A stretch of 64,000 nucleotides of DNA from contig DSEQ01000036.1 in NCBI GenBank assembly GCA_011056555.1, positions 62,001 to 126,000 of the forward strand, in the 5' to 3' direction. A program made the position numbers and the translations under genes. The notes below the pieces were generated by a model. It saw only the letters and a list, made by a program, of their open reading frames with translations, was not told the DNA's origin and made no database searches. Below are positions 1-64,000 of the stretch, in pieces. Source of the DNA: Candidatus Zixiibacteriota bacterium. Lineage in GTDB: Bacteria > Zixibacteria > MSB-5A5 > JAABVY01. Positions within the stretch are counted from its first letter, which is position 1. Each line of letters starts with the position of its first letter.

Positions 1-292
1 TGACATTGAAGTCATCGAGGTTTATCGAATCCTTATTTCTGAACAGCGCGATAATAATTGCCAACCCAACCGCGGCCTCGGCCGCCGCCACCGCCATAAC
101 TATGAACACGAACACATGACCGCTGGCATCGGCAAACTGCCGGGCGAATGTTATCAGCGCCAGGTTAGCTGCATTGAGCATCAGCTCGATCGACATAAAC
201 ACAATAATTATATTGCGGGAGATCACGACACCGGAAACGCCGATGGTGAAAATTATTCCGCTTAAAATGAGATAATATTCCAGAGGTACCAT
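1..292 (-). CDS. nuoK: NADH-quinone oxidoreductase subunit K (partial, 3' end cut)
   Basis: Membrane subunit of respiratory complex I (MrpC-like), part of the proton-translocating arm. I translated 97 codons from the ATG at 292-290, one base after the nuoJ stop. Three hydrophobic helices are visible. The two membrane glutamates known to matter for proton transfer in E. coli NuoK are at the same positions here, E36 (in SIELMLN) and E72 (in AAAEAAVG). The reading frame is still open at base 2 after the motif DDFNV, so only a few residues and the stop lie outside the window. It was missed by simple ORF calling because it has no stop in the window. nuoL, nuoM and nuoN would be expected next. Confidence 0.93.
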   Translation of the reverse strand, partial: MVPLEYYLILSGIIFTIGVSGVVISRNIIIVFMSIELMLNAANLALITFARQFADASGHVFVFIVMAVAAAEAAVGLAIIIALFRNKDSINLDDFNV

Positions 293-293
293 C

Positions 294-809
294 TTATTTC
301 TCCTCCGCCCTTCTTTTCCCCAGGACAACTGCACCGATGATCGCCACGATCAGGAGAATCGATGTCAGCTCGAATGGAAAAACATACCTGGTGAAGAGGA
401 TGGTGGCTACCTGTTCCACATTCCCGAAGTCCGAAGCCGCCGTATCGACACTTTCGCTTTGAGAGACACCCCGTGCAATGACGATTATCAGCTCGGCCAC
501 CAGTACGACACCGAATATCCTTGTCAGCCATCCCTGAAGGGGGTGCTTCTCGGGTCCGAAATCATCGCGCCTGAGATTCAGGAGCATGATTACAAACAGG
601 AACAGAACCATTATGGCGCCGGCATAAACCACAATTTGCAGTATGGCGACAAAGAGCGCGGAAAGCTGAATATATAGTATTGCCTGCGCCACAAAAGCCA
701 TGATCAGAAAGATCACCGATGCCACAGGATTTTTCTGTGAAATCACCAGAAGCGCACACACTATCGCAACAAATGCGCTGGCAAAGAAAATCACATACTC
801 CAAAGTCAC
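294..809 (-). CDS. nuoJ: NADH-quinone oxidoreductase subunit J
   Basis: 171-residue integral membrane subunit of complex I, with about five predicted helices over residues 1-165. The conserved stretch around residues 57-80 (IVVYAGAIMVLFLFVIMLLNL, the third-helix region with the pi-bulge) is intact. NuoJ sits between NuoH and NuoK in the membrane arm and couples quinone reduction to proton pumping. It follows nuoI by 24 bases and abuts nuoK (one base between the stop and the nuoK ATG), so translational coupling is likely. Confidence 0.95.
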   Translation of the reverse strand: MTLEYVIFFASAFVAIVCALLVISQKNPVASVIFLIMAFVAQAILYIQLSALFVAILQIVVYAGAIMVLFLFVIMLLNLRRDDFGPEKHPLQGWLTRIFGVVLVAELIIVIARGVSQSESVDTAASDFGNVEQVATILFTRYVFPFELTSILLIVAIIGAVVLGKRRAEEK

Positions 810-833
810 CCTACCGCTTTTTTATTAATTAGT

Positions 834-1319
834 TCAGTACACATCCGGACGTTTGGTCTTTCGAATAAATTTTACAGGTGATGGCTTCTTTCGCGGCCAC
901 GGGACCAGCAAGTCGTCCTTGGTGTAAATAAATTTGTCCCTCTGGTCTGTCGAGAATTCGTATTCCTTGCCCAGGAAGATCGCCTCCTCCGGGCAGGCTT
1001 CCTCGCAATAGCCGCAGAAGATACACCTTAATTCATTTATTTCATATATTTTAGCATACCTCTCCCCTTTTTCATTTTCGGCGCCCTCCATGTAGATGCA
1101 GTCAGCCGGGCAGGCCGCGGCGCATAATCCACAGCATACGCATCTCTCGGAGCCGTCGTGGTCGTAGCGCTCCAGGAAATGCAATCCGCGATAGCGCGGA
1201 TACATGGGCGGCTTGATCTTGGGATACTGGATTGTAACCGGCTTCCTGAAGAAATTCTTCATGGTGGTGTACAACCCAAGCGGTATGGCTATAAATACTT
1301 CTTTCAAAGCCTTGAACAT
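834..1319 (-). CDS. nuoI: NADH-quinone oxidoreductase subunit I (two 4Fe-4S ferredoxin)
   Basis: 161-residue ferredoxin-like subunit of complex I that carries clusters N6a and N6b and passes electrons from NuoG towards NuoB. Two C-x2-C-x2-C-x3-C-P motifs are present: C60, C63, C66, C70 and C99, C102, C105, C109. The N-terminus (residues 1-30) is the usual amphipathic membrane-docking segment. It lies 9 bases after nuoH and 24 bases before nuoJ, the standard order. Confidence 0.97.
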   Translation of the reverse strand: MFKALKEVFIAIPLGLYTTMKNFFRKPVTIQYPKIKPPMYPRYRGLHFLERYDHDGSERCVCCGLCAAACPADCIYMEGAENEKGERYAKIYEINELRCIFCGYCEEACPEEAIFLGKEYEFSTDQRDKFIYTKDDLLVPWPRKKPSPVKFIRKTKRPDVY

Positions 1320-1328
1320 ACAGAACCT

Positions 1329-2318
1329 TTATATAATAAGTACCGCCGCCGCGGTCACCAGCACATTCAATATCGCCAGCGGCAGAAGCACCTTCCATCC
1401 AAAATTCATAAGTTGATCATAACGGAACCGCGGTGTAGTCGCCCGCAGCCATAGATACAAAAACAGGAAAAGAAATACTTTCAGGCCGAACCAGAACATG
1501 GACAGTATTCCCGAATCGCCCGGTCCCTGCCAGCCGCCCAGAAAGAGCGTGGTGGCCATGGCTGAGACTGTAACCATATTGGCGTATTCACCGACAAAGA
1601 ACATGCCGAATTTCATGGCCGAGTATTCCGTGTGATAGCCGGCAACCAGCTCGGATTCAGCCTCGGGCAGATCGAATGGCGCTCGATTTGTTTCAGCTAT
1701 TCCGCATATCAAAAAGATAATGAAAGCCACAGGCTGAGAAAATATATGCCAGAGGTTTTCCTGATGCGCCACAATCACGTTAAGATTCAGGCTGCCGGAA
1801 ACCAGCACCACGCTCACGACCGCCAGCCCCATGCTGACTTCGTAGGATATCATCTGGGCCGATGACCTGATCGACCCCAGAAGTGAATATTTGCTGTTGG
1901 ATGACCAGCCGGAAAGAATTATGCTGTAGACGCCGATTGAGGTTATCGCAAAGACGTAAAGGACACCGACGTTCAGGTCAGACAATACCAGGTTGATCTC
2001 GCGGCCGAAAATCGTTATGGATGATCCAAATGGGATGACTGCTATCGACAGAGTAGCTGGAATGAAAGCAGCCAGGGGCGCGATGGTATAGATCTTCTTA
2101 TCGACATGTTCGGGAATTATATCTTCTTTAAATATCAGTTTCATGAGGTCAGCCACAGGCTGGAGAAGACCGTTGGGCCCCGCATAGATGGGCCCGAGAC
2201 GCGTCTGGAAACGCGCCACCACCCTGCGTTCAATCAGCGTCATGTAAGCACAGGCGGTCAGCAGCGCAACAAAAACGAAGATAACCTTAATTGTGGATAT
2301 GATCGCAATTTCCAGCAT
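1329..2318 (-). CDS. nuoH: NADH-quinone oxidoreductase subunit H
   Basis: 329-residue membrane subunit with about eight helices, which forms the quinone-binding channel at the junction of the peripheral and membrane arms of complex I. Family motifs are clear: the loop ERRVVARFQTRLGP near residues 30-42, AETNRAPFDLPEAESELVAG near 205-225 and the C-terminal LWLRATTPRFRYDQLM. The usual acidic residues of the quinone channel are retained. Only one base separates it from the nuoG stop. Confidence 0.97.
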   Translation of the reverse strand: MLEIAIISTIKVIFVFVALLTACAYMTLIERRVVARFQTRLGPIYAGPNGLLQPVADLMKLIFKEDIIPEHVDKKIYTIAPLAAFIPATLSIAVIPFGSSITIFGREINLVLSDLNVGVLYVFAITSIGVYSIILSGWSSNSKYSLLGSIRSSAQMISYEVSMGLAVVSVVLVSGSLNLNVIVAHQENLWHIFSQPVAFIIFLICGIAETNRAPFDLPEAESELVAGYHTEYSAMKFGMFFVGEYANMVTVSAMATTLFLGGWQGPGDSGILSMFWFGLKVFLFLFLYLWLRATTPRFRYDQLMNFGWKVLLPLAILNVLVTAAAVLII

Positions 2319-2319
2319 A

Positions 2320-4956
2320 CTACATCTTCACCAGTTTTACCTTATCGATATCATTGTCTTTACTGCGAACGCTGTTGACTTTGACCTCCAGGAAATTATC
2401 CGGAACAAAGACTACATCCTGCGGGAGGTTTTGCCATATTAAAGCTTTTGCCACTATTTTTCCAGAGGAATTTTCAAGTTTTATCAGGTCGCCCTCAGAG
2501 ATTGTCATGTCTTCTGCAAGTTTGTCGTTTATTGCTATATATGGATCGGCCAGAAAATTATTCAGGCTCTCGCAGCGTGTGCTGAAATTCCGGCTGAAGT
2601 GATGATCCCCGTTTCCGCTGAGCACAGTCAGGGGCAGCTCCTCTGATGACGGTTGCCGATAGCTTACAGCCATCAGACCGGCATCGCGATATTCCTTCTT
2701 TTTCTCGAACCTTAATCCTTTTTCCGGAAGGGTTGCCATCCTGCTGATACCGTCCCGTCCGATCATTGGCGCATACTGGCGGAAGACATCATCCGCAGTC
2801 CGAAATTTGAAATCAGCATCAAACATCGCGGATAATTTCGCAAATATCTGCCAGAGCGGCATCGATTCACCGATATTTTTTATAGATTTTGTGTATTTCT
2901 GCATAACGCCTTCCCAGTTTACAAAGGTGCCGTCGGTTTCGAAATGGGATGAAATCGGGAGAACAACATCGGCAAGCCGTGCAGTGTCTGTCAAAAACAG
3001 ATCGGCCACAACCATGAAATCAAGTTTGGAAAGTGTCCTGTTTATAAACTCAGAATCAGGATAATGATTGACGGCATCGAGGCCAAGCAGGAATGCGCAT
3101 TCAATCTTTTCATCATTGATCTTCTGGAGAATATCGATGGTATCATTTCCGGGCTGATCGGTAGCTATATCGCCCCAGACCGCTTTTAATTCTTCAGCTT
3201 TCTCGAATGGCTTATCATACGGCAGGCGGTCCGGACGCATGCCGAACAGATAGCAGCCCATCGAATTTGACTCTCCGCCCAGTAGTAAAACGCCGCAGGA
3301 ATTGCCGTTAAGATTGCCGGTCAGTTTAGCCAGGTTGTAAAGCGCTATTAATATCGGGTCGCGCTGATAGTGGATTCTTACATTCTCGCCCGAAATGAAG
3401 ACTGTCTTTTCGGTTTTGCACAATGATCTGGCGAGCGCCTCCAGAACGACCGGCGCCAGGCCTGTTTTTTCACTGACGGTTTTGAGCTCAAATTCGGCAG
3501 TTTCTTTCAGGAATAATTTTGCCTCGTCTTCTCTGAGATTGGCTTTCTCTGGATCATATAGTTTACTCTCAACAATCAGCCTGGCCAGGCCCTGCAACAA
3601 AAAGACCTCTGAATAGGCGTTATATATATGCTCTTCATCGGCGGCGCGATTCAGATGCGTCGGCAGAGGATTGAGAAGCATAATACGTGCATTGGAATAT
3701 CTTTTGGCCTTGAGCACGCGCAGCGCTGTAATCGGATTCTCGGAATGCAGATCGGAACCGACAATAAAAAATTGACTGGCATTTTCAAGGTCGGCAATAT
3801 CCAGTTTATTCCAGCATAACTCCCGCTCAACAACATCCTTGCCGAAGCTCAGTTTCTTTTTGCGGTATATTCTGTGATCAATGGAATTTGTGCCGATGAC
3901 AGATCTGAAAAATCTGCCGATTGTATAATAGTCTTCATTTGACAGCGATTCGCCCACGAGGCAGGCCACCCCGGATGAGCCCCGGCTTTTCACGGTTTCA
4001 TCGATCTTGTTCTTTATGACGGTAAGTGCTTCACCCCATGAAGATTCAACCAGCTCATCATCTTTGCGAATCATGGGTTTTGTCAGGCGGTCGTCGTGAT
4101 GTGCAAACTGATAACCGTAGCGTCCCAGATCGCACGGTAAACCCTCATCTATGCTCCAGTTGGCACGGGACTGGGCGCGGTAAATTTTATTGCGGAATAC
4201 CGAAACCCGCAGATTACATCCATCAGAACAATAGCGGCAGATAGTCGGGAACTCCACGGTCTTCCAGACACGGACCTTATAGCGCCAGTCGCGATTGGTC
4301 AAGGCCCCCACCGGGCAGTATTCGACCACGTTGCCGGAATAGAGATTGCGGATTTCTCCGCCCGGGGGAGGCAGTATTTCTGTAAATGCTCCCCTCTGGT
4401 AATGCCCCAGATCCTGCTCGAAAAATCTCTCTTCCACCAGGCGGGTGCATCTATAGCAATGAATACATCTGTTCTGATTCCGGATGACCTCCGGGCCTAT
4501 TTGCAGATCGTCAAAAGTCGAGTCCGTATCGCCGCTAAATCTTCGTTTTCTCTCATCAAACCGGGAGGAATCCAACCCATATTTAAAGGTTGTATCCTGC
4601 AGCGGGCATTCACCGCCCTTGTCGCAGGTCGGGCAGTCCAATGGATGATTGGCCAGAATGAATTCCAGTACTCCCCGGCGGGCCTTTACCACCCGTTCCG
4701 ATTTCGTCTGAACCTCCATGCCCTCGGTCGCTGCGGTTGCACATGAGGCCTGCAGCTTGGGCCAGGGGACAATTTCTCCCCCACGCGGACTGGCAATTTC
4801 CACCAGGCAAATACGGCATGCCCCGATCGATTTCAGGCAGGGATGATAGCAGAAGACAGGAATATCGATACCATTTTCAAGCGCGGCCTCAAGGACTGTC
4901 TTGCCCTTTTCGGTTTCTATCTCGATTCCGTCTATTTTAAGCTTAATCTTATCCAT
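2320..4956 (-). CDS. nuoG: NADH-quinone oxidoreductase subunit G
   Basis: 878-residue large iron-sulfur subunit of the complex I peripheral arm. The N-terminal [2Fe-2S] domain has C36, C47, C50 and C72. It is followed by the His/Cys motif of cluster N3 (LDCPTCDKGGECPLQ), the N4 cysteines (CIHCYRC and later EYCPVGAL) and the extra N7 set C-x2-C-x3-C (ICRYCSDGC) with a fourth Cys in LPCDLGRYG. N7 is found only in a subset of bacterial NuoG. The rest is a molybdopterin-oxidoreductase-like fold with no sign of bound molybdenum. It overlaps nuoF by one base. Confidence 0.96.
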   Translation of the reverse strand: MDKIKLKIDGIEIETEKGKTVLEAALENGIDIPVFCYHPCLKSIGACRICLVEIASPRGGEIVPWPKLQASCATAATEGMEVQTKSERVVKARRGVLEFILANHPLDCPTCDKGGECPLQDTTFKYGLDSSRFDERKRRFSGDTDSTFDDLQIGPEVIRNQNRCIHCYRCTRLVEERFFEQDLGHYQRGAFTEILPPPGGEIRNLYSGNVVEYCPVGALTNRDWRYKVRVWKTVEFPTICRYCSDGCNLRVSVFRNKIYRAQSRANWSIDEGLPCDLGRYGYQFAHHDDRLTKPMIRKDDELVESSWGEALTVIKNKIDETVKSRGSSGVACLVGESLSNEDYYTIGRFFRSVIGTNSIDHRIYRKKKLSFGKDVVERELCWNKLDIADLENASQFFIVGSDLHSENPITALRVLKAKRYSNARIMLLNPLPTHLNRAADEEHIYNAYSEVFLLQGLARLIVESKLYDPEKANLREDEAKLFLKETAEFELKTVSEKTGLAPVVLEALARSLCKTEKTVFISGENVRIHYQRDPILIALYNLAKLTGNLNGNSCGVLLLGGESNSMGCYLFGMRPDRLPYDKPFEKAEELKAVWGDIATDQPGNDTIDILQKINDEKIECAFLLGLDAVNHYPDSEFINRTLSKLDFMVVADLFLTDTARLADVVLPISSHFETDGTFVNWEGVMQKYTKSIKNIGESMPLWQIFAKLSAMFDADFKFRTADDVFRQYAPMIGRDGISRMATLPEKGLRFEKKKEYRDAGLMAVSYRQPSSEELPLTVLSGNGDHHFSRNFSTRCESLNNFLADPYIAINDKLAEDMTISEGDLIKLENSSGKIVAKALIWQNLPQDVVFVPDNFLEVKVNSVRSKDNDIDKVKLVKM

Positions 4957-6242
4957 TAAACAAAGCTCATAAACTTATTGTTAACCAATGGCTTACCAGT
5001 TTTTATATAATACTCGTATTCATTTCGGAAAAGATTGATGGTCGAGCGGATCGGAATAACTGCGGCATCTCCCAACGGGCAGATGGTTTTGCCGTCGATA
5101 TTATCACAGAGATCCAGCAACAGGTCGATATCATCCATCTTGCCCTCGCCGAACGTGATCCGGGACAATATATCATAAATCCATTTTGTGCCCTGCCGGC
5201 AGGGCGTGCATTCGCCGCAGGATTCATGCATATAGAAGTGTGCCAGGGTCCTGGCCACCCAGACCATGTCGGTGTCCTCATGCATTACGATGACTCCGCC
5301 CGAACCCAGCATCGAGCCGGCCTGGGCAATAGATTCGAAGTCCAGAGGAGTATCGATTTTATCGGGCAAAAGAATCGGGGTTGATGATCCTCCGGGGATT
5401 ATGGCCTTGAGTTTCTTGCCGTCAATCACTCTCCCACCCAGATCATTGATCAGATAACTCAGCGGAGTCCCAAGCTCAAGCTCATAGTTGCCGGGATTCT
5501 TGACATGCCCGGAGAGACAGAAAATTCTTGTCCCGGTTGACTTTTCAGTGCCGATAGAGGCATACCATTCCCCGCCGTTTTTGATGATCAGCGAGACATT
5601 GGAAAGGGTCTCAACATTGTTGACAACGGTTGGACAGGCATACAAGCCCTCGACTGCCGGGAATGGCGGACGAATTCTGGTCTGGCCCGGCTTTCCCTCG
5701 AGTGAATTCAGCAAAGCCGTTTCTTCACCGCAAATATAGGCTCCTCCGCCGGTATGTACGATCATCTCGAGGTCATATCCAGTCCCGAGAATATTCTTTC
5801 CCAGATAGCCTTTATCATAAGCCTGGCCGATTGCCTTTCTCATCTGGTTGGCCGGATGGTCAAATTCACCCCGGATGTATATAAAAGCATGATTGGCTCC
5901 GATGGCGTATGCCGCAATAGCCATTCCCTCGACCACAAGATGCGGATCATGCTCCATCAGCACGCGATCCTTGCATGTTCCCGGCTCGGACTCATCACCA
6001 TTGCATACGAGATACTTCGGCTTGGGAGAATCCTTGGGCACAAAGCTCCATTTCATGCCTGCGGGAAATCCCGCTCCGCCGCGCCCCCGCAGACCGGATT
6101 TTTTGACCTCTTCTATGACCTCCTCGGGCTTCATCTCCTTCAGGACTTTCTTAAAGGATTCGTATCCCCCCTTGGAGATATAAGTGTCAATCTCCGGCTG
6201 TCCGGGGTCGTCTATATTAGCGAACAGGATTTTCTTTTCCAT
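4956..6242 (-). CDS. nuoF: NADH-quinone oxidoreductase subunit F
   Basis: 428-residue NADH dehydrogenase subunit that binds NADH, FMN and the N3-type 4Fe-4S cluster. The nucleotide-binding glycine stretch GLRGRGGAGFPAGMKW (residues about 50-66) and the cluster motif SCGECTPCRQGT (near residue 350), with a later cysteine in TICPLGDAA, are all there. The length is typical. Start and stop each overlap a neighbour by one base (nuoE and nuoG), so the three electron-input subunits are translationally coupled. Confidence 0.97.
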   Translation of the reverse strand: MEKKILFANIDDPGQPEIDTYISKGGYESFKKVLKEMKPEEVIEEVKKSGLRGRGGAGFPAGMKWSFVPKDSPKPKYLVCNGDESEPGTCKDRVLMEHDPHLVVEGMAIAAYAIGANHAFIYIRGEFDHPANQMRKAIGQAYDKGYLGKNILGTGYDLEMIVHTGGGAYICGEETALLNSLEGKPGQTRIRPPFPAVEGLYACPTVVNNVETLSNVSLIIKNGGEWYASIGTEKSTGTRIFCLSGHVKNPGNYELELGTPLSYLINDLGGRVIDGKKLKAIIPGGSSTPILLPDKIDTPLDFESIAQAGSMLGSGGVIVMHEDTDMVWVARTLAHFYMHESCGECTPCRQGTKWIYDILSRITFGEGKMDDIDLLLDLCDNIDGKTICPLGDAAVIPIRSTINLFRNEYEYYIKTGKPLVNNKFMSFV

Positions 6243-6718
6243 CAGCCTTTTTCTCTCAGGTCATTCAATATTTCGTCAACTTTTTCTTTGGTCAGGTTTT
6301 CATAATATGTCTGATTCACCTGCATCATTGGCGCGGTGGTGCAGGAACCCAGGCACTCGACGCTTACCACCGTAAAGAGACCGTCCTCGGAAATCCCGCC
6401 CTCTTTGACATTGAGCTTTTTCAGCAAATATTCTTTTAAGGATTCTGCACCCATCAAGCCGCAGGATATATTGGTACAGACCTGAATCAGGTACTTTCCG
6501 ACTTTCTGTTTGGGGAACATAGTATAAAAAGTAGCCGCAGAGGCAACCTCGTTGGGCGAAACTCCGATGGCATCCGCCACTTCAATATACAGATCATCGT
6601 AGAGATAACCGATTTGACGATAGGCTATGGTAAGCGCAGGCAGGATGGCAGACTTCTTATGCGGATAGCGTGCCGCTGCCTCTTTGATTGCATCTATTGA
6701 TTCGGTAGAAAGCGCCAT
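6242..6718 (-). CDS. nuoE: NADH-quinone oxidoreductase subunit E
   Basis: 158-residue thioredoxin-like [2Fe-2S] subunit of complex I that carries cluster N1a. Ligands C81, C86, C122 and C126 are seen in CTNISC and ECLGSC. An N-terminal helical bundle (residues 1-75) precedes the ferredoxin fold, as in the family. One-base overlaps join it to nuoD upstream and nuoF downstream. Confidence 0.97.
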   Translation of the reverse strand: MALSTESIDAIKEAAARYPHKKSAILPALTIAYRQIGYLYDDLYIEVADAIGVSPNEVASAATFYTMFPKQKVGKYLIQVCTNISCGLMGAESLKEYLLKKLNVKEGGISEDGLFTVVSVECLGSCTTAPMMQVNQTYYENLTKEKVDEILNDLREKG

Positions 6719-7887
6719 CAGCGGTCAACCTCCCCCAGTACTATGTCAACAGAACCGATATTAGCGATAACATCCGACAAAAGCCCTCCCTTGCAAATCT
6801 TGTTCAAACTGGCCAGGTTTATAAAACTTGGAGGACGAACCCTCATCCTGTGCGGCTTGGGTGACCCGTCGGAGACTATATAAAAGCCAATCTCACCCTT
6901 GGGCGATTCGATGCCCACGTAGGTTTCACCCTCAGGCGGATGGAATCCTTCGGTAACGATCTTGAAGTGAAATATCAGGGCTTCCATTTCATGCAGAATT
7001 TTTTCCTTGGGCGGCGAGACAATTCCGGGAGCTTTAGCTTCCCATGCCCCCTCGGGCATGCCGTCGATCGCCTGTTGTGCAATCTTTATCGACTGGTACA
7101 TCTCCTCCACCCGAACCTCGTACCGCGAAAACACATCCTCGCCGGTGCGGGTGGGAATATCGAAGTCAAATTTATCATACGAGCTGTACGGTATCGCTTT
7201 TCTCAGGTCGTGCTTCACACCGCAGGCTCGCAGCATCGGTCCGGTTATACTTGATTTTAATGCCTCTTCTCTGGAAAGTACTCCAACCCCGACAGTCCGG
7301 TTGCGCCAGATCCGATTGTTGGTCAGGAGGTCCTCGTATTCCCGTATTCGTGACGGAAGCATATCAAGTACTTTTTGTACTTCCTCGTTGAAATTTTCAG
7401 GCAGATCTTTGGACAGCCCTCCAATCCGGAAATAAGAGGACATCATTCTCTGGCCCGATACCAGCTCATATATGTGAAGAATACTTTCCCTTTCACGGAA
7501 TCCATACAAGGCCATGCTCATGGCGCCGATATCGATGGCATGGGTACCGATCCAGACCAGATGCGAATTGATCCTTGTCAGTTCAGCCAGGCAGACCCGC
7601 GCCCATTGAGCCTTGGCGGGTATTTCCAGATCAAGAAGCTTCTCCACCGCCAGACAGTATCCCAGGTTATTCGACATGGGAGCAAGGTAGTCCATACGGT
7701 CGGTCAGGGGCACGACTTTATGATAGAGCTTCGATTCCGCCGTCTTCTCGATCCCGGTGTGCAGGTAACCGATGACCGGATAAGCTTCCACAACCCTTTC
7801 GCCATCAAGGGTCAGCTTTACCCTGAGAACACCGTGGGTGGCCGGATGCTGCGGACCCATGTTCAGCGTCATGTGTTTGGTTTCCAC
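6718..7887 (-). CDS. nuoD: NADH-quinone oxidoreductase subunit D
   Basis: 389-residue 49-kDa-type subunit, related to NiFe hydrogenase large subunits, that forms the quinone-reduction site with NuoB. The signature GPQHPATHGVLRVKL is near residues 12-26 and the C-terminal segment RVRPPSFINLASL is intact. The quinone-contacting His and Tyr regions (HPATHG and the later SHLVWIG and SDLA-type segments) are present. nuoC and nuoD are separate genes here, not the fused nuoCD of E. coli. One-base overlaps join it to nuoC and nuoE. Confidence 0.97.
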   Translation of the reverse strand: METKHMTLNMGPQHPATHGVLRVKLTLDGERVVEAYPVIGYLHTGIEKTAESKLYHKVVPLTDRMDYLAPMSNNLGYCLAVEKLLDLEIPAKAQWARVCLAELTRINSHLVWIGTHAIDIGAMSMALYGFRERESILHIYELVSGQRMMSSYFRIGGLSKDLPENFNEEVQKVLDMLPSRIREYEDLLTNNRIWRNRTVGVGVLSREEALKSSITGPMLRACGVKHDLRKAIPYSSYDKFDFDIPTRTGEDVFSRYEVRVEEMYQSIKIAQQAIDGMPEGAWEAKAPGIVSPPKEKILHEMEALIFHFKIVTEGFHPPEGETYVGIESPKGEIGFYIVSDGSPKPHRMRVRPPSFINLASLNKICKGGLLSDVIANIGSVDIVLGEVDR

Positions 7888-8390
7888 TATATAACCTCCG
7901 GCGGTTCATCTTTATTATAGCTGAACTGCGGAATCTCGTAGGTCAGAGAATAATCTCGCCGCAATGGATGTCCCTCGAAGTCGTCCGGCGTCAGAATCCT
8001 GGTCAGATCGGGGTGACCCTCAAAGTATACTCCGAAAAGATCGTAAACCTCGCGCTCCAGCCAGTTAGCGGAATCCCAGATAACAGTAGCGGTCTGCAGC
8101 TTCTCCCCTTCTTTGAGACGAACCTTGAAGCGTAACCGTGTGTTGTCCTTGAAGCTGTAGAGCAGATAGACCACCTCATGGCGCTCGTCACGCTCCGGCC
8201 AATCGGTGGCGGTCAGATCGGTCAGGAAATTGTACTCGAACTGCTCATCTTCATACAGGAATTTCAGGATGTCGATGATACTGTCTTTGTCAACAATGTA
8301 GGTCAGTTCATCCCTGAATGTGGACTTTTCCCTGATAAGCTCCTTGAACTTCCCGTCGATGAATTTTTCTGCTTCTTTATTGTAGCTCAT
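7887..8390 (-). CDS. nuoC: NADH-quinone oxidoreductase subunit C
   Basis: 167-residue 30-kDa-type subunit that scaffolds the peripheral arm. The family signature is seen at residues about 116-150: ERE-VYDLFGV-FEGHPDL-RIL, followed by EGHPLRRDY. The N-terminal half is the usual less conserved alpha/beta domain. The stop overlaps the nuoD start by one base. It begins 40 bases after nuoB, the largest gap inside this operon. Confidence 0.96.
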   Translation of the reverse strand: MSYNKEAEKFIDGKFKELIREKSTFRDELTYIVDKDSIIDILKFLYEDEQFEYNFLTDLTATDWPERDERHEVVYLLYSFKDNTRLRFKVRLKEGEKLQTATVIWDSANWLEREVYDLFGVYFEGHPDLTRILTPDDFEGHPLRRDYSLTYEIPQFSYNKDEPPEVI

Positions 8391-8430
8391 ATCTTGCTAT
8401 TTATTTCACAAATCCTGTCAAAAAAAATTG

Positions 8431-8928
8431 CTATTTCTTTTTGCCTTTTTCCACCGGCTGTTTCAATTTCTCGTGTTTCACTTTCTCATGCAGCTTAACG
8501 ATACCGTCGATGAGCTGCTGCGGCCGCGGGGGACATCCGGGAATATACATGTCAACCGGGATGATCCTGTCCACCCCCTGCAATATGGCATAGTTGTTGA
8601 ATACTCCCCCGGTCGAGGCACAGGCGCCCATGGAAATGACCCATTTTGGATTGGGCATCTGCTCATACAGCCTCTTGACTACCGGGGCCATTTTATTGGA
8701 AACCCGTCCCGAGACTATCATCAGGTCGGCCTGACGCGGCGAGGGCCTCATAACCTCCATGCCGAAGCGGGCCAGATCGAAGTGGGCCATGAAGGTGGAC
8801 ATCATCTCTATAGCACAGCATGCCAGTCCGAAGCCGAAAGGCCACATCGAGGATTTGCGCGACCAGTTTACCATCTTCTCCAGCGTGGTCAGTATAATCC
8901 CATCAGGTATTTTATCTTCTAATCCCAT
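8431..8928 (-). CDS. nuoB: NADH-quinone oxidoreductase subunit B
   Basis: 165-residue PSST-type subunit that binds cluster N2, the last iron-sulfur centre before quinone. Ligands are the tandem C37-C38 (GLACCAIEM), C103 (GACASTGG) and C132 (PGCPPRPQ). The frame stays open upstream to 9021, but I chose the ATG at 8928-8926. It gives the conserved N-terminus and the usual length, it has an AAGGG-like ribosome site, and it overlaps the nuoA stop by only 10 bases. The lysine-rich tail is not conserved. Confidence 0.96.
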
Positions 8929-9275
8929 TTCAATGCACCCTTCTTGATGATGTATAAATAGCCGACCAGCAAAATCACGATAAAAACAAGCATCTCGATA
9001 AACAGGAAAGTCCCGCCCCATTTAAAAATGACAGCCCAGGGGTAAAGAAAAACTACTTCTATGTCAAAGATAATAAATAACAGGGCGATCATGTAGAACT
9101 TAACCGGGAAACGCTCCTTGGTTGTCCCCTCAGGCTCAATCCCGGATTCGTAGGGGGTGTCTTTCAGCTTGCTGTGTGTGACTTTCCCAAAAAGCCGTGA
9201 TAAAATCATCAAAGCCCCACCGGCGATAAGCGCCAGTGCGGCCATGGCTACAATCGGGAAATATATTTCAAACAT
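8919..9275 (-). CDS. nuoA: NADH-quinone oxidoreductase subunit A
   Basis: 118-residue membrane subunit of complex I with three helices. The conserved loop [20 protein letters not shown] (residues about 46-65) and the following [14 protein letters not shown] segment identify it. The frame is open upstream to 9323, but the ATG at 9275-9273 gives the family length and has GAGG about eight bases upstream. It is the first gene of the nuo operon. The predicted promoter lies 48-76 bases upstream. Confidence 0.95.
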
Positions 9276-9322
9276 CTGTATGCCTCGCGCGCTCGTTGCT
9301 GCCATCTTATGTTTAAGCGCCA

Positions 9323-9351
9323 AATTTATTAATCGTACCAGCGCTTGTCAA
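9323..9351 (-). promoter_or_regulatory. Predicted sigma-70-type promoter of the nuo operon
   Basis: On the minus strand a perfect -35 TTGACA (9351-9346) is followed after 17 bases by TAAATT (9328-9323, four of six consensus positions). The expected leader to the nuoA ATG is about 40 bases. It lies in the 213-base gap between the MFS gene and nuoA, the only sizeable gap upstream of nuoA. No terminator hairpin with a T-run was seen in this gap, so read-through from the MFS gene is possible. Confidence 0.5.
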
Positions 9352-9488
9352 TATAAATTTGCCCCTTCAATTTCGATTCTTAAATAGTCCCTAATCTGTA
9401 GGTGTTTGTTAACTTATGCAATATCAGGAAGTAATATTAATCACATGATATATCACTTTATGTTCTGGAGTAAAATGAACTTGGAGCA

Positions 9489-10820
9489 TTACTCACGATG
9501 TCTGTCAGGGACTTTTCTGAATAGAATCAAGCCGATCAACATGAGCAGCGCCAGGCTGAAGACTGCGAACCTGTACTCAATCGTAGCCAGGGTCAGCGAG
9601 GAGATTTCAACGCCCACTGCGTTAAGAAGATCAACGATTACATTAACCAGCGGATTCTCAGCCTTCATCACCAGAACCACCAGACCCCAAATTAACGGGC
9701 CTATGACAGCCGCGGTTCTTCCGGATAATGCATAAAGCCCATAGAATAAACCGAGTTTTTCATCCGGGACAAGGCTGTTTAGAAGCGGCCGTGCGACTGT
9801 CCAGGTCGATCCCAAAAAGACGCCCACAAAACATGCCGCGACCCAGAATAGCGGCTGGAAGGTTATCACGCTTATGGCCAGCAGCACAGCTATCCATCCG
9901 ATGACGATGATCCACATGGTGCGTTTGGGACCGATCCGGTCCGATATTCTTCCCGACACAATCGAGCCCAGGGCGGCCGAGAGAGTGGCCACAACCCAGA
10001 GTTCGATTTTCAAACGGTCGCTAAAGCCGACAACTTTTTCGGCATAAATTGCCATAAATATGATGGCGGTAACAACAGCGTCTTCGAAAAAGTAGTTCGA
10101 AATCAGGAAGCGGAAGGCTCCTTTATGTTCACGGGCCTGCTTCAGGTTGTCTTTGAGGTTGTTGAAGGCGTGCATGAATTTCATCCGCTGCTCATAGATT
10201 TTCTCAAAGGTCTTCTCTCTTATTAATAGAAAGGCGGGAATGGAGAATATGAAGAACAGAATTGCGGTGGGAATAATCGCCGCTTCCCGGCCGGCCGGAA
10301 TCCAGGGGATATTTCCTTTCACAATCGGAAATACCAACAGGAGCCCCACTATTCCCCCAATGTATCCAAGCCCCACACCCAGACCGGAGGTGCGCCCGAT
10401 ATTTTCTCTGGATGACACAGATCGCAGGAGCGCGTTATAAAACGCGATCCCCCCTTCATAGAAAAAATTGGCCGCGGCAAAGAAGATTAAGGCGATAATG
10501 ATCTGCGTCCAGCGCCCCTCAAAAATGTAAGCATTCAGCCCTATTAATACCGTGGAGATGATCGATAATAATGTAAATCTGATCAGCCAGCTTTTCTTGT
10601 TCTGTTGCAGGTCTGAATAATGGCCGTAAAAAGGCATCAGAAGAGCGACCATGACCATGGATGCGGAGTAGCTGATAGAGTAGAGTATATCCGGGCAGTT
10701 GAGATCGTCCAGAATCCAGAGGTTGAAAAACATGGTCACTATATTCATGGAGAATATAGTATTGGCAAAATCAAACGACAGCCATCCGACCAGCGAAAGC
10801 TTTTCCTCTTTGGGGGGCAT
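9489..10820 (-). CDS. MFS transporter, UMF1/Atg22-like family
   Basis: 443-residue polytopic membrane protein with about 11-12 helices. The N-terminal motif GWLSFDFANTIFS and the helix-2/3 loop region PFYGHYSDLQ match the UMF1 (Atg22-like) branch of the major facilitator superfamily. The mid-protein motif GRISDRIGPKRT is the duplicated MFS loop signature. The substrate is unknown; yeast Atg22 exports vacuolar amino acids, but bacterial members are uncharacterised. The ATG at 10820 has AAGG about nine bases upstream and begins 12 bases after the HD-domain gene, so it is co-transcribed with it. Confidence 0.85.
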   Translation of the reverse strand: MPPKEEKLSLVGWLSFDFANTIFSMNIVTMFFNLWILDDLNCPDILYSISYSASMVMVALLMPFYGHYSDLQQNKKSWLIRFTLLSIISTVLIGLNAYIFEGRWTQIIIALIFFAAANFFYEGGIAFYNALLRSVSSRENIGRTSGLGVGLGYIGGIVGLLLVFPIVKGNIPWIPAGREAAIIPTAILFFIFSIPAFLLIREKTFEKIYEQRMKFMHAFNNLKDNLKQAREHKGAFRFLISNYFFEDAVVTAIIFMAIYAEKVVGFSDRLKIELWVVATLSAALGSIVSGRISDRIGPKRTMWIIVIGWIAVLLAISVITFQPLFWVAACFVGVFLGSTWTVARPLLNSLVPDEKLGLFYGLYALSGRTAAVIGPLIWGLVVLVMKAENPLVNVIVDLLNAVGVEISSLTLATIEYRFAVFSLALLMLIGLILFRKVPDRHRE

Positions 10821-10832
10821 GGGACAAACCTT

Positions 10833-11381
10833 CTAAAATCCTAATTCATCGGATATCGAACGCATCCCCTTTAGAGCAAGCCCCATAAACTCCTCCAGGC
10901 TCAGCCCCAGCTCTTGGCATTTTGCTATCTGCTCCCGGTCCGCCCCTGCCGCAAACCGTTTTTCTTTGAAGCGCCTGAGCATATATCCTTCATCGACATC
11001 AGCAAGTTTTTTTGTGGGATGCATGAGCACTCCGGCCACTATCAGGCCGGTTACCGGGTCGGAGCAGTACAGTGCCCAGTCCAGTTTGCTTTCACAGGGA
11101 ATGTGTCCGGGATGGGCGCGGATCGCGTGCATCATATCATCAGGAATTTCATATCCTTCGAGCCATTCCTCTGTCAGGAAGGTATGCTTTTCGGGATGGT
11201 CGACTGTTTTGGAGTAATCGAGGTCATGCAGCAGCCCGGTCAGCCCCCAGTACTCGACATCCTCACCAAAATGCTCAGCAAGTGTGCGCATAACCGCTTC
11301 CACGGCCAGGATATGTTTCACCAGGTTTTTCTGCCTGACTTTTTCCTGAACCAGTTTATATGCATCTTCACGGCTAATCAT
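10833..11381 (-). CDS. HD-domain metal-dependent hydrolase, uncharacterised
   Basis: 182-residue soluble protein with an HD-superfamily core. A metal-binding His is in KHILAVE (near residue 23), the HD pair is in GLLHDLDY (near residue 53), and further His and Asp residues follow in HAIRAHPGH and LYCSDPVTG. HD proteins hydrolyse phosphate esters of nucleotides or related compounds; nothing here fixes the substrate. The frame is open to 11423, but a strong AGGAGG sits just before the ATG at 11381-11379, which I take as the start. It begins 9 bases inside-to-outside of the barrel gene stop (11390). Confidence 0.8.
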   Translation of the reverse strand: MISREDAYKLVQEKVRQKNLVKHILAVEAVMRTLAEHFGEDVEYWGLTGLLHDLDYSKTVDHPEKHTFLTEEWLEGYEIPDDMMHAIRAHPGHIPCESKLDWALYCSDPVTGLIVAGVLMHPTKKLADVDEGYMLRRFKEKRFAAGADREQIAKCQELGLSLEEFMGLALKGMRSISDELGF

Positions 11382-11389
11382 CCAACCTC

Positions 11390-13306
11390 CTAATTGCGGA
11401 AATTCCAGAGAAAGCCCCACCATATCCTTCGACGCAGTTCATAATTGTAAAAATCCCGATGGGGTTTATTAAAGACATTATCCATATTGTAAAAGATTGT
11501 CAATGTCTTAATTTTAAATTGGAACTGTGCATTCATCAGGAAATATTCTCCGAGCGTCTGAGGATTGTAAGGCGACTTGAAATTTTCTGAATGATATTCC
11601 CCCTCAAGACCGCTGAGAACATAGAGGTTCAATCCGGGAATATAGATTTCTTTTGTAAGAAAGGCGCAGGCATTATGTCTGGGCGCAAGTGTGAGATAAA
11701 CTTCCGAATCGCTGTCCTCGAGGAGTCCATAACTGTAGGCAAATCTGGAATCAAAACCCAGGGGCAGAGCAAGACTGAGATCAAAACCGCCCACAATCCA
11801 GTTGGCATCGCGCTGATAAGGACTTGATCCGTGGACATTCTGCGTCCACCAGGTTGAATTCGATATCTCCGCCTGCTTCAGATATATGTCACCTTCAAAA
11901 ATCCCTTTATCGAACTTCATGCCGAGCGAATATCCTATGTAGTCGGTGTTGTCGAGGTCGCTGTTCCCCTGAAAGCTGAATTGTCCTTCGCCTCCGGTAA
12001 TCGGAAGCAGATCGATCTGCGGGGATGATGCGAAAAGTTCAAAATCAGAGGGCGGGCGGGTGATTCTGAATAATTGTCCCGATAGAATCAGGGATCCGCT
12101 TTTGCTGTAGCTCAGCCCGCCGGCGAGGGAGATATCGTTTTCGGCATAATCGCTTATTGTTACTGCTCCCGAGACATTGATAAAGAAATTATTCAAGAGA
12201 TCATAACGGCTCAGTCCGGATGCGGTCAAACCCGCATATTCAGTTGTCTCAGGTTCGAATTCGATATTCCTGGCAAAAGGTTCGATATTGAGATATGTGT
12301 ACCAGTCGGATATGTTGATAGAAGTTTCTAATTTCAATTTATAAAACTGGGAGACCTGCCGAAATTTATCGTGATCTCCCCTGACCGATTCTGAGAACCT
12401 CTGAAAAATAAATGAAATTCTGTCCAGAATCCATACCCGCTCCTTCGCAGCCAGAGCCATAGATAAGCCGACGAAGCTGGCCTCAGATCTGCCCTGATAA
12501 TTTTCGAATTCATTCAAGAACCTCAGTTCATCATCGCTGCTGAAAAAAGCCAGGTCGGGTTGCAGCTGCAGGTTCTCGCTCAGCTGATAATCGGCGAACA
12601 AGCGGTATGTTTCGAAATCTTTCGCCTGATTAGTAACATACCCGTCACTCAGCTTGAATCCGGCTGTGAATCCCAACCGGCCTCTTTCTCCGAGATTGCC
12701 CCGAAATTTAACCATAGTATTGGAGAAACCATAATCGCCCTTTTGCATGTAGGCGCTGGTCAATGCTCCCGAATCAGGATAAGCCGGCCTGAAGACATGC
12801 AGGGCATTGGTGTGTTCTACAGTTGAAAAGAACGGGAATTTTGCATATGCGGCCTGCTCGTAGCCGATCAGCCTGCTGTCGACCAGGCCATTTACCGGAA
12901 GGCCGAACTGAGCGTAATCGAAGACAAAATCACCAAAAACAAAGCTCCTGACAGGCATGCCCCCAAACATTATATATTCCGGCTGAGCATACGGTCCTGT
13001 TCTCAGCAGTTTGAAACCGCTGTATGTTCTCACGGCCTCTCCCGTTGAATTTGAATGTTTGGTGCTGTAAGCTGTGTTATTAATTGTCCGGACCAGATGG
13101 GAATTCAGAACCAGTGAGTCTCTGGCTGTATATTGCACATACTCTATCGATTTTTCAGGGATGGTATCAGGGATCGCCGCCTTCACTGTATCAGTCTCCC
13201 CGGGTTCAGGCCCGGCCTCCTGCGCAGCCGCGACAGAAGTGGACAAGATGAAGACGAGAATAAATAAAAACAGCTCTACCGGTTTTGATATTGCTCTGGC
13301 AATCAT
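11390..13306 (-). CDS. Outer-membrane beta-barrel protein, TonB-dependent receptor-like
   Basis: 638 residues with a signal peptide (residues 1-28, cut near VAAAQ), then a region about 95-165 that resembles a reduced TonB-receptor plug (GGMPVRSF, GLPVNGL, then EYxx-like strand), then a long run of alternating amphipathic strands typical of a 20-plus-strand barrel. It ends in the aromatic-rich WWGFLWNFRN. I see no CarboxypepD_reg or STN domain and no clear TonB box. Its start overlaps the stop of the ECF S-component gene by four bases, so it may be the outer-membrane partner in uptake of the same small molecule. It could also be a non-TonB porin. Ligand unknown. Confidence 0.7.
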   Translation of the reverse strand: MIARAISKPVELFLFILVFILSTSVAAAQEAGPEPGETDTVKAAIPDTIPEKSIEYVQYTARDSLVLNSHLVRTINNTAYSTKHSNSTGEAVRTYSGFKLLRTGPYAQPEYIMFGGMPVRSFVFGDFVFDYAQFGLPVNGLVDSRLIGYEQAAYAKFPFFSTVEHTNALHVFRPAYPDSGALTSAYMQKGDYGFSNTMVKFRGNLGERGRLGFTAGFKLSDGYVTNQAKDFETYRLFADYQLSENLQLQPDLAFFSSDDELRFLNEFENYQGRSEASFVGLSMALAAKERVWILDRISFIFQRFSESVRGDHDKFRQVSQFYKLKLETSINISDWYTYLNIEPFARNIEFEPETTEYAGLTASGLSRYDLLNNFFINVSGAVTISDYAENDISLAGGLSYSKSGSLILSGQLFRITRPPSDFELFASSPQIDLLPITGGEGQFSFQGNSDLDNTDYIGYSLGMKFDKGIFEGDIYLKQAEISNSTWWTQNVHGSSPYQRDANWIVGGFDLSLALPLGFDSRFAYSYGLLEDSDSEVYLTLAPRHNACAFLTKEIYIPGLNLYVLSGLEGEYHSENFKSPYNPQTLGEYFLMNAQFQFKIKTLTIFYNMDNVFNKPHRDFYNYELRRRIWWGFLWNFRN

Positions 13307-13830
13307 ACCCTCTTTACAAACTCCCGCAAAGTTTTATTTAACGGAGTCAGGAAAGCAAAGATAATTATATTGGAAACGATTGTCAGCATTGAAAAACCTA
13401 AACTGATCAAAAATCTCTCTTTAAAAGGTCCAAACAGAAGAGCATCAGCGAGGGAAATGGCGCCCATATAGATCGAGGTTACGGCAAAACCCCAGAAACC
13501 AAAGAGCAGATATGTCCGCCAGTCAGAGGTTTTTACGGGAAAGAGGGCACGAGCAAGGGCTCCGATCATCCCTACCAGGCCGCCGGAGATTATTTGCACC
13601 GCCAAAAGCGGAAGCATGGCCATGCCGTAGGGACTGAAGTATGAGATCAGGAGGAATCCCAGGCCGCCGGAAATAAATCCCCACCTCGGCCCGAGAATAT
13701 AGCCGGCCATAAATATAATAAAAAATGCCGGGGAGACATTGGGCACGATCAGCATGAATAAGTTCGATACGTATGCCAGCCCGGCAAATAAAGCTGTAAA
13801 TACAAGGGATTTGGTATAACCCTGTGTCAT
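13303..13830 (-). CDS. ECF transporter S component (vitamin-type substrate-binding subunit)
   Basis: 175-residue membrane protein with five to six hydrophobic helices. The pattern fits ECF-transporter substrate-specific subunits: a Gly-rich helix GYILGPRWGFISGGLGFLL near residues 44-62 and a short cytoplasmic C-tail. Such proteins bind a vitamin and need a shared EcfT/EcfA energising module, which is not encoded in this window. It overlaps its neighbours by four bases at each end (metalloprotease upstream, barrel protein downstream). The pairing with a TonB-receptor-like barrel suggests a cobalamin-like substrate, but this is inference. Confidence 0.75.
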   Translation of the reverse strand: MTQGYTKSLVFTALFAGLAYVSNLFMLIVPNVSPAFFIIFMAGYILGPRWGFISGGLGFLLISYFSPYGMAMLPLLAVQIISGGLVGMIGALARALFPVKTSDWRTYLLFGFWGFAVTSIYMGAISLADALLFGPFKERFLISLGFSMLTIVSNIIIFAFLTPLNKTLREFVKRV

Positions 13831-15776
13831 TCTATTATGGCGACCTTCAAAACCCTGTCAACATCTCCAACAGAAATATAAAGAAGATACATACCCGAGG
13901 CGACCACGTCACCCTCCTCATTATGGCCGTTCCAGCCGACAATCTCGGTGGTTCGGCTGGCGGCCACTTCACTCTCGAACACCCGTTCACCAGAAAGGGT
14001 ATAAACCTGCATCCTGATAGGCTGCGGTTCAGGCTGCATAACCTCGACATAGATATCCTGCCCCGCAGATTGCGAGATTACATAAGGATTCGGGTAAGGC
14101 TCTGAAATGACGATTGTCTCGATCGGCTCGGATGTGTCTGTCACATTAAGGCTGAATACAAGGTCATCGATATAATTAATATTAGCCCTTGGAATCACGA
14201 AGGGAGAAAGCACGAGCACAAACTCGTCATATTGCTGTAATAAATCATGCTCAATCGTTATTTCGGAGGAGTCAGCGGCATATACGACCGGATCAATGTA
14301 GATCGGCTGAGTGGGAATATGCGGATTATACGCCATCAAGCGGTTGTTCCAGATGATATCATAGGTAACGCCCAGTACCCTTTTGCTCGGCAGGCCCTTG
14401 AAATTAATAGTCAGGCTTGAATCGAGCTGATCCACACCGGTAAAACGCAAGTAGAATCCGCCCATAACCTGGGGGAAATAAAAGAATTCACCAACAACTG
14501 AATTGAATTCGAGGGGATAATCTTTGAAATTCAGTATATTAAAACGGTACGAGTTGCCCTCTCTCACTGAATCAGGAACCTGAATCGGGTTGCCAAGGTA
14601 ATTTACAAACTCTCCGGCTTCTTCAAATCCAAAATTATCTCTCGCCCGAAGACCGGTAAAGTAATTCCATATATATAGCTCAGAAAGCGCCTGGCCGAAT
14701 GTATATTCACCTCCGGAGAATTGCTCTATGGCGTCGCTGAAAGCATTCTGGAAGACATTAGGACCTATTTGCGCTTCGCATCTCTCCCAGATATCCTTGA
14801 TTATATCCCTGCCCCACTTCTCGGATAAATACTTGGGCCAGAGAACTGCGCCATACTGATATAGTCCCGGCTGATTCGTATAAAGCGCCCTGTATATAGA
14901 AGACAAATAGGATGGAAGATAATTGTAATAATCATTTACATGGTCATAAATCTCCTCCTCCATCCAGACAGCGGACATCTCAACCCAGTGATGGCGGTCG
15001 TCAAGATCCGTGTCCGTGCCCATATTTTCAAATTCCAGAACGTCATATCCGAATTGCGTTACATGGAAGAACTCATGTCCGGCCGTAACCCTGACCGCTT
15101 CAAGAGGACGATCCTCATAGAGTGGCAGTTCATAATAGTCGTTATCCAGAGCCTGGAAGGCGGTAGAATACTGCCCGCTGGTTCCAAACTGCATGTCAGG
15201 AAAGGTCACGCCATAAGCATTACCCCATCCGACAGTAGCCAGGTCCACAAGATAGACGTCAAAGCGCTCATCCCCTCCTTCAGGATAGAAATCATCCCGG
15301 GGCGGATCCTTGTAACCAAGTGTGTCAATCTGATATTCGTAGACATAATCAAAAATGGCGGCGGTAGATTCCACATATTCAGGCACGCCTGTGGTGGGAT
15401 TTATGCCCAGATTTTCGTCGGTCCTGGCTGCATGAACGCCGTCGGTAGCATAATGAATAAGAAAATGACCTTTGGGCGAACCGTATGTCTCCGGAGCCTC
15501 CTGATCATATCTCTCATACAAAAGCGCAATCCAGGCCTGCTGAGTTTTCAGCGAGGCATTCTTTATTTGCTGAGAAATAGACATCAAAAGTGGAGTTCCG
15601 CATTTTCCTATTTTCCCTTCCAAGCTATCGCTGCTCAGGCTGACGTCCGTCTCTCCACGCCAGATCATTATCTGGCGATAGAGCTCAGCGTCCTGTTCAG
15701 TCGAAAGCTGCTCTGAAATCGATGTCGATGCGAACACTATGAGTAAAATCGCAATTAATATTGAAGTTTTTTTCAC
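13827..15776 (-). CDS. Secreted zinc metalloprotease, MXAN_6640-like, with FlgD/T9SS-type C-terminal domain
   Basis: 649 residues with a signal peptide (1-20). A zincin motif HEFFH lies at 234-238 (TAGHEFFHVTQFGYD), with nearby acidic residues in HHWVEMSAVWMEEEIYD that may supply the third ligand. The arrangement resembles the MXAN_6640 family of putative secreted metalloproteases. The last ~85 residues (from EPYPNPY) form a FlgD-Ig-like domain with the YTLSGERV, GxNxxGxxVASGMYL pattern found in proteins sorted by T9SS-like systems. No type IX secretion genes are in the window. Thirteen bases separate it from the PHP gene stop; it overlaps the ECF S gene by four bases. Confidence 0.75.
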   Translation of the reverse strand: MKKTSILIAILLIVFASTSISEQLSTEQDAELYRQIMIWRGETDVSLSSDSLEGKIGKCGTPLLMSISQQIKNASLKTQQAWIALLYERYDQEAPETYGSPKGHFLIHYATDGVHAARTDENLGINPTTGVPEYVESTAAIFDYVYEYQIDTLGYKDPPRDDFYPEGGDERFDVYLVDLATVGWGNAYGVTFPDMQFGTSGQYSTAFQALDNDYYELPLYEDRPLEAVRVTAGHEFFHVTQFGYDVLEFENMGTDTDLDDRHHWVEMSAVWMEEEIYDHVNDYYNYLPSYLSSIYRALYTNQPGLYQYGAVLWPKYLSEKWGRDIIKDIWERCEAQIGPNVFQNAFSDAIEQFSGGEYTFGQALSELYIWNYFTGLRARDNFGFEEAGEFVNYLGNPIQVPDSVREGNSYRFNILNFKDYPLEFNSVVGEFFYFPQVMGGFYLRFTGVDQLDSSLTINFKGLPSKRVLGVTYDIIWNNRLMAYNPHIPTQPIYIDPVVYAADSSEITIEHDLLQQYDEFVLVLSPFVIPRANINYIDDLVFSLNVTDTSEPIETIVISEPYPNPYVISQSAGQDIYVEVMQPEPQPIRMQVYTLSGERVFESEVAASRTTEIVGWNGHNEEGDVVASGMYLLYISVGDVDRVLKVAIIE

Positions 15777-15789
15777 AGCCGCTCCTAAA

Positions 15790-16614
15790 TCATTGATATT
15801 TTTCTTTTACCTTTAGCAAGTTCTTGTAGCATTTGTGCGGCACTTTCTGGGTGCCTATAAGTATCCTTTCTCTGCGAGCATGGCAGTCGGAACCGCCGGT
15901 ATATATTATATCGTATCTTTTGGCCAGGTCAATATAATGCCTGCTGGCTCTCATATCATGCAGGGGGTGAAAGGCTTCAATACCATCCAGTCCCATGGCA
16001 ATAAAATCCTCAATAAAATAGTCCTTTCCGACCGGTCCCGGATGAGCCCAGATTGCAACTCCACGGGAATTGTGTATCAGGTCGATAGCTTCCTGGGGAG
16101 TGAGGTATTTCTTGGGAACATATGCGGGGGCATGATAGCCGAGATATCGCGCAAATGCTTCATCCAGGGTCAGAACATACTCCTCTTTCACCAGGGCGTC
16201 GGCAACATGGGGCCGGCCCATAACCGATTGACCTGCTACCTTTTTTACAGTCTCCATGGACAAATCGATCCCGAGCTCGTTTAACTTTTTTACGATCGCT
16301 TCTCCCCTTTTAAAGCGCTGCTGACGGAAAAAATCTATTTTTTTCTTGAAATCCCTGTTATCGAGATCTATGAAATAGCCCAGGATATGAAAGTCCGTTG
16401 ATTTCCATGAGGTTGAAAGCTCCACCCCGGGCACCAGGGTTATGTCCTTGTTGGCCACATAGTTAGAGAGTATGGTGTGTGCCTGAACTGTGTCATGGTC
16501 TGTTATTGACAGATATTTTATGCCGTTCTTAAGGCAGAAATCGATGACCGCTTCGGGCCACAAAAGGCCGTCAGAGCAATTAGTATGCACATGCAGATCT
16601 ACTGGATTTTTCAT
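15790..16614 (-). CDS. PHP-domain phosphoesterase (RNase AM / TrpH-like)
   Basis: 274-residue PHP-fold metal-dependent phosphoesterase. Motifs in order: DLHVHTNCSDG (residues 6-16), SITDHDTV (36-43), PGVELS (62-67), the mid-domain HVADAL, the AIWAHPGP motif near 192 and the GGSDCHA motif near 250. The standalone form with this length and motif set matches the TrpH/YciV group, which in E. coli hydrolyses 3',5'-nucleoside bisphosphates and trims RNA 5' ends. It lacks polymerase domains, so it is not PolC or PolX. Its start overlaps the ftcD stop by four bases. Confidence 0.85.
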   Translation of the reverse strand: MKNPVDLHVHTNCSDGLLWPEAVIDFCLKNGIKYLSITDHDTVQAHTILSNYVANKDITLVPGVELSTSWKSTDFHILGYFIDLDNRDFKKKIDFFRQQRFKRGEAIVKKLNELGIDLSMETVKKVAGQSVMGRPHVADALVKEEYVLTLDEAFARYLGYHAPAYVPKKYLTPQEAIDLIHNSRGVAIWAHPGPVGKDYFIEDFIAMGLDGIEAFHPLHDMRASRHYIDLAKRYDIIYTGGSDCHARRERILIGTQKVPHKCYKNLLKVKEKYQ

Positions 16615-18143
16615 AGCTTTGATATAACATCGTTTTCGATCTTCTGTGCCAATTCTACAGCATCTTTACGGATTTTTTCGGCCTTTTCCTGAATCTCGGT
16701 TTTAACCTTGTCGTCCTCGATGCCCGGAATATTTATCTTCACATTCATGTATGCGCCGATCACCGCCGTCCTGCCGGCCAGGGACGACACCCCGGCATCG
16801 GAAAGCGAGTTGACATTACCCTTCTCGGCGACAATTTGTGAGCATTTTATGGCCTCATATGACAGTTCCATGACTTTGAGAGGTATGCGGGTGGCCTGAA
16901 TTGTCGCCTTCTGGATCGCCTGTTCGCGTTCTGCCTTCATTTTATCGGTATCCTTGGGCATTTTCATGGCCGCCATAACATCATCGAAAGCCTTGGCATC
17001 GTCGGAGATAAGATTAAAGAGCGCTTCCTTTAAGCCGTCGGCTCTCATCATAACCTCGGAAATCTCATCCTTGACATCAGCATATTTCTTCTTATTGACA
17101 GTCAACCGGCAGACCATACCGGCCAATGCTGCCGCCAGCGATCCCGCGCAGGCCGAGACCGAACCGCCTCCCGGAGCTGGTGCCTGCGAGGCGACCGCCT
17201 CGATAAAATCCTTGATTCCGCCTTCCCTGGAGGCCTGTTCCGAAGCCTGCTGCAGCTTCTCCTCCAGAATCTGATCCTTTGTGAAATTTTCCAGACGGAG
17301 GTAGTGCTTGGCGCAGTTTATCAGCGCCTGATTCGGCACAAGTCCAACAACTTCTGAAGAGTAAATCGAGGTGCCCCATCTGGTTGCTTCGGATTCGATA
17401 GTATTGAATACCCGGTATATCGGCGTGCGCAGATAATTGACCAGGTTCATCGAAACCTGGGCCATATTGCGGTCTTTTATCTCGAAACCGAGCGCCTTGC
17501 AATAGGCATAGCCGCCCCAGTTGCTTCTTATCGCCTTGGCGATTTTCTTGGCTACGGAAACATCAGGAGTATTCAAATAGACATTAAAAGCAATCAGCGG
17601 GAATCGAACCCCGACTGCCGTGCAACCAGCCCGCGGATGAATCTTCGAAGGGCCATAGTCAGGCTTTCTTTCGGGCAGTGTCTCTATTTCCCTGGCAATG
17701 ACCTCATATTCTCCCTTGCGGATATCGGCCAGATTCACTCGTTCAGGCCTTGTGGCGGCATCCTCGTAGAGATAGATCGGAATCTCCAGCTCATTGGCAA
17801 CCCGTTCTGCAAGCTGCTTTGCCAGGGCAATCGCCTCTTCCTGCGAAACCTCGGATATCGGCACAAACGGCACTACATCGGTGGCTCCCATGCGGGGATG
17901 CTCTCCCTTGTGGGTTCTCAAATCGATGACCTCCGAGGCTTTTTTCATGGCCCTGAAGGCGGCTTCGACCGCCGCATCGGGAGGTGCGACATAGGTCACC
18001 ACCGCACGGTTATGATCTGCATCCATTTCCTTATCTAAGAGTACACAGCCCTTGACAGAGGTAATTTCGTCAAGGATTTGCTGCAATACTTCGGGTCTTC
18101 TGCCTTCTGAAAAATTGGGAATAACTTCCACTAATTTTGCCAT
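16611..18143 (-). CDS. ftcD: Bifunctional glutamate formimidoyltransferase / formimidoyl-THF cyclodeaminase
   Basis: 510 residues holding both activities in one chain. Residues 1-300 are the transferase (VIPNFSEGR at the N-terminus, the catalytic-type H82 in GEHPRMGATDVVPF, GCTAVGVR-like segment near 185) that moves the formimino group from formiminoglutamate to tetrahydrofolate. Residues about 310-510 are the helical cyclodeaminase (APAPGGGSVSA near 326). This fusion is common in animals and in several bacterial groups. No other histidine-degradation genes are in the window. The predicted promoter is about 45-72 bases upstream, and AAGGCGG precedes the ATG. Confidence 0.93.
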   Translation of the reverse strand: MAKLVEVIPNFSEGRRPEVLQQILDEITSVKGCVLLDKEMDADHNRAVVTYVAPPDAAVEAAFRAMKKASEVIDLRTHKGEHPRMGATDVVPFVPISEVSQEEAIALAKQLAERVANELEIPIYLYEDAATRPERVNLADIRKGEYEVIAREIETLPERKPDYGPSKIHPRAGCTAVGVRFPLIAFNVYLNTPDVSVAKKIAKAIRSNWGGYAYCKALGFEIKDRNMAQVSMNLVNYLRTPIYRVFNTIESEATRWGTSIYSSEVVGLVPNQALINCAKHYLRLENFTKDQILEEKLQQASEQASREGGIKDFIEAVASQAPAPGGGSVSACAGSLAAALAGMVCRLTVNKKKYADVKDEISEVMMRADGLKEALFNLISDDAKAFDDVMAAMKMPKDTDKMKAEREQAIQKATIQATRIPLKVMELSYEAIKCSQIVAEKGNVNSLSDAGVSSLAGRTAVIGAYMNVKINIPGIEDDKVKTEIQEKAEKIRKDAVELAQKIENDVISKL

Positions 18144-18187
18144 CTCTCTTCCGCCTTTCTTGATTTTTGGCCAGCATGAGAAAAAGC

Positions 18188-18215
18188 TGTATAATCTTCA
18201 CGTTCGTATGGTCAA
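18188..18215 (-). promoter_or_regulatory. Predicted promoter for the ftcD operon
   Basis: Minus strand: TTGACC (18215-18210), a 16-base spacer, then TATACA (18193-18188). The leader to the ftcD ATG would be about 37 bases. It lies between the terminator of the dockerin gene and ftcD, and no other sizeable gap occurs before the 213-base gap ahead of nuoA. It may therefore drive seven genes (ftcD through the MFS transporter). Confidence 0.45.
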
Positions 18216-18284
18216 CTTAAATTAATCGGTAAATATATGGAAAATGGCCTGTTCTGTAAAGCGCTAAGAGCATGAATTTTACGT

Positions 18285-18317
18285 AAAAAAAGCCCGCCTG
18301 ATGGCTTTCAGGCGGGC
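18285..18317 (-). terminator. Rho-independent terminator after the dockerin gene
   Basis: A perfect 10-bp stem (18292-18301 with 18308-18317, GCCCGCCTGA against TCAGGCGGGC) with a six-base loop. On the minus strand it is followed by a seven-base T-run (18291-18285). It starts 33 bases past the dockerin gene stop and separates that gene from the ftcD promoter. Confidence 0.92.
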
Positions 18318-18349
18318 CATATACAATCACATATAATCACAAACCAATA

Positions 18350-19810
18350 TTAGCAATCCGGTATTCCATCGCCGTTGGTATCGCAAGGCGCGAAGCCGCC
18401 CACGAATACATAGTTAATAATGTGAACTGCGTCGGAGACGTTAACAGTCCCGTCACAATTCGCATCTCCTGCCACATAGGGAACGGGCGGATTACCGCCG
18501 ACAAAGACAAAGTTGACGATAGCGACAGCATCAGAGACATTCACGGTCTGGTCTCCGGAGGCATCGCCGCAGAGGTAGGAAGCTTCGAAAACGAAGTCAT
18601 CCGACCAGGGTCCCTGCGCATCATATATGTCTTTGGCACGGGCGCGAATTGTGTAGGTGCCGGTGGACTCATATGAATGCAGAATTGACACCTTCTGATC
18701 TGAGGGATAAGGTCCGACCCAGTCTTCGATATCACCATCTCCCCATTCAACATAGTAATATAGATCGTTTCCATCCGGATCAACAGAGAGAAAATCGAAT
18801 TCGTATTCTATGCCTGTACTTCCGCTTGACGGTCCGTTGACAGTGGCAACATCCGGCGGATTATTGATCAATGTCGAAAGGCCCCCCGAGAAGCAGTAAA
18901 GCTGCCCGTTTCTTCCTCCCGCCACCATTTCCATAGAAGCATCGCCGGTTATATCGGGAATAGCGTTTAACGCATCCACTGCTGCCGGAAATCCTACAGA
19001 ATAAAGCTCCTCGCCGCTGGTTCCGTTGAGGAAGTAGCACATATTGTTGGAATATAGCGTTCCGATCATAACATCATTTATGCCATCACCCGAAAGATCG
19101 TTGGACACCGCCACATTCCAGGATTTATCCGCCAGTGGTTGTGACCAGACATATGTCCCGTCATAACCGCTCAGGACTATCCCGGTGAGGCCTGTATGGC
19201 TCAAGAGCAGGTCCTGATAACCGTCAGCGTTGACGTCATCCATGGGATAGATATTTAGTATTGATCCCAGCCCGGTAACACCGTACTCCTGTCCACCGGT
19301 GGTCGCATCCAGTCCATAAACACCGCCGCCGCCTAAGCTGAAATCACCTATGGCCACATCTTTAATACCGTCTCCAGTAATATCGTCGAGCTGAGCGAGC
19401 CCCCATACAGATGAACCCGGAGCCTGGAACGTCCACTCGATCACTCCAGTCGCACCGTTAATTCCATATGCTCTTCCCGCCGATTCATCGAAATTGGATG
19501 CTCCAACAAGAACATCGGGCTGACTATCGCCGGTAAAGTCCTCAACGCCCATGACGGCAAACGAGGGCGCTCCGATGGGGCGTTCCCAGATCGAATTGCC
19601 GGTCAGGACATCGAGGCAGTAAATCCGCTTCGGCCCTGTATCATTAGCGTCATCACCGGTGGCCGCCAGCACATCACGTACACCGTCACCGTTATAGTCA
19701 TAACTGCAATCGACATCATATACCCAGCCGCCGTCGCCGTACTCATCAGTATAGTGGGTCCAGATTTCCGTGCCATCCTTACTTGAGAGCAGACGGATCA
19801 GCTTGCCGCC
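18350..19810 (-). CDS. C-terminal part of a frameshifted secreted protein: FG-GAP repeats, PKD domain, type I dockerin
   Basis: This frame has no convincing start of its own. It is the -1 continuation of the gene that begins at 21489, joined at the GGG run at 19811-19809. It encodes about 487 residues: FG-GAP/VCBS beta-propeller repeats with calcium-loop motifs such as DDITGDGIKDVAIG and DVNADGYQDLLLS, a PKD-like domain (VEWGDGDIEDW, HSYESTGTYTI), and two dockerin repeats (CGDASGDQTVNVSDAV and AGDANCDGTVNVSDAV) before the end. A GTG at 19672 is the first start-like codon an ORF finder meets, but the coding signal runs past it. A strong terminator follows. See the upstream half at 19798-21489. 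Confidence 0.8.
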   Translation of the reverse strand, partial: GGKLIRLLSSKDGTEIWTHYTDEYGDGGWVYDVDCSYDYNGDGVRDVLAATGDDANDTGPKRIYCLDVLTGNSIWERPIGAPSFAVMGVEDFTGDSQPDVLVGASNFDESAGRAYGINGATGVIEWTFQAPGSSVWGLAQLDDITGDGIKDVAIGDFSLGGGGVYGLDATTGGQEYGVTGLGSILNIYPMDDVNADGYQDLLLSHTGLTGIVLSGYDGTYVWSQPLADKSWNVAVSNDLSGDGINDVMIGTLYSNNMCYFLNGTSGEELYSVGFPAAVDALNAIPDITGDASMEMVAGGRNGQLYCFSGGLSTLINNPPDVATVNGPSSGSTGIEYEFDFLSVDPDGNDLYYYVEWGDGDIEDWVGPYPSDQKVSILHSYESTGTYTIRARAKDIYDAQGPWSDDFVFEASYLCGDASGDQTVNVSDAVAIVNFVFVGGNPPVPYVAGDANCDGTVNVSDAVHIINYVFVGGFAPCDTNGDGIPDC

Positions 19811-21489
19811 CAGGCTGACGCCACAACAATATCGGGATATCCATCACTATCGATGTCATCAGTTAAATCCAGACCTTTTTGGGAGTAAACCGAGCCGGCA
19901 TAAATTTCATGTTCCCAGAGAACATCAGCCTGCCCGTCTGAGTTGCCGTTAAAGCAGCGAATGTAATAGTCCTCAGAGGCAACGACAACCTCAGCAACTC
20001 CATCACCTGTGATATCAGGAATGGAGATAATAGCCTTGGGGCTTGTATCTGTACCGCCCGTGATGACATATTGCCATAGGGTATCGCCGATCGGCCACTC
20101 AGTGCCCGACCCGCTGCCTTCCAGGGAGACTATGTAAGGATTCTCATCCGGGTCATTGCTGGAGATGGTCAGGCTGCCTGAATATGCCATATCCATATCC
20201 GGATGGAACCATACACCGACTTGAACCTCATCCAGGATCGGAATATCAATCGGGAATGTAACATCGCTTTCGATAGCAAAAGCAGGGTCGTCGCTCGAAA
20301 TATTTGCAATAGTCAGAATATCATTTCCGCCGTTTTGAATAGTCATGAACCAGCGTGTGTATGCCCCCACACGCACGGGCCCATAGTTATGTGCTGATTC
20401 CGGAACAATAATGTCGGGGCCTGAGCTTACGGCATCTCCTGTCAGCGTAATATCATAATTAGGATCGATCGGATCATTTGAGGCGATCGTAGCCACAGCA
20501 TCCAGTGTGCCCGGCGCAAGCGGCGACCATATGATCGGTACCTGTTTCTGGCTGTCCGGCTCAATCGTCATCGGGAATGTGGCAGTGGTGGATAAATCCG
20601 CTGAACCGGTGCCGGAGAATGTAACACCGCTGACCTCCAGGTTGCCGGTCCCCACGTTGGAGACAATCAGATTCCAGGTATCCGACTCTCCGGCTGTTAC
20701 CACCCCATAATCGTGGGAATCGCTGGAGACATTGATAAAAGGCGTTCCGGCGCCATACAGATCGACCTTATAGAGGAAGTCTCCGCCCGCCCCGCCGTTA
20801 TCGATATACCACAGATGTGTACCGTCCCAGACGATTCCGGAGGGATCAGTAGACTCCGCAGCATGGGTTTCCACAACTGTCCCGCTGGCGGTATCCAGCT
20901 TATAGAGTGCATCGCCCCAGTAATCCGCCATCCAGAGATATTCTCCCTGCATGCAGAGATCCCAGGGCTGATTATCCGGGCCCGAAAACTGCTTCAGAAT
21001 CGTCCCGGCGACATCGACTTTATAGAGGTATCCCGGATCGGGATAGTAGCGGGCCACCCAGAAATCGCCATTATCATAAGCGATACCGGACATGTAATGG
21101 TCCGGAAGAGTAATTGTGGACTGCTGGACGCCGCTAAAGTCCATCTCAATGGCCAATGCAGGATCGGAGCTGCTGCCCGCATGATCGGTTGTCCAGAGAT
21201 TCGTACCATCAAACGTCAATCCATAAGCATCCTCCTGCGGACCGGTAAACAGCAATGTGTAGCTGCCGTCGGATGGATCGAGTTGATAAATGTTACTCCC
21301 ATTGGAACCGTAAATTCCAAAATATAGATAGGTGCCATCCCAGGCCAGTCCGGAGGCGGCTTCCGGAATTACATAACTGGTCACAATCGTCCAGTCTTTT
21401 TGATTCTGCGCACTCGCCGGCCCGGTCAGGGCGATTAACAAAAACACCGCCGTAAAAATTGTTAAAAATGCTGATGCTTTTTTGGACAT
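19798..21489 (-). CDS. N-terminal part of a frameshifted secreted protein: signal peptide, propeller, ASH-like domains, FG-GAP
   Basis: The frame codes for 563 residues before a TGA at 19800-19798. I start at the ATG 21489-21487, which has GGGAGGAG four bases upstream and gives a clean signal peptide (cut after GPASA); the frame is open to 21519. Residues about 30-250 look like a beta-propeller of six-bladed NHL/SMP-30 type (repeated GLAWDGTYLYF, GIVWDGTHLWYID). Two Ig-like modules of the choice-of-anchor D/ASH type follow (HDYGVVTAGESDTW and HNYGPVRVGAYTRW). FG-GAP repeats then begin (DITGDGVAEVVVAS) and break off at VVASAW, where the other frame resumes in perfect register. Function: probably a surface or secreted binding protein. 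Confidence 0.8.
   Translation of the reverse strand: MSKKASAFLTIFTAVFLLIALTGPASAQNQKDWTIVTSYVIPEAASGLAWDGTYLYFGIYGSNGSNIYQLDPSDGSYTLLFTGPQEDAYGLTFDGTNLWTTDHAGSSSDPALAIEMDFSGVQQSTITLPDHYMSGIAYDNGDFWVARYYPDPGYLYKVDVAGTILKQFSGPDNQPWDLCMQGEYLWMADYWGDALYKLDTASGTVVETHAAESTDPSGIVWDGTHLWYIDNGGAGGDFLYKVDLYGAGTPFINVSSDSHDYGVVTAGESDTWNLIVSNVGTGNLEVSGVTFSGTGSADLSTTATFPMTIEPDSQKQVPIIWSPLAPGTLDAVATIASNDPIDPNYDITLTGDAVSSGPDIIVPESAHNYGPVRVGAYTRWFMTIQNGGNDILTIANISSDDPAFAIESDVTFPIDIPILDEVQVGVWFHPDMDMAYSGSLTISSNDPDENPYIVSLEGSGSGTEWPIGDTLWQYVITGGTDTSPKAIISIPDITGDGVAEVVVASEDYYIRCFNGNSDGQADVLWEHEIYAGSVYSQKGLDLTDDIDSDGYPDIVVASAWAAS
19809..19811 (-). other. Frameshift site in the dockerin protein gene
   Basis: Minus strand reads GCC TGG GCG GCA AGC TGA. 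With one more G in the GGG run (19811-19809) it would read GCC TGG GGC GGC AAG CTG, giving VVASAWGGKLIRLLSSKDG, the usual next FG-GAP repeat. The downstream frame stays open for 487 codons. One base is therefore missing, by a real deletion or by a sequencing or assembly error. Confidence 0.85.
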
Positions 21490-21570
21490 AAGACTCCTCC
21501 CGAAGTTATTTTGTAACAAAAAATATCATGGTTTTTTACTAATCAGTATCAAATCCCGATTTTCAGGCCA

Positions 21571-21599
21571 TTTATATTCGAGTTAGTATGTGCAGTAAA
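21571..21599 (-). promoter_or_regulatory. Predicted promoter for the dockerin protein gene
   Basis: Minus strand: TTTACT (21599-21594), 17-base spacer, TATAAA (21576-21571). The leader to the ATG at 21489 would be about 75 bases. It lies in the 248-base gap after the DHS-like gene. Confidence 0.4.
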
Positions 21600-21693
21600 T
21601 CCGGATACGAAAAACTAAGCGCATGTAGTACAACAACTTACATAATCACTGTTTGGAGTTTGCCGAATAGACAATCCATTAAAATATAGCATC

Positions 21694-21730
21694 TAAAGCC
21701 GAAAAGTCAAGTCTATTAAGTTCGGCTTTA
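21694..21730 (-). terminator. Inverted repeat after the DHS-like gene, possible weak terminator
   Basis: A perfect 10-bp inverted repeat (TAAAGCCGAA at 21694-21703 against TTCGGCTTTA at 21721-21730) with a 17-base loop, eight bases past the stop at 21738. On the minus strand there is no T-run directly after it, so termination would be weak or the element has another role. Confidence 0.35.
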
Positions 21731-21737
21731 AGTTTAG

Positions 21738-22685
21738 TTATTCTACGTAACTTTTAACTGCAGCGAACAGGAGCGGTATCATAAGCTCGTGGTGCCCGGT
21801 GATATTGTATCCTTCCGAATTCAATGCGGCGGGCCGCTTTACAACATTTTGGAGGGGACGATAATGATTTATCATATCGAAGTTTGCAGTTGTATATTTT
21901 CCGAATTCGGGATTTAAATTTCGACAAACCGCCAGAGCCTTGAGGAATACCTCCGGCATTATAACCGCCGAGCCAATATTCAAAGCTACTCCGCCATTGG
22001 CGATCTGCATCACCGAATCTGCGAAAATTTGGAAATCCTCAAAGGAGGCGCGGCCGATCGCGGCCCCGTCAAAAACAGGATGCTGATTTACAATATCGGT
22101 TCCTATTGCGGCATGGATGGTCAATGGTATGTTTTTTCTCAAGCAATTATAGGCCAGAGAATATTCTTTGTATGGAGGATTCTGGTCGGCAATATATCTG
22201 CCGAGCGCATGACCCAGGCCGATTTCTTCTCTCCAGGCCAGCTTCAACATCTGGGAATAAAGTTCGGCAGTCTCCTCCACAAACCCGAAACTGCCGTCCT
22301 GAAGATTCTCCAGCACATCCTCTGAGGTGGCCCCAAAGAAGGCGATCTCGAGATCATGAATTGAAACCGCACTGTTTCCCGCAAAATGCAGATTACTGTG
22401 AATATCCATAAAATCGACATAGAGCGGAGTCAGGCCAACCTTGAGATTATGCGCCCCGAGCATGAATATGATCTTGAATTTCCTTTTTACGGCTTCACTC
22501 ATCCTATCCACAACTTTTTTGAAATCTTCAGCTTTCAGGAATTTCGGCAGGGATTTCAGGAAATCATCGATACAACAGCCGCCGGAGACCGGCTGGCCCA
22601 AAAGGTCGAGCTGAACCTTGCTGGCCCTCTTTTTTATAGAATATGTTTTGACTTTACCGAGATCTATTTTCCTGAAATCAGCCAT
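21738..22685 (-). CDS. Deoxyhypusine-synthase-like protein, function unknown
   Basis: 315 residues of the deoxyhypusine synthase / bacterial DHS-like family. Recognisable segments are the N-terminal GGCCIDDFLKSLPKFL, the IFMLGAHNLKVGLTPLYVD segment near 75-92, PLTIHAAIGTDIVNQHP near 188-204 and NITGHHELMIPLL near the C-terminus. True deoxyhypusine synthase modifies eIF5A through a catalytic Lys in a SWGK-like motif; I do not see that motif here. Some bacterial relatives make homospermidine or have no known role. Bacteria normally lack eIF5A, so the substrate is open. It starts 73 bases after the DUF3108 gene. Confidence 0.75.
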   Translation of the reverse strand: MADFRKIDLGKVKTYSIKKRASKVQLDLLGQPVSGGCCIDDFLKSLPKFLKAEDFKKVVDRMSEAVKRKFKIIFMLGAHNLKVGLTPLYVDFMDIHSNLHFAGNSAVSIHDLEIAFFGATSEDVLENLQDGSFGFVEETAELYSQMLKLAWREEIGLGHALGRYIADQNPPYKEYSLAYNCLRKNIPLTIHAAIGTDIVNQHPVFDGAAIGRASFEDFQIFADSVMQIANGGVALNIGSAVIMPEVFLKALAVCRNLNPEFGKYTTANFDMINHYRPLQNVVKRPAALNSEGYNITGHHELMIPLLFAAVKSYVE

Positions 22686-22758
22686 GGGATTTATTCCTGT
22701 ATGCCAAGGTTCCGGGAGAGAATAAACAGGATTGGGGAATTAAATCAATTAAAACTTA

Positions 22759-23592
22759 TTACCATTCGTAAAGTTCGCCGATTCTGTAATCGGTCAGTTC
22801 GGCATAAATCGAGCCCACTACCACTTTCGATTTCATGAGCACGGGCATTTTGAGGCGATCGTCTGTCAGCCACACCGAGAGAGTGCCCTCATGCTTGAAA
22901 ATACCTGCAGATTGAAGAAGAGGTTCGACTTTGATGCATTTGAATTTTCCTGCCGGCACCTCTATTATTTCCCTCCTGTGGACTATGACTGGCAGGGGAT
23001 AGCATTTATCCTTCTCGAAATTAGATATGGTAATTGTATCGCCGACTTCCAGATCAAGCGTGCGGACATAGTAAAGCGACGACAAAACGTCCTGTACATA
23101 CTCGGGCACGACAAAGGCGGTGTCCTGCGCCCTCACTATATTTCTCGACTGATCATAAAGCTGAACCTGTTCATTCTCATAATTCCCCTCGTTCAATTTC
23201 TTGCGAAAGAACCAGGTGAACAGCCCTTCCACATCAACCCAGGTCTCTGCCGTGTCTCTGACCTTAAAAAAATTATCGAAGAATGGAAATGATTTGGCGA
23301 TTGTTCGTATTCTATATACCGGTCGGTCTTCATGATCGAGAACTTCAGAGACCTCCATTGTGGCCTCTCCGGCCTTGATCATCTTCCAGCCTATCGTAAA
23401 GGTAAGCTTTTCCCCTACCCCGAAGGCATCGTTTCTTACAAAACGGAAATCATTATCTGTTTCCAGCTCATCGGCCGGCACCCGGAGGGTGTCCGAGCAT
23501 AACAGCGTATCTTCGATCTCAGGATCATCGTATTGTGCCGACAGGAATGCGGGTAAAAGAGCTAAAATAATAGTCAGGAAAATCTTTTTCAT
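22759..23592 (-). CDS. DUF3108 exported protein
   Basis: 277 residues with a signal peptide (1-19, cut near FLSAQ). The rest fits the DUF3108 family: GEKLTFTIGWKMIKAGEATMEV (residues about 60-81), a central beta-rich region, and the C-terminal VWLTDDRLKMPVLMKSKVVVGSI motif. The family is periplasmic or outer-membrane associated and often lies in envelope gene clusters. Its molecular role is not known. It overlaps the phosphatase gene by four bases. Confidence 0.85.
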   Translation of the reverse strand: MKKIFLTIILALLPAFLSAQYDDPEIEDTLLCSDTLRVPADELETDNDFRFVRNDAFGVGEKLTFTIGWKMIKAGEATMEVSEVLDHEDRPVYRIRTIAKSFPFFDNFFKVRDTAETWVDVEGLFTWFFRKKLNEGNYENEQVQLYDQSRNIVRAQDTAFVVPEYVQDVLSSLYYVRTLDLEVGDTITISNFEKDKCYPLPVIVHRREIIEVPAGKFKCIKVEPLLQSAGIFKHEGTLSVWLTDDRLKMPVLMKSKVVVGSIYAELTDYRIGELYEW

Positions 23593-24101
23593 ATCTGTTT
23601 TCCAAGCTTATTTTGGTATCTTTTCTTTATATCGGGCCAGATTCGCTCAAGTTCCCATTTTATTTCGGCATAAGTTCTCTCGTAGAACTTCGCATCCAGT
23701 CCGATCGGATCGGCCACACTCAATGAATCATCGCCATTTTGATCAGGGAAAGCTTTGAGCATATAGACCTTATGGAAATTTTCGGGATACAGCGAACGCA
23801 TCCGGTCGTAATGGTTTTTGGCCATAGCAATTACAATGTCCGCCTCCTTCATCAATTCGGGCGTCAATTGCGTGGAATGGACATCTGAAATATCTACATC
23901 ATCCCTCAAAGCGGTCTGAACAGCGTAGCCTGAGGGAGGGTAGCCGTTATAAGTGCCAATCCCGGCGGATTCCACATCCATAAAATCCAATCCCTCTTCC
24001 GCAGCCATTTTTCGCAGGATTCCATGTGCCATAGGGGATCGGCAGGTATTACCGGTACAGACAAATAAGACACGGAACAGATTATTTTGATCTTCAGCCA
24101 T
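23589..24101 (-). CDS. Low-molecular-weight phosphatase, YwlE-like (protein-arginine or -tyrosine phosphatase)
   Basis: 170-residue LMW phosphatase. The P-loop C15-T-G-N-T-C-R21-S has the C-x5-R signature near the N-terminus, and the general-acid loop is DPIG near residue 130. Thr19 in the loop is the residue that in Bacillus YwlE selects phospho-arginine over phospho-tyrosine (known from YwlE structural work); here the loop matches YwlE exactly. I use the ATG at 24101, which overlaps the tsaC stop by eight bases; a TTG at 24107 is the alternative. tsaC (ywlC) and ywlE are also close neighbours in Bacillus. Confidence 0.88.
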   Translation of the reverse strand: MAEDQNNLFRVLFVCTGNTCRSPMAHGILRKMAAEEGLDFMDVESAGIGTYNGYPPSGYAVQTALRDDVDISDVHSTQLTPELMKEADIVIAMAKNHYDRMRSLYPENFHKVYMLKAFPDQNGDDSLSVADPIGLDAKFYERTYAEIKWELERIWPDIKKRYQNKLGKQI

Positions 24102-24732
24102 AAGCAAAAATCTCTTTTATCAATTTTGAATCAACAGCGCCTTTGCGCAGTATCTTAACGTCATCATCAACCAGCTCAACGACCGTTGAGGGCGGGCTAT
24201 TAAAATTCAATACCGGATCAATAATAAAAAGTTCAATTTTTCCTGCAAAATTACTTTCGATATCTGCAATAGATGCGGGCATTTTGCCGCTGATATTTGC
24301 GCTGGTCGCGCTGATTGGAACTTTAAATCCCCCGATGAGGGATTTTATGAAAGGGTGACTGGAACAGCGAAAACCTATTTTCCCGTCCGCGGAGACAACT
24401 CCCGGCCAGTTCTCAATAGACGATTTCAGTACGAATGTCACCGGGCCGGGCCAGAATCGTCCGATTCGGGAGAACTGCTTCTCCTCGAGTTCAACGCCGT
24501 AATCCTTCAGCTGATCCTCTGATTCGATAAAGACTGCGGTAGGCTTATCCAGAGGCCTCTGTTTGAATTCGAATAGCCTCCTCATTGCTTCCTGATCCCG
24601 GGCATTGACCAGAAGGCCGTATGCTGTCTCGGTCGGAGCTACAATTATCCCGCCCTCTTCCAGGATATTAAGCGAAGCATCTACGGCCTGCTGCATGATG
24701 CCGGGCGAGGAGTTCAATGTGATCTTGTACAC
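24094..24732 (-). CDS. tsaC: L-threonylcarbamoyladenylate synthase (Sua5/YwlC/TsaC family)
   Basis: 212-residue YrdC-fold enzyme that makes threonylcarbamoyl-AMP from threonine, bicarbonate and ATP for the t6A37 modification of tRNAs. Family motifs: GGIIVAPTETAYGLLVNA (residues 27-44), a KQRPLDKPTAVF segment (57-68), RFWPGPVTFVL (92-102) and PISATSANISG (143-153). It has only the YrdC domain, not the extra C-terminal Sua5 domain. It overlaps the SPOR lipoprotein gene by one base and the phosphatase gene by eight. Confidence 0.93.
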   Translation of the reverse strand: MYKITLNSSPGIMQQAVDASLNILEEGGIIVAPTETAYGLLVNARDQEAMRRLFEFKQRPLDKPTAVFIESEDQLKDYGVELEEKQFSRIGRFWPGPVTFVLKSSIENWPGVVSADGKIGFRCSSHPFIKSLIGGFKVPISATSANISGKMPASIADIESNFAGKIELFIIDPVLNFNSPPSTVVELVDDDVKILRKGAVDSKLIKEIFAYG

Positions 24733-25370
24733 TATTCGGTCTCCGACTCCGGTTCTGTCCCTTCCAACTCCCGGATTCTCATCAGGCTGTCCTGGGTGGC
24801 GATTGAATCTTCGATATAGAGCATGCGGAAATAGATTGAATCGGGCGGGGATTCGATCAGCCAGCTATTATAATATCCCAATGAGCGCGCATTATATAGA
24901 AGCCGCCTGCCCTCTATTTCCGATCGGGCGTTTCCCAGAAGCACCTTATAGTATGGCAGATCATATTTTATGAAGACGGTATCGTCAAAGACTTCCTGTG
25001 CAATTTGCTGCTCATACCTGGCCTCGGTGTAATACTGCGAGGCAAAAAGCTGGATACGGTAAATGGTCAGAGAAGAGTCTATTTTTTCCTGAGCCTGCAG
25101 AAACGAATCGACTTTGGCCCAGTTGAAATCGTCCTTGCTTTCCGGAAGTGCCTCCGGCTCCACTTCTGCCGATTCAAGAATCCTGCGGTCGCGGGGATCA
25201 CCGAGAGGGTCATATTCCTGTTCGGCCCTGTAGATTTCCCCCGCCGGAATTTCCTCGATCTTCTCCTTTTCGGTAGCCGCTCCGCAATACAGCAGCACCG
25301 TTATCAAACCCGCTAAAACCAACGCGGCGATCAAACCAGTATGTTTTCTGAATTTACAGATATTTTTCAA
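24732..25370 (-). CDS. SPOR-domain lipoprotein
   Basis: 212 residues. The N-terminus has a positively charged stretch, a hydrophobic segment (12-28) and then LLYCGA, which may be a lipobox although Tyr before Cys is unusual. Residues about 104-172 form a SPOR-like fold (IYRIQLFASQYY, YYKVLLGNARSEIEG), which in other proteins binds denuded glycan strands of peptidoglycan. The C-terminal 40 residues are acidic. Start codon is TTG at 25370, with GGAG nine bases upstream; it overlaps the manC 3' end by 17 bases. Confidence 0.75.
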   Translation of the reverse strand: MKNICKFRKHTGLIAALVLAGLITVLLYCGAATEKEKIEEIPAGEIYRAEQEYDPLGDPRDRRILESAEVEPEALPESKDDFNWAKVDSFLQAQEKIDSSLTIYRIQLFASQYYTEARYEQQIAQEVFDDTVFIKYDLPYYKVLLGNARSEIEGRRLLYNARSLGYYNSWLIESPPDSIYFRMLYIEDSIATQDSLMRIRELEGTEPESETE

Positions 25371-26433
25371 GTTCCTTATCTCCAGTGAATTTGCCGAGAA
25401 GTTTCTTGATTTTATTTATCTGGGTCTTGTGGGCGACCATGACAATATTGTCAGTTTTGACAATTATCATGTCCGATACTCCCAGAGTTGCAATCAGACC
25501 CTCTGAATCATTATACACAATTGATTCATATGATCCCAGATTAACCACATTTCCCTTAAGAATATTGTTTTCCTCATCCCTGTGCTCAATTCGATCGAGC
25601 GCCAGCCAGCTGCCGACATCGTCCCAGACCATATCCGCCTTCATGGTCAACACATTATTGGCCTGCTCCAGGATAGCGACATCGATCGAGACATCTTCAG
25701 CGTTATGATACAGCTCCCGTTTCGCTTTCTCCTCCTCCTCGGTGCCGATATACTGACGAAATGATTCCAGCTGCTGGTACAGGCCCGGCTTGATTTTTTC
25801 AATAGCCTTAAGTATAGATTTAACAGACCAGATAAACATGCCCGAATTCCATAAATGCTGGCGGTCAAAATAATATTGCTGCGCGATAATCCTGGTTGGC
25901 TTCTCGGTAAATTCGGCCACACGGTAAACCGAGGTACCGTTAACAGAATCATAAAGATCGCCGACCTTTATGTAGCCGTAGCCTGTCTCAGGACGGGTGG
26001 GGGTAATTCCAAGGGTGATCAGCCAGTCCTGGTCGTCACATATCTTCGTGGCAGCCTCCAGATTTCTGATAAGCGTTTCCCTGGGTTTTATCAGGTGATC
26101 CGATGAAAGTACGATCATTATCCCATCGGGATCCTCTTTCTCGAGTATAACCGCGGAAACGGCAATAGCCAGCAGGGTGTTACGTCCAAATGGTTCCGTA
26201 TATATATGTTTCGGATCGAGCTCAGGCATTAACTCCAGAATCTTTTCTTTCATATCTTCGCCGGTTATGATCCTGACCTGGTCCTCAGGCACAAAACCCT
26301 CCATGCGGAATATAGTCTCCTCCAGCATGGTCTTATCTGAGGTGATCTTCAGGAACTGCTTTGGGCGACCGCCCCTGGAAAGCGGCCAGAATCTTTCCCC
26401 TTTACCGCCTGCCATTATAACTGCATAAATCAA
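25354..26433 (-). CDS. manC: Mannose-1-phosphate guanylyltransferase
   Basis: 359-residue nucleotidyltransferase that makes GDP-mannose from mannose-1-phosphate and GTP. The signature VIMAGGKGERFWPLSR (residues 5-20) is complete, followed by PKQFL (24-28), the FGRNTLLAIA and LSSDHLI segments and VDVAILEQANN-type motif near 248. There is no C-terminal phosphomannose isomerase domain, so it is the short form. Start codon is TTG with AAAGGAA six bases upstream. It is the first gene of an operon with a good promoter. Confidence 0.9.
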   Translation of the reverse strand: MIYAVIMAGGKGERFWPLSRGGRPKQFLKITSDKTMLEETIFRMEGFVPEDQVRIITGEDMKEKILELMPELDPKHIYTEPFGRNTLLAIAVSAVILEKEDPDGIMIVLSSDHLIKPRETLIRNLEAATKICDDQDWLITLGITPTRPETGYGYIKVGDLYDSVNGTSVYRVAEFTEKPTRIIAQQYYFDRQHLWNSGMFIWSVKSILKAIEKIKPGLYQQLESFRQYIGTEEEEKAKRELYHNAEDVSIDVAILEQANNVLTMKADMVWDDVGSWLALDRIEHRDEENNILKGNVVNLGSYESIVYNDSEGLIATLGVSDMIIVKTDNIVMVAHKTQINKIKKLLGKFTGDKELEKYL

Positions 26434-26463
26434 TTTATATTCCTTTCCCTTGAAATTGGCTCA

Positions 26464-26492
26464 ATAATAGAAAAAAGCTCCTGATAAGTCAA
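26464..26492 (-). promoter_or_regulatory. Predicted promoter for the manC operon
   Basis: Minus strand: TTGACT (26492-26487), 17-base spacer, TATTAT (26469-26464), each five of six consensus bases. It gives a leader of about 25 bases to the manC TTG. It lies in the 134-base gap after the flippase-like gene. Confidence 0.55.
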
Positions 26493-26567
26493 ATAAACAA
26501 TTTATACCCGCTTGCGTCCATATTTTTGTAAAAAATCGGATATGATTTAAGTTTGGCTAAGCTCGAA

Positions 26568-27596
26568 TCAGAGCGCGTCTTCAGCTTCGGTTTTGGCCTC
26601 ACGCAGGGATAAATGCCGGCTGTAGAGATAGTACAAGCCCACCGCAGTTATCACCACATATTGAGCCCCATGCATAATAATAGCCACCCCCCCGGCATCG
26701 GCCCGGGTGACCTCATGGGGATAAATCGAAAGCGCAATATACACCAGGCCATGATACACCCCCACATAGCCCGGAGCATTGGGAAGCACAATACCTAATG
26801 TAACGACAATCAATACGACGAAAGAGGCGGTGATCGGAAGATCGTTCAGCCCGAAAACGAGAAAAATGAAATAATTGGAAAGCGCCGTCAATAACCACAG
26901 CAAAATCGAGTGTATTGAAATCCGAATCATGCTTTTCAGGTTGCCCAGTACCGAAAGCCCCTCAGCGAATTTACTGAACACATCAAGAATGAACGATGAT
27001 AAACCTTGCGGGAAAATACGGGTGACCTTCTTCAGAAAGCCCAGCGTGGGCTCGCTTTTGACCTTAAGGAATATGAGCAGCAAGAACAGCCCTATCGAAA
27101 CCGCCAGCATAATATAGCCGCCATAGACAGTCAGGTGATAAAAATCTCCTTCGGGATTGAGGGGCACCAGACGGAAGATCATGATAATCGCCAGCATCAA
27201 CAGCAGAGTGAACACGTCGAATATTCTTTCCAGCACAATTGTGGCAAATGAGGCGGAACGTGAAAGGTTGCCCAGCCTGCCTATCGAGTATGCGCGCACC
27301 AATTCGCCCATTCGGAGCGGCAGGATATTACTGGCCATGAAACCGACCATAGTGGAGGCAAACAGGTCATGGAGCCCGATACGCTTTATGGGATCGAGCA
27401 TGATTTGCCACCTGAATGCGCGGTAGAACATTGTGAACATCACGATCAGGATGTTGGGAATGACCCACAGATAATTAGCGGTCTGCAGTGTCTGCCATAG
27501 CTCTTGCAGGTCGATCTTCCTGAACATGATATACAGGAAGACAACACTGACCACCCACCCCAGAATTATGGTTATGCGTCGATTGCGGGTGGTCAT
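26568..27596 (-). CDS. Flippase-like membrane protein (LPG synthase TM / UPF0104 family)
   Basis: 342 residues with about eight helices. It fits the lysylphosphatidylglycerol-synthase transmembrane family without the catalytic C-terminal domain: YRAFRWQIML (residues 58-67), NILPLRMGELVRAY (90-103), ERIFDVFTLLLML (121-133) and a PGYVGVYHG motif near 285. Such proteins are thought to move lipids or lipid-linked sugars across the membrane. It overlaps the GT4 gene by four bases, which supports a role in lipid-linked sugar export. Confidence 0.85.
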   Translation of the reverse strand: MTTRNRRITIILGWVVSVVFLYIMFRKIDLQELWQTLQTANYLWVIPNILIVMFTMFYRAFRWQIMLDPIKRIGLHDLFASTMVGFMASNILPLRMGELVRAYSIGRLGNLSRSASFATIVLERIFDVFTLLLMLAIIMIFRLVPLNPEGDFYHLTVYGGYIMLAVSIGLFLLLIFLKVKSEPTLGFLKKVTRIFPQGLSSFILDVFSKFAEGLSVLGNLKSMIRISIHSILLWLLTALSNYFIFLVFGLNDLPITASFVVLIVVTLGIVLPNAPGYVGVYHGLVYIALSIYPHEVTRADAGGVAIIMHGAQYVVITAVGLYYLYSRHLSLREAKTEAEDAL

Positions 27597-28711
27597 CTGC
27601 GTCCTTCTTTAGCTGTCTGCTCGATCAACTCGATCATTTTACGGGATGAGTCGTCCCAGTTAAAACCAGCCGCCCATTCACGGGCTCCCCTATATAAACG
27701 GGTACGTAATTCCTCGTCAGTGAAAATTTTTATTATCTGCGAGGCTATTTGCTCAATATCTCCATACTCGAAAAGCATACCCGATTTACCGTCAGCCACC
27801 GAATCTTTCAGGCCGGGCACCCTCGATGCCAGGGCGGGTGTCCCGCAGGCATTGGCCTCGATATTTGTCAGACCCCAGCCTTCTTTCAGAGACGGGTAAA
27901 CTGTGCACCATGATCTGCGAAACCGCTCGATCTTTGATTCCTTTGAAACAAATCCGAGAAACTCGACTGAATCTGTAATTCCAAGCCTCTCCCCTTCGGC
28001 CTTCAAAGCATTGAGATAATCTCCGCTCCCGACTATCTGCAGGCGCGCATCGGGTACTTCCTCGAGCACTTTGGGCCAGGCGCTGAGAAGATGCTGGATG
28101 GATTTGTATTTTTTAACGCGGCCGAGATAAAGCGCAGTGGGCTGCTCATATTTCTGTACCTTTTCATCATAAGAATAAGTCTCGTGATCAATGCCGCATT
28201 CAATTACCGTAATCCTGTCAGCACGGATGCCGCGTTTAATTAGATCCTCTTTGGTACTTTCTGAAATCACACAATACGGGAATTTCCTGTAAATATACCT
28301 GAGCGGCTGTTCCATGATGTAGATATATGATCCCAGCACAAAATTAATTTCCTGAAAGACGGTTGTTGCAAACAGATGAGGTATAATGACCAGGATGGGG
28401 ATCTTTGTATAAAGCGGCGTATAAAACGGTATCTTGTTTATATCCTCGAGCAGAATATCATAATCATTCTGCTTTAATTCACGCTTGACCATTCCGGGAG
28501 CTACAAAATTGAAGTTCAGCCTCTTGCCCCGGCGAATTACCCTGACCCCATCATAAAAGTCTTCAGGCCCCCCGCCCTCGAAGTCGGAGCACAAGAGCGT
28601 GACCTCATGTCCCCGGGATGCGAATCTCTTCAGGTTTTCCCAGAGGTGAACCTCGGCTCCGCCGCCCATGGGATTTTTGGGGTCCTGCCAGTTTAGCGCC
28701 AGAATCTTCAA
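27593..28711 (-). CDS. Glycosyltransferase family 4 (GT-B fold)
   Basis: 372-residue cytoplasmic glycosyltransferase. The N-terminal acceptor half has MGGGAEVHLWENLKRF (residues 15-30). The donor half has ALYLGRVKKYKSI near 198 and the E-x7-E nucleotide-sugar motif in LKEGWGLTNIEANACGTP near 282-299, the mark of the retaining GT4 family. Start codon is TTG at 28711 with AGGAGG about seven bases upstream. It lies between the DUF2723 gene (two bases apart) and the flippase-like gene (four-base overlap). Confidence 0.9.
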   Translation of the reverse strand: MKILALNWQDPKNPMGGGAEVHLWENLKRFASRGHEVTLLCSDFEGGGPEDFYDGVRVIRRGKRLNFNFVAPGMVKRELKQNDYDILLEDINKIPFYTPLYTKIPILVIIPHLFATTVFQEINFVLGSYIYIMEQPLRYIYRKFPYCVISESTKEDLIKRGIRADRITVIECGIDHETYSYDEKVQKYEQPTALYLGRVKKYKSIQHLLSAWPKVLEEVPDARLQIVGSGDYLNALKAEGERLGITDSVEFLGFVSKESKIERFRRSWCTVYPSLKEGWGLTNIEANACGTPALASRVPGLKDSVADGKSGMLFEYGDIEQIASQIIKIFTDEELRTRLYRGAREWAAGFNWDDSSRKMIELIEQTAKEGRR

Positions 28712-28713
28712 AA

Positions 28714-31524
28714 TCAGCCTCCTGGTTGGATAGTCGGCGAATCGGAGCCGGATCTTTCTATATCCAGGTTCAATTCCTTCAAATTCTCGCTCGATAGACG
28801 GCTCAGCACAGCGTCGTCAGCACGATCAATAAACGTCTGGATCATCTGATTATCGGGATGTTCTTTCTTAAATTGCTCCAAAAATTCGAGATAATAGCCA
28901 TATTGCGGGTCAGAAGCGAATTTTTGAGCGGCGCTGTCGGCCGCAGCGGCGGGATCGAGCCCCTCCTGCCGCAGTTCATTTCTGTACTGGCTGATATCCA
29001 TTGCAAATAAGACATCAAGCATATGACCCGCCGATTCCATCAGCTCTTCCTCAGATGCTCGCTCGACTCTTGCCATGTAGTCATCGATCTCAGCAATTCT
29101 TCCAGCATTCTTCAAATTTTTGGCGAGAAATCTGAAAGCTTCCGCCGGATTTTGCGAGATTTTTACCGCCCGGAAATTCATATCGATAGCTTCATCCCAA
29201 TTTCCGGCATTGAAGACCTCTTCTGCCATTTTGGCCATAATCTTCCAGTAGTTTTCCGCCAGGCGTCTGGCGTTCTCATCCATATACATGGTTGTGTCCG
29301 TAACGCCCTGGGCATTGAATTCATTCAAGAAATAACTGCTGGTAAATTCGGCATTAATACTGTACGGCAGCGTTACAGGGTGAATATTATAGGCGAGTCC
29401 CTCGATCACTGCATGGACCGGGCTTTCTGCAATCGGCTTCATGCGATAGCGAAGTCCGTTAGCATCGACTGTCGTGGCGAATTCAATCGGAGGATCAAAA
29501 TACAATGTCGTGTCCCCCTCTGCCCGGCTGCTGTATCTTTTTATAAAATCGGCATTCCGCATGGGCAGGTCGGGCCACAGTTCAGGCCGGGACGATTTCA
29601 CGATTGCATTGTCTATAATATTGTCGATAACCAGATTGCTGATCGAGTAAAATCCTCTCTCCATCTGTATTGGACGCAACTGGTTAATATCATTGTCGCT
29701 AAATGAGATAGGTACATCAAATTTGTCACGGTGCTGCTTGATATACCAGTCCGCCCGCAAGAGGGATATTACCATCACCCGGACATCGGGACGGATCCCA
29801 TAGGCATACTGCAGGCACCAGAGCGGGAAAGTGTCGTTATCACCGTTGGTGAAAAGTATCGCACCCTGCCGACAGGATGCAAGCAGGTTCTGGGCATAAT
29901 GAAAAGGCAGGTAATTGTCCGATCTGTCACAATAGAAGTAGTTTTCTGAATATGCAAAAACAGGCAGCAATATGCTGAGCGCAAGCACGGCCAAGACTAC
30001 TTTCCTGACATTCTCAGACGGCTGCGATTGCGTAAGAAATTTTGTGACCGCATGAATTATGCCGGCGATTCCGACTCCAATAAACAGCCCGAAAAGTATG
30101 AAACCGGGTGTGAAGAAGTAGTCGCGATCCCGCACCTCCAGGTGATCAATGCCGTATTGGACATTCTCTTCAGTGCCGTCCGCAAAATTCATATAGAGCA
30201 CCAGCCCCACCGTGGAGGCCAATAGAATCAATAAGAGAAATGTGCCCGGCTTCCATTTTCTCCAGACCGCATAGATAACCCCGAACATGCCCAGCGGGAA
30301 GAAAAGCCAGAAAGCCTTTACCGGACTGTACTGCTCGTGGAAAAATCCCCAGAATCCCATGCGTTCATGTGTGCCGAACTGGTTTTCCCACGTCCCTCGG
30401 CGATCGAACATGCGGGCGAACATGCTCTCGGAGCCATACTGTTTTCTTTCCAGAAAATCTCTCACAGATTCCCATGTCTCCGGATCGTTCATGTCGATTA
30501 TGGGATCTGAAAATGACCGTATGGGCGTATAAAGCTGGGAGGAAAATCCTATCAATCCAAAAAGTGTAATCAGCATCCCCATCCGCCAGGCTCTTTTTGT
30601 AGGCCGCAGGCGATAGATCATGAGCGTCAAGAGCGACCATCCGGCCAGGCTGTAGATCAGAATCGGAATCCACGAGTATCCGAATGATACCGCTCCCAGT
30701 AATATTATAATTGGAGCGAAGATAGTATATATCCATCCATCCTTGATCTTGTCCCAGAAATAGACCGAGGTTGCAAATGCCGCCCACAAAGCTGCCACGA
30801 TTAGATAGACCGTCACTGAAACAGGAATTATGCTTAGCACCACAAAGCTCATCAGGAACGGCAGGTTGTAAATGAGCTTCCTATCCATGACCAGCAGGAA
30901 GAGAAAAGCTATGGGCACCACCAGAAAAGAGGTCATATGAATTCCCAGCGCCAGCACTGAAAGAAACGCAAAAGCGTATATGTATTTTTCCCCCTCAAGA
31001 CTCCTGCGAGCATCAACCCATTTAAGGATCAGATAAATCGATGCTGTCATAATCAGCATTGAAAGGCCGTACACCTCGGCCTCGACGGCGTTATTCCAGA
31101 ATGTGCGCGAGAAGGCCATGAACAATGCGCCGGTTACCCCGCCGATATAAACTGTAGCCCGCTTATATATTGTATCAACTTGGCGATACCATTTACGGAT
31201 TATCCAGGTTACTATCAGATATCCGAACATTACAGCAAAGGCCGAGGATATCGATGAAATGATATTAATTCGCCAGGCCACCTCACCAAATGGTATCAGC
31301 ATCGAGAAGACACGGCCGATCAGCATGAATAGCGGGGTTCCCGGTGGATGCGGGATTCCCAGGATATGGGCGCAGGCTATGAATTCACCGCAGTCCCAGT
31401 ACGGCACTGTAGGCTGGACTGTGCGCAGGTAGGTTATAAGCGACAAGAGTAATACAGCGAGAGCCAGGATTATATTTACCCGATCGCGGTCTGTCTGTTT
31501 TGAGTTGCTTTTTATGCCAGCCAT
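28714..31524 (-). CDS. DUF2723 (GT-C fold) membrane glycosyltransferase-like protein
   Basis: 936 residues. The N-terminal DUF2723 signature is clear: VPYWDCGEFIACAHILGIPHPPGTPLF (residues 35-61, with the Asp-Glu pair typical of GT-C catalytic loops) followed by about 12 membrane helices to residue 535. The remaining 400 residues are a soluble extracytoplasmic domain with helix-rich repeats, perhaps TPR-like, near residues 750-910. DUF2723 proteins are O-mannosyltransferase-like; one Bacteroidetes group takes part in general O-glycosylation. It heads a three-gene run with GT4 and a flippase-like gene. Confidence 0.85.
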   Translation of the reverse strand: MAGIKSNSKQTDRDRVNIILALAVLLLSLITYLRTVQPTVPYWDCGEFIACAHILGIPHPPGTPLFMLIGRVFSMLIPFGEVAWRINIISSISSAFAVMFGYLIVTWIIRKWYRQVDTIYKRATVYIGGVTGALFMAFSRTFWNNAVEAEVYGLSMLIMTASIYLILKWVDARRSLEGEKYIYAFAFLSVLALGIHMTSFLVVPIAFLFLLVMDRKLIYNLPFLMSFVVLSIIPVSVTVYLIVAALWAAFATSVYFWDKIKDGWIYTIFAPIIILLGAVSFGYSWIPILIYSLAGWSLLTLMIYRLRPTKRAWRMGMLITLFGLIGFSSQLYTPIRSFSDPIIDMNDPETWESVRDFLERKQYGSESMFARMFDRRGTWENQFGTHERMGFWGFFHEQYSPVKAFWLFFPLGMFGVIYAVWRKWKPGTFLLLILLASTVGLVLYMNFADGTEENVQYGIDHLEVRDRDYFFTPGFILFGLFIGVGIAGIIHAVTKFLTQSQPSENVRKVVLAVLALSILLPVFAYSENYFYCDRSDNYLPFHYAQNLLASCRQGAILFTNGDNDTFPLWCLQYAYGIRPDVRVMVISLLRADWYIKQHRDKFDVPISFSDNDINQLRPIQMERGFYSISNLVIDNIIDNAIVKSSRPELWPDLPMRNADFIKRYSSRAEGDTTLYFDPPIEFATTVDANGLRYRMKPIAESPVHAVIEGLAYNIHPVTLPYSINAEFTSSYFLNEFNAQGVTDTTMYMDENARRLAENYWKIMAKMAEEVFNAGNWDEAIDMNFRAVKISQNPAEAFRFLAKNLKNAGRIAEIDDYMARVERASEEELMESAGHMLDVLFAMDISQYRNELRQEGLDPAAAADSAAQKFASDPQYGYYLEFLEQFKKEHPDNQMIQTFIDRADDAVLSRLSSENLKELNLDIERSGSDSPTIQPGG

Positions 31525-31591
31525 AATCGAACGACTCTTAACCTTTTACCAATCAGGCTTCCCACAGTTTCTGAAGATTATCAAGACTGGC

Positions 31592-31619
31592 AATATATGC
31601 GGCATCAACGATTTAGCAA
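31592..31619 (-). promoter_or_regulatory. Possible promoter for the glycosylation operon
   Basis: Minus strand: TTGCTA (31619-31614), 16-base spacer, TATATT (31597-31592). It lies in the 157-base gap between nusB and the DUF2723 gene. The match is moderate. No clear terminator for the rib operon was seen in the same gap. Confidence 0.3.
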
Positions 31620-31681
31620 GACAATTTTAACCCGGCGCCTCCTCAGTCCGGAGAAATCAAGATAAAATTTTAGACTATGGA

Positions 31682-32101
31682 CTACGCTTCCAACTCCGCT
31701 TTATGGTCCTTGAAAATAGAATTCAAAATGCCATTGACAAAGGATGATGATTCCTCCGTCGAATACTTTTTGGCCAGTTCTATAGCCTCGTTGATGGAGA
31801 CCTTGGAGGGGATATCCGGCATAAACAAGAGCTCGCAAATACTGATCCTGAGAATATTTTTGTCCACCAGGGCAAGGCGGTCTATGTCCCAGTGCCGGGT
31901 GTGATTTCTTATCTCGTCATCAATTGAATTCAGGTGCGTGATAGTCAGATAAAAAAGATCGCCGGCAAATTTCCTGGGTTTTTCCGAAAGTCCGGAGTCC
32001 TGGGAGAGGGTCTCCATTATATCCTCCGGATTGCCGGAAACAGATTCGTAGGCATAAAGACTTTTTAATACCAGTTCGCGGGCTTTTCTGCGTGCGCTCA
32101 A
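31682..32101 (-). CDS. nusB: Transcription antitermination factor NusB
   Basis: 139-residue all-helical RNA-binding protein that acts with NusE (S10) at boxA in rRNA transcription. Characteristic segments: [15 protein letters not shown] (residues 4-18), a mid-region [28 protein letters not shown] (65-92) and the C-terminal [21 protein letters not shown]. It overlaps ribH by four bases. A ribH-nusB pair is one of the most common gene neighbourhoods in bacteria. Confidence 0.95.
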
Positions 32102-32568
32102 CTGAGACTCTCCCTGTAAAGATTAGCCATTTCAATTGCCGATTGAGCGGCGTCCCATCCACGATTGCCGGCCTTGGTTCCGCATCTCTCGATACCCTGC
32201 TCCAGAGTGTCCGCTGTTACCACGCCATAAATTACCGGCAAACCGGTCGCCATCGATATATTCGCAATACCCTTGGAAACCTCTGCCGCAATATACTGAA
32301 AATGCGGAGTGTGTCCGCGTATCAAGGCGCCTAAACAGATGATAGCGTCAAATTTTTTGGAGTTGGCCAGATGATTGGCGACATAGGGAATCTCGAATGA
32401 ACCGGGCACCTTAAAAATCTCGATATTCTCACTGGAAGCATTATGACGAACCAGGCAGTCCAGCGCGCCCTCCTGGAGCTTGGCTGTCAGGAGATCATTG
32501 AAGCGTGATACTATTATCCCGAACTTCAGCCCTTTTGCATCAAGCTTTCCTTCATGAATCTTTGCCAT
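32098..32568 (-). CDS. ribH: 6,7-dimethyl-8-ribityllumazine synthase
   Basis: 156 residues. Condenses the RibD product with dihydroxybutanone phosphate to make the lumazine precursor of riboflavin; forms large icosahedral or pentameric shells. Motifs: VSRFND (20-25), VPGSFEIP (residues 54-61), [24 protein letters not shown] (78-101, with the catalytic His in GHTPH) and [19 protein letters not shown] lies ahead of the ATG. It overlaps nusB by four bases and starts 20 bases after ribBA. Confidence 0.96.
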
Positions 32569-32588
32569 CTATATTTCTCCTTGGTTTC

Positions 32589-33827
32589 TTATATCATATT
32601 GAAGAGATGTCCCAGCTTCTCTTTTTTACATCTCAGGTATTTCTTGTTGTACTCAGTCGGAGAGGTTTCGCTGGGAACCCTCTCGGTAACCTTCAATCCG
32701 TAACCCTCGACGCCGACAATCTTGCGCGGATTGTTGGTAATTAACCGGACCGTGGAAAGTCCAAGATCGACCAGAATCTGGGCCCCGATACCATAGTCAC
32801 GCAGGTCATCCTTGAATCCCAGCCTGTTGTTGGCCTCGACCGTATCGCATCCATTCTCCTGCAGGTGATATGCTTTAATCTTGTTTGCCAGTCCTATTCC
32901 GCGCCCTTCCTGGCGCATATACAGAAGTACGCCCTGTCCCTCTTTTTCGATCATCCGCATTGCGGCGGCTATCTGGTCCCCGCAGTCGCAGCGCATCGAA
33001 CCAAAAACATCACCGGTAAGACACTCCGAATGAACCCGCACCAGCACATTTTTCTTGTTGCGAATATCACCTTTAACCAGCGCTACATGATTTTTGTGAT
33101 CTATTGCCGAGGAATAAAGATGCAGCCTGAAGTGGCCGTACTTGGTCGGAAAATCGACCTCTTCTTCCTTTGAGACCAGCTTTTCAGTTTGGGTCCTGTA
33201 TTCAATCAGATCCTTGATTGTAATCACTTTCATTCCAAACTTCTCGGCGATTTCCATCAAACGCGGCACACGGGCCATCTCGCCGTCTTCATCCATAATC
33301 TCACACAATACGCCTGACTGGTGGAGGCCTGCCAGTCGAGTCAGATCGACTGAAGCCTCGGTGTGCCCCGCTCGCACCAGCACGCCGCCTTGCACAGCCT
33401 TGAGGGGGAAGATATGTCCTGGACGGGCCAGATCATGGGGCTGGGTATCCGGATGTACGAGGGTCTTGATCGTTATGGCACGATCCCGAGCGGAGATACC
33501 GGTGGTAGTGCCGCTTACAGCGTCGACAGATACTGTGAAATTAGTACCCAGCTTAGACGTATTGCGCTGGGCCATCGACTCCAGCTCCAGCTGGTTGATC
33601 CTCTCCTCTGTCAGGGAAACACAGATCAGCCCACGTCCCTCTTTGGCCAGAAAGTTGACATGATCCGGGGTAACCATCTCGGCAGCCATGATAAAATCGC
33701 CTTCATTCTCCCGATCCTCGTCATCAACTACAATGACCATTTTGCCGATCCTGATATCCTCGATAGCATCGGGAATAGAAGCAAAGTCGTATTTGTCGCG
33801 ACTGTCTTTAATTCTTAAAGTAGCCAT
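32589..33827 (-). CDS. ribBA: Bifunctional 3,4-dihydroxy-2-butanone-4-phosphate synthase / GTP cyclohydrolase II
   Basis: 412 residues. Residues 1-210 are RibB ([22 protein letters not shown] near 36-57, [14 protein letters not shown] near 150), which makes the four-carbon unit from ribulose-5-phosphate. Residues 215-412 are RibA, GTP cyclohydrolase II, with zinc ligands in [17 protein letters not shown] and the catalytic segment [14 protein letters not shown]. Both domains keep their active-site residues, so the fusion supplies both riboflavin precursors. It lies 14 bases after ribE. Confidence 0.96.
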
Positions 33828-33841
33828 GTCTCTTACTCCGT

Positions 33842-34483
33842 CTAAAATCCCGCCCGGCGGAATGTCTCCATATCGACATTGCCCTGTCGGGCCCGGTATG
33901 GATTTATAATCTGTTGCACATATTTTCCAATTAAATCAAACTCCAGGTTTACCGCATCCCCAGGCTTGAGCCAGGGGAAATTAGTCATCTCCCAGGTATG
34001 AGGAATTATGGATACGCCGAATAATCCCGGGCCTGCTTGAGTGACTGTCAAGCTCACGCCATTTATCGCTATCGAGCCTTTGGGCACCACCAGATTATCG
34101 AATTCAACCGGATAACCGATTTCCAGCTCCCAGCTTCCCTCGATTCTGCGAATTGTTTTTACCTGCCCCAGGCAGTCGATATGGCCGCTGACCATATGAC
34201 CGCCCATACGGCTGTCGGGACGCAGGGCTAGCTCGAGATTTACCGGATCGCCGTTTCTCAGGTTACCCAGATTGGTCTTCCGAAGAGTCTCCGTGATTGT
34301 GTTAACCGTAAATCGGTCGGCCCTCACCTCAACCGCTGTCTGGCAGGCGCCGTCAATATTCACGCTGTCGCCTATCTTTATCTCAGGTGACAATTTTACG
34401 GCCATTACTTCAAGTATCAGATCACCACTTTGCAGGCTGGCCGACTGTACTTTTCCAACTTCTTCAATCAGACCGGTGAACAT
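33842..34483 (-). CDS. ribE: Riboflavin synthase
   Basis: 213-residue trimeric riboflavin synthase (alpha type). It shows the internal duplication of the family: [12 protein letters not shown] at the N-terminus with [15 protein letters not shown] near 57-71, then a second copy from about residue 97 ([24 protein letters not shown]-like segment ending [12 protein letters not shown]). It converts two lumazine molecules to riboflavin and a pyrimidine. GGAG lies seven bases ahead of the ATG, three bases past the ribD stop. Confidence 0.95.
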
Positions 34484-34486
34484 CTT

Positions 34487-35569
34487 CTAACTCCAAATCG
34501 GATATCCGCAGACCCAGATATCCTCTCCTTTCTTCAAATACTCTACTTCAGACAAATATATCGAATGCTCCAATATATCGATACCCAGATTCTGGAAGGC
34601 CGGAATTCCGGCGCCGATAATTTTGGGCGCAATACCTATATAAATTTTATCCACCAGTTTTCTTTTCAGAAAAGACGTGAATAAAAGCGATCCGCCCTCC
34701 ACAAGAATCGAGCTGATACTCTGGTTGGCGGCTTTGATAAGAAGACTGGTGAGATTGAGCGTGTCGTCTTCGTAGGCATCGACCGACCACATAATGGCAT
34801 TCTGCCTGTGGTTCTGGATATCTCTATCATTGGGCGGAGCAGCGATAATGGTTTTGTTGTCGTCGTTATCCTTGAAGAGATGCAGGTCGGTTGGAAGCTC
34901 CGTCCTGTCCTGCAGCACTATCCTGTATGGGTCCTTGCCTTCCACGTGCCGTACGGTCAGGCGCGGATTATCTATAACCGCAGTCCTGGCTCCAATTGCA
35001 ATCGCATCCACATGAGACCTTAAGGTATGCACAAAGGATCTCGACTCCTCCGAGGTTATCCACTTGGGACGGCCGGTGGTGTCGGCAATTCTGGAATCCA
35101 GGGTCTGGGCCGCTTTCATTATCACGAAGGGCATGCTGGTGGTGATATACTTGAAAAATATCTCGTTTTGCTTGCGCGCCTGTTCTTCCAGCAGACCGAC
35201 ATCAACGGTAATACCGGCATCCATCATCATGCTGATCGATCTGCCGTTGGTCTTCGGATTGGGGTCAACAGTCGAAACCACCACCCGCTTGAAACCGGCC
35301 TCCATGATCGAGTTGACGCAGGGCGGCGTTTTACCGTGATGAGAGCAGGGCTCCAGGGTCAGGTAAAGAGTTGCACCTTTGCATGAAGAATTGGCGCTGC
35401 GCATGGCATTGATTTCGGCATGGGGACCGCCATAGAATTCATGGTAACCTTCCCCCATAATCTGGCCGTCTTTCACTATGACCGCGCCTACCACCGGGTT
35501 GGGTGAAACTTTGCCGCGCCCCTTTTCGGCCAGACCAAGGGCCCGCTGCATTAAGGTGATGTCGTCCAC
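34487..35569 (-). CDS. ribD: Bifunctional diaminohydroxyphosphoribosylaminopyrimidine deaminase / reductase
   Basis: 360 residues. Residues 1-145 are the zinc deaminase (HAEINAM near 50 and PCSHHGKTPPC near 73-83, which hold the His-Glu and two Cys ligands). The rest is the NADPH-dependent reductase (GRPKWITSEESRSFVH, AIAIGARTAVIDNPRLTVR, VEGGSLLFTSFL). Start codon is GTG at 35569 with GGAG 11 bases upstream. It is the first gene after the FMN riboswitch, so it is expected to be shut off when FMN is plentiful. Confidence 0.95.
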   Translation of the reverse strand: MDDITLMQRALGLAEKGRGKVSPNPVVGAVIVKDGQIMGEGYHEFYGGPHAEINAMRSANSSCKGATLYLTLEPCSHHGKTPPCVNSIMEAGFKRVVVSTVDPNPKTNGRSISMMMDAGITVDVGLLEEQARKQNEIFFKYITTSMPFVIMKAAQTLDSRIADTTGRPKWITSEESRSFVHTLRSHVDAIAIGARTAVIDNPRLTVRHVEGKDPYRIVLQDRTELPTDLHLFKDNDDNKTIIAAPPNDRDIQNHRQNAIMWSVDAYEDDTLNLTSLLIKAANQSISSILVEGGSLLFTSFLKRKLVDKIYIGIAPKIIGAGIPAFQNLGIDILEHSIYLSEVEYLKKGEDIWVCGYPIWS

Positions 35570-35587
35570 GTTTCAATAAGCTCCAAT

Positions 35588-35613
35588 AAAAAACCCAAAG
35601 CCTGTGCTCCGGG
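35588..35613 (-). terminator. ribD leader: Terminator hairpin of the FMN riboswitch expression platform
   Basis: Minus strand: CCCGGAGC (35613-35606), loop ACAG (35605-35602), GCTTTGGG (35601-35594), an 8-bp stem with two G-U pairs, followed directly by six T (35593-35588). It stands between the aptamer and the ribD start, which is what a transcription-attenuation riboswitch needs. Confidence 0.75.
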
Positions 35614-35662
35614 GTGGACGACTGCGGCCCGAATAAAATAGACCGCTACATATTCTGTCAAC

Positions 35663-35781
35663 CTCTTCTCCCATCCGGACTGTACCGTCGGCAACCGAAT
35701 TTCACGGTTTCTGCGGACCTTTGTCGGATCCGCTCGCGGGCTTTAACCGCCGGTTGAGGAATTTCGCCTCACCCCGAAGAG
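35663..35781 (-). ncRNA. FMN riboswitch (RFN element)
   Basis: Read on the minus strand, the conserved RFN core is complete: TTCGGGGTGAGGCGAAATTC at the 5' side, then ACCGGCGGTTAAAGCCCGCG, then GATCCGAC, GAAATTCGG, and GCCGACGGTACAGTCCGGAT with GGGAGAAG at the 3' side. The closing P1 helix pairs CTCTTC (35781-35776) with GAAGAG (35668-35663). It senses FMN and controls the ribD-ribE-ribBA-ribH-nusB operon. A terminator-type platform follows at 35613-35588. Confidence 0.97.
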
Positions 35782-35793
35782 CAATTTTCACAT

Positions 35794-35821
35794 ATCTTAT
35801 AATATTTTACGCAAATGTCAA
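35794..35821 (-). promoter_or_regulatory. Predicted promoter for the riboflavin operon
   Basis: Minus strand: perfect TTGACA (35821-35816), 16-base spacer, TAAGAT (35799-35794). Transcription would begin only a few bases before the riboswitch aptamer, as is usual. It lies right behind the stop of the membrane TPR gene. Confidence 0.55.
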
Positions 35822-35841
35822 GTAAGATTGGAGTAATATTT

Positions 35842-35863
35842 GCCGAAAATCATCATTTTCAGC
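35842..35863 (-). terminator. Hairpin overlapping the stop of the membrane TPR gene, possible weak terminator
   Basis: Minus strand: GCTGAAAAT, loop GATG, ATTTTCGGC (35863-35842), a 9-bp stem with one T-G pair that includes the stop codon. No T-run follows, so it would be a weak intrinsic terminator at best. Confidence 0.3.
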
Positions 35864-37805
35864 GGCCCTCATAATCCCTGTAGAATGCCGCCGAATCGGC
35901 CATTCCGGCCTGCCTGAAGAGCGCCGCAAGACCATTCCTGGCGTTTTCCGACCCAGGATTTGACATCAATATCCTCTTCTGATAAAAAATCGCCCCTGAA
36001 ATCAGGCCCGCCGCCCTCAGAACCTCTGTGTACTTTTTCATAACTTGAATCGAATCGGGATTATTCCTGATACCCAGTTCATAATACTTGATCGTCGAAT
36101 CCGGATGCATTGTCAGGAGATGAGAGGTCCCCAGGTCGAAGTACAGCTCCGGGAAACTTGTATCCCGCAAAGCATCCATAAATAATCCTATGGCGCTGTC
36201 CGGCCGTCGTGTCATCATAAGCGATTTACCATAAGAGTATCTGTACAGCGGCTTGAGATAAAATTGACCATAGACCTGTTCATAATATTCACAGGCCTTT
36301 TCAAACTGGTCCTGATTGAAATAATAATTTGCCTTGGCTAATATATCGCCGGATTCCAGGTCTTCCCTTCTTTCCAGGAACTTCAAGGCGGCCTCGTGCT
36401 TACCATATAGATTTGACAATATAGTTGAAAACGGCAATAGTTTTCGGCCGTCGTAGTAATCGCTCTTATAGTGTTTATCATCGAGGGCAACTTCCACCAC
36501 CCTGTCGACCGCGGCGCCCGGATTTTTGTTTGTTGTTATAAAACTTCCCGTATGAAAGAGATTGATCAATAGAACAGGAATTAGAAAATAACGGATTGTC
36601 TTATTTCCCTTGACCAGGATCGGAAGTGCCAGCGCTGCAATAGTCATTAAGGGCAGTCCGAAAATCGAGAGCAGATCCCAGTCCCTAACAGCGCCTATAA
36701 TAGGATCAATTATAAACGACATGAACATGGCCGGAAAAGCGATATATTTAAAAAATGAGAATTCGGCGGTCTTGAGCTTGCCCATAAACAAGAAAATTAA
36801 TACCAGTCCCAGAAGCGGAAGGACTGGCCCTACAATAATGAACTCATTAAAATAGTCAATTAAATGCTGGGCAGAAAACAGGGTGTAGCTCGTATCCGAA
36901 TTAGGAATCGGAGGAAGGGAAATATAAAGATAATCCCTGCGCACAAATTGGCCGCCCAGATAAATCCCCAGGAGGTAGATGACCGCTGCGCCGATCAGGA
37001 ACTTATTTGCGATGATTTTATATCGCCGGTTAAGAATAAACAGCAATGATGGCAGGAAAGCAATGAACCATAGATGCCAGAATGCCCCCGCCAAAAAAAT
37101 TAATACCAGCAGGATCGTGTTGCCGTCGGCCCTGATATACTTTATGGAATAATAAATGTATATCGAGAGCCAGGCTGCCAGAACAGGATAACTCTCCGTA
37201 TATCCAGTAAAGAGAATTATAAGACCCGAAGAAGCTATGGCTGCAAACAGAAAAGGTCTCAGCTCTCTGTTTTCGATAATCAGTTTCAGGGAGGCATGTA
37301 CGAAATTCAAAAATACTATCCCGCAAATAATTGAAATTCCGCCCATGAGGACTATTGCCTGATCTACTTTGACTACATGGAAAAGATTAGCAAGGTTGTT
37401 GAGCACAAAGCTGTAACCATAACTTGAAGGCGAGATATATGTCCGATCCACAATTGTACCGACATACGAATGACTATCCCCAAGAATATAGCTCTCGGTT
37501 CGCAGCAGGTAGAGAATTAAAGCAGGTAATACGATCCACAGGATGACCCGAATTGCTGCGGGCAATGCTGACATTAAATCGCCCAGTAATTTAAAAAATC
37601 TGCTTACCGGCCTATAGAATATGCTCGAAATTCCGGGGATGATGAGGATAATAAAAATCAAAATCAGGAACACCATGCCTGATATGGATCCTGAGACTTT
37701 AAAGACAGACCAGTTCCAGTATGCCGGAATCAAAAGACCAAACGCGTAGAAAACCAGAACCGCTATGAAAACTATATAGATGATGGCGCCTGATTTAGAA
37801 TTCAC
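35859..37805 (-). CDS. Polytopic membrane protein with C-terminal TPR repeats, GT-C-like, function unknown
   Basis: 648 residues. About 11-12 hydrophobic helices span residues 5-440, with a periplasmic loop GDSHSYVGTIVDRTYISPSSYG near 110-131 after the third helix that recalls the acidic catalytic loop of GT-C enzymes. Residues about 480-648 are tetratricopeptide repeats (for example FPELYFDLGTSHLLTMHPDS and the following helices). The same layout (helices then repeats) is seen in the DUF2723 protein at 28714. I do not recognise the family with certainty. Start codon is GTG, nine bases past polA, so it is the last gene of the ftsK-polA run. Confidence 0.7.
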   Translation of the reverse strand: MNSKSGAIIYIVFIAVLVFYAFGLLIPAYWNWSVFKVSGSISGMVFLILIFIILIIPGISSIFYRPVSRFFKLLGDLMSALPAAIRVILWIVLPALILYLLRTESYILGDSHSYVGTIVDRTYISPSSYGYSFVLNNLANLFHVVKVDQAIVLMGGISIICGIVFLNFVHASLKLIIENRELRPFLFAAIASSGLIILFTGYTESYPVLAAWLSIYIYYSIKYIRADGNTILLVLIFLAGAFWHLWFIAFLPSLLFILNRRYKIIANKFLIGAAVIYLLGIYLGGQFVRRDYLYISLPPIPNSDTSYTLFSAQHLIDYFNEFIIVGPVLPLLGLVLIFLFMGKLKTAEFSFFKYIAFPAMFMSFIIDPIIGAVRDWDLLSIFGLPLMTIAALALPILVKGNKTIRYFLIPVLLINLFHTGSFITTNKNPGAAVDRVVEVALDDKHYKSDYYDGRKLLPFSTILSNLYGKHEAALKFLERREDLESGDILAKANYYFNQDQFEKACEYYEQVYGQFYLKPLYRYSYGKSLMMTRRPDSAIGLFMDALRDTSFPELYFDLGTSHLLTMHPDSTIKYYELGIRNNPDSIQVMKKYTEVLRAAGLISGAIFYQKRILMSNPGSENARNGLAALFRQAGMADSAAFYRDYEGR

Positions 37806-37814
37806 GAGACAACC

Positions 37815-40529
37815 CTATTTGCATTCCAGCCAGTTCGGCCCGGTGCCCATGTCTACCTTGATGGGGACATCGAGAGAAACTGAATTCTCCATGCAATCCC
37901 GAACAATTCCCTGAATCTCGTCAAGCTCGTCCTTATGAACATCGAAAACTAACTCGTCATGAACCTGCAGAATCATCTTGGAACGTATACCTCGAATCTT
38001 TTTGTAAATCTCGATCATGGCAAGCTTGATAATATCAGCGGCTGAACCCTGGATCGGTGTATTGATGGCGGTACGTTCGGCAAACTGCCTGACTGCCCGG
38101 TTTCTGCTGTTGATCTCGGGAACATACCGCCGGCGGCCGAACATGGTGGAAACATAGCCGTCCTTTCGGGCCTGCTCGATAGTCTTTTCCATGTATCGCT
38201 TTATGCCGGGATATCTTGCAAAATATGTATCGATAAACTGCCTGGATTCGCCCACAGACATATCCGACTGCATCGAAAGTCCATAGGCACTGACTCCGTA
38301 CATAACCGCAAAATTGGCAGTCTTGGCCATGCGGCGCATATTGGAGTCAACCTCGTCCATAGCTACTCCATAGACCTCTGAAGCTGTACGGCTGTGAATA
38401 TCTTCATCATTCCGGAAAGCCTCCAGCATCTTTTCATCCTGCGCAATATGGGCCATCACCCTCAACTCAACCTGCGAGTAGTCAGCGCCCAAAAGAACAT
38501 AATCCTTGTCACGCGGAACGAAGGCTTTGCGGATCTGTGCACCCTGCTCGGTCCGGATCGGGATGTTCTGCAGATTTGGATCGGACGAGGACAGTCTTCC
38601 CGTGGCCGCCACTGTCTGGTTGAATGATGTGTGCACCCTGCCGGTCTTTTTATTTATCAGGAGCGGGATAGCATCTATATATGTGCTTTTCAATTTCGAT
38701 AGCTGGCGGTAATCAAGGATAATTTTGGGCAGGGGATGTTCCTTGGCCAGCGCCTCGAGCGTCGACTGGTCAGTGGAAAATCCCTTCTTTTTCTCGGTCT
38801 TCCTGCCCGGCTTCAGTCCCAGCTTTTCGAACAGTATCTCCTGCAGCTGCTGGGTGGAATTAATATTAAACTCATACCCGGCATAATTATATATCTCCTG
38901 AGCTTTTTCGGCGATTACCGATTCCATTTCATGCGACAGTTCGGCAAGGATATCCTTGTCGATTTTCACCCCGGCGAGCTCAATTTCCGCCAGCACCTCG
39001 ATCAACGGGGCCTCAATCTCATCGAACAGTTTCTGCATCCCGGCCTTCTTCAGAAGCGGCTCCAGTTTGTTCTTCACTCTCAGGGTGATATCAACATCTT
39101 CGACCGCGTAGAAGGTCGCTTTTTTGACCGGTACGACCGAAAACGGAAGCTGCTTTTTCCCGGAACCGATCAGCTCGGTTATGGGCTGTACCGTGTAATT
39201 CAGGTGTTCCAGCGCCAGGCGGCCCAGATTGTGCTGCCGTGAGGAGGGATTTATCAAGTACGATGCGACCATAGTATCAAACGCTATTCCGGCCATGTGT
39301 ATATCATAGTTTGCAAATACCTGGTAATCATATTTGAGGTTCTGCCCGGTCTTCTTGATCTTTTCATCTTCGAGTATCGGCTTGAGGAGATCAAGCGCTT
39401 CATTAAAAGGCAGATTTGCATCCTCAGAATCATGCCCCAGAGGGATATACCAGCCCGAACACTCATCCAGGCTAATCGATACACCCACCAGATCCGATCC
39501 TATCGCTGTCAGCGAGGTGGTTTCAGTATCGATGGTCATCTCCTTGCGCTTTTTAATCTCTGTAATGATTCTTTTCAGCTCTTTGGTGTCTTCTACGAGC
39601 CTGTAGTCTACTTCAGCTTTTTTCTCCTCTTTTTTTTTGAGGTCTTTGGCGCTTTCTCCAAGGATTTCTTCAATGAAGCGGCTGAACTCTAACTCGAGGA
39701 ATATTTCCCGCAGCCGTTCTGCATCCACCTCTCCCCGCTGCAAATCCTCAACCTTAAAATCCAGATCGACATCGGTAATAATTTTCACCAGTTCCTTGGA
39801 CAACCTGGCATTCTCAACATTCTCCTTGACCTTGTTCCGCACTCCTTTGGCTGAAATCTCATCGGCGTTTTCCACGACTGCTTCAAGGCTTCCGAACTGC
39901 TCTATCAGCTTCAGCGCAGTCTTGGGACCGACGCCGGGAATACCCGGAATGTTGTCGGAGGTATCGCCCATCAGGCCCATAAGGTCGACAACTTTTTCGG
40001 GAGGAACGCCCAGTTTTTCAACCACGCCATCCCTGTCGATAATCTCCAGCTCTGAGCCGGCTTTCTGCGGTTTGAGGATTTTAATTTTATCGGTCACAAG
40101 CTGATTGAAATCCTTGTCGGAGGTCAGGATCAAAACCTCATAGCTCTTCTCTGCGGCCTGGTTGGCAAGGGTGGCGATAACATCATCCGCCTCCACCCCA
40201 TCTTTCTCGATCAGGGGTATATTCATGGCTTCTACAATTTCATGTAATCTGGGAAGCTGGTCGGCCATATCCTCCGGCATCTTGGCCCGGGTGGATTTAT
40301 ATTCCTTGTACATCTCATGTCTATGAGTTGGGGCTTTGGTATCGAAGACCACCGCAAGATGCGTGGGATCATAATTTTGCAGTATCGACCAGAGGGAATT
40401 GATGAATCCGAAGGAAACCGAAGTATTTTCCCCTTTAGAATTGATCAGCGGATTTCTGATGAAAGCGAAAAAGGAACGGTAGGCCAGGGCCGAACCGTCC
40501 ACCAGTATGACGGTCTTCTTATCAGACAT
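37815..40529 (-). CDS. polA: DNA polymerase I
   Basis: 904 residues, all three domains. 5' nuclease: residues 1-290 (ILVDGSALAYRSFFAF, the acidic EKDGVEADDVIA and LMGDTSDNIPGI). 3'-5' proofreading exonuclease: residues about 320-490, with the metal-ligand motifs TIDTETTSL, QNLKYD and YAVEDVD all kept, so proofreading should work. Polymerase: residues 500-904 (DYSQVELRVMAHI, RRMAKTANFAVMYGVS, QVHDELVFD). I take the ATG at 40529, not 40538, because AGGA stands nine bases ahead of it. It overlaps the nadD stop by eight bases. Confidence 0.96.
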   Translation of the reverse strand: MSDKKTVILVDGSALAYRSFFAFIRNPLINSKGENTSVSFGFINSLWSILQNYDPTHLAVVFDTKAPTHRHEMYKEYKSTRAKMPEDMADQLPRLHEIVEAMNIPLIEKDGVEADDVIATLANQAAEKSYEVLILTSDKDFNQLVTDKIKILKPQKAGSELEIIDRDGVVEKLGVPPEKVVDLMGLMGDTSDNIPGIPGVGPKTALKLIEQFGSLEAVVENADEISAKGVRNKVKENVENARLSKELVKIITDVDLDFKVEDLQRGEVDAERLREIFLELEFSRFIEEILGESAKDLKKKEEKKAEVDYRLVEDTKELKRIITEIKKRKEMTIDTETTSLTAIGSDLVGVSISLDECSGWYIPLGHDSEDANLPFNEALDLLKPILEDEKIKKTGQNLKYDYQVFANYDIHMAGIAFDTMVASYLINPSSRQHNLGRLALEHLNYTVQPITELIGSGKKQLPFSVVPVKKATFYAVEDVDITLRVKNKLEPLLKKAGMQKLFDEIEAPLIEVLAEIELAGVKIDKDILAELSHEMESVIAEKAQEIYNYAGYEFNINSTQQLQEILFEKLGLKPGRKTEKKKGFSTDQSTLEALAKEHPLPKIILDYRQLSKLKSTYIDAIPLLINKKTGRVHTSFNQTVAATGRLSSSDPNLQNIPIRTEQGAQIRKAFVPRDKDYVLLGADYSQVELRVMAHIAQDEKMLEAFRNDEDIHSRTASEVYGVAMDEVDSNMRRMAKTANFAVMYGVSAYGLSMQSDMSVGESRQFIDTYFARYPGIKRYMEKTIEQARKDGYVSTMFGRRRYVPEINSRNRAVRQFAERTAINTPIQGSAADIIKLAMIEIYKKIRGIRSKMILQVHDELVFDVHKDELDEIQGIVRDCMENSVSLDVPIKVDMGTGPNWLECK

Positions 40530-41127
40530 ATAATTCATTCCTGCTTATATATTGAGCCACCTCCTCGGGCACATAATCGTCGATCCGCTCCCCCCTGCGC
40601 ACAGCCTGCCGAATCTGAGTCGAAGAGATATCCACCGGAGGCATTTCGATCCTCATGATCCTGTCTCGATATCTGGCCGGGGCCGTACCCTCATTGCCGG
40701 GCCTGTCAGCCATCACGACCCGGGCCAGCTTCATAATTTCCTCCGGTTTATGCCAGTCCTCCATTTTTTTCAAGTTGTCCGATCCGATTAGAAAGTAAAG
40801 CGCAAATTCAGGAAATTCATCCTTCAACTTTTTCAGGGTCTTCAGAGTGTACGAATGCCCTTTAATGCGGGATTCTATGTCGGACGCCTCCAGGCCGGTC
40901 TCGTCCCGCACAGCTATCTCGGTCATTTTCAGCCGGTGGCGGTAATCGGAAATCTCTTGACGGTGAGGCGGATTATATGTCGGGATTAAAAGAACCCTCT
41001 GAAGCTGCAACTGTTCCAGCGCATGCCTGCTGAGTGAGAGATGACCATGATGGATCGGATCGAAGAGGCCGCCCAGAACTCCGAGCTTATTCCTGCGCCC
41101 GTTCATCAGCGGAGCTTTGTTGTTCAT
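40522..41127 (-). CDS. nadD: Nicotinate-nucleotide adenylyltransferase
   Basis: 201 residues. Adenylates nicotinate mononucleotide to deamido-NAD in NAD synthesis. The nucleotidyltransferase motif GGLFDPIHHGHL (residues 19-30), the LIGSDNL motif near 115 and SSTQIRQAVRRG near 170 are present. The start is uncertain: the ATG at 41127 overlaps the bamD 3' end by 41 bases, while an ATG at 41106 would start only six residues before the conserved core. Neither has a good ribosome site. Confidence 0.93.
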   Translation of the reverse strand: MNNKAPLMNGRRNKLGVLGGLFDPIHHGHLSLSRHALEQLQLQRVLLIPTYNPPHRQEISDYRHRLKMTEIAVRDETGLEASDIESRIKGHSYTLKTLKKLKDEFPEFALYFLIGSDNLKKMEDWHKPEEIMKLARVVMADRPGNEGTAPARYRDRIMRIEMPPVDISSTQIRQAVRRGERIDDYVPEEVAQYISRNELYV

Positions 41128-41872
41128 TCTCTATCTTTGCCAGGACTTCTTCATATTTATCTTTAGCTTTATTATACCATTCATGGTCCGGGAAGGCGTT
41201 CATCATATTATTAAGCTTCGCTTTGGCGTCATCAAATTTCTCTTCATTCCAGTCAATCTCCGCCAGCATGTAAAGAGATTTTCCGACCCACTCCGGAATT
41301 GAGTAATTGGTTACCACTCCTTCAAAGTATATACGCGCCGCCCTTTTATCGCCAATTTTGTAGTAAACCATGCCATTCTTGAAATCCTTTTCCGCCAGGC
41401 GGGCATGGCATGAATCAAGTAATGTCCTGGCATTAGGACGGTAGGGCGAGTTTGGGAAATCCTCCAGGAAATTTTCGGCGGTCTGTATGGCTTTCTTGAC
41501 GCCATCCTGCTCCAGGCCCACATTATCGGGAGAGTCCCTGAAATATGAGCGCGCCACCATGTAGTGCGCCTGATCTGCCAATGGCGAAGTCGGATAATTC
41601 GTCAGCAGCCTTCGGAATTCGCCCACAGCCAGAATATACTCCTCCTGGTTGAAATAGCACATACCCAGGTAAAAAGTCACCGAATCCGCCAGCGAGGTGC
41701 CATGGAAGCGAAAGATCACAGTTTGAAATGCCTCTATCGCCTGATCGTACTTCTCATCCTGATAAAGCTTCTTGGCATATTCAAATTGGTCCCCGGGACT
41801 ATCGAATACCTTCAGGCTGCTCGCGGCACAGGCAAACAGGAGAATTGTTAGAAACGCTGCCAGATACTTCAT
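41087..41872 (-). CDS. bamD: Outer-membrane protein assembly factor BamD
   Basis: 261-residue lipoprotein. The signal peptide ends in the lipobox LFAC (Cys15). Five TPR-like helical pairs follow (GDQFEYAKKLYQDEKYDQAIEAF, TFYLGMCYFNQEEYILAVGEF, ADQAHYMVARSYF and others). BamD is the essential lipoprotein of the BAM complex that inserts barrel proteins into the outer membrane. bamA is not in the window. It begins 11 bases after the unknown exported-protein gene. Confidence 0.88.
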   Translation of the reverse strand: MKYLAAFLTILLFACAASSLKVFDSPGDQFEYAKKLYQDEKYDQAIEAFQTVIFRFHGTSLADSVTFYLGMCYFNQEEYILAVGEFRRLLTNYPTSPLADQAHYMVARSYFRDSPDNVGLEQDGVKKAIQTAENFLEDFPNSPYRPNARTLLDSCHARLAEKDFKNGMVYYKIGDKRAARIYFEGVVTNYSIPEWVGKSLYMLAEIDWNEEKFDDAKAKLNNMMNAFPDHEWYNKAKDKYEEVLAKIENEQQSSADERAQE

Positions 41873-41883
41873 TTAGACCTCTC

Positions 41884-42489
41884 TTATCGTGAAGCAAAGA
41901 AGAGATATACCATGCCGCCCAGCAATCCGGAAATTATCAATGGCTCCCAGAAGCGATTGCGATCTCTTGACGGAAGCTGTGCATTGAAAACACCGCCATC
42001 TCGAACCCGCGAATTCCTGGCTTGATCCCATTCTATCTCTTCACTGTATGTATCAGAATAATCTCTCTGCCACAATACTCTCGAGTTTTCATCATACAAA
42101 GTGGCATAAACAGCCGCTTCGAAATTCCTAATCAAGCGCCCGCCGGAGAAAAGCGAACCGCCCGCTTTATCATAATAAAAGTCATAATTATACAGATTGA
42201 TCTCCAATCTGTCAAAGCTTATATCTCCATTATTAATATACAAGTTCTCGACCCTTTGTTTCAGTGCCCCTATCAGAATATCAGTGAAAAACTCCCGGGG
42301 ACACTCCCCGCATTTAAAAACCAGATGCAGGTTCTCGCCGGCAGTCATACCCCGGAATAGAGAATCTGCCAGATCCTGGAAGGACTCCTTCACAAATATA
42401 TCATTTGATACCGCCTGATCCTGGGCATATAGCGCCGCTCCCGGAAGCAGCAGAAACACTGCTGCGATAAGCGCCGCTCTAACCGGCAT
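41884..42489 (-). CDS. Exported protein of unknown function with C-terminal membrane segment
   Basis: 201 residues with a signal peptide (cut near ALYAQ) and a hydrophobic C-terminal segment of about 20 residues (LIISGLLGGMVYLFFASR). In between, a domain with DLADSLFRGMTAGENLHLVFKCGECP near 45-70 and two cysteines four apart suggests a small folded periplasmic domain. I do not recognise a family. The start is the ATG at 42489, with AGGGA five bases upstream; the frame is open to 42507. Placed between a lytic transglycosylase gene and bamD, it is probably an envelope protein. Confidence 0.75.
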   Translation of the reverse strand: MPVRAALIAAVFLLLPGAALYAQDQAVSNDIFVKESFQDLADSLFRGMTAGENLHLVFKCGECPREFFTDILIGALKQRVENLYINNGDISFDRLEINLYNYDFYYDKAGGSLFSGGRLIRNFEAAVYATLYDENSRVLWQRDYSDTYSEEIEWDQARNSRVRDGGVFNAQLPSRDRNRFWEPLIISGLLGGMVYLFFASR

Positions 42490-43135
42490 ATCTTTCCCTG
42501 AATTCATTATAAGTGTCCATTACACGCTTTACATATAATTTGGGAAGCGGTTCATCTGAACGCAAGCGCCTTCTGGTCTCTGTTTCACCCAGGTTGTAGG
42601 CTATTATGGCATGTTTGAGGTTTTTGAACTTAAATACAAGCTCATAGAGATAAAGCGTCCCCAGGCGGACATTATAGTCCGACCTGAAAAGACTGTATTT
42701 GTCCTGCCAGTCGATACCGCCCCGCTGTGCCAGGTCCCAGCCTGTCGAAGGCTTCATCTGCATATATCCCATGGCTCCCTTGTTTGAAATCGCGCGTTTA
42801 TTGAATGAGCTTTCGACTTTGATCAGGGCCAATATAAACAGGGGATCATACCCATATTTCTTACTTTCGGAATATACAGAGTTGGTAAGCCGCCCGATTT
42901 CCCCCGCCCCGAGGTCTGACTGAAGATCCCTGAGGATATCCTGGATGACCAGTTTCTCCTTTAGCTCCCTGATCTGGGCCTGCTGCCTATAAATCAGCCT
43001 CTCATTCTCGTATTTGTCATAGATCAGGTAAAGTAAAGCCACCGACTGGATCATATAGATCAGAACCAGGATGAACGCCACGGGCCGTGAAATAACCATT
43101 CCTGTGGTCCGAATATTCTTTAAATTAGCAGCCAT
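42479..43135 (-). CDS. Lytic transglycosylase (SLT domain), membrane anchored
   Basis: 218 residues. One membrane helix near residues 15-40 anchors it, then a short coiled-coil (ENERLIYRQQAQIRELKEKL), then the SLT domain: the catalytic Glu in ALIKVESSFNKRAISNKGAMGYMQM (ES motif, GAMG and MQ motifs) and the AYNLGETETRR segment. It cleaves peptidoglycan with formation of anhydromuramyl ends. I use the ATG at 43135, with AAGGAG seven bases ahead; the longer frame to 43180 runs into rimO. Confidence 0.9.
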   Translation of the reverse strand: MAANLKNIRTTGMVISRPVAFILVLIYMIQSVALLYLIYDKYENERLIYRQQAQIRELKEKLVIQDILRDLQSDLGAGEIGRLTNSVYSESKKYGYDPLFILALIKVESSFNKRAISNKGAMGYMQMKPSTGWDLAQRGGIDWQDKYSLFRSDYNVRLGTLYLYELVFKFKNLKHAIIAYNLGETETRRRLRSDEPLPKLYVKRVMDTYNEFRERYAG

Positions 43136-43139
43136 AAAT

Positions 43140-44456
43140 CTACTCCTTCCACTCTTCCGCAGAAAGATCGTAGGCCTCAAATCCGGTAATTCTGACGCTG
43201 CAAAAGCGGCCGGGTTTACAGTTTCCTTTTACTTTAACATATCCATCAATTTCCGGGGCCTGATCATAGGCTCGACCTATATAATAACCATCTTTATGTT
43301 TTTCATCAATTAATACTTCAATCTTTTTTCCCAGAAGCCGCGAGTTCCTGTCCATCGATTGTCCCATCACCAGCATCATCAGTTCATCGATCCGGCCCGC
43401 CGCAGCCTTCGCAGATATCTGCGGTTCCATAGTTGCCGAAGCCGTTACCTCTTCCCTGCTGTAGGCAAATACGCCAACCCGCTCGATCTTGTGTTCCTTC
43501 TGGAAATCCCAGAGCTGCTGGAAATCCTCTCTGGTTTCTCCCGGGAAGCCGATTATATAGGTGGTCCTGAGAACCAGATTCTTTATCTTCTTGCGCAGCC
43601 TGTTAATCAGGTTTATGGTCTGTTTGGAGGTTATCTTGCGGTTCATCTCCTTTAGAAGCCTATCAGAGATATGCTGCAGGGGCAGATCCAGATAGGGCAA
43701 AACCTTCTTCGATTTGCCCAGGTAATCTGTTAATTCCCTGTAGTAATGAGCCGGATGAGTGTACATGAGCCGAATCCATTTAACGCCCTCCACCTCTTCC
43801 AGCTTCTCAAGCAGGGCATGAAGCCTGCGTTTGCCGTAGATATCGACCCCGTACTGCGTTGTATCCTGGGCGATCAGGATCAGCTCCCTGGCTCCCTCTT
43901 CGCTCAAATATCTGGCCTCGTCCAATATCCTCGAAACTTTGCGGGAACGGTACCTTCCGCGTATAAAAGGAATCGTACAATAGGAACAGAAATTGTCGCA
44001 GCCGTCGGAGACTTTCAAGTATGCATATGGCATACCGCTGGGTTTCTGGACAAAATCATACTCCTTATATTTTGTGGGCAGCACCGAATCCTTCACCTTT
44101 TTCCCATCGCTAAGCCCGAGAATCTTGTCTTTGGCATGGCTGAGATTAGCGATTCCCACCACCAGATCGACCTCCGGGAATTCATCCTGAATGACCTCTT
44201 TATAGCGCTGGGCCATGCAGCCCGCCATGATCAGCTTGACATTCCTCTTTTTCTTGACCTCTGCCATCGCCAGGATCTCATCAATCGATTCCTCTTTGGC
44301 CGGATCAATAAAGCCGCAGGTGTTGACAATAATCAAATCGGCCCGATCTGGATTATCGACCGCCCGCATATCTTCAGCCTCAAGCATCCTGAGCAGGATA
44401 TTGCCGTCCACCTCGTTTTTGGGACAACCGAGATTTTTCAAATATACTTTGGGCAT
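43140..44456 (-). CDS. rimO: Ribosomal protein S12 methylthiotransferase RimO
   Basis: 438-residue radical-SAM enzyme that methylthiolates Asp of ribosomal protein S12. Three parts: the N-terminal UPF0004 domain with cysteines (LGCPKNEVD, NTCGFI, MAGCMAQR), the radical-SAM core with CDNFCSYCTIPFIRGRYRSR (C-x3-C-x2-C), and the C-terminal TRAM domain. The LGCPKNxVD N-terminus marks RimO, not MiaB. It lies four bases after the lolA-like gene and 4 bases before the transglycosylase ATG. Confidence 0.95.
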   Translation of the reverse strand: MPKVYLKNLGCPKNEVDGNILLRMLEAEDMRAVDNPDRADLIIVNTCGFIDPAKEESIDEILAMAEVKKKRNVKLIMAGCMAQRYKEVIQDEFPEVDLVVGIANLSHAKDKILGLSDGKKVKDSVLPTKYKEYDFVQKPSGMPYAYLKVSDGCDNFCSYCTIPFIRGRYRSRKVSRILDEARYLSEEGARELILIAQDTTQYGVDIYGKRRLHALLEKLEEVEGVKWIRLMYTHPAHYYRELTDYLGKSKKVLPYLDLPLQHISDRLLKEMNRKITSKQTINLINRLRKKIKNLVLRTTYIIGFPGETREDFQQLWDFQKEHKIERVGVFAYSREEVTASATMEPQISAKAAAGRIDELMMLVMGQSMDRNSRLLGKKIEVLIDEKHKDGYYIGRAYDQAPEIDGYVKVKGNCKPGRFCSVRITGFEAYDLSAEEWKE

Positions 44457-44459
44457 AAT

Positions 44460-45104
44460 TTAAGGGAGCCTGATTTCTTCGACCCCTTTGGGGGTTTTAA
44501 ATTCGAATATCTCTGCGGGTATTTTGCGGTCGATTTTGTAGTCTTTGAAGCGGATTGTGACGAGATTGCCATTGATATCTTTATATTCAGCTCTCCTGGT
44601 GAGATACGTCTCCGGATCGATAAAAAGATACATCTCCTTTATAAAATTATCATTGTCCATGGCCCTTAGCACAATCTTGTAACATTTCCCGAAATCACAT
44701 ATGGTGTCAGTCAGAAGGTCTGCCTCGTATCCCTCCTTAAAAGTAAAAACATAGTCGGAGGGGCGTACCATATCCTCGACCTTATGCACGGAATCAATTT
44801 TTACCTGCTTATTCTCGACCGAATAGACCCAGATCAACACCGAATCCGATACAATGGTCTGCTCAGCGGTCTCTATCCTGAATCTGTCATTAGAGGTCAG
44901 GAATATCTTACCGGAGGTCTCATCCACAGTGGCAAAGACACCTGAGCTTACCTCCTGCTCAAAATCCACCTGCAGGGTCTCAATATCCTCCAACCGCCTG
45001 TCAATCCTGCTCAATACCTCTTCCTCTTTCGTGGCCAGGAGAGAGGCGGAAAGCAGGAAGATAAATGCGGCCGAAAAAATTATGGTTTGTGTCAACTTTT
45101 TCAT
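44460..45104 (-). CDS. lolA: Outer-membrane lipoprotein carrier LolA-like protein
   Basis: 214 residues with a signal peptide (cut near SLLA). The mature part is the half-barrel of LolA: LEDIETLQVDFEQEV (residues 36-50), SGKIFLTSNDRFRIETAEQTIVSDS (64-88), then a WVY motif and a C-terminal beta-rich half with the amphipathic AEFFEF-like segment IFEFKTP. LolA takes lipoproteins across the periplasm. It lies 28 bases after ftsK. Confidence 0.85.
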   Translation of the reverse strand: MKKLTQTIIFSAAFIFLLSASLLATKEEEVLSRIDRRLEDIETLQVDFEQEVSSGVFATVDETSGKIFLTSNDRFRIETAEQTIVSDSVLIWVYSVENKQVKIDSVHKVEDMVRPSDYVFTFKEGYEADLLTDTICDFGKCYKIVLRAMDNDNFIKEMYLFIDPETYLTRRAEYKDINGNLVTIRFKDYKIDRKIPAEIFEFKTPKGVEEIRLP

Positions 45105-45132
45105 AATACTTCTTATACAATCCAGATGGGGA

Positions 45133-47475
45133 TCAGTTGTTTCTTAATTTTTCAAGATATGTCTGATCGGCCAGCACCTCACGCGCTTTTGAACCGTCAT
45201 AAGGCCCCACAACTCCTTTAGCCTCAAGCAAATCGATCAGCCGGGCGGCCCGCTGATAGCCGATTCCGAGACGTCTCTGTAAAAGCGAAACTGAACCCTG
45301 TTTATGGCGGATGACCATCTCCGCCGCTTCCTTGAAAAGCGGATCGGCATCAGAAACCAGGGCCCTCTGTTTGACAGCCTCCTCAGTCATAGAATCTATC
45401 TTTCTGACTTCAACTTCCTGGGTTTTCAATATCTCCACCAGACGGCCGGTCTCTTCCGACGATATCAGGGCGCCGTGGACCCTGACCGGTTCCGCCTGCC
45501 CCGGCTCAAGAAAGAGCATATCGCCGCGCCCCAGGAGTTTCTCCGCGCCGTTGCCGTCCAGAATGGTGCGGGAATCTATCTTGGTCGCAACCTGAAATGC
45601 TATCCTGGCCGAGAAGTTGGCCTTGATAAGCCCGGTTATCACATCCACCGAGGGCCTCTGGGTGGCCAGGATCAGATGGATACCTACAGCCCTGGCCATC
45701 TGTGCCAGACGAGTCAGCAAAATTTCAATCCGGCTCGACGACTGCGACATCATCAGATCTGCCAGTTCGTCAACAGCTATGACGAGATAAGGCAGCCTTT
45801 CAGATGCCTGCACCTTATTGTTGTATTGGACGATATTGCGGACTCCTTTGGAGGCCAGTCTTTTGTAACGGTTTTCCATTTCCACCACGGCATCGTTGAG
45901 GACCCGCTCCGCCTGCTTGGGCTTGGTGATCACCGGACGTTCCAGGTGAGGAATCCCCGAATAAACCGAAAGCTCCAGCATCTTGGGATCGATGAATATG
46001 AAGCGCAGGTTGCGGGGATGATGCCTGAATATCAGGCTGCTGACGATGACATTCATGCAGACCGATTTGCCGCTTCCGGTCGCACCGGCAATCAGGAGAT
46101 GAGGCATGGAGGCCAGGTCGGCTACATATGGCTCGCCCGCTGTGGTCAGGCCCAGCGCCATGGGAAGCAAAATCTTGTTTGATTTAAATTTTTGATCAGT
46201 GACCACATCTTTGAAATAGACTGTCTGGGGATGGCGGTTGGGTATTTCCACACCGATCGCCGCCTTTCCGGGAACAGGCGCGATAATCCTGATCCTCTTG
46301 GCCTGCAGCGCCAGGGCGAGATCGTCAGAAAGGTTTATTACCTGATTGACTTTGATTCCCGGCGCAGGCTTGAATTCATAACGGGTTATCACCGGGCCGG
46401 GAAACGTCTCTATCCTGTCATCCACCACTTCTATATGAAATGTTTTCAATGTGTCCAGTAACTGCGAACTTACCATTTTCAATTCGGCATTTGTAATCGC
46501 CTGGTCGGGCTGGGGATTGGCATCGAGGATTCCAAAATCCGGCGCCTGATAACCGTCCTCGGACTTGCGCGTCATCTTTATGGCAAGCTTCTCTTTTTCC
46601 TGACTCTCCTCGCTGACTTTTTCCACCCTGGTATCGGCCGGCTTTTCATATGAAAGCTGCTCAAACAGATCGGTAAACTTACCTTGTCTTCCTTCTTCCG
46701 CTTCAAAATCATCACCGGTTTCTTGTTCCTTTTCTCGAATCGGTGCGCGCCTGAAGATGCCCTCGACGCGCTTGAGCGCAACGGACACGGATCGGAAGAC
46801 CCTGGGTAAACTGAAGCGCTTTTGCTTTGCCGATTTAGCCCTGGAGGATTTCGCCTTTTTTGTTGCCGCGCCTATCCCGAAAAGCGCCAGCATCCAGTTC
46901 CGCACCCGCTCCGGTATAGAGGTGATCTTTTTCTCCCACCACGACGGGCGCCACTCTATCAATAAAAACAGCAGGATAATAATCGCGCTAAAAAATAAAA
47001 GGAATGAACCTACTTTTCCAAAAAACCTGATTATAAAACTGGCCACACCAACCGCCAGGGCCCCTCCCGGTGTGGAAACAAATTCTACATGTCCTCCCGC
47101 ATCAACATACTTCACACTCAATACCAGAGCCAGCGCCGAGGAAATCAAAAACGTATAGAATATTTTCTTTCTTAATCTCGGCAGCTTCCAGCGAAATAAA
47201 TATTTCACACCCGTAAGCAGGGCGAATACAGGCAGGAAAAACGCCAGCATGCCCAGGAGGTAGTACAGCAAATGCGACAGCATTGCCCCGACCAGACCGA
47301 CCCAGTTGTCGGGCAGGATTTCGAATATATCAAAGCCCCGGTTTTCGCTCAAACTGATATCGTCATGCTGGGAATGGGATACTAACGAAAAGAAAATCAG
47401 AGCCCCAAGGGTCAACATCAAAAGACCCAGGAACTCATCTTTACGCCGTGGTGATAAATTTGCCAAAGCCTTCAT
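45133..47475 (-). CDS. ftsK: DNA translocase FtsK
   Basis: 780 residues. Four N-terminal membrane helices (residues about 15-185), a charged linker (200-330), then the RecA-like motor with Walker A GATGSGKS and Walker B FIDPKML and IAVDELADLM, and a C-terminal gamma winged-helix domain (KQGSVSLLQRRLGIGYQRAARLIDLLE) that reads KOPS-like sites. It segregates chromosome dimers at the septum. I start at the ATG 47475; a frame to 47559 would begin inside the HU terminator hairpin. Confidence 0.94.
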   Translation of the reverse strand: MKALANLSPRRKDEFLGLLMLTLGALIFFSLVSHSQHDDISLSENRGFDIFEILPDNWVGLVGAMLSHLLYYLLGMLAFFLPVFALLTGVKYLFRWKLPRLRKKIFYTFLISSALALVLSVKYVDAGGHVEFVSTPGGALAVGVASFIIRFFGKVGSFLLFFSAIIILLFLLIEWRPSWWEKKITSIPERVRNWMLALFGIGAATKKAKSSRAKSAKQKRFSLPRVFRSVSVALKRVEGIFRRAPIREKEQETGDDFEAEEGRQGKFTDLFEQLSYEKPADTRVEKVSEESQEKEKLAIKMTRKSEDGYQAPDFGILDANPQPDQAITNAELKMVSSQLLDTLKTFHIEVVDDRIETFPGPVITRYEFKPAPGIKVNQVINLSDDLALALQAKRIRIIAPVPGKAAIGVEIPNRHPQTVYFKDVVTDQKFKSNKILLPMALGLTTAGEPYVADLASMPHLLIAGATGSGKSVCMNVIVSSLIFRHHPRNLRFIFIDPKMLELSVYSGIPHLERPVITKPKQAERVLNDAVVEMENRYKRLASKGVRNIVQYNNKVQASERLPYLVIAVDELADLMMSQSSSRIEILLTRLAQMARAVGIHLILATQRPSVDVITGLIKANFSARIAFQVATKIDSRTILDGNGAEKLLGRGDMLFLEPGQAEPVRVHGALISSEETGRLVEILKTQEVEVRKIDSMTEEAVKQRALVSDADPLFKEAAEMVIRHKQGSVSLLQRRLGIGYQRAARLIDLLEAKGVVGPYDGSKAREVLADQTYLEKLRNN

Positions 47476-47521
47476 ACACTCACCAAAATACTTATCTTTT
47501 AGCCCTCGATCAACAACTAAT

Positions 47522-47559
47522 TTGAAAAGGCAGCCCGTACCGCGGGACTGCCTTTTCAA
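47522..47559 (-). terminator. Rho-independent terminator after the HU gene
   Basis: A 12-bp perfect stem (47522-47533 with 47548-47559, TTGAAAAGGCAG against CTGCCTTTTCAA), extended inside by CCCG/CGGG around a five-base loop. It lies 16 bases past the HU stop. The T-run on the minus strand is short and partly in the stem (CTGCCTTTTC), while the plus strand has a full T-run after the hairpin. Confidence 0.8.
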
Positions 47560-47574
47560 TCTTTTTTCCCGCGA

Positions 47575-47847
47575 TTACTTGATCGCCTGTCTCAGCTTTT
47601 TTCCCGCTTTGAACTTTGGAATCCTTGCGGCAGCAATCTTGATCGGCTGCCCCGTTTGCGGGTTTCTACCGGTACGGGCCTTCCGCTTGGAGACTGAGAA
47701 AGTGCCGAAGCCGACAAAACCGATTTTCCCATCCTTCTTGAGCGACTTGGTTACCCCGTCGAAAAATGAGTCCATCGCCTTTCGCGCCTGCACTTTGGAT
47801 AGATTCGCATCCTTAGCAATTTTTGTGACCAGTTCCTCTTTGGTCAT
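47575..47847 (-). CDS. hup: DNA-binding protein HU
   Basis: 90-residue histone-like protein. It shows the family pattern in full: N-terminal helices (TKEELVTKIAKDANLSKVQA), the FVGFGTFSVSKRKARTGRNPQTGQPI hairpin that wraps DNA, and the C-terminal helix IPKFKAGKKLRQAI. It has its own promoter and strong terminator, so it is a single-gene unit. GGGAG lies seven bases ahead of the ATG. Confidence 0.97.
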   Translation of the reverse strand: MTKEELVTKIAKDANLSKVQARKAMDSFFDGVTKSLKKDGKIGFVGFGTFSVSKRKARTGRNPQTGQPIKIAAARIPKFKAGKKLRQAIK

Positions 47848-47893
47848 ACGCTACTCCCTTGAATTAAGTGAACTTTTTACGGCTGTCATGTTC

Positions 47894-47922
47894 ATTTAAT
47901 TATCTCCGTTTTTTTAAGTCAA
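47894..47922 (-). promoter_or_regulatory. Possible promoter of the HU gene
   Basis: Minus strand: TTGACT (47922-47917), 17-base spacer, TTAAAT (47899-47894). It gives a leader of about 40 bases. It lies in the 122-base gap after lptD. Confidence 0.4.
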
Positions 47923-47969
47923 CAACAATTTTCAGACAAAACCCTTATTTTTCGGGGCTTCGCGGGCTC

Positions 47970-50900
47970 TCAAAAACTGAATTGATCTGAAAGCGGGCTG
48001 TTGATACCCGATTCAGATTTCTCGAATTTGATATCCGGAAGCGATATCACATTGATCCTGAAATAATATCCCCGCAGGCTGCCGTTCGGTATCCATGTAA
48101 AAACAGCCTCCCAGCAATGCAGATTGCGGTAAAAGCTGAGCCTTCTTTGAGTAACCTCGCCAGTTTTGATATTATAGTACTGCGAGAACGAAACCTTCCA
48201 GTTCTGCGTTAAATTAAACTCGCTGTTGACTGTAAGAGTGTGAGTTATGGATGTGAAAGCGCCGCGGGATTCGGCATAGCGGTGACCGATTGAAAGGCTC
48301 CAGGGATGTTTCTCCGGCTTGCCCGGGAATTTCGGCTGAAGCGTATCCCCCGGCTCGGCCTGCAGGGCAGCGCCGATAACGTTGGCATTTCCTCGATAGC
48401 TGAAATCCGTCGATAGCGATAGATTTTCCAGGCGCGGATGTAACAGGTCCAGCTTCTGGGTCGAGCGATTATACAGATCATGGCTTGCCGATAACGAAAA
48501 CGTCAGGTACGGAATTGTCGAACTGCGCATGGTGGTGTTCAAATTTGACCATTTATATTCCGGTGCCTTGAAATTGTAACTGGCCGAAAAGTTCAGGGTG
48601 AATAAGTCGAGTTTCTTTTCCTCCTCGCCGCTTTTATATTTCAACTGGAACAGATTCCCCAGCGACCAGCGCAGGTTCTGGCTCTCCGCTCCCCCCGAAC
48701 CGATCGCCGCAAATGACGCTTCTTCGGCATGACGGTCCGATTTCGGCCGATACGAGTAGGAAAGCGTCGGCGTAACCACATGCCGCATTGCTATCAGACC
48801 GCTGATGGGCGGCCCGAACATGCCATAGAGCTTGGTGTTCGAACTCATGCCAAAGGTAAGTGCGGCACGCCGTAGACCTGTTTCGGTCATCAGATTGGCT
48901 GCCCTGCTTTGATCCGTATCGAAGATATAAAACCAGTTCTCATTTATAGTCGCATTCGGGCTGATCGTCAAATATTTCAGTATCGTGGTCGGCATTGACA
49001 TGCTGATATTGTGCCGGATATTGGCATAATGTCTGCTGGTCCTTTCCTCGCCCGATCCGCTGTTGCTGATAAAATTATCCGAGTTTGCACTATACGACAG
49101 CATCAAATTCTGGTACCATCGCTTTTCAGAAGGATCCTCCGCCGAAAATACGGCTCGCGAAGGAAGCGAGAATGAGAGTCTGGGAAGGTTGTAGGTGGTA
49201 TTGTTCTGATCGAGATTATTGGTACCCTGCACCACGGCTGTGACGGAGGCCCTCCCCCAGCTTTTTCGGAAGTTCAATTGTGAACGCAGTGAACGGTTCA
49301 GCCTTTCTTCCGGATCGGTGGAGACATCCGTGTAATAGCTGGCATCGGAAACGAAATTACCGTTACCGTTCAGGCTCGCGGTTTCTGTCAATGTATGCCT
49401 GTGGCTGAGGTTAAGGCGCCACCTGTCCCGCCGGTTGAGTCCACTCAAGGTATGCTGTGTTTCACGGGCATAGGAGGCGTCCACCGAGCCGGAAAATTTA
49501 TATCTCAAAGCATACCTGAATCCCAGGTTAAAGGTGACCCCCACCTCATCGTTGTAATCGATACTAGTCTCCAGATCGAAATAATCGCTCAAGGCCCAGT
49601 AATATCCCAGCCTGTTCACGAATCGCGAACCGCGCTCAAAATTGCCGATCTGGAATGGAAGAAAACCCGAGTGGCGTTCCTTCTTGATCGAAAACACAAA
49701 ATAGGGCAGGTAAAATACCGGTATTTTATCAATATACAACACAATCGGCTTCGCCACCACACGATCGTCCGTAATCAGTTTCATATCGCTGGAATAAAAA
49801 TGGAAATGCGGATCATCCAGTTCACAGGTCGTGTACCTTCCTCCTTCGACAAAGAGCACGTCCTCATCCTCCTTGCGAATAATATTACCGTGATAGTAGG
49901 CCTCCTCCAGCTGAGTATCAGACTCCTTGATTTTCCCCCGACGAGTATCCACATTATAAGCCAGACGCTCTCCGTAAATTACATCATTCCTGTCCCTGAG
50001 CACGACCGGATGGTAAGTTGAATCCCCGGCCGGCGGGACCTCCCAGAATGACTCCGCCCTCACAACCTTGGATTCGGTGCCGTAACGGATCGTATCCGCC
50101 TCGAGGGTCACAGTTTCATGAATGACCCTGGCGCTGTCGTACAGATTTATAATCTGCCCGTCAATATTGTAGATCAGCTTTTCCGAATTGTATAAGATCG
50201 TGTCCTCGGAGATTAATCCCCCGGCGGAATCATATTCCGCGGATGAGAAATACCTGCCCTCAACGGAAGTAATTACCTCCACCTCATTCAAATTCCTGTT
50301 GTCAAAAAAAAGCTTGATTGAATCGCCCGAGGCCACATTCCTGCCTCCCACCAGGCTGTCCCCGGCAACGGGAATATATTCCGAATAACTGTTGCCGGCA
50401 GATTGAATTTGAGTCAGTTCTTCATCCTCGAATAGAAATGTTATTTTCCTGGCATTCAGCCGGCTCTCGGTGAACAGTGTGTCGCTGGTCTCGGAAGCCT
50501 GTTTATAAACCGCTTCAGCATTATTCAACACATCTATATAGTCCAGCAGATCGTTCTCCAGGTAAATTGACATCGAATCTCCGGATACCGTATTCCGGTT
50601 TTGAAATGCCCGCGGATTTTCTACCAGGCTCAGGAAGTTCGAATCGGGCATCAAAACCGCCTTCCCGCAATAAGCCACCAGACTCCCTTTGTTGATCGTT
50701 ACACTGTCGTGGGCCACGCCGTAATTATCTTCGGAGTAATAAACCAGGCTGTCGCAGGTAACATCTATCATCTTGCGCGGATCCTGGCTATTGAAAACCA
50801 TATGCGGTTCGCCAGTCACCGTGAGCACATTTGTCTGATTATCAAAGTAGACCGAGTCACCGTCAAGCGTAATGTTTTCGCCCCTGTCAATCAAGCGCGA

Positions 50901-51242
50901 GCTTCCGAAAGCACGGAAGATATCCGTCTCCTCATTGTAAATCAGAAGATCAGTGTTTATGCTCCTTGCGGTATCCGTAAATCGGATATTGCCCATAAAA
51001 CGGTAATTGCCGGTGGTCGAGAAAAAGACGCTGTCCGCAAGAATCTCGGCCTGCCCCTTGCGGAAATGCACATCACCATAGAAATTTGTGACCATAGAAT
51101 CGCTGTAGATAAATGTGCGTGAGCTGTCGGCATGTTCGAGGATGATTTCACCCTGGGCACGCAGAGGAGCGGCGGAAATAATACTCAGGAATATTATCCC
51201 GAAAGCAATTAACCGTAACATGCAGGATAATTTATTGCCCAT
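47970..51242 (-). CDS. lptD: LPS assembly outer-membrane protein LptD
   Basis: About 1090 residues. The signal peptide follows the ATG at 51242 (cut near PLRAQ). An LptA/OstA-like beta-jellyroll covers about residues 28-500 (repeats such as VTNFYGDVHFRKGQAEILADSVFF). The C-terminal ~500 residues are a large beta-barrel (strand after strand of SLSYSANSDN-type). The motif PILYLPYFVFSIKKERHSGFL-like (KIPVFYLPYFVFSIK) is the LptD junction between jellyroll and barrel. It places LPS in the outer leaflet with LptE. The frame is open upstream to 51416, which I reject because a signal peptide starts here. Confidence 0.92.
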   Translation of the reverse strand: MGNKLSCMLRLIAFGIIFLSIISAAPLRAQGEIILEHADSSRTFIYSDSMVTNFYGDVHFRKGQAEILADSVFFSTTGNYRFMGNIRFTDTARSINTDLLIYNEETDIFRAFGSSRLIDRGENITLDGDSVYFDNQTNVLTVTGEPHMVFNSQDPRKMIDVTCDSLVYYSEDNYGVAHDSVTINKGSLVAYCGKAVLMPDSNFLSLVENPRAFQNRNTVSGDSMSIYLENDLLDYIDVLNNAEAVYKQASETSDTLFTESRLNARKITFLFEDEELTQIQSAGNSYSEYIPVAGDSLVGGRNVASGDSIKLFFDNRNLNEVEVITSVEGRYFSSAEYDSAGGLISEDTILYNSEKLIYNIDGQIINLYDSARVIHETVTLEADTIRYGTESKVVRAESFWEVPPAGDSTYHPVVLRDRNDVIYGERLAYNVDTRRGKIKESDTQLEEAYYHGNIIRKEDEDVLFVEGGRYTTCELDDPHFHFYSSDMKLITDDRVVAKPIVLYIDKIPVFYLPYFVFSIKKERHSGFLPFQIGNFERGSRFVNRLGYYWALSDYFDLETSIDYNDEVGVTFNLGFRYALRYKFSGSVDASYARETQHTLSGLNRRDRWRLNLSHRHTLTETASLNGNGNFVSDASYYTDVSTDPEERLNRSLRSQLNFRKSWGRASVTAVVQGTNNLDQNNTTYNLPRLSFSLPSRAVFSAEDPSEKRWYQNLMLSYSANSDNFISNSGSGEERTSRHYANIRHNISMSMPTTILKYLTISPNATINENWFYIFDTDQSRAANLMTETGLRRAALTFGMSSNTKLYGMFGPPISGLIAMRHVVTPTLSYSYRPKSDRHAEEASFAAIGSGGAESQNLRWSLGNLFQLKYKSGEEEKKLDLFTLNFSASYNFKAPEYKWSNLNTTMRSSTIPYLTFSLSASHDLYNRSTQKLDLLHPRLENLSLSTDFSYRGNANVIGAALQAEPGDTLQPKFPGKPEKHPWSLSIGHRYAESRGAFTSITHTLTVNSEFNLTQNWKVSFSQYYNIKTGEVTQRRLSFYRNLHCWEAVFTWIPNGSLRGYYFRINVISLPDIKFEKSESGINSPLSDQFSF

Positions 51243-51301
51243 CTCATCAGTCTTCAACAAAAAACAGTCACATCCCTTATACAAGCGATAGTATGCCGGG
51301 T

Positions 51302-51667
51302 TTATCCGGGGCCGATAAAAATCAGGTGCGAATCGCAATCGCAGTCGGATGAGCCGAAACCGGATATGGATTTTGCATCCCTGTATGAGCTCAGTGAATC
51401 CAGATTGGTACTGCATTCCAGGCCCGGCTCATATGGCTGCAGGCTGTAAGCGGTTATCTCTCCATACTTGAGAAGATAATCTATATGCCAGTGAAAAGCC
51501 TTCTCCTTGCGGAAATGACGGGCTATTCGTTCACGCAGATTCTTCTCGGCGCTTCCGGTGTATATGTACAGCCCCTCTGCAAAAAATATTTCGCCCAGAC
51601 TGCCCACAGCGATAGTCTCAGCCTCCGGCAATTCAATCAGGAGCTGGTATATTCCGGAATTTATCAC
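51302..51667 (-). CDS. GIY-YIG nuclease-fold protein (DUF123-like)
   Basis: 121 residues. The N-terminal GIYQLLIELPE, then GLYIYTGSA (the GIY/YIG pair in variant form) and RIARHFRKEKAFHWHIDYLL match the DUF123 branch, which in archaea is often joined to endonuclease III. The C-terminal GFGSSDCDCDSHLIF is a typical cysteine-containing end of that family. The DNA or protein target is not known. It overlaps the PLP gene by four bases and precedes lptD by 59 bases. Confidence 0.75.
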   Translation of the reverse strand: MINSGIYQLLIELPEAETIAVGSLGEIFFAEGLYIYTGSAEKNLRERIARHFRKEKAFHWHIDYLLKYGEITAYSLQPYEPGLECSTNLDSLSSYRDAKSISGFGSSDCDCDSHLIFIGPG

Positions 51668-52839
51668 GCCATCTTCAAAGCATTATCCAGGTCTTCAATC
51701 AAATCGTCGGCATCCTCGATTCCGCAGGAAAGCCTGATCATCCCATCGTTGACATCCGCGCGCTTAAGAGCCTCCGGGGAGTAGCTTATATGCGAGGTCA
51801 GCACCGGAATTGAAACTAACGACTCAACCCCGCCCAAAGAGGTGGCATGGATAAATATATGCATCGCCTCGATCACCTTGCCGACCGCATCCAGACCCCC
51901 GTCAATCTCAAAACAGACCATCCCCCCGAAGCGACGCATCTGCTTTTTTGCCATTTCATGATATGGGAATGAAGGCAATCCCGGATATCTCACCTTGCGA
52001 ACTTTCGGGTGTTGTTCCAGAAACTCCGCCACTTTCATGGCGTTCTCGCATGATCTCTCCACCCGGATAGCAAGGGTTTTCATACCCCTCAAAAGCATAA
52101 ATGCGGCATGCGGATCGAGATTGGTACCCATATTTTTGCGGTATTCATAGATTGTCCTGAGATATTTGTGCGGCCCGATGATAGCCCCGCAGACCAGGTC
52201 GGAATGACCGCCCAGATATTTTGTGCCGGAATGAACGACTATGTCTGCGCCCAGTTCCAGCGGATTCTGGTTCATCGGTGTGGCAAAAGTATTATCAACA
52301 ATCATAATTGCATCATGTTCTCTGGCCGTTTTCGCGATGCCCTCCAGATCAACCACCGTCAGGTTGGGATTGGTTGGTGTTTCCGTATAGATGATCTTCG
52401 TGTTAGGCCTGATAGCTTTCTTCACATCTGCAACTGAGGTCGAGTCTGCAAATTCCACCTGCAGTCCGGTCTTGTTTATGATGTCTTTGAAGAGGCTGAA
52501 GACTCCGCCATAAAGCGTGGGGGTGGCCACCATATGATCACCGTCACGCAGTATTCCCATCACCGCGGTTCCGGCCGCCGCCTGCCCGGACGATACAATC
52601 AGGCACTTCTCCCCCCCTTCGAGCGCAGCCAGCTTCGTCTCCGCCGCTTCCACCGTGGGGTTTGTGTAGCGCGAATAAAGATAATACGGGCTGTCGCCTT
52701 TAACATAGTCGCGCAGCTCCTGCATGTTCTTGAATACATAAGTCGAGGTGTTAAAAATCGGCGGGACCACGGCTCCCGCAAATTCCATCTTTTCTTCTCC
52801 TGCATGTACGCACATGGAGGCTTTTGATTTTCCTGCCAT
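51664..52839 (-). CDS. Trans-sulfuration PLP enzyme (cystathionine gamma-lyase / methionine gamma-lyase family)
   Basis: 391 residues of the Cys/Met metabolism PLP family. The PLP Lys is K207 in VVHSGTKYLGGHSD; other marks are SSGQAAAGTAV (83-93), YTETPTNPNL (151-160) and the C-terminal LSCGIEDADDLIEDL. The family includes cystathionine gamma-synthase, beta- and gamma-lyases, and O-acetylhomoserine sulfhydrylase; sequence alone does not separate them here. AGGAGA lies five bases ahead of the ATG, and the FAH gene ends one base upstream. Confidence 0.88.
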   Translation of the reverse strand: MAGKSKASMCVHAGEEKMEFAGAVVPPIFNTSTYVFKNMQELRDYVKGDSPYYLYSRYTNPTVEAAETKLAALEGGEKCLIVSSGQAAAGTAVMGILRDGDHMVATPTLYGGVFSLFKDIINKTGLQVEFADSTSVADVKKAIRPNTKIIYTETPTNPNLTVVDLEGIAKTAREHDAIMIVDNTFATPMNQNPLELGADIVVHSGTKYLGGHSDLVCGAIIGPHKYLRTIYEYRKNMGTNLDPHAAFMLLRGMKTLAIRVERSCENAMKVAEFLEQHPKVRKVRYPGLPSFPYHEMAKKQMRRFGGMVCFEIDGGLDAVGKVIEAMHIFIHATSLGGVESLVSIPVLTSHISYSPEALKRADVNDGMIRLSCGIEDADDLIEDLDNALKMA

Positions 52840-52840
52840 C

Positions 52841-53614
52841 TTACTCTCCTATATAGTTAATCAATCTGCCAACATTCTCTACAACCACTTCAATTTTATC
52901 TCCCACTTTCATGGGATCGATCCCCTCCGGGGTGCCGGTTGAAATCAGGTCTCCCGGTTTTAAGGTCATAACTTTGGAAATGAACGATATCAGCACCTCC
53001 GGTTTGAAAATCATATCCGAGGTCCTTCCCGATTGTTTCAGCTCGCCATTCAAATAAGCTTCTACCTTCAGATCCGACCAGTCTGTATCTGTAATCACCC
53101 AGGGTCCCACGGGACAGAAGGTGTCGAAGCCTTTGGCACGGGTCCATTGGCCATCCTTCTTCTGCAGATGCCTTGCGGTAACATCATTCACACAGGTCAA
53201 TCCCCAGACAGCTCCAGCGGCCTCATCGGGCGTGACGTTCCTGATTTTCTTTCCGATCACCACCCCGAGCTCGGCTTCATAGTCCACACGATCCACAAAA
53301 TCAGGATAGATCACAGTCCCTTCATGACCCAGAAGAGAGCTGGGAGGCTTCATGAACAGGAGCGGCTCCTCTGGAGCCTTATCCGCCGACTGGGAATGAC
53401 TGACGTGCTTATGATAATTCAGCCCCACGCAGATTATCTTCTCCGGCTGCACCGGCGCAAGCAGTCTCACATCCTCAAGGTCAAACTTCTTTTCGCTCAC
53501 TGCATAGCTGTCAAAAAGACTTCCTTCGATAACTTTAATGCTCAGCTCGCTTTCGTCATAAATACCCCAGAAGATTTCAGAATCCGATTCAAAACGAACG
53601 ATCTTATCCGACAT
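52841..53614 (-). CDS. Fumarylacetoacetate hydrolase family protein
   Basis: 257 residues. The C-terminal FAH core starts near residue 58 (KIICVGLNYHKHVSH) and has the metal-binding acidic residues in VDYEAELGVVIGKK and the C-terminal LKPGDLISTGTPEGI. The family cleaves or isomerises C-C bonds in beta-keto acid-like compounds, for example 5-oxopent-3-ene-1,2,5-tricarboxylate decarboxylase or acylpyruvate hydrolase. The substrate is not clear. It is four bases from the HDAC-family gene and one base from the PLP gene. Confidence 0.87.
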   Translation of the reverse strand: MSDKIVRFESDSEIFWGIYDESELSIKVIEGSLFDSYAVSEKKFDLEDVRLLAPVQPEKIICVGLNYHKHVSHSQSADKAPEEPLLFMKPPSSLLGHEGTVIYPDFVDRVDYEAELGVVIGKKIRNVTPDEAAGAVWGLTCVNDVTARHLQKKDGQWTRAKGFDTFCPVGPWVITDTDWSDLKVEAYLNGELKQSGRTSDMIFKPEVLISFISKVMTLKPGDLISTGTPEGIDPMKVGDKIEVVVENVGRLINYIGE

Positions 53615-53617
53615 AAA

Positions 53618-54556
53618 CTACTCCATTAATATCTTTAAGTGCTCAACTACTGCCCTGCCAATGTAATCAAGGACATATCCGCCCTCCAGCACGAGAACTA
53701 TCCTGCCGTCACAATATTCTTCCGCAGCTGCCTTTGCGATCCGGCAGATTTCGCTGATAGCCTCCGGGGAGACATCCAGGAAAACATAAGGGTCGGCGGT
53801 GAATGCATCATAGCCGGCCGAGACCAAAATTATTTCCGGCCGGTAGTCACTCATGGCCGGGAGCCATTCTTCCTTAACGGGCCCCAGAAACTGCTCGTCG
53901 CCGGCACCCAGGCCCAGCGGAAAATTAAGAGTGTATCCCTTCCCGCTGCCGGTACCGGTTTCATTTTTTGTGCCGCTCCCGGGATAAAAGGGAAAGGCAT
54001 GCAGGCTGGCATAGTGCACCCGCTCGGTATCATAGAATGCGTGCTGGGTGCCGTTACCGTGATGACCATCCCAGTCCAGGATGGCAATTCTCTCCAGATT
54101 GTAGTCAGCCCACAGCCGCCGCGCCAATATGGCAATATTGTTAAATATGCAGAAGCCCTTGGTATAGCCGTGCTCGGAGTGATGTCCGGGAGGCCTGACG
54201 GCGCAGAAGGCTGAATCGATCTCACCCTCCATTACCATCTTCCCGGCCTTGATACATCCGCCCGCCGCAAGCATAGCGCTCCGGTAAGTATCCTTGCAAA
54301 AATAAGTATCCGGATCAAAATTGCCGAATTCGATTTCCTGAGTGGCCTCTACTCGATTATAGTATTCCTCCGCATGATTCAATAGAATATCTTCTTTTCT
54401 CGCAGCTTCCGGCTTGATCAGGATCAGATAATCTTTCAAGCCGGACTCGTCAACGGCTTTTTCGATAGCTTTCAGTCTTTGCGGATTTTCGGGATGAAAA
54501 CTGTCGGGCCTGTGTTCGAGAAAAACCGGATCATATAAATAGCCAACTTTTTTCAT
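53618..54556 (-). CDS. Histone deacetylase-family zinc hydrolase
   Basis: 312 residues of the class II HDAC/acetoin-utilisation-type superfamily. The paired active-site His H125-H126 (RPPGHHSEHG), the zinc-site D163 and H165 (LDWDGHHGNGTQ) and a later Asp in SAGYDAFTADP are all present. In bacteria these proteins remove acetyl groups from polyamines or protein lysines. GGGGGTGA lies just ahead of the ATG. It begins an uninterrupted four-gene run with FAH, PLP and GIY-YIG genes. Confidence 0.9.
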   Translation of the reverse strand: MKKVGYLYDPVFLEHRPDSFHPENPQRLKAIEKAVDESGLKDYLILIKPEAARKEDILLNHAEEYYNRVEATQEIEFGNFDPDTYFCKDTYRSAMLAAGGCIKAGKMVMEGEIDSAFCAVRPPGHHSEHGYTKGFCIFNNIAILARRLWADYNLERIAILDWDGHHGNGTQHAFYDTERVHYASLHAFPFYPGSGTKNETGTGSGKGYTLNFPLGLGAGDEQFLGPVKEEWLPAMSDYRPEIILVSAGYDAFTADPYVFLDVSPEAISEICRIAKAAAEEYCDGRIVLVLEGGYVLDYIGRAVVEHLKILME

Positions 54557-54605
54557 ATATTCACCCCCTCAAATATGTCCTCTGGATGATTCAATGTCAA
54601 GCGCT

Positions 54606-55985
54606 TCAGACATTCTTGAGTTTCCACTTTCCGCGCCTGAACCAGACAGCAATTATGATACCCTTTATTATTGAGGTTCCCGATATCACCCACCAGATAC
54701 CGTCAACTCCAAGCCCCATTGGGAAGCTGAGAATGTATGCCAGGGGAATTCTCAAAAGCGACCATGATATCCCCACCAGCATCGGCGGCAATGTGTCCCC
54801 TGCCCCCGAGAATGCTCCCTCCATGACTATTTCCGAGGCCATGAATATCTGAGATACACCGATTATCATAAGGTAATTCTTCACAAGCGGTTCGACCCGG
54901 GGATCATCAATAAATATCCGCGTAATCGTCTCTGGAATCGTGAGAAAAAGAATCATTATTATTCCGGTAAATATGCCCGTGTAAAACAGAGACAGCCAGC
55001 CGGATTTCTCCGCGCGTTCCGGTTTGCCCGCACCCAGGTTCTGCCCCACCATGGTGGCGGTGGCCTGCGAGGCTCCGAAACAGATAAGATATGAGATCGA
55101 CTCGCACCTGTTGCCGATACCAAGGGCGGCCACCGCTACATCGCCAAACTCGGTCGCAATTCTATTAATAAAAAAATAGACCAGGGAAAACAGCACTCCT
55201 GCTATGGATAACGGCATTCCAATCTTTGTAATTCTCCAGCCCAGCCGAATATCCGGTTTCTTTATAGAGGATATATTAAGATCGATCGAGAGCCTTCCTG
55301 TTTTCAGCACAATGACATAAACCAGGCCTGCAATCGTGATCGCGATAACGGATGCCAGCGCAGCCCCGGTTGTCTCCATTCTTGGAAACGGCCCCCATCC
55401 AAATATCAAAATAGGATCGAGTATTATATTTATGCCGACTGCCACGAAACTAACCAGCATCGGTGTCTTGGTATCACCTGTGGCGCGAAAGATCGATCCG
55501 ATCACCTGCACCATGATAAAAAGCAGCGCCGCCGAAAACTGAATACGCAGATATATTATACCTCCCGCCGTCACGTCCGGCGAGGTGCTCATTATCATAA
55601 AGGCCAGCGGTGCAGCTAATATTCCGATTATTGTTACCAGTACTCCGGTGATCAGGCCGAGGCCGACCGCCTGGGAAGAGGCGTAACTGGCGTAGTCATA
55701 GCTTTTGGCGCCAAAATATCGAGAGACTATGGCCACAGTACCGACAGTCAGCACCGATATCAACGACCATACAATCCAGAGCGAGAACATACTGGAAGTT
55801 ACTATGGCAACCGGTACCGGACCCCCGATCCGCCCCACCCAGATCATATCAGTCAGATGAAGTATAAACTCCATCGACATTGTCGCAGTCGCGGGACCCG
55901 CCAGCACAAAGAATGTCTTATGTATCGATCCCCGGGTTATAAGCTCCTGGCGTTCATCGGCCCTCAATCCCGAATCGGCACGCAC
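54606..55985 (-). CDS. MATE family efflux transporter
   Basis: 459 residues, 12 helices in two six-helix halves. Family signatures: the N-terminal half has GPATATMSMEFILHLTDMIWVGRIG and a later GSIFRATGDTKTPMLVSF motif; the C-terminal half has GIGNRCESISYLICFGASQATATMVGQNLGAGK and the corresponding GAFSGAGDTLPPMLVG. Probably a sodium- or proton-driven exporter of drugs or metabolites. Start codon is GTG at 55985 with GGGAG five bases ahead. Confidence 0.92.
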   Translation of the reverse strand: MRADSGLRADERQELITRGSIHKTFFVLAGPATATMSMEFILHLTDMIWVGRIGGPVPVAIVTSSMFSLWIVWSLISVLTVGTVAIVSRYFGAKSYDYASYASSQAVGLGLITGVLVTIIGILAAPLAFMIMSTSPDVTAGGIIYLRIQFSAALLFIMVQVIGSIFRATGDTKTPMLVSFVAVGINIILDPILIFGWGPFPRMETTGAALASVIAITIAGLVYVIVLKTGRLSIDLNISSIKKPDIRLGWRITKIGMPLSIAGVLFSLVYFFINRIATEFGDVAVAALGIGNRCESISYLICFGASQATATMVGQNLGAGKPERAEKSGWLSLFYTGIFTGIIMILFLTIPETITRIFIDDPRVEPLVKNYLMIIGVSQIFMASEIVMEGAFSGAGDTLPPMLVGISWSLLRIPLAYILSFPMGLGVDGIWWVISGTSIIKGIIIAVWFRRGKWKLKNV

Positions 55986-56030
55986 TAAAACTCCCTTCCA
56001 GAAATATCCGGGAAATTACGCCAAAATCCC

Positions 56031-57380
56031 TTAGCTGGCAAGGGATTTCGAGCGGGGCCTGAATTTATCGATGATCCCCTTGAAATGCGGGTATCTTGAG
56101 ATCGGCTGGAAGAACTCCGTGGTCAACGGCTTCTCATTGATTAACAATCCGGCCGCGAGCTGAATCAGTTGCAGATACGGATCATCAAATTCTCTGCACA
56201 CGATATCCCCTCTTTCCGCAGGAGGTTCAATCACGAAGCCGTCTTCAACTTCACCTATGCGAATGCCGGCGGTGGACAGAATATCCGCCACTCCTGAGAT
56301 TCGCGATTGCCATAATGAACTGGATGATGGCAGTCCCCTCAGGATTGTCTTGTCGTCAGCAAATGAGGCCAGCACCGCCAGCGCCCCGAATCCCTCTATA
56401 AATGCTCTCATCAGATGCTCTTCAATTTTGCGTCCGCTCAGTCTGCCCGATCCTACTTTAAAAAAAGATAGCTCAGCGCCGTCTTCATAAAGATGCTTAT
56501 AGAAATCACATGCCAACCCGAGTTTTGTCAGAATTTTTGCAAATGTCTTCTCGCCTTCCGATTCCATCAGGGGGCCGATAATTGCATCCTCCTCCGAATC
56601 GATAGCGGCAATTACAGCGGCCAGTGCAGTCATGAACGGATCCGCAGGAAGAGATACACGATCCGGCAAGTCGAGCGAGACGCCTTTGATCCGATAGTGG
56701 GAGTTCTCCTCCGGGCGATGCTTTTGCAGTTTGCGCAGGCGCTTCTCGAGCTCATCAGTCTCGTCAACAGCCTTCCGGAGATTCTCCAGGCTCAGGCTGA
56801 AAGGAAACAGATGTTCCGCCAGCGGCTTGACCACATCTATTTTCGACAGGAACTCCGTCTCCAGGCCACAAACGGCGCAGATCAATCCGATGTAATTGGC
56901 CAGATAGAAATTGCTCTCCTGAAAATTGAATTTGACCTTGACCGGATTGAAGCTTTCCATCGCAACCGCATTTTTATCATTCACCTTCCGGACACTGCCG
57001 AACTCCACGCCCAACCTTCTTAAGATCAGGAATTTCCTCTCAAAGTCCTCATTCTCCTCGAGCAAAAATCTGACCGGCAGCTTAAAACTGATGGCCGCCA
57101 GCAAAGCGATCGGGTCATCCAGATCAAACAAGGCAACCGGCTGACTCCCTTCATAATCACTTTCAATCTTCTTTAGAGCGAGGTCATCACCGTCATATTC
57201 TGCCTTGAATCCCCTTGACCCAATAATCGCCCGGTATTTATCCAGGTCCACTTTCGGGTGCGGATTTTTGATTGTCAGCTCTCTATCGGCTTTCAATGCC
57301 AGGGCTATGGCATTCAATGTGTGGCCCTTCGACCCGGGAATATTCAGTATTCTGCCAGATTCAAACGCTGCTTTAGTCAT
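56031..57380 (-). CDS. Divergent EPSP-synthase-like protein (AroA/MurA fold), function unknown
   Basis: 449 residues with the enolpyruvyl-transferase fold: N-terminal IPGSKGHTLNAIALALKA (residues 14-31), central SLPADPFMTALAAVIAAI, and C-terminal segments with GLPSSSSLWQSRISGV and a late ISRYPHFKG. In true AroA the N-terminal motif is GSKSxxNR; here the Ser after Lys is Gly (residue 19) and the Arg is Asn (residue 23), so shikimate-3-phosphate binding is doubtful. I start at the ATG 57380, which overlaps the argS stop by one base (TGATG). It could act on another substrate or be inactive. Confidence 0.65.
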   Translation of the reverse strand: MTKAAFESGRILNIPGSKGHTLNAIALALKADRELTIKNPHPKVDLDKYRAIIGSRGFKAEYDGDDLALKKIESDYEGSQPVALFDLDDPIALLAAISFKLPVRFLLEENEDFERKFLILRRLGVEFGSVRKVNDKNAVAMESFNPVKVKFNFQESNFYLANYIGLICAVCGLETEFLSKIDVVKPLAEHLFPFSLSLENLRKAVDETDELEKRLRKLQKHRPEENSHYRIKGVSLDLPDRVSLPADPFMTALAAVIAAIDSEEDAIIGPLMESEGEKTFAKILTKLGLACDFYKHLYEDGAELSFFKVGSGRLSGRKIEEHLMRAFIEGFGALAVLASFADDKTILRGLPSSSSLWQSRISGVADILSTAGIRIGEVEDGFVIEPPAERGDIVCREFDDPYLQLIQLAAGLLINEKPLTTEFFQPISRYPHFKGIIDKFRPRSKSLAS

Positions 57381-59089
57381 CACATTCTCTCCATTGGCTC
57401 CAGCCCGAGTATCTTCAGGCCTTCCTTCATCACGGTCCGCACACACCGCATCAAAAGCATTCTGGCATTGGTAAGTGCGGTATCTTCGGTTATCACCCGA
57501 TGCTTCTGGTAGAAGCTGTTCAGGTTCTGCGACAGCTCATACAAATAGCCGCATATCACCGCCGGCTCGTAATCTTCGGCAGCCTGTTTTAGTTTTTGCG
57601 GAAATCTGTAGAGGGTCAGCATAAGCTGTTTTTCCTCCGGTTCTTTCAAAAGCGCAAAATCGATATCAGCCGTCACCTCTTTTTCGAATTTCCTTTCAAG
57701 GCTGGCCAGGCGCGCATGCGTGTACTGAAGATACGGGCCGGTGTTGCCGTCAAAATTGAGCGCATCCTCCCAGCTGAAATTTATATCATGATTTCTGCGC
57801 ACAGCCAGATCGGCATAGATCACCGCGCCCACGCCGATATGCAGCGCCGCCCGTTCGGCATCCTCGATATCCGGATTTTTCTCGAGTATAATTTCTTTGG
57901 CTAATTCCCTGGCGCGATTGATTACATCATTTAAAAAGACAATATTACCCTCACGCGTGGACATCATCTCTTTCCCGAATTTAATCCATCCAAATTCGAT
58001 ATGATGGCAGTCCGTGTGCCACTCATACCCCAACAGCTCGATAATCTTGAACAACTGTTTAAAATGCAGCGCCTGCGCCGAACCGACGACATAGAGCATT
58101 TTTGCGAAATCGTATGTATTCTTCCTGTAGAGTATCGCCGCCAGGTCACGGGTAAGATAGAGTGTAGCCTCGTCCGACTTTTTCAGGAGCGCCGCCCCCA
58201 GGCCATACTCCTCCAGATTGACAATTAAGGCGTCACGGCTGATTTCAGTCAATCCTTTTCGCTCCAGAAGCTCCAGGGCATCATCCATCTTATCATTGTA
58301 GAAAGACTCGCCTGTGTACTCGTCAATTGTTGCATTCAGAATGCTGTAAATACGTTTGTATTCCTCGAGGCTGTATTCATAAAATCTCTTCCAGATTTCT
58401 GTCGCCTCGGGATCGCCCTGCTCGAGCTTTTTGAATTCCTCCCGCGCCTGGTCCTCGAGCGAGGGATCAGCGGCCGCCTCTTTGTGAAAGCGGATGTAGA
58501 GATCAAGTAAGGCGTATATCGGTTCTTTCTCAAATAGCTTTTCAGTACCGAATTTCTTATATGCAACGATAAGCTTTCCAAATTGAGTTCCCCAGTCGCC
58601 CAGATGATTTATGCCGATGCAGTTATAACCCAGCTTCTCGAATAGCCGGTAAAGACAACTGCCTACTACGGTTGATCTCAGATGTCCGACATGAAACGGC
58701 TTGGCGATATTTGGAGAAGACAAATCTATAGTGAGATTTCTCCCGTCTCCCTCATTTGTAAAACCATAGCCCTCCCCCTCGCTGTATATTTCAGCCAGAA
58801 GTTTCTGCGACAATATCTGCGGGGACACCTTGAAATTGATATAACCCCCGGCCGCCTCGGCAGATTCTATACAGCCAAAGGGCAGTTTATCTGCAATCCG
58901 GGAATAAATCTCCTGAGCGATTTTAGGCGGCGCCATACGCATGATCCTGGCCAAAAAGAAAGTCGGAAAGGCAAAATCGCCATGCTCCCTGACTTTGGGA
59001 AGCTCCAGGTTCTTCCTGATATCATCCTCAGATATGCTTACAGTATCCCCGAGCAGGGCCCCTATGTCATCAACTATAAAATCATTCAT
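57380..59089 (-). CDS. argS: Arginine--tRNA ligase
   Basis: 569-residue class I aminoacyl-tRNA synthetase. N-terminal ArgS domain residues 1-110; catalytic core with SSPNIAKPFHVGHLRST (HIGH-like HVGH at 133-136), GINHLGDWGTQFG, the MSTREGN signature replacing KMSKS near 375, and the DALV-type anticodon-binding domain at the end (FYQKHRVI, ARMLLMRCVRTVMKEGL). The length is typical. It lies 58 bases after dapF. Confidence 0.96.
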   Translation of the reverse strand: MNDFIVDDIGALLGDTVSISEDDIRKNLELPKVREHGDFAFPTFFLARIMRMAPPKIAQEIYSRIADKLPFGCIESAEAAGGYINFKVSPQILSQKLLAEIYSEGEGYGFTNEGDGRNLTIDLSSPNIAKPFHVGHLRSTVVGSCLYRLFEKLGYNCIGINHLGDWGTQFGKLIVAYKKFGTEKLFEKEPIYALLDLYIRFHKEAAADPSLEDQAREEFKKLEQGDPEATEIWKRFYEYSLEEYKRIYSILNATIDEYTGESFYNDKMDDALELLERKGLTEISRDALIVNLEEYGLGAALLKKSDEATLYLTRDLAAILYRKNTYDFAKMLYVVGSAQALHFKQLFKIIELLGYEWHTDCHHIEFGWIKFGKEMMSTREGNIVFLNDVINRARELAKEIILEKNPDIEDAERAALHIGVGAVIYADLAVRRNHDINFSWEDALNFDGNTGPYLQYTHARLASLERKFEKEVTADIDFALLKEPEEKQLMLTLYRFPQKLKQAAEDYEPAVICGYLYELSQNLNSFYQKHRVITEDTALTNARMLLMRCVRTVMKEGLKILGLEPMERM

Positions 59090-59147
59090 AACGATACGAT
59101 CTATACTCCAAAAATCTCCTCAAATCAACAAAAACCGGGTTTCTGAA

Positions 59148-59993
59148 TCAGTAATAATAAGTGCCCGAGAAGCAGTATTCAGCAGGACCGGTCTTATATA
59201 TCATGTCTTCGTTCTTATTATACTCTACTATAAGAGATCCCAGTTTGAAATCAACCCCAACCTTGTAGTCAAGTTGTCCCGTTCTGATCCCGGCCGCGAC
59301 CGCAGCGCAGGCTCCGGTGCCGGAGGCCATAGTCGGCCCGGCTCCGCGCTCCCAGCTTATCATCTCAATTTTTCTGCGGTTAATAATTCTCACAAATTCA
59401 ACATTGGCTCTCTCAGGAAAAAGGTGATGATGTTCCAGTTTCGCCCCCAACGACCTCCAGTCTATCTTCAATGAATCCATGAACAGAACCACATGCGGAT
59501 TGCCCATCGAAACCGCAGTCACGATATATGAATCCGAACCCGCTTTCAGTTTGCTGCCGATTACCTCGGGTTTAGAGGTTTTGACAGGAATCTTTTCAGC
59601 CCTGAATTCCGGCCTGCCCATCGCCACTTTGACCTGATAATCAGACTTTGCCGATTTAATAATCTCGCCTGTAATTCTTCCCGCCAGTGTCTGCACCGGA
59701 ATACTGTCCCTGGAAGTATAGCATTTATCGCGCAGATAACGAATCATGCAACGGAAGCCATTACCGCACATCTCGGCCTCGCTTCCGTCCGAATTAAAAA
59801 TCCGCATTCGGAAATCGGCCTTGCGGGATGGCAATATCAGTATCAGGCCGTCAGCCCCGACAGCAGTCGAGCGCCTGCATATCCTGACTGCAAAGTCCGA
59901 CCACCTCAGGCGGGGCAATTTTGTGACCACCCCATCCACGAGGATGAAATCATTGCCCAGTCCGTGCATCTTTGTAAACTGCAATTCCTTCAT
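59148..59993 (-). CDS. dapF: Diaminopimelate epimerase (second catalytic Cys replaced by Ser)
   Basis: 281 residues; makes meso-diaminopimelate from the LL form for lysine and peptidoglycan. MHGLGNDFILVD near the N-terminus and the first catalytic Cys (C76 in EMCGNGFRCM) are normal. At the second site, usually ACGTGA, the sequence is TMASGTGAC, with Ser224 (codon 59324-59322) in place of the catalytic Cys. Another Cys lies five residues on. The rest of the fold is intact, so it may use Ser or have changed specificity. No other lysine-pathway genes are adjacent. Confidence 0.88.
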   Translation of the reverse strand: MKELQFTKMHGLGNDFILVDGVVTKLPRLRWSDFAVRICRRSTAVGADGLILILPSRKADFRMRIFNSDGSEAEMCGNGFRCMIRYLRDKCYTSRDSIPVQTLAGRITGEIIKSAKSDYQVKVAMGRPEFRAEKIPVKTSKPEVIGSKLKAGSDSYIVTAVSMGNPHVVLFMDSLKIDWRSLGAKLEHHHLFPERANVEFVRIINRRKIEMISWERGAGPTMASGTGACAAVAAGIRTGQLDYKVGVDFKLGSLIVEYNKNEDMIYKTGPAEYCFSGTYYY

Positions 59994-60051
59994 CTTTATG
60001 ACCTCGATTCAATGCGCCAATATTGAAAATAAACAGAGATTCTGCAAGTAT

Positions 60052-60077
60052 AAAAAAAGCCCCGCCAGGCGGGGCTT
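60052..60077 (-). terminator. Rho-independent terminator after the aminotransferase gene
   Basis: Minus strand: AAGCCCCG / CGGGGCTT stem (60077-60070 with 60064-60057) around a five-base loop, followed by seven T (60058-60052). It lies 24 bases past the aminotransferase stop and ends that transcript before dapF. Confidence 0.93.
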
Positions 60078-60100
60078 ATCAAAACATTTCAGTCTATCCT

Positions 60101-61318
60101 TCAACTCAACTCGGTCCGCAAGACCGAGGCCAGACGCCTGATGCCCTCGACAATGTTGTCTTCCGAGGCATGGCAGAAATTAACCCGAAAACTCTGGTCA
60201 TTATCGTTATGGGGATAGAACGGCTTGCCCGGCACACAGGCCACACCGGCATCGACAGCCTTGTCGAAAACCTCGGATGCGCTGATTCCCTCCGGAAGCG
60301 TAATCCACAGGAAAAGCCCGCCCTCGGGACGCGTGAACTTTACCTCCTCCGGGAATTCATTTGCCATAGTGTTGATCATCACATCCCGCCTCTTGCGGTA
60401 TGCCTCCTTGATCAGCTCGATATGGCTGTCAAGGTGTCCGGCCATGATGTACTCATAGACAAGATACTGGCAGAAAGTTGTGCTGTGAAGATCGGTCGAC
60501 TGCTTGACTTTTTCGATCATGGCGGCAACCTCGCGGCAGGCCGCGACCCAGCCGATTCTGATGCCGGGCGAGATAATCTTGGAAAATGTGCCCAGGCTGA
60601 TGACGGCGTTCCCTCCCAGGGTTTTCAATGAGGGGGCGGGCTCGCCGGAATAGCGCAGCTCGCCATAGGGATTGTCGTCGATAATCGGAATCTGATACCT
60701 GGCAGCTACCTCGACCAGAGCTTCTCTTCTCTCAGCGCTCATGGTAATACCTGAGGGATTCTGAAAGTTGGGTACAACATAAATGAGCTTGGGCTTGCAC
60801 TCCTTGATCTTTTCCTCGGCCATCTCAACAATCATACCATGCTCATCCATAGGTACTGTGCAGTAACGCGCCTGATAAAAATTAAATGCGCTCAGGGCCC
60901 CCAGATAGGTGGGCGCCTCGGTCAGCACATAATCTCCCGGATTCAGAAATGCGCGGCCAATCAGATCCAGCGCCTGCTGCGAGCCGGTAGTAATCTGAAT
61001 CGTATCGGCGCTGAATTTCATTTCAGGAGTGGAAGAACGCTCCGCCAGAATCTCCCGCAACTCATAAATACCCTGGGTAAGAGAATACTGGAGGGCCTTG
61101 GGGCCGTGTTTTTTGAAGACCATCTCCGAAGCGGCTTTTAGATGTGTTTCCGGAAATAGCTCTGCGGCGGGTAATCCGCCGGCGAAATTGATGATACCGG
61201 AGCGCCCGGATATTTTCAAAATTTCCCTGATGGCGTTTGCCTCGATCGCAGTTGCTCTATCAGAAAACGGCCACCTTGTTATAATATCTTTGCTGAATTC
61301 CGTTGTAGAGTCACTCAT
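60101..61318 (-). CDS. PLP-dependent aminotransferase, LysN/2-aminoadipate type
   Basis: 405-residue fold-type I aminotransferase. Motifs: IINFAGGLPAAELFP (near 43-57), TTGSQQALDLIGRAFLNPGD (near 108-127), IYVVPNFQNPSGIT (near 177-190), YGELRYSG (near 219-226) and SFSKIISPGIRIGW-type motif with the PLP Lys (near 247, in GTFSKIISPG). It matches the stand-alone MocR-like/LysN subgroup that uses 2-aminoadipate or aromatic and branched-chain amino acids. I use the ATG at 61318 with GGCGGAGG ahead of it. A strong terminator follows. Confidence 0.88.
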   Translation of the reverse strand: MSDSTTEFSKDIITRWPFSDRATAIEANAIREILKISGRSGIINFAGGLPAAELFPETHLKAASEMVFKKHGPKALQYSLTQGIYELREILAERSSTPEMKFSADTIQITTGSQQALDLIGRAFLNPGDYVLTEAPTYLGALSAFNFYQARYCTVPMDEHGMIVEMAEEKIKECKPKLIYVVPNFQNPSGITMSAERREALVEVAARYQIPIIDDNPYGELRYSGEPAPSLKTLGGNAVISLGTFSKIISPGIRIGWVAACREVAAMIEKVKQSTDLHSTTFCQYLVYEYIMAGHLDSHIELIKEAYRKRRDVMINTMANEFPEEVKFTRPEGGLFLWITLPEGISASEVFDKAVDAGVACVPGKPFYPHNDNDQSFRVNFCHASEDNIVEGIRRLASVLRTELS

Positions 61319-61335
61319 ATAATACCTCCGCCTGA

Positions 61336-61363
61336 AAGATACTACAAATAGAGGATTAGTCAA
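61336..61363 (-). promoter_or_regulatory. Possible promoter of the aminotransferase gene
   Basis: Minus strand: TTGACT (61363-61358), 16-base spacer, TATCTT (61341-61336). It would leave a very short leader of about 11 bases, so the call is weak. It lies in the 60-base gap after the DNA polymerase IV gene. Confidence 0.25.
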
Positions 61364-61378
61364 GCAAAGTTGAAGGAT

Positions 61379-62566
61379 TTAATGCTCCCATCTGTATGGA
61401 AGACTTGAAGCTCTAACGATGGAAAACTTACCATATTTATCCCGAATATCCTCTACCACATCTCCGCACCTGCGCTTTTTCGAAACAGCATCTTCATCAA
61501 ACAATTCTATCTGCGGAGTCTCAACTGATTCATGCAGTTTTGTCACACCTATACCGATGAGCCTTATCTTTTTTTTCTCAATATCTTTCTCCGGAAAAAG
61601 GCTTAATGCGGCCTGGAAGATGGTATTGACATCATCCGTCATTGATTGAAGGGTGACTTCACGAGTAATGGTTTTGAAGTCGGAATATCTTAGTTTCAGC
61701 CGGACAGTCCTGGCCAGAAACTGCGCCTTTTTTAATCTGGCAACCACCTTATCGGCGAGAGTGATCATCAGCGATTTCAGGAATATCAAATCTGAGGTGT
61801 CCTCATATAAAGTATGTTCATGGGACATCGATTTCTCATCCTCCATCTCCTCATAGCAGTGCACAGGAGTATCGGATAAGCCATGCGCCATACGGCTTAG
61901 ATGCTCCCCATGCAGCCCGAAATACTGGCACAGTTTCTTTTCCGGGTAATCCCTTAAATCCCTGATCGTATTGATTCCCAAACTGCTGAGCGCCTTCTCG
62001 GTTTGAGGCCCTACACCCCTCAACTTCCTGATCTGCATGGGAAAGAACTTTTCTTCCAGCTCGTGCCTCCAGAGTGTGTTCAGTCCATCCGGCTTGTTCA
62101 TATCCGAGGCTGTCTTTGCCAACAGTTTATTCTCGGCAATCCCCACAGTACATGTTAGTTGCAGTTTTTTCTTAATGTTACGCTTTAAGTGCTTTGCAAG
62201 ATATTCAGGATTTTTATATAGATGATATGAATCTGTTATGTCGAGATATGCTTCATCTATCGAGGCCGGTTCAACAATCGGCGAATAATTGCCGAGGATA
62301 TCCAGGATTTGAGCACAGATGTAAACATAATTGGTAAGGTTTCCTCCCACAAAGATCGCATGCGGACACCTGCGCCTTGCTTCAGCGGAGGACATGGCGG
62401 AATGAATGCCAAATTTTCTTGCCTCATACGAACAGGCTGCCACAACTCCTCGATGCCCGGCATCTCCTCCAACGATGATCGGTTTGCCCCTCAGCGCCGG
62501 GTTTTTCACCTGCTCAACCTGGGCAAAAAAAGCGTCCATGTCGACATGCAGGATGACACGATTCAT
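61379..62566 (-). CDS. dinB: DNA polymerase IV (Y family)
   Basis: 395-residue translesion polymerase. Catalytic carboxylates are in ILHVDMDAFFAQVEQ (D9, with D11 beside it) and in the SIDEAYLDI motif near 102-110. The palm, finger and thumb regions are followed by a little-finger domain (residues about 245-350, FLARTVRLKLRYSDF). The C-terminus has no obvious beta-clamp-binding peptide. It lies six bases after the DinB-fold gene, downstream of lexA, which suggests damage-inducible expression. Confidence 0.95.
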   Translation of the reverse strand: MNRVILHVDMDAFFAQVEQVKNPALRGKPIIVGGDAGHRGVVAACSYEARKFGIHSAMSSAEARRRCPHAIFVGGNLTNYVYICAQILDILGNYSPIVEPASIDEAYLDITDSYHLYKNPEYLAKHLKRNIKKKLQLTCTVGIAENKLLAKTASDMNKPDGLNTLWRHELEEKFFPMQIRKLRGVGPQTEKALSSLGINTIRDLRDYPEKKLCQYFGLHGEHLSRMAHGLSDTPVHCYEEMEDEKSMSHEHTLYEDTSDLIFLKSLMITLADKVVARLKKAQFLARTVRLKLRYSDFKTITREVTLQSMTDDVNTIFQAALSLFPEKDIEKKKIRLIGIGVTKLHESVETPQIELFDEDAVSKKRRCGDVVEDIRDKYGKFSIVRASSLPYRWEH

Positions 62567-62572
62567 GATCTT

Positions 62573-63058
62573 TTATCCGAATGCCCGTTGCTTGCCTACA
62601 ATATTTCTCATCATCGATATCTGGCCGGCATGATAGAACTCATGGCTGCATAGAAACAGTAAAGCCTCCTGGGGAGGTATTTTCCAATCCGGGGCCAGCT
62701 CCTTTGCAGTTTCAAGTTTCGCTACAGGTATTTCTTCCAGCGCCCTGTACAGTTCATCCCGATTGATATCAAAATTATCACTGATCTCGTTCATGGAGGG
62801 GTATTTTGAGTGATCCTCTTCCATCTCCTTCCCGCCCCGGAACAATTCATCCCAACCCGGCGGTATATCAGGAGTTCCCCCCGCTGCTTTGACCATATAG
62901 CCATTCGAGTTGGTTATATGTCCTGCGATCCAGCGGATATGGTTCAGGTTATCTTCACCTCTTTTTAGGGATTCCTCATCGGTGATTTCATCCCACAGCT
63001 TCTTCAAAGCCCCCTGGTTCTGTTTTAACATAAATCCAAGCGCCTGTTTAATATCCAT
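62573..63058 (-). CDS. DinB-fold (DUF664/YfiT-like) protein
   Basis: 161 residues. Helical bundle with the three His of a metal site: in WIAGHITNSNGY near 46, in the middle of the chain, and in LFLCSHEFYHAGQISMMRNIVG near 137-141. The fold is that of Bacillus DinB and related thiol-transferases; it has nothing to do with DNA polymerase IV except the shared name. AGGAGG lies four bases ahead of the ATG. It is between a small DUF6504-like gene and dinB. Confidence 0.88.
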   Translation of the reverse strand: MDIKQALGFMLKQNQGALKKLWDEITDEESLKRGEDNLNHIRWIAGHITNSNGYMVKAAGGTPDIPPGWDELFRGGKEMEEDHSKYPSMNEISDNFDINRDELYRALEEIPVAKLETAKELAPDWKIPPQEALLFLCSHEFYHAGQISMMRNIVGKQRAFG

Positions 63059-63121
63059 TCTTCCTCCTTTTGAATTACAGAAGTTGCGGTTTTTCTAAAT
63101 GCAAAGAGACTTTTATTAATT

Positions 63122-63370
63122 TTATTCTACCCACAACTTAGTCAGGAGCCAGTGGGAGTTTTTCTCGTCATATGAGAGCTGGAAAAAATTGGAGGCGTCA
63201 TCTAAGACAGCAAAATGCCTCAGCTTATATTGCCCGACATCGGTCTTCCAGTCGCCCGTAACACGTGTAATTTTATAAACCCTGCCATGCCACCTGAATT
63301 TCAGGGGCTTTAGTTTATATCCTTCAAATAACGCGATTACATCTATGTCGTCTTCAATATCCTGATACAT
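63122..63370 (-). CDS. Small DUF6504-like protein
   Basis: 82 residues, soluble. The core KFRWHGRVYKITRVTGDWKT (residues about 23-42) and the end DEKNSHWLLTKLW resemble the DUF6504 family, a small beta-rich domain found beside Y-family polymerase genes in several bacterial groups. The role is unknown. It lies between lexA (42 bases away) and the DinB-fold gene (63 bases away). Confidence 0.65.
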   Translation of the reverse strand: MYQDIEDDIDVIALFEGYKLKPLKFRWHGRVYKITRVTGDWKTDVGQYKLRHFAVLDDASNFFQLSYDEKNSHWLLTKLWVE

Positions 63371-63411
63371 TCCAACACGACCCCTGATTTTCTGCCAATC
63401 AACAAGCCGGC

Positions 63412-64000
63412 TTACATTCTGCGCATCAAGCCGATCACTTTACCCGCCAGATAAAAATCTTCGGAGTTTCTGTCCACCTCGATCGGAAAGAACTCCGGGT
63501 TGGCAGGTTCAAGATAGATCACATCATCCTGGGGACGATAACGCTTGACCGTCGCCTCACCGCCGATCACCGCTACGACGATCTCGCCCGTTTCGGCCGT
63601 CTCCTGCTTCTTCACCAGCACAAAATCGCCGTCATTAATCCCGGCCTCGATCATCGATTCACCGTTCACACGCAGCATGAAAACATCGCCGGCCGGCAAA
63701 AAGGATTCGTCGATCGCATAAATCCCTTCAGAATTTTCCTCTGCCAAAAGCGGCAAACCGGCCGGTACCGATCCCACCAGAGGAACCGTGCGGTAAGAAG
63801 AAATCTGATCCTCAATCAGCTCCAAACCGCGGGAAAGCCCGGGACGTTTGCGGATATACCCCTTCGTGATCAGAGCATCCAGAATCGACCGCACACCATT
63901 TGTTGAACTGATCGCGAACTGTTTGCCAATCTCACGGATCGTAGGCGGAGAACCGGCCTTCCTGATCTTGTCAGAGATAAAGTTGTATATCTGCTTCTGA
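63412..64000 (-). CDS. lexA: SOS-response repressor LexA (partial, 5' end cut)
   Basis: The frame is open to the edge of the window. Translated from base 63999 it reads QKQIYNFISDKI, PPTIREIGKQFAISST (the winged-helix DNA-binding domain), so only about ten N-terminal residues are missing. The middle has the self-cleavage Ala-Gly bond in GSVPAGLP; the catalytic Ser is in NGESMIEAGINDGD and the Lys in GGEATVKRY. It ends at residue RRM before a 41-base gap. A GTG at 63894 seen by an ORF finder is internal. It represses DNA damage genes until RecA triggers cleavage. Confidence 0.95.
   Translation of the reverse strand, partial: QKQIYNFISDKIRKAGSPPTIREIGKQFAISSTNGVRSILDALITKGYIRKRPGLSRGLELIEDQISSYRTVPLVGSVPAGLPLLAEENSEGIYAIDESFLPAGDVFMLRVNGESMIEAGINDGDFVLVKKQETAETGEIVVAVIGGEATVKRYRPQDDVIYLEPANPEFFPIEVDRNSEDFYLAGKVIGLMRRM

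Follow-up and report, generated by a model that had tools for sequence, protein, structure and literature searches.

What does an energy-coupling factor (ECF) transporter S component import in a diderm bacterium when its gene abuts that of an outer-membrane barrel, and on which ECF module would it depend? These questions are raised by a locus on a stretch of 64,000 nucleotides from Candidatus Zixiibacteriota (hereafter the window), for which it had originally been predicted that a TonB-receptor-like barrel and an S component form a two-membrane uptake route for one small molecule. We analyzed the encoded proteins using sequence-profile searches and AlphaFold2 models and surveyed the corresponding loci in 58 genomes from the same class, whose records carry the name Candidatus Zixiibacteriota.

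Organization and conservation of the cassette

The predicted four-base overlap between the genes for the S component (S) and the barrel (B) is confirmed: the end of S (GTA TGA) and the start of B (ATG ATT) share an ATGA. The same four-base ATGA overlap, with the stop of P over the start of S, joins S to an upstream metalloprotease gene, P, and another 4-base overlap is seen between the PHP phosphoesterase and formiminotransferase-like genes of the upstream flank (Table 1). For the gene downstream of B, H, we chose the in-frame Met at 11381 as the start, the reading frame being open from 11423.

Table 1. Genes of the locus in the direction of reading, with their positions in the window
Gene	Coordinates	Strand	Basis and remarks
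Glutamate-formiminotransferase-like gene, upstream flank	16611..18143	(-)	named by eye
PHP phosphoesterase, upstream flank	15790..16614	(-)	PHP domain PF02811
P: metalloprotease, MXAN_6640 family	13827..15776	(-)	NF045524, TIGR04183 and PF19527 above cut-offs
S: ECF transporter S component, CbrT-like	13303..13830	(-)	175 aa; PF07155; profile match to CbrT
B: divergent TonB-dependent-receptor-like outer-membrane barrel	11390..13306	(-)	638 aa; profile and AlphaFold2 model
H: HD/HDIG-domain protein	10833..11381	(-)	PF01966 39.5 bits; TIGR00277 37.9 bits
MFS permease, downstream of H	9489..10820	(-)	PF07690 124.1 bits; flank of the conserved region

S is present in 48 of the 58 genomes, in a cassette with the order P-S-B that is often continued by H (28 of the 48 loci, several of which end at contig ends). 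P lies directly upstream of S in every one of the 48 loci, B follows S in 47, and S sits exactly between the two in 47. Thus, the predicted S-B pairing is conserved beyond chance expectation, while the most constant neighbor of S is P, which was absent from the original prediction. Coupled translation had also been read from the overlap of S and B; that overlap is real in the window, but the sign of coupling is weak across the relatives, the start codon lying over the S stop in the frame of B in 14 of the 48 loci (47 of them with B). The P/S overlap recurs in 31 of the 48.

The genes of the cassette are nevertheless separable, because P and B are kept in place in four genomes without S (G015, G022, G029 and G051; the P-B loci L165 and L168 belong to G022 and G029 and are not additional to these) and P-S occurs without B (the named loci L130, L150 and L157, plus L056). 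In a tree of P, the four S-less rows fall in three separate places, as read from a printed tree with four outgroup rows, where support is low at some of the forks and the branch of G051 is long; the program's count of one change for the S-less rows takes only the outgroup rows as comparison. By eye, genes resembling the PHP phosphoesterase/formiminotransferase-like flank are also found upstream of P in L150, L157 and L238, and an MFS-like gene is also found downstream in the S-less loci L237 and L238. A search of a plasmid collection with S returned no match. Literature searches combining ECF transporter or energy-coupling factor with TonB-dependent or BtuB returned no such cassette in titles and the beginnings of abstracts, and a search for Zixibacteria with cobalamin returned nothing on such a topic at the same level.

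The S component and its ECF module

The predicted identity of S as an ECF S component is borne out by its match to PF07155 (37 bits; cut-off 26.7) and by its AlphaFold2 model (mean pLDDT 93.7), which displays the ECF S fold. Ranked by fold, FolT, 4hzu_S and ThiT come out on top (FolT 7nnt_C: Z 16.5, rmsd 2.7, 163 aligned; ThiT: Z 15.9), and CbrT (6fnp) is not among the matches listed; given this absence and the similar scores of S components with different substrates, we dropped the fold as a guide to the substrate. We then compared sequence profiles of 45 (A2) and 48 (A4) S proteins with the sequences in the PDB: A2 recovered CbrT (6fnp) as the sole match up to E 1 (5.7e-9), and A4, up to E 10, recovered CbrT (4.1e-9) and otherwise only RibU (0.5), with no match to FolT. 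Q79 and N154 are invariant in both alignments and N31 is invariant in A4; in HMMER alignments, all three are shared with CbrT and not with TmRibU. By these sequence comparisons, CbrT is the closest kin of S among the solved S components, and we consider it likely that the substrate of S is cobalamin or another corrinoid.

ECF-CbrT of Lactobacillus delbrueckii is described as a vitamin B12 ECF transporter (PDB 6fnp), with its gene in an nrdJ-cbrS-cbrT-pduO cluster (PMC5997447). Like CbrT, which its profile finds far above other solved proteins, S needs a separate ECF module and occurs where BtuCDF is missing. Unlike CbrT, which comes from a monoderm and a B12-related gene context, S is found in a diderm, with P and B as constant neighbors on either side and without a cobalamin riboswitch nearby, and EcfA1 and EcfA2 of the S-bearing genome are fused into one gene.

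As had been anticipated from the lack of ecfA and ecfT in the locus, a shared module is encoded elsewhere in the same genome, on contigs other than that of S, and the search for it thus favors the original prediction: it comprises an EcfT (PF02361; E 2.6e-37, 129.2 bits) and the EcfA1-EcfA2 fusion, which scores above the cut-offs of TIGR04520 and TIGR04521. The EcfT gene lies at L001:1396-2220 and the fusion gene at L084:4698-6353. EcfT is present in 45 of the 48 S-bearing genomes; if only the 43 genomes with completeness of 90% or more and contamination of 5% or less are considered, S occurs in 37, each of which also has EcfT. Five genomes have EcfT without a detected cassette S (G018, G025, G046, G052 and G056); in four of these P runs to the contig end, in G052 P has no match, and a different S-like protein is weakly matched in G025 (0.005) and G056 (3.6e-4). 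A PF12822 search of the window's own genome for more S components found only S and one sub-threshold match; as the search covered this one family, EcfT may also serve S components of others, such as BioY, ThiT and CbiM.

The outer-membrane barrel and the protease

Neither Pfam nor NCBIfam yielded a match for the window B up to E 1. A profile built from 24 B proteins matched solved TonB-dependent receptors, namely the heme receptor PhuR at the top (7.1e-9), OprC (5.8e-8) and BtuB (8.9e-8), and the AlphaFold2 model of B (pLDDT 79.9) has a plug-like part at about residues 60-175 followed by 22 strands, counted from the strand list. Together, these results uphold the predicted TonB-receptor-like barrel. 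The 10 best Foldseek rows for the model are all Escherichia coli BtuB, and the best VIA-align row is BtuB 2gsk_A (Z 35.6, rmsd 2.9, 543 aligned), with FhuA, OprC and ChuA ranking after Bacteroides BtuB1 by a margin of about 1 Z or less; the preference of the model for BtuB may stem in part from the small size of BtuB. B is thus predicted to be a TonB-dependent-receptor-like barrel that is BtuB-like by structure.

BtuB is described as a TonB-dependent cobalamin receptor, represented in Bacteroides by BtuB1-3 with BtuG (PMC10404256). Like BtuB, its closest solved fold by the model, B combines a plug with 22 strands in about 600 residues. Near the N-terminus, where a TonB box would be expected, 23 of 24 B proteins have at an aligned site a D with T, S or A after it, within a low-complexity stretch, which may or may not be such a box. 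Unlike BtuB, the window B is below the detection of Pfam and NCBIfam, has a degenerate plug and no riboswitch, and is accompanied in its own genome by a second, recognizable BtuB-like receptor under a cobalamin riboswitch.

P resembles the putative metalloproteases of the MXAN_6640 family, scoring above the cut-off of NF045524 (193.8 bits; cut-off 140), above that of PF19527 (32 bits; cut-off 27) and barely above that of TIGR04183, a T9SS-type C-terminal sorting domain (23.9 bits; cut-off 23). Its HExxH motif reads HEFFH, with H234, E235 and H238 invariant in 36 P proteins. The genome also has a SprA_N match (51.1 bits) in a 2003-residue frame, and, judging from these sequence matches, P is probably secreted, likely via a type IX system. 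Searching the literature by family name, we found no paper on MXAN_6640, and we know of no earlier link between this family and a transporter cassette.

Probable corrinoid uptake in the class and competing explanations

The corrin-synthesis marker CbiC is found in none of the 58 genomes of the class (the control genomes were positive in 7 of 14), and a cobalamin riboswitch is present in 54 of 58 (RF00174, the only family searched for genome-wide in the relatives, with strict filters by which weak matches can be lost); hence, these bacteria appear to be importers rather than makers of corrinoids. Cobalamin and thiamine riboswitches had been suggested as a check on the substrate, and this check does not come out in favor of the original prediction: an Rfam scan of the window found neither at the cassette, the only riboswitch hit being one for FMN at a distance of about 22 kb, and the RF00174 search showed no cobalamin riboswitch near S in the relatives. 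In the 45 S-bearing genomes with a cobalamin riboswitch, it lies on another contig than S in 42 and on the S contig in three, the nearest at 49.7 kb. In the window's own genome, it is on contig 19, before the second BtuB-like receptor gene, so that a receptor for passage of the outer membrane exists independently of B.

The inner-membrane step shows a pattern of replacement. DUF6580 occurs in four of the 58 genomes (G012, G015, G022 and G029), with three of the four genes 0.1-4 kb downstream of a cobalamin riboswitch and with a BtuB-like gene; a literature search by family name found no paper on DUF6580. A clear FecCD (BtuC-family) permease occurs in one of the 58, G051 (288.7 bits); its best NCBIfam model is BtuC, at a score below the cut-off, and its gene lies between those for a periplasmic-binding protein and an ATPase and adjoins a B12-dependent ribonucleotide-reductase gene. 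Cross-matches to FecCD are seen in 35 of the 58 genomes, those of 29 exceeding the family cut-off; all seven that we examined (five in S-bearing genomes) are better ABC-3 metal permeases. The genomes in which neither S nor EcfT was detected are exactly these five, four with DUF6580 and one with the BtuC-like permease, and neither importer was seen in any of the 48 S-bearing genomes (Fisher p 5.5e-5; 1.2e-5 for EcfT against the alternative importers), although these values overstate independence because the genomes are related.

This pattern bears on other candidate substrates. Transport of another vitamin (riboflavin or folate, or else alpha-ribazole or a similar precursor of the lower ligand) would agree with the best Pfam name of S (riboflavin transporter, S component), with a weak match to the FolT family of NCBIfam (19.7 bits; cut-off 60) and with the formiminotransferase-like gene upstream of the cassette; we regard such a vitamin as improbable, given that the S profile places RibU far behind and FolT nowhere up to E 10, that genes resembling those of riboflavin synthesis lie in the window under an FMN riboswitch of their own (32098-35785), and that the importers in the replacement pattern are of the B12 type. 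Still less probable is heme uptake, with P freeing heme from hemoproteins, B as the heme receptor and S as a heme S component like LhaS of Staphylococcus lugdunensis: a heme-specific ECF transporter is reported (PMC7299338), PhuR heads the matches of B and a protease would fit, but the spectra of LhaS are described as suggesting His coordination (PMC7299338), whereas His is absent from the window S, and the alignment column richest in it has one in only 21 of 45 relatives. Moreover, hemin is reported not to compete for transport by CbrT (PMC5997447), the protein that S matches, and heme leaves unexplained why S and EcfT are absent exactly where DUF6580 or the BtuC-like permease occurs. We give the least credence to an S uncoupled from any ECF module, working alone or in a structural role; the cassette has no ecfA or ecfT and the module is on other contigs, but EcfT accompanies S in all the genomes of at least 90% completeness, and the first helix of S retains, as read from the alignment, an A-x-x-x-A in the family consensus (A-x-x-x-G in the window), which we take to be the EcfT-contact motif. 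A solitary S-component-like protein for Gram-negative B12 uptake is described in BtuM, in which cysteine ligates the cobalt (PMC6072759). Like BtuM, S would be a small protein of the membrane that serves diderms in B12 uptake; unlike BtuM, it is accompanied by EcfT in nearly all S-bearing genomes and has no cysteine in the window, one column holding cysteine in 25 of the 48 A4 proteins.

A weightier alternative, to which we assign roughly half the credence of our preferred reading, accepts corrinoid import by S and has B and P share only the operon, serving another function such as surface proteolysis or peptide uptake. The persistence of P and B as neighbors in the four S-less genomes, the riboswitch-controlled receptor already covering the outer membrane and the lack of a cobalamin riboswitch at the cassette all speak for it. 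Against it, S stands between P and B in nearly every locus and B is BtuB-like by structure, and, if B supplies the periplasm, a corrinoid route also predicts that B is retained where the exchange concerns the inner-membrane importer alone.

Putting together the computed protein families, gene order, presence of the ECF module and replacement pattern with B12-type importers, we favor, with some confidence, the explanation that S provides the inner-membrane step of corrinoid uptake, with a BtuB-type B and an exported P in the same route. S would bind cobalamin or another corrinoid at the periplasmic side, as CbrT does; loaded S would dock on EcfT and EcfA1A2 and topple, and the ligand would be released into the cell with expenditure of ATP. 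B would most likely carry the corrinoid across the outer membrane, besides the riboswitch-controlled receptor encoded elsewhere, and P could act at the cell surface, e.g., by freeing protein-bound corrinoid or processing a surface partner. As P and B persist in four S-less genomes, we infer their part in the route, with the odds for B about even and a role for P doubtful. Accordingly, of the two-membrane route for one molecule, the barrel, the S component and their pairing stand, and the share of B, given the separable loci, is the conjectural part. More speculatively, the locus might be a protease-assisted, two-membrane cobamide cassette, in which exported P frees or processes a surface corrinoid carrier, B and the CbrT-type S with the shared ECF module import the cobamide, and the inner-membrane step has been replaced several times, by a BtuFDC-like system or by DUF6580 as an unrecognized B12 importer, while P and B stay.

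To our knowledge, the inner-membrane corrinoid importer is in many cases not known for B12-requiring diderms without BtuCDF. S would be a named candidate for this step in a whole, mostly uncultured lineage, and, through the order of the genes, it connects an ECF S component with a receptor-like protein of the outer membrane. Judging from the replacement pattern, DUF6580 is another candidate for B12 import, and the cassette suggests a link between an uncharacterized protease family and nutrient uptake.

The protease, S-component and barrel cassette

In the window, the gene for an ECF S component (S) is flanked by those for an MXAN_6640-family HExxH metalloprotease (P), directly before it, and a TonB-receptor-like barrel (B). 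The S/B overlap noted in the original prediction is present as ATGA, and the P/S junction is an overlap of the same kind. P has a type IX secretion tail scoring barely above its cut-off, and a SprA-like gene is found in the same genome (G000; 3.58 Mb in 55 contigs). On the 3' side of B lie an HD-protein gene (H) and then an MFS permease gene, with what we take by eye to be nuo genes among those downstream; the upstream flank holds a PHP phosphoesterase gene and, again by eye, a presumed formiminotransferase gene.

Positions of features in the window and in loci (L, contig pieces) from G000 and its relatives
Feature	Sequence	Positions	Strand
P, metalloprotease	window	15776..13827	minus
S, ECF S component	window	13830..13303	minus
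B, TonB-receptor-like barrel	window	13306..11390	minus
H, HD protein	window	10833-11381	
Presumed riboflavin-synthesis genes	window	32098-35569	
FMN riboswitch	window	35659-35785	
Cobalamin riboswitch, receptor, propeller-like gene (G000)	L206	6121-9592	
Fused EcfA1-EcfA2 (G000)	L084	4698-6353	
BtuF/BtuD/BtuC-like row (G051)	L252	110-5993	
DUF6580 gene	L254	3705-4211	
DUF6580 gene	L253	3869-4396	
DUF6580 gene	L208	5428-5955	
P in two frames	L038	5316-7289	
B in two frames	L126	11585-13692	
Additional P-family copies	L248	4267-10662	
Additional P-family copies	L174	663-4794	

A search of 58 genomes, G000 included and ranging from the same genus to the same class, gave an S match in 48, one per genome (E <= 0.001). 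Neighbours were scored with profiles made for this analysis in 47 fetched loci plus the window. P lies directly 5' of S on the same strand in all 48, some clipped by the contig end, and B directly 3' in 47 (the exception being L056), bearing out the predicted conservation of the S-B pairing. B starts are approximate, since its frame is open beyond the likely start in L052, L071 and several others. H was detected in 28 of the 48 loci, several on short contigs, and is also kept after B in the S-less L238. The best 80 of 543 relatives from a P-profile scan of named genomes comprised 44 with P-S-B, two with P-S clipped by the contig end, three with P-S but no B, two with P-B but no S, 17 with neither S nor B and 12 with P at a contig end; this set is not independent, as it overlaps the 58 genomes (e.g., L165 is G022 and L168 is G029). 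By name, its P-S-B records belong mostly to Candidatus Zixiibacteriota or candidate division Zixibacteria/GN15; Calditrichota, Ignavibacterium, "FCB group" and "bacterium" account for a few. P-S-B is a real, conserved arrangement, of which our literature searches on ECF transport with TonB-dependent receptors or BtuB, on cobalamin in Zixibacteria, and on DUF6580 and MXAN_6640 found no description.

Frameshifts or assembly errors split P in L038 and B in L073 and L126. Additional P-family copies that have neither S nor B beside them, in tandem in some cases, occur in L248, L174, L051 and L059, as well as in records named Latescibacterota and Gemmatimonadota.

Corrinoid as the probable substrate

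A profile of 45 S proteins matched a single PDB entry up to E 1, the L. delbrueckii B12 S component CbrT (5.7e-9); a second profile of 48 gave CbrT at 4.1e-9, with RibU next at 0.5. Q79 and N154 of S are invariant in both alignments and N31 in the second only; all three are kept in CbrT but not in RibU. CbrT reportedly transports cobalamin and cobinamide without competition from hemin, and depends on its ECF module (PMC5997447). S shares the general S-component fold, which points to no particular substrate. The original prediction proposed looking for cobalamin or thiamine riboswitches in homologous operons; the window itself holds an FMN riboswitch only. Behind it lie what we take by eye to be riboflavin-synthesis genes, so the organism is expected to synthesise riboflavin itself.

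Cobalamin riboswitches occur in 54 of the 58 genomes, and the corrin-synthesis marker CbiC in none (7 of 14 control genomes were positive); these bacteria should therefore import corrinoids. Among the 48 S-bearing genomes, 45 have the riboswitch: in three it shares a contig with S, at least 49.7 kb off; the other 42 have the two on different contigs, which give no distance. The first gene after the riboswitch is BtuB-like in all ten loci of an initial set, followed in six (L206, L208, L210, L212, L213 and L214) by a propeller-like gene, mostly as read by eye. In L206, from G000, the TonB receptor bears a CarboxypepD_reg domain and the propeller-like gene after it ends in a dockerin-like part, a pair resembling BtuB-BtuG of Bacteroides. 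A Pfam/NCBIfam scan of this pair and the L208 and L212 propellers recovered plug and barrel domains in the receptor, its best NCBIfam matches being B12-receptor models below cut-off, and only weak propeller matches in the three propellers.

The ECF module that the original prediction required is encoded elsewhere in G000: EcfT (PF02361, 2.6e-37) on contig 12, adjoining what we take by eye to be truA, and EcfA1 and EcfA2 fused in one 551-residue protein on contig 19, which as a whole exceeds the cut-offs of TIGR04520 and TIGR04521. EcfT was detected in 50 of the 58 genomes: 45 have S and EcfT, three S only, five EcfT only and five neither (Fisher 0.0024). The S-only genomes (G002, G044 and G054) are each less than 90% complete; among the 43 with a completeness of 90% or more and a contamination of 5% or less, the corresponding counts are 37, 0, 2 and 4 (Fisher 1.2e-4).

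A profile of 24 B proteins matches TonB-dependent receptors, including BtuB over the plug. The B model (35 sequences, mean pLDDT 79.9) combines a plug-like region with 22 strands by our count of the strand list. E. coli BtuB takes the first ten Foldseek places (1nqe, 5.3e-23), followed by heme, colicin-I and copper receptors; VIA-align likewise ranks E. coli BtuB in the eleven best rows (Z 33.8-35.6), then Bacteroides BtuB1 (33.5), and FhuA and OprC (32.5). The predicted structure is thus suggestive of a BtuB-like receptor, with the caution that BtuB, like B, is small.

Genomes without the S component

FecCD matches occur in 35 genomes, 29 above cut-off; the only strong one is in G051 (288.7 bits; next best 44.3). 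Seven weak matches checked (G000, G004, G005, G022, G036, G041 and G045) were rejected as FecCD and are ABC-3 permeases, given ABC-3 scores of 111-266 bits against 26-46 for FecCD. The G051 permease gene (FecCD, 290 bits) is best matched by BtuC models (214.9 bits; cut-off 461) and follows periplasmic-binding-protein and ATPase genes, with a B12-dependent ribonucleotide-reductase gene directly upstream of the row. The row likely imports B12, though not certainly, as siderophore and heme models score close for its genes.

DUF6580, a candidate B12 inner-membrane importer, occurs in four genomes (G012, G015, G022 and G029). Three copies lie in cobalamin-riboswitch operons, two with a DUF4430-like gene: with several names read by eye, the riboswitch is followed in G022 by DUF6580, a BtuB-like gene and a propeller gene, and in G015 and G029 by BtuB-like, propeller, DUF4430-like and DUF6580 genes, in that order. 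In G012 the riboswitch and DUF6580 are on separate contigs. Holders of DUF6580 or the BtuC-like row are exactly the five genomes without both S and EcfT: an alternative occurs in 0/48 S-bearing versus 5/10 S-less genomes (Fisher 5.5e-5), and in 0/50 with EcfT versus 5/8 without (1.2e-5). At most four independent families underlie this pattern, since G015 and G029 share a genus. The S-less rows fall in three places in the P tree (G022 among f9/f13/f16, G051 beside f8, G015 together with G029 elsewhere), whose support is uneven, with G051 on a long branch and G012 absent.

In G015, G022, G029 and G051, P adjoins B with S missing between them, and the outer neighbours, where readable, match the usual site. 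Among the other S-less genomes, S absence is unreadable in G018, G025, G046 and G056, where P runs to the contig end, no P match was found in G052, and the P copies of G012 were left unplaced; another S-like protein is weakly matched in G025 (0.005) and G056 (3.6e-4). One model fitting these sites is that the inner-membrane step alone was exchanged, B and P being kept. That B and P serve a function other than the S route fits as well, for they outlive S and remain neighbours in the four S-less genomes. The role of S as a corrinoid importer is thus strengthened, while B, which the original prediction placed in one two-membrane route with S, and P may or may not belong to that route. The CbrT-type S component, whose gene lies between those of a protease and a BtuB-like barrel, is likely the missing B12 importer of this lineage.
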